DNA from: a virus
Direction: 5' to 3' (one strand)
IMG/VR virus record: IMGVR_UViG_3300013285_000087
Coordinates: 1 to 22,412 of that record
Length of the DNA stretch: 22,412 nt
A program made the position numbers and the translations under genes. The notes beneath the pieces were generated by a model. That model did no database searches. It was given only the letters and a program-made list of their open reading frames with translations, and was not told the origin of the DNA. This document shows, piece by piece, positions 1 through 22,412 of this stretch (position 1 is the stretch's first letter; each line of letters begins with the position of its first letter).

Positions 1-242
1 GCAAACTTCATCACTACGTTGCGGATGAATACTCAAAGACGTTTACTGTCAAGGGCAATACGCTGTTGGGATTCGATGCTACTACTAGCGAAGTAAAAAC
101 TCTGCGCAAGCCCGGTGAACAGCTTAAAGAAATTATGGGTAGCAAGCCTGTTGCGCGTAAATACTTCAAAGAAATTAAATCTGTGGCTACTGTCCCGAAC
201 GGCAGATTCAATGCTCAAATGATTATCATGAAGGCATTCTAA
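1..242 (+). CDS. 3' end of an unidentified phage gene (partial)
   Basis: The reading frame starting at base 3 is open from the window edge to a TAA at 240-242 and gives the last 79 residues of a protein. The tail is basic and mixed alpha/beta in character, with a lysine/arginine-rich stretch around GSKPVARKYFKEIKSV and an end reading NAQMIIMKAF. I do not recognise the family. The stop overlaps the next start codon by one base (TAATG), so the two genes are probably translationally coupled. The frame on this strand fits the gene direction of the neighbours and the open frames on the other strand do not, so I treat this as the real gene. Confidence 0.7.
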   Translation, partial: KLHHYVADEYSKTFTVKGNTLLGFDATTSEVKTLRKPGEQLKEIMGSKPVARKYFKEIKSVATVPNGRFNAQMIIMKAF

Positions 243-427
243 TGAGCGATGACATAGCTCAACGCATGTCAGAATTAATGACACCCATAGATACATCAAT
301 TCAATTGACCGATAATCATAACGACTTGCTCATGTTGGCGTGTGCTATGATGCAACGAACAAATGAGATTTTTGAGCGAGTATTGGGCGAAGAAGGTCGC
401 AAACATATGTACCGAGACTTGGTGTGA
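242..427 (+). CDS. Small conserved T4-like phage protein, function unknown
   Basis: This is a 61-residue acidic, helical protein. Its core (NHNDLLMLACAMMQRTNEIF, residues about 26-45) resembles small proteins I recall from marine T4-like phages, where no function is assigned. The start ATG overlaps the TAA of the gene before it, which supports coupled translation and so the choice of start. The stop at 425-427 is followed within 14 bases by the next gene. There is no signal peptide or membrane segment. The assignment as a real gene rests on the tight packing and the remembered family pattern. Confidence 0.7.
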   Translation: MSDDIAQRMSELMTPIDTSIQLTDNHNDLLMLACAMMQRTNEIFERVLGEEGRKHMYRDLV

Positions 428-440
428 GGTGCCCATCTAA

Positions 441-1031
441 ATGAAGAAAATATTAATATGCGGTGATAGTTTTGCTGCGGATTGGACCCCTAAATATAAG
501 GGTGTCATGGGATGGCCCAATCTGCTAGCAAAAGAGTGTCATGTGGTCAACTTAGCACAAGCCGGATGTAGTGAATATAAAGTGTATAGGCAGCTTGAAT
601 CAGTTGATCTTGATACCTTTACGCACGTTATTGTATCTCACGCTAGTCCCTTTAGACTAGTAGTTAAAGAGCACCCGGTGCATAGCAATGACGTACTTCA
701 TTCTAATGCTGATTTAATGTATGCTGATATAAAAGAGCATAGTAAGAAAGACAAATATCTATTGCCTATTGTTGATTATTTTGAGCGGTACTTTGATAGA
801 GATTCATCAATTTTCACACACAACCTGATATGTGAAAAAATCGATCAGCTTACTTCCCAATCAACGGCGACAGTAATTAATATGGTCAATTCTGAATGGG
901 ATAATCTTTATCAGTTTCAAGATATGATTGACTGCGGTAAACTGTTTATTAAGCACCGCGGCTTAATAAACCACTATACGGATGAGGGTAATGACATTAT
1001 CTTCAATATCATCCGCAAAGAATTAACCTAA
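441..1031 (+). CDS. SGNH/GDSL-hydrolase-like protein
   Basis: This 196-residue protein starts with a beta strand and a GDSF motif (ICGDSFAADW, Ser10), the usual nucleophile block of SGNH hydrolases. Asn37 and Gly42 (NLAQAGCSE) fit the second conserved block. The third block is weak (VSHASPFR, about 65-72). Near the C-terminus His178 lies in INHYTDEGN, which resembles the D-x-x-H block, but the expected Asp three residues earlier is Leu175. Either the catalytic triad is altered or the family is divergent. Known relatives remove acyl or acetyl groups from polysaccharides or lipids. In a phage this could mean surface-sugar modification, which is inference. A GAGGTG at 426-431 may serve as ribosome-binding site. 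The next gene follows after 12 bases. Confidence 0.7.
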   Translation: MKKILICGDSFAADWTPKYKGVMGWPNLLAKECHVVNLAQAGCSEYKVYRQLESVDLDTFTHVIVSHASPFRLVVKEHPVHSNDVLHSNADLMYADIKEHSKKDKYLLPIVDYFERYFDRDSSIFTHNLICEKIDQLTSQSTATVINMVNSEWDNLYQFQDMIDCGKLFIKHRGLINHYTDEGNDIIFNIIRKELT

Positions 1032-1043
1032 CTGAAAGAACAC

Positions 1044-1478
1044 ATGAATATCGACTTAAACAAATACAAGGATTTTGTAGAGGCTGTAACAAGCCAAGCA
1101 AGCAACGACTTGACAACTTTTATCAATCGTCTAGATCAACTAGACGGCAACTTTGATACTGCAACTGATACACACGGACCTGATATCAATGTCCCCTTGT
1201 TGATTACTGCATGTTTTGGTCTAGCCGCCGAAGCCGGTGAATTTATTGAAGTGCCCAAGAAGATCATTTTTCAAGGCAAGCCGCTAACTGATGCTGAAGT
1301 CTTTCACATGAAACGTGAACTCGGTGACGTATTTTGGTATTGGATGAATGCATGTCGTGCATTGAATCTTGATCCGAATGATGTGATTGACGAGAATGTG
1401 CGCAAGCTAGAATCACGCTATCCCGGTGGTGTGTTTGATGCTCACTCATCTGAAAATCGTAAAGAAGGCGATATTTAA
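1044..1478 (+). CDS. mazG: MazG-type nucleotide pyrophosphohydrolase
   Basis: This 144-residue protein has the metal-binding pattern of the all-alpha MazG/dUTPase-like superfamily: Glu63 and Glu66 in LAAEAGEF, then Glu92 and Asp95 in ELGDVFWYW, about 25 residues apart. The C-terminal pattern of KLESRYPGGVF followed by RKEGD is typical of phage MazG. These enzymes hydrolyse nucleoside triphosphates to monophosphate and pyrophosphate. In phages they are thought to adjust nucleotide pools or alarmone signalling, though the role is debated. It lies 12 bases after the SGNH-like gene with GAAAG upstream, and appears to be the last gene of this rightward group. Confidence 0.9.
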   Translation: MNIDLNKYKDFVEAVTSQASNDLTTFINRLDQLDGNFDTATDTHGPDINVPLLITACFGLAAEAGEFIEVPKKIIFQGKPLTDAEVFHMKRELGDVFWYWMNACRALNLDPNDVIDENVRKLESRYPGGVFDAHSSENRKEGDI

Positions 1479-1501
1479 ATAATCGGGCTTCGGCCCTATT
1501 T
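1477..1501. terminator. Hairpin after mazG, possibly a terminator on either strand
   Basis: Directly at the mazG stop, GGGC (1485-1488), a TTCG loop and GCCC (1493-1496) form a stable tetraloop hairpin. Flanking AAATA and TATTT can extend the stem. The T-run is weak on both strands, so termination efficiency is uncertain. Read leftward, the hairpin would close a transcript starting from the minus-strand late box at 1891-1898. Confidence 0.5.
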
Positions 1502-1880
1502 ACGTTATTGGCTTATAGGTAGCACCACCTCGAAGTGTGCCATTAATCCGTCCTCGATCCGCGTTGTGACGGTAGTTAAGACATGCCATTGTCATATTTA
1601 CAGGACTACCCTTCGGGATGCCTTAAATGCCTGCCCTCTGCGCAGTTCACATTTCCTGTACCTTAATGGTTGAGATAGAGTAATCTACTAGAAGCATTGC
1701 CGCGTCAAAGTAATAGCGATAGAGGGCGTGGGCTGGTTAAATCTTCCTAATGAACAATGATTTAACATAACAGCGAATACGGCAAATTCCCTAACGGGTC
1801 AGTGAGACATAGACAATCCTCCACTGTAATTTTTGAATTCATTATCGCACCCGTACCAGGGCCTCAAGAATAACCTTTTT

Positions 1881-1908
1881 GGCGAGTAGGTATTTATATC
1901 TACTCGCC
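1881..1908. repeat. Perfect 9-base inverted repeat enclosing a late-promoter box
   Basis: GGCGAGTAG (1881-1889) and CTACTCGCC (1900-1908) are perfect reverse complements around the ten-base loop GTATTTATAT. There is no T-run after the stem on either strand, so it is not a standard terminator. The loop holds TATAAATA on the minus strand. The arms could be an operator or an RNA stem at the start of a leftward transcript. Confidence 0.7.
1891..1898 (-). promoter_or_regulatory. T4-type late promoter box, leftward
   Basis: On the minus strand this reads TATAAATA, the exact T4 late consensus recognised by RNA polymerase with the gp55-type sigma factor and the sliding clamp. The rightward boxes in this window read G/C-ATAAATA, so this is the closest match to T4. 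It points into the gene-poor region, where no ordinary gene is present. Confidence 0.5.
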
Positions 1909-2068
1909 TATGCCTAAGAATGAATCAAAAGTATATGCTACCTATGATTTTTACTTCTTTACAAATAGACCGAACTTAGTTGAGCAAAGCGAAGACTAAG
2001 AGAAGGGCTGATGACCCCGGTCATCATTGATACGAATTAAATATATGAACCGTTCCGATGAGCCAGAG

Positions 2069-2076
2069 CATAAATA
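2069..2076 (+). promoter_or_regulatory. Late promoter box before the neck gene
   Basis: CATAAATA lies 19 bases before the ATG at 2096. With T4 geometry transcription would start near 2082, leaving a leader of about 14 bases that includes AAGGA at 2083-2087. Confidence 0.6.
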
Positions 2077-2095
2077 GATCATACAAGGACTAACT

Positions 2096-2860
2096 ATGGC
2101 AACCGGACTAACACTAGACGAACTAAAACAAGAGCTATTCAGTAACCTCAGTTACAGATTAGGGTCTGGCATTATTGATTTGGAAATCGATCCTGAACAC
2201 TACGAAGCAGCTTATCAGTACGCTATTAAAGTGTATCGTCAACGTGCGCAAAATGCTACAGAAGAAACATACACATTACTTACCACAGAAAAAAACGTAG
2301 ACATTTATACGTTACCTGAGCAGTTTATTAATGTTCGGTCTTTATTCAGACGCACCGTTGGTCTAGACACTGGCCCCGCATCATCATCATTTGATCCTTT
2401 CTCAAGTGCTATTTTAAACACATATTTGCTTAACTATAATCATGCAGGTGGTATGGCAACGTATGACTTGTATGCTGGTTATGTTGAATTAGCCGCACGT
2501 ATGTTCGGTGGTTATGTAGTATACACCTTCAATCCTGTTACCAAAGTGTTGCGTATAGTACGTGATCCGAAGTCAACCGGTGAGAAGATTCTTATCTGGG
2601 CTGACGTATTGAAGCCGGAAGAAGTCTTACTTAAAGACAATGGATCCGGGGTATGGATTGGTGACTGGACATTAGCTATACTCAAGGGTATTATCGGTGA
2701 TTCACGTGAGAAGTTTGCAAGTATCGCTGGGCCCAGCGGCGGAACCACATTGAACGGTTCAGCCATGAAGGCTGATAGTGAAAAAATGCAACTTACGCTA
2801 TTAGAAGACTTGAAACGCTTTGTCGATTATTCACAACCACTAACTTGGGTACAAGGTTAA
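2096..2860 (+). CDS. Probable neck protein, gp13-like
   Basis: This is a 254-residue soluble protein. It opens with a helical segment (LDELKQELFSNLSYRLG), then a segment like DLEIDPEHYEAAYQYAIKVY in which a predicted helix precedes the mixed alpha/beta core. The C-terminal third carries GDWTLAILKGIIGDSREKF, the glycine-rich SIAGPSGGTTLNG, then a charged helix with EKMQLTLLEDLKRF. This arrangement fits T4-like neck proteins of the gp13 type, which sit at the head-tail junction after packaging. T4 gp13 is somewhat longer (about 309 residues). The match is by remembered pattern, so another neck or connector protein is possible. It has a late box and AAGGA upstream and lies apart from the sheath gene. 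Confidence 0.6.
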   Translation: MATGLTLDELKQELFSNLSYRLGSGIIDLEIDPEHYEAAYQYAIKVYRQRAQNATEETYTLLTTEKNVDIYTLPEQFINVRSLFRRTVGLDTGPASSSFDPFSSAILNTYLLNYNHAGGMATYDLYAGYVELAARMFGGYVVYTFNPVTKVLRIVRDPKSTGEKILIWADVLKPEEVLLKDNGSGVWIGDWTLAILKGIIGDSREKFASIAGPSGGTTLNGSAMKADSEKMQLTLLEDLKRFVDYSQPLTWVQG

Positions 2861-2862
2861 GC

Positions 2863-2961
2863 ATGAGGATTAGAGAAGTTCTCCGCGAAGATTCAATTAT
2901 AGTAGATTCAAGTTACATACATAATTTGGCAAAAGTATACACCATACATATAATGATTTAG
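2863..2961 (+). CDS. Possible 32-residue small protein
   Basis: An ATG two bases after the neck gene's stop opens 32 codons, starting MRIREVLREDS. The start resembles the basic amphipathic N-terminus of phage head propeptides, and LRE fits the (I/L)-x-E rule of prohead protease, but no longer protein follows. AAGG at 2852-2855 could be a weak ribosome-binding site. The TAG (2959-2961) overlaps the Shine-Dalgarno sequence of the next gene. It may be a leader that couples translation, a remnant of a longer gene, or chance. Confidence 0.3.
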   Translation: MRIREVLREDSIIVDSSYIHNLAKVYTIHIMI

Positions 2962-2972
2962 GAGAAGGTGAT

Positions 2973-3263
2973 TTGACTGACCGAATTTATTGGTTTGATC
3001 AGTATAAGTTAGTTGATTTACCGATTAGTAACATTAAACTTAGTGAATGGGATTTAGATGACGACCGTGTTACTCAGCATATGAAAAAGATTGTCAAGTC
3101 TCGGCATACTATGCCCCCGATAATTTTTGATCCTATTCGTAAATCTATTATTGATGGAACTCATCGTGCCAATGCTTACTATAACTTGGGCTATAAAACA
3201 ATCCCTGCATATGTAGGGACAATGAAGTCAGATAGTTATGGTGAACATAGTTCAGATTACTAA
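2973..3263 (+). CDS. ParB-like (ParB/Srx fold) domain protein
   Basis: This 96-residue protein uses a TTG start. AGGAGAAGG (2960-2968) lies 4 bases upstream, and the in-frame ATGs are too far downstream to retain the fold. The middle (PPIIFDPIRKSIIDGTHRAN, about residues 48-67) matches the ParB/sulfiredoxin fold: a strand giving the preferred value, then I-D-G-T-H-R, the box-II-like nucleotide-binding motif, followed by AYYNLGYKTIPAYVG. Such small stand-alone domains are frequent in phages. Some ParB-fold proteins are CTPases, nucleases or kinases, and this sequence does not say which. A DNA-related role is inference. Confidence 0.7.
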   Translation: MTDRIYWFDQYKLVDLPISNIKLSEWDLDDDRVTQHMKKIVKSRHTMPPIIFDPIRKSIIDGTHRANAYYNLGYKTIPAYVGTMKSDSYGEHSSDY

Positions 3264-3293
3264 CCTAAAACACTTTATTTTGTGACAGTGTTG

Positions 3294-3302
3294 TGATATA
3301 CT
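3294..3302 (+). promoter_or_regulatory. Possible extended -10 promoter before the kinase gene
   Basis: TGATATACT resembles a host-type extended -10 element (TGn followed by TATACT) about 25 bases before the kinase start. No good -35 is seen, and the late ATAAATA box used at virion genes is absent here. That would suit a gene expressed earlier in infection. This is a weak call from sequence alone. Confidence 0.3.
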
Positions 3303-3326
3303 CAGAGTATTACAGGAGTATTAGAA

Positions 3327-3953
3327 ATGATTATAGGAATCACCGGGCTAATCGGGAGTGGCAAAGATACTGTTGCCAACTACCTTACCACATTTCATGG
3401 GTATAAGAAAATAAGTTTTGCATCATCATTAAAAGATGCAGTTGCCTCTGTCTTTGGATGGGATAGAGAATTGCTTGAGGGTGCTACAAAGAGCAGTAGA
3501 GAGTGGCGAGACCAAATTGATACTTGGTGGGCGGATAGACTCGATATCCCTGATCTAACACCTAGACTTATTCTACAGCATTGGGGTACTGAAGTTTGTA
3601 GACAGGGATTTCATAATGATATCTGGGTTGCTAGTGTCGAACATAAGCTAATGAATAGTCAGGAAGACATTGTTATCACTGACTGTCGCTTTATCAATGA
3701 AATCGACGGTATTAAATTCGCAGGTGGCAAAACAGTTCGGGTATATCGTGGCCCGCAGCCCATATGGTATGATGATGCAGTAGAAGCAAATCAAAAACCC
3801 AATGAGTGGACACCTGCTAAAAATCGATTAATGAATCAAGGTATCCATGCAAGTGAGTACAGTAGCGTTGGATTAGAATACGATATTCACCTAGACAACA
3901 ACGGTACTATCGATGAACTACACAAAGCAATTGAATTAATAATCAACGGATAG
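3327..3953 (+). CDS. gp1: Deoxynucleoside monophosphate kinase (T4 gp1 type)
   Basis: This 208-residue protein begins with a Walker A loop, GLIGSGKD (residues 7-14, Lys13), followed by a helix and the KISFASSLKDAV segment seen in T4 gene 1 kinase. Downstream are LQHWGTEVCRQGF (about 88-100) and the strand IVITDCRFINEI (about 117-128), which fit the nucleotide-kinase core of this family. T4 gp1 phosphorylates dTMP, dGMP and modified dCMP for phage DNA synthesis; T4 gp1 is 241 residues, so this copy is shorter. AGGAG at 3314-3318 is a good ribosome-binding site. The last 18 bases overlap the convergent gene on the other strand. Confidence 0.9.
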   Translation: MIIGITGLIGSGKDTVANYLTTFHGYKKISFASSLKDAVASVFGWDRELLEGATKSSREWRDQIDTWWADRLDIPDLTPRLILQHWGTEVCRQGFHNDIWVASVEHKLMNSQEDIVITDCRFINEIDGIKFAGGKTVRVYRGPQPIWYDDAVEANQKPNEWTPAKNRLMNQGIHASEYSSVGLEYDIHLDNNGTIDELHKAIELIING

Positions 3954-4283
3954 ATCACCGCGCTTCCAGTTAATTTCTTTACGCTTGACTACTTCAACAC
4001 AGTTCAAACAAATACTGCGTAAATTGATTAATTCAATATTTTCGAGGTTACCGTCAATGTGAAAGACCGTAATCTGAGAGGGGTAGGTACTGATAAAGCC
4101 ACATAAGTCGCACTTGGCTTTCTTTTTGTACCTACCCTTCTGCCATAACGGCTTTCTAGGTTTGAGTTTAGCTTTCTTCCTGCCACATTCATCACATATG
4201 CTTCTATAGTGAGTCACTCCGTTTCGGTTATAGTTCACTGCACATGAATTTTTGTTGCATGTTTTACAAATAGGTCTAGTCAT
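3936..4283 (-). CDS. HNH-like zinc-finger protein
   Basis: This 115-residue basic protein has four CxxC pairs: Cys6/9, Cys30/33, Cys58/61 and Cys92/95. The second half reads FHIDGNLENIELINLRSICL (about 74-93), which has the layout of an HNH endonuclease: His75, Asp77, Asn87, then a zinc-binding CxxC. The usual final His after the last CxxC is replaced (CLNCVEVVKR), so nuclease activity is doubtful. I recall similar proteins, ending RGD(L)xVDY, across T4-like aquatic phages, which argues against a recent homing insertion. It is the only leftward gene seen. It overlaps dNMP kinase by 18 bases at its end. A GTTAAATA box (4288-4295, minus strand) is only 4 bases before the ATG. Confidence 0.75.
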   Translation of the reverse strand: MTRPICKTCNKNSCAVNYNRNGVTHYRSICDECGRKKAKLKPRKPLWQKGRYKKKAKCDLCGFISTYPSQITVFHIDGNLENIELINLRSICLNCVEVVKRKEINWKRGDLSVDY

Positions 4284-4407
4284 CTTGTATTTAACTCAAA
4301 ATAACCTTCGAAGGCACGGTTAATCTCTCTTTTTTTGTTTTTTTACTAAATAATAGTATGCATTTAGGGTTGTAAACCTCATAATCTTACATAAAGGAAA
4401 AATAAAA
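4284..4407. promoter_or_regulatory. Divergent control region between HNH-like gene and sheath gene
   Basis: This 124-base spacer holds a perfect ten-base palindrome, CCTTCGAAGG (4305-4314), flanked by TAACC and GGTTA arms. A T-rich tract follows (about 4326-4344). Together these could terminate rightward transcripts coming through the HNH-like gene. The late-type box ACTAAATA (4345-4352) follows, then AAAGGA (4394-4399) before the sheath ATG. Confidence 0.45.
4345..4352 (+). promoter_or_regulatory. Variant late promoter box before the sheath gene
   Basis: ACTAAATA differs from the local G/C-ATAAATA box at one or two positions. It is 55 bases before the ATG, giving the longest predicted leader among the late genes here (about 50 bases), directly after a T-rich tract. 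Confidence 0.45.
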
Positions 4408-7400
4408 ATGTCATTAACATCTCCAGGCGTAGAAGTAACAATCATTGACCAGAGCCAATATTTACCGGCTGCTGGTGGTACAGTACCACTTGTTATATTA
4501 GCTACTGCACAAAATAAAGCAGACGCATCCGGCACGGGTGTTGCAGCAGCAACTACCGCAGCTAATGCAGGCAAACTATATCAAATAACAAGTCAACGTG
4601 ACTTGGTTAATTTGTATGGGTCACCCTTCTTCTATACAACAACTAACGGTACCCCTATTCAAGGTTATGAGCTTAACGAATATGGTCTATTAGCTGCTTA
4701 CTCCGTACTAGGTGTAACAAATCGTTGTTATGTTCTACGTGCTGATATTGATTTGGCTAGTTTAGTCGGTCACACTGGTCGTCCTGTTGGATTCCCTGAC
4801 GCCGGGACAAACTGGTTAGACGCCACTATGTCAACATGGGGCATCTATCAATTCAATGCAACTACTGGTAAATTCACTGCGCAGACGCCTATCGTAATTA
4901 CTGACCCGGCAAATCTTTCAGGTAGCGGTTCCCCTCTAGCTAGTATAGGTAACATTGGTGACTATGCTATAAATTCGTTAGAAATCACAACCGCTCCTAG
5001 TGCATCTACTAGAACTTATTGGTTCAAAAATATCTACAACACTTGGGTTGCATTGGGTGGTAAAGCATGGCGCTCATCGTTACCCACAATTCAAGGTACT
5101 CAATCTAATCCCACATTGAATGTCGGTGATACGTTTACTCTTTCAATTGACAGCACAAATTCTGCTCTTATTACTGTACCGGCAGCAACAAATAATACTG
5201 TTTCCGGTATTGCAGCAGAAATCAATGCATTAGGTTGGACCTATGTTAATGCTGCTAACGTAAGCGGTAAATTGGTAATTTATTCATCACAGGAAATTGG
5301 TATAGACTTAACAGACCCTGCACAAGCTAAATATCTATCAATTACTAGTGGATTTGGCACTGTATTGGCTGACTTAGGTATTACTACAGGTAATTACTAT
5401 CAGCCGACTACGGCATACGGTAGTTCTGCTGAAATGCCACTATGGACTTCAAGTCAATCATATCCGAGACCAACTGGTTCAGTATGGGTCAAGGTTGGTG
5501 CTGCTGGTAACGGTTTATCTCCTGTTGTATCAACATTTAACGCCACTACAAACTTGTGGATTAATAAAAATGTCTCACTTGACGTTAGTGATTGGGCAGT
5601 AAGTTCAACTCTTGATGCTACTGGTGGAAAAGCAATTCCTGCAGGTTCAGTATACGGTCAATATGAATATGACTCTACTGTAATATCTGCTCCGTTATAT
5701 CTATGGGAACGCCTAGCTACCGGTGCTACTGTCGTTACTGGTTCGATTGTTTCCCCTGTATTCCCGTCTGGTACAAATCACGTGTCAGTTCGTGTAAGCG
5801 CACCGGGTAGTACTCAGTTATCTTCTCCGTATAACATTACTATTTCAAGTGCAGCTTCAGCAGTTCAGTTTGTAACAGCATGGCAACAATCCAATATCTT
5901 GTACACTACTGCTTCTATCACAACTGATGGTGCTATTCAACTTACTCACACCGAAGGTGGCGAGATTGTTATGGATGATACAGTTGACGGGTCTAACAAC
6001 TCAACAGGTGTGTCAAATGGTATTATTGCAGCAGCAGGCTTTACAATTGGTACAGTGACTGGTTCTAAATTTGGTCCTTCAACACAAGCAAACTTTCAGG
6101 TAGCGAATGTTGTTCCTGCAGTTGGTGTAAATGCTACTATTACAGTTCTATCTGTTAATAAGAGCTATATATTAAATGGTACGGGTGTAAGCTTTGGCGG
6201 AACAGGTTACTCAGTTGGTGATTTAATTACGGTACTTGGTACTCAGTTGGGTGGAACAACTCCTGGTAATGACTTGGTAGTTCGCGCCACCGCAGTTTCA
6301 GGTGGTGGAACTGTAGCAGCAGTAACTTTTGTTTCAGGTATACCATCTGCAACATTCACTACTCAGTTAAGTAACTGGGTGCAGCTTGACTATGTTTCAA
6401 ATGAGGGCGCTCCTACTGTTGCTCCTGCTAATGATACAAATTGGTTCTTCAGTGTTATCGATCAAGTTGATATCATGGTACAAAAAGGTGGTGCATGGAT
6501 CGGTTACGGTAAAACATCATATGATAGTTCAGGTCACCCTGCTGCTACTGGTGTTAATGCAACTGACCCTAATGGTCCTATCATTGCTGCCACAGCACCT
6601 ACTACACAAAGTGATGGTTCTGTATTAGTATACGGTGATTTATGGCTTAACACTAGTGATTTAGAATTGTATCCTGTTATTTCTCGTTGGGAATCAGTGA
6701 ACACTGTTAATCAGTGGGTTCTAATAGATAATGCAAACCAAGTAAGTTCAAATGGTATCGTATTTGCTGATGCTCGTTGGGCAACTTCAGGCACAGTAAG
6801 TCCTACTGATGATCCTATTGCAACTATCCCTACATTGCTACAAAGCAATTACTTAGATTTGGATGCTCCTGTAGCAACTCTATATCCACAAGGTATGTTA
6901 TTGTTTAACACACGCCGTTCAGGTTATAACGTCAAGCAATACAAGTCTAACTACTTTAACTCAACTGACTTTGCAGGTGATGTACTTCCTGCTCAGGCAG
7001 CTGCATGGGTAACTATCAGCGGTAATCAGTCAAATGGTTCACCTTTCATGGGTCGTAAAGCACAACGTGCTGTAGTTGTTCAGGCATTGAATGCAATCGT
7101 TGCTACTAATACTGATATTCGTGATGAAGATAATGCATTCACATTGATGGCTACTCCTAACTACCCAGAACTACAACCTAACATGGTCACGTTAAACAAT
7201 GATCGTGGTGATACAGGTTACATTCTAGGTGATACACCGTTGCGTTTACCGGACGATGCTACTGCAATCACTGCATGGGCTAACAATGCTGCCGGCGCAA
7301 CATCAACTGGTGAAGCAGGTTGCGTAACACGTGACACATACTTAGGTCTGTTCTATCCAAGTGGTATTACAACTGACTTGTCAGGTAATTTAGTTGCAGT

Positions 7401-7992
7401 TCCCGCTTCACACATGATGCTAAGAACGTTTATCCGTAGTGATAACATTTCTTATCCTTGGTTAGCGGCAGCAGGTACTCGTCGCGGTACTATTGATAAT
7501 GCTACTAACATCGGTTACTTAGATGGTCAATCCGGTGAGTTTATCACTATCAAGACTCGTTTGGGTATTCGTGATGTGTTGTATGCTAATGAAATTAACC
7601 CGCTAGTGTTCTTCACTGGTGTCGGCCTATTGAATTATGGTAACAAGACAAGTTTCGCATCATCAAGTGCATTAGATAGAACAAACGTTGCTCGTTTAGT
7701 TGCTTATATCCGTAGACAACTGACATTAGCTGCACGTCCGTTCGTGTTCGAGCCCAATGACTCATTGACACGTCAGCAAATAGCTGGTGTTGTTCAAACA
7801 TTGTTAGTAGACTTAGTTGCTAAACGTGGTGTTTATGATTATCTTGTCGTGTGTGATGATTCAAATAACACTCCTGCTAGAATTGACCGTAACGAACTTT
7901 GGATTGACGTTGCAATCGAGCCAGTTAAGGCAGCAGAATTCATTTACATCCCTGTTCGTATCTTGAACACAGGTGAATTGAAGAACAAGTAA
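4408..7992 (+). CDS. gp18: Contractile tail sheath protein (gp18), strongly enlarged
   Basis: This 1,194-residue protein is the contractile sheath. The N-terminus (SPGVEVTIIDQSQYLPAAGG) and the first 120 residues fit the sheath family. The C-terminal 300 residues are the typical conserved core, with FVFEPNDSLTRQQIAGVV, RGVYDYLVVCDDSNNTPARI and a final strand-rich end. T4 gp18 is 659 residues, so about 500 extra residues lie in the middle (roughly 185-830). The extra part is Thr/Ser/Gly/Asn-rich and beta-type. It includes a module with GGTGYSVGDLITV near residue 600, known from phage fibres and decoration proteins. The sheath contracts to drive the tube into the cell. A late-type box and AAAGGA precede it, and a strong terminator follows. 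Confidence 0.93.
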   Translation: MSLTSPGVEVTIIDQSQYLPAAGGTVPLVILATAQNKADASGTGVAAATTAANAGKLYQITSQRDLVNLYGSPFFYTTTNGTPIQGYELNEYGLLAAYSVLGVTNRCYVLRADIDLASLVGHTGRPVGFPDAGTNWLDATMSTWGIYQFNATTGKFTAQTPIVITDPANLSGSGSPLASIGNIGDYAINSLEITTAPSASTRTYWFKNIYNTWVALGGKAWRSSLPTIQGTQSNPTLNVGDTFTLSIDSTNSALITVPAATNNTVSGIAAEINALGWTYVNAANVSGKLVIYSSQEIGIDLTDPAQAKYLSITSGFGTVLADLGITTGNYYQPTTAYGSSAEMPLWTSSQSYPRPTGSVWVKVGAAGNGLSPVVSTFNATTNLWINKNVSLDVSDWAVSSTLDATGGKAIPAGSVYGQYEYDSTVISAPLYLWERLATGATVVTGSIVSPVFPSGTNHVSVRVSAPGSTQLSSPYNITISSAASAVQFVTAWQQSNILYTTASITTDGAIQLTHTEGGEIVMDDTVDGSNNSTGVSNGIIAAAGFTIGTVTGSKFGPSTQANFQVANVVPAVGVNATITVLSVNKSYILNGTGVSFGGTGYSVGDLITVLGTQLGGTTPGNDLVVRATAVSGGGTVAAVTFVSGIPSATFTTQLSNWVQLDYVSNEGAPTVAPANDTNWFFSVIDQVDIMVQKGGAWIGYGKTSYDSSGHPAATGVNATDPNGPIIAATAPTTQSDGSVLVYGDLWLNTSDLELYPVISRWESVNTVNQWVLIDNANQVSSNGIVFADARWATSGTVSPTDDPIATIPTLLQSNYLDLDAPVATLYPQGMLLFNTRRSGYNVKQYKSNYFNSTDFAGDVLPAQAAAWVTISGNQSNGSPFMGRKAQRAVVVQALNAIVATNTDIRDEDNAFTLMATPNYPELQPNMVTLNNDRGDTGYILGDTPLRLPDDATAITAWANNAAGATSTGEAGCVTRDTYLGLFYPSGITTDLSGNLVAVPASHMMLRTFIRSDNISYPWLAAAGTRRGTIDNATNIGYLDGQSGEFITIKTRLGIRDVLYANEINPLVFFTGVGLLNYGNKTSFASSSALDRTNVARLVAYIRRQLTLAARPFVFEPNDSLTRQQIAGVVQTLLVDLVAKRGVYDYLVVCDDSNNTPARIDRNELWIDVAIEPVKAAEFIYIPVRILNTGELKNK

Positions 7993-7998
7993 TAAAAA

Positions 7999-8030
7999 AT
8001 AGACACCCTTAATCGGGTGTCTATTTTATT
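7999..8030 (+). terminator. Rho-independent terminator after the sheath gene
   Basis: ATAGACACCC (7999-8008) pairs perfectly with GGGTGTCTAT (8015-8024) around the loop TTAATC, followed by TTTATT. A/T pairs can extend the stem into the sheath stop codon. The next late box begins at 8031, immediately after the hairpin. Confidence 0.85.
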
Positions 8031-8038
8031 GATAAATA
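8031..8038 (+). promoter_or_regulatory. Late promoter box before the tail tube gene
   Basis: GATAAATA abuts the terminator and lies 21 bases before the ATG at 8060. The predicted leader is about 16 bases and includes AGGAGA. Confidence 0.65.
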
Positions 8039-8059
8039 ATACTAATAGGAGAATTTTAT

Positions 8060-8686
8060 ATGGCAACAGCCTCACAATCATTATTTAATATGACCGTCTC
8101 AGCAGATAATGCTGGTGGCAATCAAGGTCTATTAATGCCAAAGCTACAGTACAGATTCAGAGTTAATTTCTTGAATTTTGGTGTGGGTTCGGCGCTAGAA
8201 CTAACAAAGCAAGTTATCGATTGCTCACGTCCAAACTTGACATTCGCTGAAATTACATTACCGATCTACAACTCGACTATGTACTTGGCGGGCAAGCATT
8301 CATGGGCACCAATGACAGTTAACATTAGAGATGATGCCCAGGGGGGTGTTTCTAAGTCTATCGGTCAACAGTTGCAAAAGCAATTGGACTTCGTAGAGCA
8401 AGCAAGTGCTGCAACAGGTCAAGATTACAAATTCCAAACTAACATCGAAATTCTTGATGGTGGTAACGGTACTCTTGCTCCGGTAGTATTAGAAACTTGG
8501 GAACTATACGGATGTTTCTTGGTATCAGCTAACTATAACACATTGAACTATGCAACATCAGACGTAGTTACTGTTGGTCTATCAATTCGTTTCGACAATG
8601 CGGTTCAGTCCCCATTGGGTGGCGGAGTTGGTACATCAGTTGGTCGCGCATTCGGCGGATCATCAGTAACAGGTATCGGTCAATAA
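8060..8686 (+). CDS. gp19: Tail tube protein (gp19)
   Basis: This 208-residue protein matches the T4 tail tube family along its length. It has KLQYRFRVNFLNFG near residues 29-42, then KQVIDCSRPNLTF, YLAGKHSWAPMTVNIRDDAQ (about 76-95), QLQKQLDFVEQASAATGQDY, and LETWELYGCFLVSANYNTLNY. It should stack as hexameric rings to form the channel inside the sheath. T4 gp19 is 163 residues; the extra length is mostly a glycine/serine-rich C-terminal tail (from about residue 185) and a longer N-terminus. A good AGGAGA site lies upstream. The gene order sheath then tube is that of T4. Confidence 0.95.
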   Translation: MATASQSLFNMTVSADNAGGNQGLLMPKLQYRFRVNFLNFGVGSALELTKQVIDCSRPNLTFAEITLPIYNSTMYLAGKHSWAPMTVNIRDDAQGGVSKSIGQQLQKQLDFVEQASAATGQDYKFQTNIEILDGGNGTLAPVVLETWELYGCFLVSANYNTLNYATSDVVTVGLSIRFDNAVQSPLGGGVGTSVGRAFGGSSVTGIGQ

Positions 8687-8700
8687 TTGATAACTAAGTA

Positions 8701-9840
8701 ATGTCTGGATTCTTTCAGAATGTACTTCAGGACGCTGCCGGAGCATTCTTCGGCAGCGATTACCTACGTGATTGGGAACACGCAGCAAAGACGTTTAGAC
8801 CAACCGCATATCAAAACGCACCTAAGTTAAAATTCTTATTCCACGTGTACTTTGATATAAATCCCCTAGCATATAATGTTGGTCTTGCACAGGGAACTAA
8901 TTTCGGTTTAGAAGTTAAGACTGTGAAGCTTCCTAGCTACTCATTCACTACACATGACTTGAATCAGTACAATCGCAAACGCATTGTACAAACAAAAATA
9001 AAGTATGAAGCAGTTGATATTGCATTCCATGATGATCGTGGCAATGCAATTAGAAACATGTGGTATGCGTACTACACTTATTATTATTCTGATGCGACGA
9101 AGGTGAACTCAGGTGGTCCGGGATCATCTCAGATAGTACCTGCTCCTGAATACGTGAAACGTAATATATACGACAAGTCAACAACCGGTAATGCTGATTG
9201 GGGATTTTCAGGTGAACCGTCACTAAAGTCTCTTACTCAAACCAAAGAACCATTCTTTAAGAATATTACTATATTCAGTATGAATCAGCATAACTATGCA
9301 GCATACTCTTTGATTAATCCCATTATTACTAGATTCGGTCATGACACACATAGTTATGCTGAAGGATCAGGTACAATGGAGAATACTATGTCACTTGATT
9401 ATGAAACAGTGAAGTATTACGAAGGTGCTATAAGTGGTAATAATCCCGGACAGATAGTCACCGGCTTCGGTGACCAAGCCACATATGACCGAACGGTAAG
9501 CCCTATATCAAAACCCGGTTCACAGGCGTCGATACTAGGTCAGGGTGGTCTAGTAGATGCAGCAGGCGGTATACTGAATGACTTAACCCCTGATGAGAAT
9601 GGTAATATTAATATCCTCGGAGCCGTACAGGCTGCAGGTACAGCATACAACACATTTAAAAATGTTAATTTGGCACAAGTTGCAAAATCTGAAGTGCTCG
9701 CGGGTATTACTAACGCAGTGGTACAAACCCCGAATAGAAATATACTATTCCAATTCCCTGTAGCCGGAGCAACAGGCGGTACTACTGCAACTAACGGTGC
9801 CTTAGTAACCCCACCAAGAGTAATTACGGTAACTAAGTAA
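8701..9840 (+). CDS. Second tail-tube-like structural protein (possibly gp54-like junction protein)
   Basis: This 379-residue protein starts MSGFFQNVLQDAAGAFFGSD, then has PKLKFLFHVYFDIN (about 41-54), a strand resembling the tube protein's KLxFxFxVxF, and VKTVKLPSYSFTTHDLNQYN. The segment from NRKRIVQTKIKYEAV to MWYAYYTYYYSD, with FHDDRGN in between, resembles a tube-fold core. The C-terminal 130 residues are Gly/Ala/Thr/Asn-rich. I recall this protein next to gp19 in T4-like aquatic phages. It may be the tube-initiating baseplate protein (gp54/gp48 role), but that is inference. It starts 14 bases after gp19 without a clear ribosome-binding site, so coupling to gp19 is plausible. Confidence 0.65.
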   Translation: MSGFFQNVLQDAAGAFFGSDYLRDWEHAAKTFRPTAYQNAPKLKFLFHVYFDINPLAYNVGLAQGTNFGLEVKTVKLPSYSFTTHDLNQYNRKRIVQTKIKYEAVDIAFHDDRGNAIRNMWYAYYTYYYSDATKVNSGGPGSSQIVPAPEYVKRNIYDKSTTGNADWGFSGEPSLKSLTQTKEPFFKNITIFSMNQHNYAAYSLINPIITRFGHDTHSYAEGSGTMENTMSLDYETVKYYEGAISGNNPGQIVTGFGDQATYDRTVSPISKPGSQASILGQGGLVDAAGGILNDLTPDENGNINILGAVQAAGTAYNTFKNVNLAQVAKSEVLAGITNAVVQTPNRNILFQFPVAGATGGTTATNGALVTPPRVITVTK

Positions 9841-9842
9841 CG

Positions 9843-9850
9843 CATAAATA
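9843..9850 (+). promoter_or_regulatory. Late promoter box before the 119-residue protein
   Basis: CATAAATA starts two bases after the previous stop and lies 18 bases before the ATG at 9869. AAAGGA at 9855-9860 would be at the 5' end of the predicted transcript. Confidence 0.6.
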
Positions 9851-9868
9851 GCATAAAGGAATATATTT

Positions 9869-10228
9869 ATGGCTAAAATTATAGATGCGCGGACATCAAT
9901 CGATAGAACAGTTAGCATTTTTGATGCATTTTACTCATTTGATTTGAAAATTAACGGCGACGCATACGATATTGTGAATAGCTATTTTCAATCTGTATCT
10001 AAAAGTCGTTCTATCGCCGATAACTTCACTGTATCATTATTTAGAATCTCACAAGAAACTAAAATCCCCGTATTAGATTTACTTGGTTATATCAAGGGAA
10101 CTACTAAGATGGAGATGAATAGAATTTTGACGTACTATCTTAATAGCTTTAAATCTAAAACAACGCTATACGGTGTTAGTATTATCCCACAGGCGAATCA
10201 ACCTGTAGCACGTAATATCGTGCAATAA
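9869..10228 (+). CDS. Conserved T4-like phage protein, function unknown
   Basis: This 119-residue protein begins MAKIIDARTSIDRTVSIFDA and contains DAYDIVNSYFQSVSKSRSIA, FRISQETKIPVLDLLGYIKG, and MNRILTYYLNSFKSKTTLYG. It is mostly helical with no membrane segment. I recall similar proteins at this place, between tail tube and gp4, in T4-like cyanophages and other aquatic phages, always without a known role. A structural or assembly role is likely from the position. It has its own late box, and gp4 begins only 2 bases after its stop, so the two are probably co-transcribed and coupled. Confidence 0.8.
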   Translation: MAKIIDARTSIDRTVSIFDAFYSFDLKINGDAYDIVNSYFQSVSKSRSIADNFTVSLFRISQETKIPVLDLLGYIKGTTKMEMNRILTYYLNSFKSKTTLYGVSIIPQANQPVARNIVQ

Positions 10229-10230
10229 TC

Positions 10231-10665
10231 ATGGCAAAATATGCGACCGGGATATTCACACCCAAAAACACAGCCAAGTACATAGGTAAACGGGCCCCTC
10301 GTTATCGAAGCGGATGGGAGCTTACATTCATGAATTTCTGTGATTCGAACAGTAGTGTATTATATTGGGCTAGTGAAGCGATTAGTATCCCGTATAAAAA
10401 CCCGGTTACCGGTAAAGCATCTATGTATATCCCGGATTTCTTTGTAGTATATCAAAATAAATTTGGTAAAAAGATTGCTGAAGTAGTTGAAATCAAGCCC
10501 AAGAAACAAAGTGTTATTGAGGGTAAACAAACCGCCGGGGCTAAAATGGTAGTAGCAGTTAATCATGCTAAATGGCAAGCGGCAATGGCTTACTGTAAAC
10601 ATCAAGGATACGTATTTAGAGTGTTAACTGAGTTTGACATTTTTCATAATGGCAAAGCAAGATAA
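10231..10665 (+). CDS. gp4: Head completion protein (gp4 type)
   Basis: This 144-residue protein is close in length to T4 gp4 (150). The core has RSGWELTFMNFCDSNSSVLY (about 26-45), then WASEAISIPYKNPVTGK and YIPDFFVVYQNKFGKK, followed by a strand with EVVEIKPKKQ. The E near residue 30, the PDFF aspartate and the EIKPKK glutamate/lysine resemble the D/E-x-K nuclease fold. The T4 protein completes the DNA-filled head before tail attachment. It lies 2 bases after the previous gene, with no separate late box and no good ribosome-binding site, so translation is probably coupled. Confidence 0.85.
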   Translation: MAKYATGIFTPKNTAKYIGKRAPRYRSGWELTFMNFCDSNSSVLYWASEAISIPYKNPVTGKASMYIPDFFVVYQNKFGKKIAEVVEIKPKKQSVIEGKQTAGAKMVVAVNHAKWQAAMAYCKHQGYVFRVLTEFDIFHNGKAR

Positions 10666-10673
10666 GATAAATA
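10666..10673 (+). promoter_or_regulatory. Late promoter box directly after the gp4 stop
   Basis: GATAAATA begins one base after the gp4 stop and ends 12 bases before the ATG at 10686. With T4 geometry the transcript would have a leader of only about 7 bases, and no Shine-Dalgarno sequence is visible. Confidence 0.55.
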
Positions 10674-10685
10674 GTAGTATATTAT

Positions 10686-11168
10686 ATGACAAAAAAATTA
10701 TCCGAATTATTTGAGTTAGCAGCCGAGGCTAGAATCGATCTAACCATTCCCATCCCGGACGATGTGGATCTTATTGCTACTACTGCACTTACCAATCTAG
10801 AAAAGATTGAAAATGCATTACCTCAGGTACGAGGATTAGAGTCAAGTGATGTAGAGTTAGATGAAATTGCTAAGATGGCAATCGATAGTTATAAAGACTT
10901 GTCTGACTTGGGTATGCAAGTTGATAGTCGTTTTTCAAGCGAAATATTTGGTGTAGCAGCTACTATGTTAGGCCATGCGTTGACTGCAAAAACAGCAAAG
11001 TTAAACAAAAAGATCAAAATGATTGAGCTACAGTTAAAGAAGGCAGCATTAGATCAAAAAACTAGTGCAACTACTGAGGAAATTGAAGCTACTCCCCTCG
11101 GTGATATGAAGATATTAGACCGCAACGAGTTATTGAAAATGTTAGCTACGAAAACATCGACCGAATGA
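10686..11168 (+). CDS. gp16: Probable small terminase subunit (gp16)
   Basis: This is a 160-residue helical protein. The centre (DSRFSSEIFGVAATMLGHAL, about 80-99) followed by KTAKLNKKIKMIELQLKKAA fits the T4-like small terminase pattern, in which a short segment of the form S-x-R-x-x-E/V-A-x-x-M leads into a long helix. Ahead lies LDEIAKMAIDSYKDLSDLGM. The small subunit forms an oligomeric ring that recognises DNA and regulates the large packaging ATPase. The large subunit (gp17) is not in this window, unlike T4, where 16 and 17 are adjacent. The stop TGA overlaps the next late box. The initiation region lacks a ribosome-binding site. Confidence 0.72.
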   Translation: MTKKLSELFELAAEARIDLTIPIPDDVDLIATTALTNLEKIENALPQVRGLESSDVELDEIAKMAIDSYKDLSDLGMQVDSRFSSEIFGVAATMLGHALTAKTAKLNKKIKMIELQLKKAALDQKTSATTEEIEATPLGDMKILDRNELLKMLATKTSTE

Positions 11169-11174
11169 TAAATA
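11167..11174 (+). promoter_or_regulatory. Late promoter box overlapping the gp16 stop codon
   Basis: GATAAATA shares its first two bases with the TGA (11166-11168). It lies 18 bases before the ATG at 11193; GAGGA (11181-11185) would be at the very start of the transcript. Confidence 0.6.
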
Positions 11175-11192
11175 ATATATGAGGAATAATCA

Positions 11193-11810
11193 ATGAAAAG
11201 TTTAAAGCATTTTATCACCGAATCGGTGCGCAGCTACAAATACACAATTAAGATTGCCGGTGATGTTGATAAGAATTTTATTGACATGTTCAAGTACAAT
11301 CTTAATAAGTTCGATCCAATCACCATTGCTGATCCTGTTAATACTCCTATTCAGAAAAGCCCGTACGGTTTCCCTGAGTTAAAGAACGAACAAATAACAA
11401 TCATCAAAGCAGTGTTTAGATACCCGGCAACTGAGCCAATGATTCAGCAAATTGCACAGTTACTTGGCTACAACATCAATATGGTTCGTGTTATTACTAC
11501 TGATTTTGATGATAGTATCAATAGCGAAGCCGAAGGCTATGCCAATCAAGTCGATCACAATCCTTTACTAAATCACCCTGAATTGGAAGATAACGGTAAA
11601 GACGCTGCTAAAGCTTACGGTGATTCATACTTGGACAGCATTAAGAAACAAGCCGAAGACTCTAAGATTGATATTCCGTATGAAGGTACAAAGACTCCAT
11701 CATCGTTTGATCCATTCAAACAACCGGTTGCTGACAAAGCAGGCATACTAAGCCCAATGAGCAAGATGACAAGATCACCGAAACCACAAACTGGTGCATC
11801 GGCTAAATAA
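11193..11810 (+). CDS. Putative head protein with cleavable N-terminus, function unknown
   Basis: This 205-residue protein begins MKSLKHFITESVRSYKY. The basic, amphipathic start followed by I-T-E (8-10) resembles the capsid-targeting propeptides that T4-type prohead protease removes after (I/L)-x-E. The next part (YTIKIAGDVDKNFIDMFKYN) looks like a compact alpha/beta domain of about 100 residues ending at MVRVITTDF. The C-terminal 90 residues are acidic and low in structure and end in a basic SPMSKMTRSPKPQ tail. I do not recognise the family. The pairing with the 862-residue gene downstream and the shared motif suggest an internal head role, which is inference. Confidence 0.65.
   Translation: MKSLKHFITESVRSYKYTIKIAGDVDKNFIDMFKYNLNKFDPITIADPVNTPIQKSPYGFPELKNEQITIIKAVFRYPATEPMIQQIAQLLGYNINMVRVITTDFDDSINSEAEGYANQVDHNPLLNHPELEDNGKDAAKAYGDSYLDSIKKQAEDSKIDIPYEGTKTPSSFDPFKQPVADKAGILSPMSKMTRSPKPQTGASAK
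11802..11809 (+). promoter_or_regulatory. Variant late promoter box at the end of the preceding gene
   Basis: GCTAAATA overlaps the TAA of the 205-residue gene and lies 16 bases before the ATG at 11826. AAAAGGA follows at 11812-11818. Confidence 0.45.
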
Positions 11811-11825
11811 TAAAAGGATTATGAA

Positions 11826-14414
11826 ATGAAAGACATGTTAAAAAAGCTCTCAGAGCTACAAAACGCCGATACTACCAAAACTAATATCAATGAAGCTGCT
11901 AATGCATTTGATTGGAAGAACAAACCCGCTGATTCAGTAGGCCAAAAATCTGCTAATATCAAGCACAAAGGTACTTACGGTACTGAATATCAAGGTGATA
12001 CTGATGATCTAGCTGCAATTTCTAAAAAGAAAAAAGCTGCTGCCGCAACAACTGAAAAGCGCGGCCGCGGTCGTCCTCCTAAGACAGATTCAGGCGAAGG
12101 CGATAGTAAAAAGTATGCTAATGCTGCTGCTCTACAAAGCTTTATGATTGGCAACAAACCAAGCAAAGCTGTTGAAAAACTTCCAAAGACAAAGAGCAAT
12201 AGAACTCTTAAAGACTGGATCGAATCATATGAACCGGCCATCAATGAAGCAACATTACCGGGTGCATTAACTGCTACTCCAATGGCAGGCGCGACAGCAA
12301 TTAAGAATGCACAAGGCCAACAAGTTGCAACTGCTGCAACTCCGCAAGCTGCTGCTATGATGACTAAGGGCGATGTTACTTTAACTGATCCTACTAAGAC
12401 ACTAGGTGAAGAAGCCACTGGAAAGACAGCACGTATTTTCTTCAATAAAGATTTAGGTGAGTACACGGTCAAGTTCTATCAAAACGGTAAGCACATGGCT
12501 GATGCTGATTACTTCACTGATGATAAAGAAGATGCTCGTGGTACTGCTAAGGCAGAGACTGCTGCTAAAGAAGAAGAAGTTGACGAAGCCACCGGTCGTG
12601 GCAAGTGGGATTCTAATTCCAGTGACTACGAAGGTGATTATGGCGGCGCAGAAAACTGGGGCAAACGTGAACGTGAAGATGATGAAGGTTATGCACGTAC
12701 TAAAGATGCAGATGATGAATTCAATCGTACTCTTGCACGTACTCGTCCACAGGGTCAAAAGACTAATGAAGCTAAGAAAGCTAAACCAGACTTCCTGGAC
12801 GTTGATAAAGACGGCAACAAAAAAGAATCTTTCAAGAAGGCCGTCAAAGATAAAGAAGCTAAGCCGGTCGAAGAAGCAAAGAAGCCAAGTGCAGGCATGA
12901 CTAAAGGTGAAAAATCATCTGTAGTTAAAAAAGCTAAAGCCGGCGAAGATATCGGTAAGCCAGGCAAAGGCTTTGCTAAAGTTGAAAAAGCCGCTGCTAA
13001 GTCAGGTGCTAAAGATCCCAAAGCTGTCGCTGCTGCTGCAATGTGGAAAGGTCAAGCTAAGAAAGTTTCAGAAAGCAAAATGTCTGAACTAGATGCTGCT
13101 CTTAAAGATAAAAATTATTCAGAAGCTGACTTTAAAAAGCAATATGGTAAGACTAAGGCTGACATGAGAGCAGCTATGAAAGACAAGCCAGAAGCTAAAA
13201 AGCCAGTTAAAGAAAGCAAGATCATGGAATCTGCTGACACACTAGCGCACATCATTAATACATTCAAGCACGAAGTAAAGAACTTTGTTGCAGGTGATGA
13301 CTTAGATAGCGATTTGTTTGATGCATTATATGACTACTATGCTAATTCAGGTGAAATGCCTTACGGCACAATGAAGGCGCGTGATGGTGATCCGTACGAA
13401 TGGGTATCAGATCGTTTCAATAATGATGTGCATGATCACATCGAACCTGAATTAGATGAAGGTTCAAAAGAAGACTTTACTACACACGGTATGGATAGCA
13501 AGCCATCACGATTTATTGCTGTTCCTGCAAAACCTACACAGACTCCGTGGAGCAAAGATCCTATCGCTGCAATGACTGATCGTATCTATGATAAGTTTGC
13601 AAGCAAGCCAAAGAATCCTCAGTTTGAAAGCTGGAGCACACAGTTAGATTCATTGTTGAATGAAGATATCACTGAAGGCATGACCGTTTCTATCAGCAAA
13701 GGCCAACAAGGTTCACCTGATTCAGTTAGCATCAATGCATCAGATGCAGACGCTGAACAATTGCTTTCACTAGTTAAGAGCGCAGGTTTAGGTCTATTTG
13801 GTGGTGATGACGAAGGTCAATCAACAGGTGGAATGAGCATGCCATCAACAGTAACCTCTTCTGGTCCTGCTGACGTTGAAGTAGTCGATGATCATGATGG
13901 TATGTTATCTCTTATTCGTAAGATGACAGGTCAAGCAGAACCAGAGTCAAGTGAAGACTATGCTGACGAAGAAAGTGTTGAACATGAACACGGCACCGAA
14001 GAAGAAGTTTGCGGTGATTGCGGTAGCAGTGAATGTGAATGTGGTGCTGAAGAAGTAGTTGACGAAACGGAAACAGAAAATCAAAGAGAATTTGAAGTTT
14101 CTGAAGATGATAATGTAGCACAAGCCGGTGCAGAAGAAAGTAGTGAAGATTCAGCACTAGCAGCAGCAGATGGTCAAACTCAAAGCGCACAGGAAGAAGA
14201 ACCTGAAGAAGAAGAAGAGTTAGACGAAGCGTATGCTAACAGTGATGATGACAAATTTCAAACTGATATCGATTTCATGACTAACATCATTACTGGTGGA
14301 TTGAATGGCAAGAAACGTACACAGTCAGTTGGCAATCCAGTTACGATTGCTTCTACTCCGATGAAAGAATCTTCAGATTTGCTTTCAGATTTTAAGAAGC
14401 TTAGTGGACTATAA
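11826..14414 (+). CDS. Large acidic, low-complexity putative internal head or scaffold protein
   Basis: This 862-residue protein is rich in Ala, Lys, Glu and Asp and looks largely disordered. (I/L)-x-E sites of prohead protease type occur at 21-23, 139-141, 466-468, 611-613 and 615-617, and could release segments. PDFLDVDKDGNKKESF (about 319-334) resembles an EF-loop. AKAGEDIGKPGKGFAKVEKA and AAAAMWKGQAKK follow. A compact part (DTLAHIINTFKHEVKNFVAG to the MTVSIS strand) precedes GLFGGDDE. Four cysteines in EEVCGDCGSSECECGAEE (about 724-741) could bind zinc. The ending resembles proteins I recall from T4-like aquatic phages, annotated variably as scaffold or head. No function is proven. Confidence 0.6.
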   Translation: MKDMLKKLSELQNADTTKTNINEAANAFDWKNKPADSVGQKSANIKHKGTYGTEYQGDTDDLAAISKKKKAAAATTEKRGRGRPPKTDSGEGDSKKYANAAALQSFMIGNKPSKAVEKLPKTKSNRTLKDWIESYEPAINEATLPGALTATPMAGATAIKNAQGQQVATAATPQAAAMMTKGDVTLTDPTKTLGEEATGKTARIFFNKDLGEYTVKFYQNGKHMADADYFTDDKEDARGTAKAETAAKEEEVDEATGRGKWDSNSSDYEGDYGGAENWGKREREDDEGYARTKDADDEFNRTLARTRPQGQKTNEAKKAKPDFLDVDKDGNKKESFKKAVKDKEAKPVEEAKKPSAGMTKGEKSSVVKKAKAGEDIGKPGKGFAKVEKAAAKSGAKDPKAVAAAAMWKGQAKKVSESKMSELDAALKDKNYSEADFKKQYGKTKADMRAAMKDKPEAKKPVKESKIMESADTLAHIINTFKHEVKNFVAGDDLDSDLFDALYDYYANSGEMPYGTMKARDGDPYEWVSDRFNNDVHDHIEPELDEGSKEDFTTHGMDSKPSRFIAVPAKPTQTPWSKDPIAAMTDRIYDKFASKPKNPQFESWSTQLDSLLNEDITEGMTVSISKGQQGSPDSVSINASDADAEQLLSLVKSAGLGLFGGDDEGQSTGGMSMPSTVTSSGPADVEVVDDHDGMLSLIRKMTGQAEPESSEDYADEESVEHEHGTEEEVCGDCGSSECECGAEEVVDETETENQREFEVSEDDNVAQAGAEESSEDSALAAADGQTQSAQEEEPEEEEELDEAYANSDDDKFQTDIDFMTNIITGGLNGKKRTQSVGNPVTIASTPMKESSDLLSDFKKLSGL

Positions 14415-14439
14415 TAACAATAAGCGTAAGTAGTACTTT

Positions 14440-14468
14440 AAATACCCGAGTCTCTCGGGTATTTTTTT
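14440..14468 (+). terminator. Strong rho-independent terminator
   Basis: AAATACCCGAG (14440-14450) pairs perfectly with CTCGGGTATTT (14454-14464) around the three-base loop TCT. A run of seven Ts overlaps the end of the stem. It closes the head-protein transcript before the fibre gene. Confidence 0.9.
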
Positions 14469-14491
14469 GGCTACATCCTTTTAAAGCAAAC

Positions 14492-14499
14492 GATAAATA
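14492..14499 (+). promoter_or_regulatory. Late promoter box before the giant fibre gene
   Basis: GATAAATA lies 20 bases before the ATG at 14520, after the terminator. The predicted leader is about 15 bases with AAGAAAG as a weak ribosome-binding site, so the fibre appears to have its own late promoter. Confidence 0.65.
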
Positions 14500-14519
14500 C
14501 TTGATAAGAAAGTACAACC

Positions 14520-17500
14520 ATGAGCCAGCAAAATATAGACTTCGGATCATTTCCTGATGATCCTAGCGCAGATGCAATACGAACAGCCTTTCAAAAAGTA
14601 CAAGAGAACTTTGATGAAGTGTTTGCTGTTACAACAGGTGTAGGCGTTACCTCCATAAATAAAACACCCGGCGCGGGAATAACAGTTAGTCAGCCCACCG
14701 GTAATGTAATTGTCACGGCAAATATTGCGTGTGTACAAGTAAGTACAAGTTCGTTAAGTATTGGCCGCGGGAGCAACGGTAGTACATCAGCCACGATAAC
14801 ATCATCGGGTCAAGTATTGGTCATAGATATAAACCCAAATACAGTTTATTCAAATTTATTTGCAGCACCTGGCACCGGATTAGCAAGCTTTAACGGTACG
14901 TTAACTGCTAACTCGAATGCGCAACCTAACATTACTTCAGTTGGTACATTAGTCGGTCTATCAGTAAATAGTGGTGGCATAGGATCAGTCGGTAATATAA
15001 CTGCTCCTTACTTTATAGGTGCAGTTCAAGGCGCCGCAACGACAGCAGGTACTGTAACAACAGCAGCACAACCAAATATCACTAGTACAGGAACTTTGAC
15101 AGCACTAGCAGTTACAGGTAATATTTCAGCCGGAAACGTAAATTCAACGTTCTATGGTGCAGCTACTGGTTTAACATCTATACCAGGTGCAAACGTAACC
15201 GGTACTGTTGCCAATGCAACAACCGCAGTTAAATCCGGCACAGTAACAACTAACGCACAGCCGAACATCACTTCAGTTGGTACGTTAACTACTCTATCAG
15301 TTACCGGCAATATATCAGCAGGCAATGTATCAGCAACTACCTTCACTGGTGCATTAACTGGTGCAGCGACAACTGCAGGTACAGTTACAACTGCTGCGCA
15401 ACCAAATATTACATCAGTTGGTACTTTATCTGCGCTAGCAGTAACAGGTAATATCTCAGGTGCCAACTTGACAGGTACACATTACGGAGCAGCTACTGGA
15501 TTGACCTCAATTCCGGGCGCTAATGTAACCGGTACTGTTGCTAATGCAACATATGCAGTAAGTGCAGGCAGTGCAACAACTGCGGGTAGTGCAACGACAG
15601 CAGGCACAGTTACAACTGCTGCACAGCCGAATATTACTAGTACAGGAACGTTAAGCGCATTAGCAGTTACCGGCAATATAACAGCCGGCAATGTAAATGC
15701 AGGTAACTTACTAACAGCAACGTATGTAACAGGCACGCTAACAACTGCTGCGCAATCGAACATTACTTCAGTTGGAACATTGACTGCACTAGCAGTAACA
15801 GGTAACATCTCTGGTGCTAACTTAACCGGTATTCATTACGGAGCAGCTACCGGGTTGACTTCAATTCCTGGTGCAAACGTAACCGGTACTGTACCACTTG
15901 CAACAAGCGCAACCACAGCAGGTAGTGCAACGACAGCAGGCACTGTAACGACAGCGGCACAACCAAATATTACTTCAGTTGGAACATTGTCTGCTCTAGC
16001 AGTAACTGGTAATATCTCAGGTGCCAACTTGACAGGTACACATTACGGAGCAGCTACTGGATTGACCTCAATTCCGGGCGCTAATGTAATCGGTACTGTT
16101 GCTAACGCAACATATGCAGTAAGTGCGGGTACGGCCGGTAGTGCAACTACAGCAGGTACTGTCACAACAGCAGCACAGCCAAACATCACTAGCACAGGGA
16201 CTTTAAGCGCATTAGCAGTTACCGGCAATATATCAGCAGGCAATGTATCAGCAACTACCTTCACTGGTGCATTGACTGGTGCAGCAACTACGGCCGGCGC
16301 TGTCACAACTGCTGCACAGCCAAATATCACGTCTGTTGGAACTTTGACCGGACTTTCCGCTAGCGGCAATATTTCTGCACCGTGGTTCTTGGGTAACGTA
16401 TCGGGTAATATTTCAGGTAACATTGTTGTTCCCGGAGCAGATACACAAGTCATATTTAATAATAACGGCAATGCCGGTGCGAGTGCGAATTTAACCTTTA
16501 ATGGTGATGTGTTAGCGGTTACCGGTAACGTTAATGCAACCGCAGTAAATGCAATATTCTATGGAGCAGCAACTGGGTTGACTTCAATACCGGGTGCTAA
16601 TGTAACCGGTACAGTACCACTCGCAACAAGTGCAACAAGTGCAACTACCGCAGGTACAGTTACAACTGCTGCACAGCCAAACATCACTAGTACAGGTACT
16701 TTATCTACCCTATCAGTTACCGGTACAGTAACAGCCGGCAACTTATCAACGGCCGGTAATCTCTCAGTGACAGGTAACGCAACTATTACTGGTAACCTAT
16801 CAGCAGCGGTATTCACTGGTGCAGGAACTGGTCTATCATTCTTGCCCGCCGCAAATATATCAGGTACTGTTGCTAATGCGACATACGCACTAAGTGCAGG
16901 TAGTGCAACAAGTGCAGGTAGTGCAACAACTGCAGGTACAGTTACAACTGCTGCACAGCCAAACATCACTAGTACAGGTACTTTATCTGCATTAGCAGTA
17001 ACAGGTAATATCTCTGGTGCTAACTTAACTGGAACGCATTACGGAGCAGCTTCCGGATTGACTTCAATCCCAGGTGCTAATGTAACCGGTACAGTACCAC
17101 TTGCAACAAGTGCTACTACAGCAGGTATTGCTACTACAGCAGGTACCGTCACAACAGCAGCACAACCAAACATTACGTCTGTCGGAACATTGAGCGCATT
17201 AGCAGTAACAGGTAACATCTCTGGCGCCAACTTAACTGGAACTCATTACGGAGCAGCCACCGGGTTGACTTCAATCCCGGGTGCTAACGTAACCGGTACT
17301 GTACCACTCGCAACAAGCGCTACTACCGCAGGTAGCGCTACAACAGCCGCTACTGCCGGTACTGTTACAACTGCCGCACAACCAAATATTACTAGTACAG
17401 GAACATTATCTGCATTAATTGTGTCAGGTAATGTGAATGCCGGTAATGTTGCAGGCGGCAACTTAGTAGCAGCATCTTATCTTCAGGGCACATTAACAAC

Positions 17501-20500
17501 TAATGCACAGCCAAATATTACGTCTGTTGGTACTTTAACTGCACTAGCAGTAACAGGTAACATCTCTGGCGCCAACTTAACTGGAACTCACTACGGAGCA
17601 GCAACCGGCTTAACAGCTATTCCGGGCGCTAATGTAACCGGTACTGTACCACTCGCAACAAGCGCAACAACTGCAGGTAGTGCAACTGCCGCAGGTACTG
17701 TTACAACTGCCGCACAACCAAATATTACTAGTACAGGAACATTATCTGCATTAATTGTGTCAGGTAATATCGCAGGTGGTAATATAAATGCAGGTAACTT
17801 ACTAGCAGCAAATTATGTCGCCGGCGCATTAACAACTGCTGCACAGCCAAATATCACGTCTGTCGGTACTTTATCTGCACTAGCAGTAACAGGTAACATT
17901 TCTGGTGCTAATTTAACTGGTACTCATTATGGCGCAGCAACTGGCTTGACTTCAATTCCAGGTGCTAATGTAACCGGTACGGTAGCTAATGCAACATATG
18001 CAGTAAGTGCGGGCACAGTAGGTACCGTAACAACAGCAGCGCAGCCGAATATCACCAGTACAGGTACATTATCTGCTCTAGTGGTAACAGGTAACATATC
18101 ATCCGGTAATGCTAATTTAGGTAATGCAGTAACAGCGAACTATTTTGTGGGTAGTGGTCAATATATTACTAACCTGAACGCAGGTACAAACATCACTAAT
18201 GATGGAAGTAATATTGTAGTAGCAGCATCGGGAAATATTACGTTCGGAATCGCCGGAATTAATAATGTATTAGTAATGACTAATACTCTTTCTACTCTGT
18301 CTAGTAATTTAACTGTCGTTGGTAATATAGTAGCAAGTAATATAGCAGCAAATTACTTTTCGGGGCAATTTATAGGTACAGTATTAACTAATGCACAACC
18401 TGATATTACTTCACTGGGTGCATTAAGTTCACTGACAGTTAGCGGTATCTCTGATTTGAATGCTGTAGGTAATATAAAAATTTCAGGCGGTAGTTTAAAT
18501 ACTTACTTAACAACTGACGGGGCAGGCAATCTTACCTGGACATCAGGTGCATTTAGTCCAGTGGCCGGATCACCTACACAAGTTCAATTCAACAATAATG
18601 GTATCTTCGGTGCAAGTCCTAACTTAACATTTACCGGTAACTTACTAGCACTAATTGGTAATATGACAGCCGGTAATATTAGTGGTGCAAATGCAATAAG
18701 TGCGAATTTCTTGACGGGTGTATTAACTACTAATGCCCAACCTAATATTACTAGCGTGGGAACACTAAGTTCATTGATTGTATCGGGTAATATTAACTCT
18801 GGAAACGTGTCGGGTGGTAACTTAGTACGTGCTAATTATCTTCTGGGCACATTAACAACTGCTGCCCAACCGAATATTACTAGTACAGGCACATTGACTA
18901 CCTTGTCAGTTACTGGTAACATGTCAGCCGGTAACGTAAATGCAGGTAACTTATTAATTGCTAATTTCTCATCAGCTACACTATTGACAGGTGCTCAGCC
19001 AAATATTACTTCTGTGGGGACATTGCTTTCATTGGCAGTAACTTCTAATGTGCAAGCAGGTAATTTATATTCAAATGGATTATTACTAGTAACATCTAAT
19101 GCAAACGTGGGTAATTTAGGTACAACTGGATTGATTGTTGCTACCGGTAATATAACCGCTGGTAATCTAGTTACTGCGGGTAATTTATCAGTTACCGGTA
19201 ATGCATCAGTTGGTAACATTAGTGCAACCTCACATACAGGTGGAAACGTCACTGTAACAGGCAATGTTACTGGTGGAAACTTAGTAACAAGTGGTCTTGT
19301 ATCAGCAACTGGTAATGTTACTGGCGGAAACTTAGTAACAGGTGGTGCATTATCAGCAACTGGCAATGTTACTGGCGGAAACTTAGTAACAGGTGGTGCA
19401 TTATCAGCAACTGGTAATGCAAACGTAGGTAATCTAGGTACAACTGGATTAATCGTTGCTAGTGGTAATATAACTGGCGGTAACATAATAACTGCTGGCT
19501 CGCTATCAGTAACTGGTAATGCAGCGGTTGGTAATCTAAGCACAGTTGGATTAGTAGTCGGCACCGGCAATATAACATCTAATGCGAATGTTGTAACAAA
19601 TAACATTCTAGGTAGAACGACTGGTGTCACAATTACTGCAACAGGTACTGATCAAAATATTTCATTAGTACCAACAGGGAACGGTACAGTTGATGTTTCA
19701 TCTAAGCGTATTACTAGTTTAATAGACCCTATTAATGCAACTGATGCTGCTACGAAAGCATATGTAGATGCAACTGCTAGTAATCTAAGCGTTAAAGCTG
19801 CGTGTCAAGTGGCAACCACTGACGCACTAACTGCTAATTATAATAACGGCACCAGTGGTTTTAATGCAACGCTAACAGCTACTACTAATGTAATATTACC
19901 TAATATTGATGCTTATCCTAGTATACAAGTTGGATATCGTATTCTTGTAAAGAATCAGGCATCTACTCTACAAAATGGTATATATGTTGTATCAAGTTTG
20001 GGTTCTGCAGGTTCGTCACCTTGGATACTAACTCGTGCAACTGACTTTGACGGAAACAATCCTCTATCAGAAATAACAGCCGGAGACTTTACGTTTATTC
20101 AAGAAGGTAGTACTCAGGCTAACTCAGGTTGGACAGTAACTTCTATCGGTACAGGCATGCCCGGTGAATATATTATAGTAGGAACAGATCCTATCACATT
20201 CACTCAGTTCTCCGGAGCTGGCACATACTCGGCTGGTACCGGTCTTACATTAGCGGGCACGGTGTTTAGTATTGCTAACACAACAGTAACTCCGGCATCA
20301 TACGGTGGTTCTACTGCTATCCCTGCATTCACTGTTAATCAACAAGGTCAATTAACTATCGCAAGTACATCAGTAGTTATCGCTCCTGCAGGAACATTAA
20401 CAGGTGCAACATTAAATTCAACTATTGTTACATCAAGCTTGACAACAGTAGGAACGTTGGGTTCGCTGACAGTCACTGCTAATATAAGTGCAGGTAATAT

Positions 20501-22412
20501 CAACGCACCAACATTTGGTGCACATAACGGAACAGTCGGAGCAACAATAGCTAATACAGGTAACTTTACTACGATAGCCGGTACTGCTATAACAGGCACC
20601 GGTAACGTAACTGGTGCTAACTTAGTTACTAGCGGTGTATTATCAGTTACTGGTAATGCAAACGTAGGTAATTTGGGTACGACTACTGCAACTATATCTA
20701 CTGCCAACATAACAACAATAAACGCTGCAACCATCAATGCAAATACTGTTATTAATGTAACTTCTGCTACAGAAGCAACAAACACCACAACTGGTTCTAT
20801 CAAGACGGCAGGCGGTATTGGTGTAGTGGGTAATGCGGTAATCGGTAATGCATTATATGTGGGTGCAGGTGCCGCATCAACGACATTTATTAACCCGGTT
20901 ATAATTGCTAAAAATACGGGTGCAACTTATATCCAAGCCGCAATTATAAATGCTTCAACAACCGGATCATCAGATTGGATAGCATACGGAGATACGGGTA
21001 CTGATTCACAGTCGTGGGTGGACATAGGATTTACTAGCAGTGCATTTAACGATCCTGTTTATACTATTACAGGTCCCAATGACGGTTATGTATTCGCATT
21101 GGGTGATACTGCTAACACACACGGCGGTAACTTAGTATTTGCTACCGGTTCACAAGGCACTACTAAAGATTTAGTATTCGCTACGGGCGGCTTCTTAGGT
21201 GCTAATGAGAAAATGCGCTTTATACATGCGACCGGTCAATTCTATATTGAACCTACTACGGTGGCAACCAACACAACAACAGGTGCATTGCGTGTAGCAG
21301 GCGGGGTTGGTATCAGCGGCAATGCATACGTCGGTGGGCTATTAGCAGTAACAGGTAATATCTCTGGTGCTAACGTCACCGGTACTCACTACGGAGCAGC
21401 AACCGGGTTGACTTCAATACCGGGTGCTAATGTAACCGGTACTGTACCACTCGCAACAAGCGCAACAAGCGCAACTACCGCAGGTACTGTTACAACTGCC
21501 GCACAACCAAATATCACTTCAGTTGGTACACTAACTAGTTTGAACTCAAGTGGTACAATTACTGCCCCTGCATTCACGTCGAACACCGGTGTATTTACTG
21601 GTAACGGATCAGGCTTGTCTGCAATTGCGGGTGCTAACGTAACCGGTACTGTTTCATTAGCTAACGTTGCTACATATGATTCAATCACTACTGCAACAAC
21701 GGGTGTTATTTATGCACAGTTCTCTAATTCATTATCAGGAACAGCAATCGCATATGCGAATTCAGTTTATACTGCTAATATTGCTAACGGATCATTTGCA
21801 GCGACCACATTCGTCGGGGCCTTAAGTGGTCTTGCTTCAAGCGCAACAGTAGCGGCTTCTGCAAATGCAGTAGCAGGTGCTAACGTAAGTGGAGCAGTAG
21901 CATTCGCAACTACAGCAAATGCAGTAGCAGGTGCTAACGTAAGTGGTACAGTTGCAGCAGCAACATTAGCCTCATTCGCAACTACAGCAAATGCAGTAGC
22001 AGGTGCTAACGTAAGTGGAGCAGTAGCATTCGCAACTACAGCAAATGCAGTAGCAGGTGCTAACGTAAGTGGAGCAGTAGCATTCGCAACTACAGCAAAT
22101 GCAGTAGCAGGTGCTAACGTAAGTGGTACAGTGGCTCTAGCTACTACTGCAGGTACTGTTACAACAGCAGCACAGCCAAACATTACTTCAGTTGGAACAT
22201 TGAGTGCATTAGCAGTTACTGGCAACATCACCGGTGCTAACTTAACCGGTACTCATTACGGAGCAGCAACTGGCTTAACAGCTATTCCCGGAGCTAACGT
22301 AAGCGGTACAGTATCATCTGCTTCATTGGCTACGTTCGCAACAACAGCAAACGCAGTAGCAGGAGCTAACGTAAGCGGTACAGTATCATCTGCTTCATTG
22401 GCTACGTTCGCA
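14520..22412 (+). CDS. Giant modular tail fibre or adhesin (partial, at least 2,631 residues)
   Basis: An open frame runs from the ATG at 14520 to the window end with no stop; I followed it through most of its length. Residues 1-40 carry ADAIRTAFQKVQENFDEVFA, a variant of the D-P-L-R-x-A-F-x-K-x-N-x-N-F motif found at the N-terminus of T4-like baseplate and fibre proteins. The rest is Thr/Ala/Gly/Asn-rich, with about 23 copies of AQPNITSVGTL or a close variant, usually joined to AVTGNISGANLTG, ATGLTSIPGANVTGTV and ATTAGTVTTA. Distinct insertions are TQVxFNNNG motifs (about 638 and 1353), a DAATKAYVDA motif and fibre domain (about 1730-1910), and a probable beta domain (about 2120-2270). The shaft repeats resemble marine phage fibres and suggest a long host-contact fibre. 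The distal tip lies beyond the window. Confidence 0.92.
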   Translation, partial: MSQQNIDFGSFPDDPSADAIRTAFQKVQENFDEVFAVTTGVGVTSINKTPGAGITVSQPTGNVIVTANIACVQVSTSSLSIGRGSNGSTSATITSSGQVLVIDINPNTVYSNLFAAPGTGLASFNGTLTANSNAQPNITSVGTLVGLSVNSGGIGSVGNITAPYFIGAVQGAATTAGTVTTAAQPNITSTGTLTALAVTGNISAGNVNSTFYGAATGLTSIPGANVTGTVANATTAVKSGTVTTNAQPNITSVGTLTTLSVTGNISAGNVSATTFTGALTGAATTAGTVTTAAQPNITSVGTLSALAVTGNISGANLTGTHYGAATGLTSIPGANVTGTVANATYAVSAGSATTAGSATTAGTVTTAAQPNITSTGTLSALAVTGNITAGNVNAGNLLTATYVTGTLTTAAQSNITSVGTLTALAVTGNISGANLTGIHYGAATGLTSIPGANVTGTVPLATSATTAGSATTAGTVTTAAQPNITSVGTLSALAVTGNISGANLTGTHYGAATGLTSIPGANVIGTVANATYAVSAGTAGSATTAGTVTTAAQPNITSTGTLSALAVTGNISAGNVSATTFTGALTGAATTAGAVTTAAQPNITSVGTLTGLSASGNISAPWFLGNVSGNISGNIVVPGADTQVIFNNNGNAGASANLTFNGDVLAVTGNVNATAVNAIFYGAATGLTSIPGANVTGTVPLATSATSATTAGTVTTAAQPNITSTGTLSTLSVTGTVTAGNLSTAGNLSVTGNATITGNLSAAVFTGAGTGLSFLPAANISGTVANATYALSAGSATSAGSATTAGTVTTAAQPNITSTGTLSALAVTGNISGANLTGTHYGAASGLTSIPGANVTGTVPLATSATTAGIATTAGTVTTAAQPNITSVGTLSALAVTGNISGANLTGTHYGAATGLTSIPGANVTGTVPLATSATTAGSATTAATAGTVTTAAQPNITSTGTLSALIVSGNVNAGNVAGGNLVAASYLQGTLTTNAQPNITSVGTLTALAVTGNISGANLTGTHYGAATGLTAIPGANVTGTVPLATSATTAGSATAAGTVTTAAQPNITSTGTLSALIVSGNIAGGNINAGNLLAANYVAGALTTAAQPNITSVGTLSALAVTGNISGANLTGTHYGAATGLTSIPGANVTGTVANATYAVSAGTVGTVTTAAQPNITSTGTLSALVVTGNISSGNANLGNAVTANYFVGSGQYITNLNAGTNITNDGSNIVVAASGNITFGIAGINNVLVMTNTLSTLSSNLTVVGNIVASNIAANYFSGQFIGTVLTNAQPDITSLGALSSLTVSGISDLNAVGNIKISGGSLNTYLTTDGAGNLTWTSGAFSPVAGSPTQVQFNNNGIFGASPNLTFTGNLLALIGNMTAGNISGANAISANFLTGVLTTNAQPNITSVGTLSSLIVSGNINSGNVSGGNLVRANYLLGTLTTAAQPNITSTGTLTTLSVTGNMSAGNVNAGNLLIANFSSATLLTGAQPNITSVGTLLSLAVTSNVQAGNLYSNGLLLVTSNANVGNLGTTGLIVATGNITAGNLVTAGNLSVTGNASVGNISATSHTGGNVTVTGNVTGGNLVTSGLVSATGNVTGGNLVTGGALSATGNVTGGNLVTGGALSATGNANVGNLGTTGLIVASGNITGGNIITAGSLSVTGNAAVGNLSTVGLVVGTGNITSNANVVTNNILGRTTGVTITATGTDQNISLVPTGNGTVDVSSKRITSLIDPINATDAATKAYVDATASNLSVKAACQVATTDALTANYNNGTSGFNATLTATTNVILPNIDAYPSIQVGYRILVKNQASTLQNGIYVVSSLGSAGSSPWILTRATDFDGNNPLSEITAGDFTFIQEGSTQANSGWTVTSIGTGMPGEYIIVGTDPITFTQFSGAGTYSAGTGLTLAGTVFSIANTTVTPASYGGSTAIPAFTVNQQGQLTIASTSVVIAPAGTLTGATLNSTIVTSSLTTVGTLGSLTVTANISAGNINAPTFGAHNGTVGATIANTGNFTTIAGTAITGTGNVTGANLVTSGVLSVTGNANVGNLGTTTATISTANITTINAATINANTVINVTSATEATNTTTGSIKTAGGIGVVGNAVIGNALYVGAGAASTTFINPVIIAKNTGATYIQAAIINASTTGSSDWIAYGDTGTDSQSWVDIGFTSSAFNDPVYTITGPNDGYVFALGDTANTHGGNLVFATGSQGTTKDLVFATGGFLGANEKMRFIHATGQFYIEPTTVATNTTTGALRVAGGVGISGNAYVGGLLAVTGNISGANVTGTHYGAATGLTSIPGANVTGTVPLATSATSATTAGTVTTAAQPNITSVGTLTSLNSSGTITAPAFTSNTGVFTGNGSGLSAIAGANVTGTVSLANVATYDSITTATTGVIYAQFSNSLSGTAIAYANSVYTANIANGSFAATTFVGALSGLASSATVAASANAVAGANVSGAVAFATTANAVAGANVSGTVAAATLASFATTANAVAGANVSGAVAFATTANAVAGANVSGAVAFATTANAVAGANVSGTVALATTAGTVTTAAQPNITSVGTLSALAVTGNITGANLTGTHYGAATGLTAIPGANVSGTVSSASLATFATTANAVAGANVSGTVSSASLATFA
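14929..18070 (+). repeat. AQPNIT repeat array within the fibre gene
   Basis: Seventeen in-frame copies of the module AQPNIT(S/T)-x-GTL lie here (first at about 14929), with linking modules that vary in number. Copies are not evenly spaced. Some blocks are identical at DNA level: 15447-15528 equals 16008-16089 (82 bases, offset 561 = 187 codons), and a stretch from 17361 recurs from 17697 (offset 336 = 112 codons). The offsets are multiples of three, so exchange between copies keeps the frame. Confidence 0.9.
18396..19020 (+). repeat. Diverged AQPNIT repeats
   Basis: Four more copies occur here (near 18396, 18735, 18865 and 18993), with more divergent third positions and joined to modules such as NLVRANYLLGTL. 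The first reads AQPDITSLG. They appear older than the upstream copies. Confidence 0.8.
19254..19406 (+). repeat. 51-base tandem repeat (17-residue unit) in the fibre gene
   Basis: Three tandem units of 17 codons start at 19254, 19305 and 19356. The unit reads ATGNVTGGNLVTGGALS. The second and third are nearly identical at DNA level and the first is diverged (VTGNVTGGNLVTSGLVS). The pattern suggests recent in-frame duplication. Confidence 0.85.
21861..22136 (+). repeat. 54-base tandem repeat (18-residue unit) in the fibre gene
   Basis: The unit FATTANAVAGANVSGAVA occurs as a partial copy at 21861-21902 and full copies at 21903, 21975, 22029 and 22083. The copy at 21903 has an extra 18 bases. 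Copies at 21975-22028 and 22029-22082 are identical over all 54 bases, a sign of very recent duplication. Confidence 0.9.
22335..22412 (+). repeat. 72-base repeat unit running off the window
   Basis: A 24-codon unit, FATTANAVAGANVSGTVS plus SASLAT, starts at 22335 and its next copy begins at 22407, six bases before the window ends. The tandem array therefore continues outside, and its true copy number is unknown. Confidence 0.85.

Follow-up and report, generated by a model that had tools for sequence, protein, structure and literature searches.

The window analyzed here, a stretch of 22,412 bp that constitutes the entire IMG/VR record IMGVR_UViG_3300013285_000087 (class virus), ends within a gene whose product, to judge from its sequence and its relatives, is probably an adsorption fibre of a jumbo T4-like myophage, a single polypeptide anchored to the baseplate, with a modular shaft and a tip subject to exchange. 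In such a fibre residues 1-42 would, by homology, plug into the baseplate wedge like gp9/gp10-type proteins; the array of Thr/Ala/Gly/Asn modules would fold into a largely beta, trimeric shaft serving as a spacer whose length can evolve; this shaft would be broken up by a globular domain at aa ~1737-1918; and a tip with the XD1 fold would cap the trimer, touch the sugars of the host surface, or both. The fibre may have a role in host range. The comparisons presented below further suggest that the array may grow, shrink, and homogenize via recombination between its own repeats, and that the tip may be traded as a unit between related phages.

The fibre ORF (14520..22412, + strand) starts with an ATG and comprises 2,631 codons devoid of a stop before being truncated at its 3' side by the contig end; the ORF check thus agrees with the earlier note, according to which the frame was open for at least that number of codons and not closed in the window. 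The chance of an open run of this length is about 1e-68 for composition-matched random codons. In a comparison with the closest complete relative—locus L089, found by a scan with the distal region and bearing a complete 3,094-aa fibre on a 105-kb contig—1,020 aligned codons contained 137, 86, and 460 differences at the first, second, and third codon positions, respectively, which distribution indicates purifying selection. The frame is thus coding and under purifying selection. Since the window is the whole record, its own genome offers no extension of the gene, but the window is broadly collinear with L089 up to the window end, the distal half being mostly 77-92% identical; and because that relative measures 3,094 aa, the fibre of the window probably lacks some 400-500 aa, including the tip. 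The L089 fibre gene is preceded by genes matching the 160-aa, 205-aa, and 862-aa genes of the window and followed by those for a GH19-like endolysin, an Ig-domain protein, and a 342-aa protein.

The gene is no isolated case but a member of a family that is common among uncultivated phages. A search with aa 1-160 of the fibre recovered at least 130 viral contigs bearing the same head of ~110 aa, 80 of those 130 relatives being retained for the comparison of loci; several relatives lie on contigs of 230-364 kb. A DNA search against isolated phages gave no match, nor was a close relative of the fibre found among those phages. The shortest complete member, L034, has 283 aa (its contig measures 364 kb), and the longest, L090/L091, has 3,565 aa; the shafts, either of the AQPNITS type or collagen-like GXY (the GFSGTSG type included), vary between practically nil and some 3,400 residues. 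Given this range, the exceptional standing that the earlier note had suggested for the fibre by comparison with T4 gp37 is not supported; and a comparison with that protein alone is weak because the T4 long tail fibre is assembled from four proteins. In L090, an ORF that by eye resembles a GIY-YIG endonuclease (L090:1946-2509) immediately precedes the fibre gene of 3,565 aa.

Among the genes of the window that precede the fibre, the tail sheath (4408..7992, + strand, 1,194 aa) is nearest to those of jumbo phages, e.g., PA5oct, Atu_ph07, and Phosso. There follow, likewise on the + strand, the tail tube (8060..8686), a second tube-like protein (8701..9840), a head-closure protein or endonuclease fold (10231..10665), and, directly upstream of the fibre, a Lys/Glu-rich, low-complexity protein of 862 aa (11826..14414) with a weak match to PHROG 7884, whose gene adjoins the fibre in the relatives too and is thus conserved in position. 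The fibre gene is located after the sheath, tube, and head-closure genes, and the relative in cyanophage S-B05 lies beside an annotated wedge initiator. As separate observations, the sheath contains a large insertion with respect to T4-like sheaths, its best PHROG being the 915-position family 10581, and in the interval that separates the sheath from a dNMP-kinase-like gene we recognized by eye a small cysteine-rich HNH-like ORF (3936-4283, - strand).

The head (14520..14849, +; aa 1-110) has a mean pairwise identity of 70% among the family members with tip A, one of the tips described below, and begins with a gp9/gp10-type baseplate anchor motif (NIDFGSFPDDPSADAIRTAFQKVQENFDEVF; 14520..14645, +; aa 1-42). 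The best PDB match of the head profile was residues 2-42 of T4 gp10 (whole-sequence E 0.03; domain E 0.24). With a span of about 40 residues this is a short match, and one that would be borderline if judged by the PDB search alone. The profile-profile comparison (hhalign) yielded P values of 3.7e-6 against gp10 and 0.002 against gp9; and in a tblastn search of the head against isolated phages the matches were weak and, among those listed, largely annotated as gp10-type baseplate wedge proteins. The gp10-anchor assignment is strengthened by two findings. Most large relatives possess a second gene, of ~176-181 aa, that agrees with the head over its first 40 residues, there reading INIGAQPNDGEGDPLRTAFQKINNNF (L250:3884-4420, L251:3362-3907, L252:3966-4511, L253:2972-3511, L254:3689-4222, L249:3640-4173, and L255:3443-3973), which short gene possibly encodes an adaptor or the basal counterpart of gp9/gp10. 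In addition, a 458-aa protein of S-B05 carries the head (profile E 3.6e-9 in a single-sequence test) along with VTG-type repeats, and its gene sits between those of the annotated baseplate wedge initiator and a wedge subunit. The N-terminal baseplate-type motif proposed in the earlier note is thus borne out by the gp10 profile match, the profile-profile P value, and the position of the S-B05 gene. The wedge-initiator gene that adjoins the head-motif fibre gene of S-B05 (L259, MK799832.1 13191-25265) is annotated with a length of 12 kb. A scan of bacterial genomes with the head gave a single match, which was judged spurious, there being no head-like ORF at that site.

Beyond the head, three repeat systems compose much of the fibre: the AQPNITSxGTL modules, an array of a 17-aa unit (VTGNVTGGNLVTGGALSA), and another of an 18-aa unit (ANAVAGANVSGAVAFATT). 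The anchor AQ[PS][ND]ITSxG[AT]L occurs in 23 copies in the ORF, so that the earlier figure of about 23 modules is correct by anchor count, the copies not being uniform and their spacing uneven: 43-119 aa, followed by 836 and 223 aa. Modules 1-16 make up the proximal array (14919..18038, +; aa 134-1173), the site of what appears to be recent turnover within the gene; modules 17-20 are accompanied by inserted non-module stretches (18039..18992, +). There follow the 17-aa VTGN..GGN..GG repeats (19140..19589, +; aa ~1541-1690), a conserved fibre domain (DAATKAYVD...; 19728..20273, +; aa ~1737-1918), a distal stretch that is mostly non-repetitive and 89% identical to L089 (20580..21360, +), and the 18-aa ANAVAGANVSG tandem repeats (21861..22132, +), whose 54-bp unit is in part 100% identical from copy to copy. 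Taken as a whole, the region of aa ~1700-2310 is for the most part free of repeats and aligns collinearly with L089, with an identity of about 80-92%. The description of the body as one long run of short modules consequently stands with respect to the modules, but not as a body of repeats only, in view of the stretch of ~600 aa and the embedded domain that forms part of it. The claim of a modular build with domains embedded is supported. The embedded domain had tblastn matches in 48 phage records, some of them annotated as capsid or head decoration, and matched orf22 of PDB 9efk (E 1.2e-17). The shaft module matches the PHROG 6942 tail fibre profile (E to 2.6e-27), and by this match and the embedded domain the protein displays the extended, repeat-built shaft with recognized modules or domains that is expected of a long tail fibre. 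With the shaft module as a query tblastn returned no match, probably because of the low-complexity filter; and the structure prediction of the shaft, which like that of L034 described below was a monomer model, contained no secondary structure and was uninformative.

Within the same gene, modules 3-8 and 11-16 find their nearest sibling at an identity of 0.78-0.95, vs. 0.69-0.85 for the best L089 module, modules 4 and 7 sharing 95% identity in DNA; modules 17, 18, 21, and 22 are nearest to modules of L089. On a tree of the concatenated neighbours (the tube, head-closure, 160-aa, and 205-aa genes), both the tip type and the shaft class changed at least five times. In the pairs L057/L062 and L017/L033 the neighbours are 90-93% identical in DNA without any detectable similarity between the tips, while in L011/L022 the tips are 90% identical vs. 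73-76% for the neighbours. Near-identical modules (≥90 bp, ≥88%) were shared between different phages in six pairs only, two of these among close relatives, for which reason a wholesale traffic of modules between phages is not supported. The assembly by repeat exchange that the earlier note had suggested is accordingly upheld, though chiefly as intragenic turnover, evident from the modules nearest to their siblings, plus tip exchange, evident from the tip replacements. Whereas the turnover pattern and the replacement of tips can be read directly from these comparisons, recombination as the process behind the turnover we infer. In a separate instance, the GXY-shaft fibres of L049 (L049:10001-17863) and of L051/L053/L054 (10001-13852 in each) measure 2,620 vs. 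1,283 aa in the presence of neighbours 87-93% identical in DNA, which difference would represent a recent two-fold change in fibre length.

Two main tips occur in the family, tip A (TLQFIAPTTTQWYTVGATYA), which is the most frequent, and tip B (YADLAEYY...IGKAL...VGR), a few members carrying others. The monomer model of L034, which protein is nearly head plus tip only, reached a pLDDT of about 90 at residues ~210-280; and VIA-align placed the Solidus tailspike first for residues ~204-283 of that model, through residues 611-700 of the tailspike, its C-terminal domain (Z 8.3). For the same residues, which hold tip A, the program gave KP1 9f4b_FA 64-151 (Z 6.9), T4 gp9 80-167 (6.8), CBA120 TSP4 79-179 (6.6), CpaA (5.8), T4 gp10 63-150 (5.8), and StcE (5.1). 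Most of these Z-scores are below 8 and individually middling, and the assignment is one of predicted fold alone; nevertheless, because the list coincides with the relatives reported for the XD1 domain of TSP4—gp9, gp10, CpaA, and StcE (PMC8825819, Table 2)—and because the protein carries a gp10-type anchor, tip A likely adopts the XD1 fold of T4 gp9/gp10 and CBA120 TSP4. By sequence, tip A obtained only chance matches in the PDB and no signal in the profile-profile comparison with gp10. A Foldseek search against predicted viral proteins retrieved many matches from uncultured Caudovirales phages, one of them annotated as collagen-repeat, indicating that the tip is common without informing on its function. 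Tip B had no match in the PDB, Pfam, or NCBIfam, and its PHROGs matches were weak, to families listed as unknown or tail and to one listed as scaffold, for which reason this tip receives no assignment. Judging from the relatives, the missing C-terminus of the window's fibre is most likely an XD1-fold tip like that of L089.

The mean identity is 0.70 for the head, 0.57 for tip A, and 0.70 for the tube, so that in conservation the head and tip A come close to the structural neighbours, which circumstance leaves room for a spacer or trimer-cap role as opposed to a fast-evolving receptor site. The protein might then be a spacer decorating the baseplate or the head surface, an anchored whisker whose task is to hold other fibres apart or to attach non-specifically to polysaccharide; and that conservation, the description of XD1 modules as apparent spacers (PMC8825819), and the capsid or head-decoration annotations among the matches of the embedded domain would all fit. 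We nonetheless regard this explanation as rather unlikely: the tips are swapped among close relatives, as a specificity module would be, the gp10-type anchor is a baseplate feature, and the fold nearest to that of the tip belongs to a tailspike, as its C-terminal domain. Less probable still is a docking scaffold, whose C-terminal gp10-like domain would carry a second fibre as in the branched complexes of CBA120 and G7C. The tip fold, being that of the XD1 family of TSP4 and T4 gp9/gp10 and conserved across phages, would suit such a function; but in TSP4 and gp10 the partners are bound by XD2/XD3, XD1 not docking trimers (PMC8825819), and neither XD2 nor XD3 was detected in the general Pfam, PHROGs, and PDB sequence searches.

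The baseplate-anchored adsorption fibre that we favour is composed of parts of known kinds: a gp9/gp10 anchor, the XD1 fold, PHROG 6942 modules, and a common fibre domain. The family shares with T4 gp10 and gp9 the anchor motif at the N-terminus (residues 2-42 of gp10) as well as a domain of the XD1 fold; but in T4 the XD1 directly follows the anchor (residues ~63-150), whereas in the family a shaft of a few tens to several thousand residues parts the two, the XD1-like domain being C-terminal in the tip-A relatives and the tip-B relatives having another domain at their end. Since the XD1 does not directly follow the anchor, we class the fibre as gp10-anchored and not as gp9 or gp10. The branched proteins of the CBA120 TSP4 and G7C gp66 type (PMC8825819, PMC6872550) also reuse gp10-type domains, and TSP4 shares the XD1 fold; in the family, however, no depolymerase domain appeared in the family searches, and the single XD1-like domain is distal instead of adjacent to the anchor. 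The S-B05 protein (QCW22830) and its relatives, in turn, coincide in head profile, repeats, and wedge-initiator neighbour, that protein differing in its length of 458 aa and in having neither tip A nor tip B. The AQPNITS-type module is common to the tail fibre proteins of PHROG 6942, the best stretch covering about 30 of the 708 profile positions, with a different head and length, while 9efk orf22 and the cyanophage and pelagiphage fibres share only the embedded domain. From the abstract of PMC12619734 no link to the moraphages could be established.

The family thus resembles a gp9/gp10-type anchor from which an expandable shaft has set the XD1 domain at a distance, an arrangement of which—at any shaft length—the literature searched contained no description, a weak absence in view of the few subscription journals covered. 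As a tentative proposal, less likely than not to hold in its entirety, a gp9/gp10-type protein may have become a telescopic fibre, in which the XD1 moved distally to serve as a sugar-binding tip (CpaA and StcE have glycan-binding domains of the same fold), the length was tuned from 283 to 3,565 aa by intragenic repeat recombination, and the tips were traded between phages. The locus in any event offers a natural length series at one orthologous position—with the same anchor, a 12-fold range of length, shafts of two chemistries unrelated to each other, and two main tips—in phages that are common though uncultivated, so that one may ask which fibre length is favoured by selection and observe what would be repeat recombination and tip trading in action.

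That the length of the fibre should be an artefact, with repeats joined or multiplied by the assembler, is highly improbable: for all that contig ends are ~4 times denser in the fibre gene and the window itself stops within an exact 51-nt repeat, the modules are mostly 67-85% identical to each other in DNA and the longest exact repeat in the gene is of 100 nt, which figures make an artefactual origin of the 7-kb array unlikely, while an independent IMG/VR record, L089, has the collinear 3,094-aa relative, and other complete relatives (L011, L014, and L090/L091) exceed 2,800 aa. At a smaller scale, the copy number of the 54-bp tandem at 21973-22126 may have been miscounted. The terminal repeat (22290..22412, +) consists of 22290-22340 and the identical 22362-22412, on which copy the contig stops, whereas the opposite end of the window has a match of 8 nt only; the truncation is what repeats would cause. 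Over the 80 related loci, 30 contig ends fell in 280 kb of fibre gene vs. 20 in 740 kb upstream and 9 in 269 kb downstream (0.107 vs. 0.027-0.033 per kb; p 1.4e-6). Because ends on long exact repeats are a minority among the other loci, coverage or strain variation must contribute to the breaks, and the repeat-rich fibre accounts in part for the breaking of metagenomic contigs at this gene.
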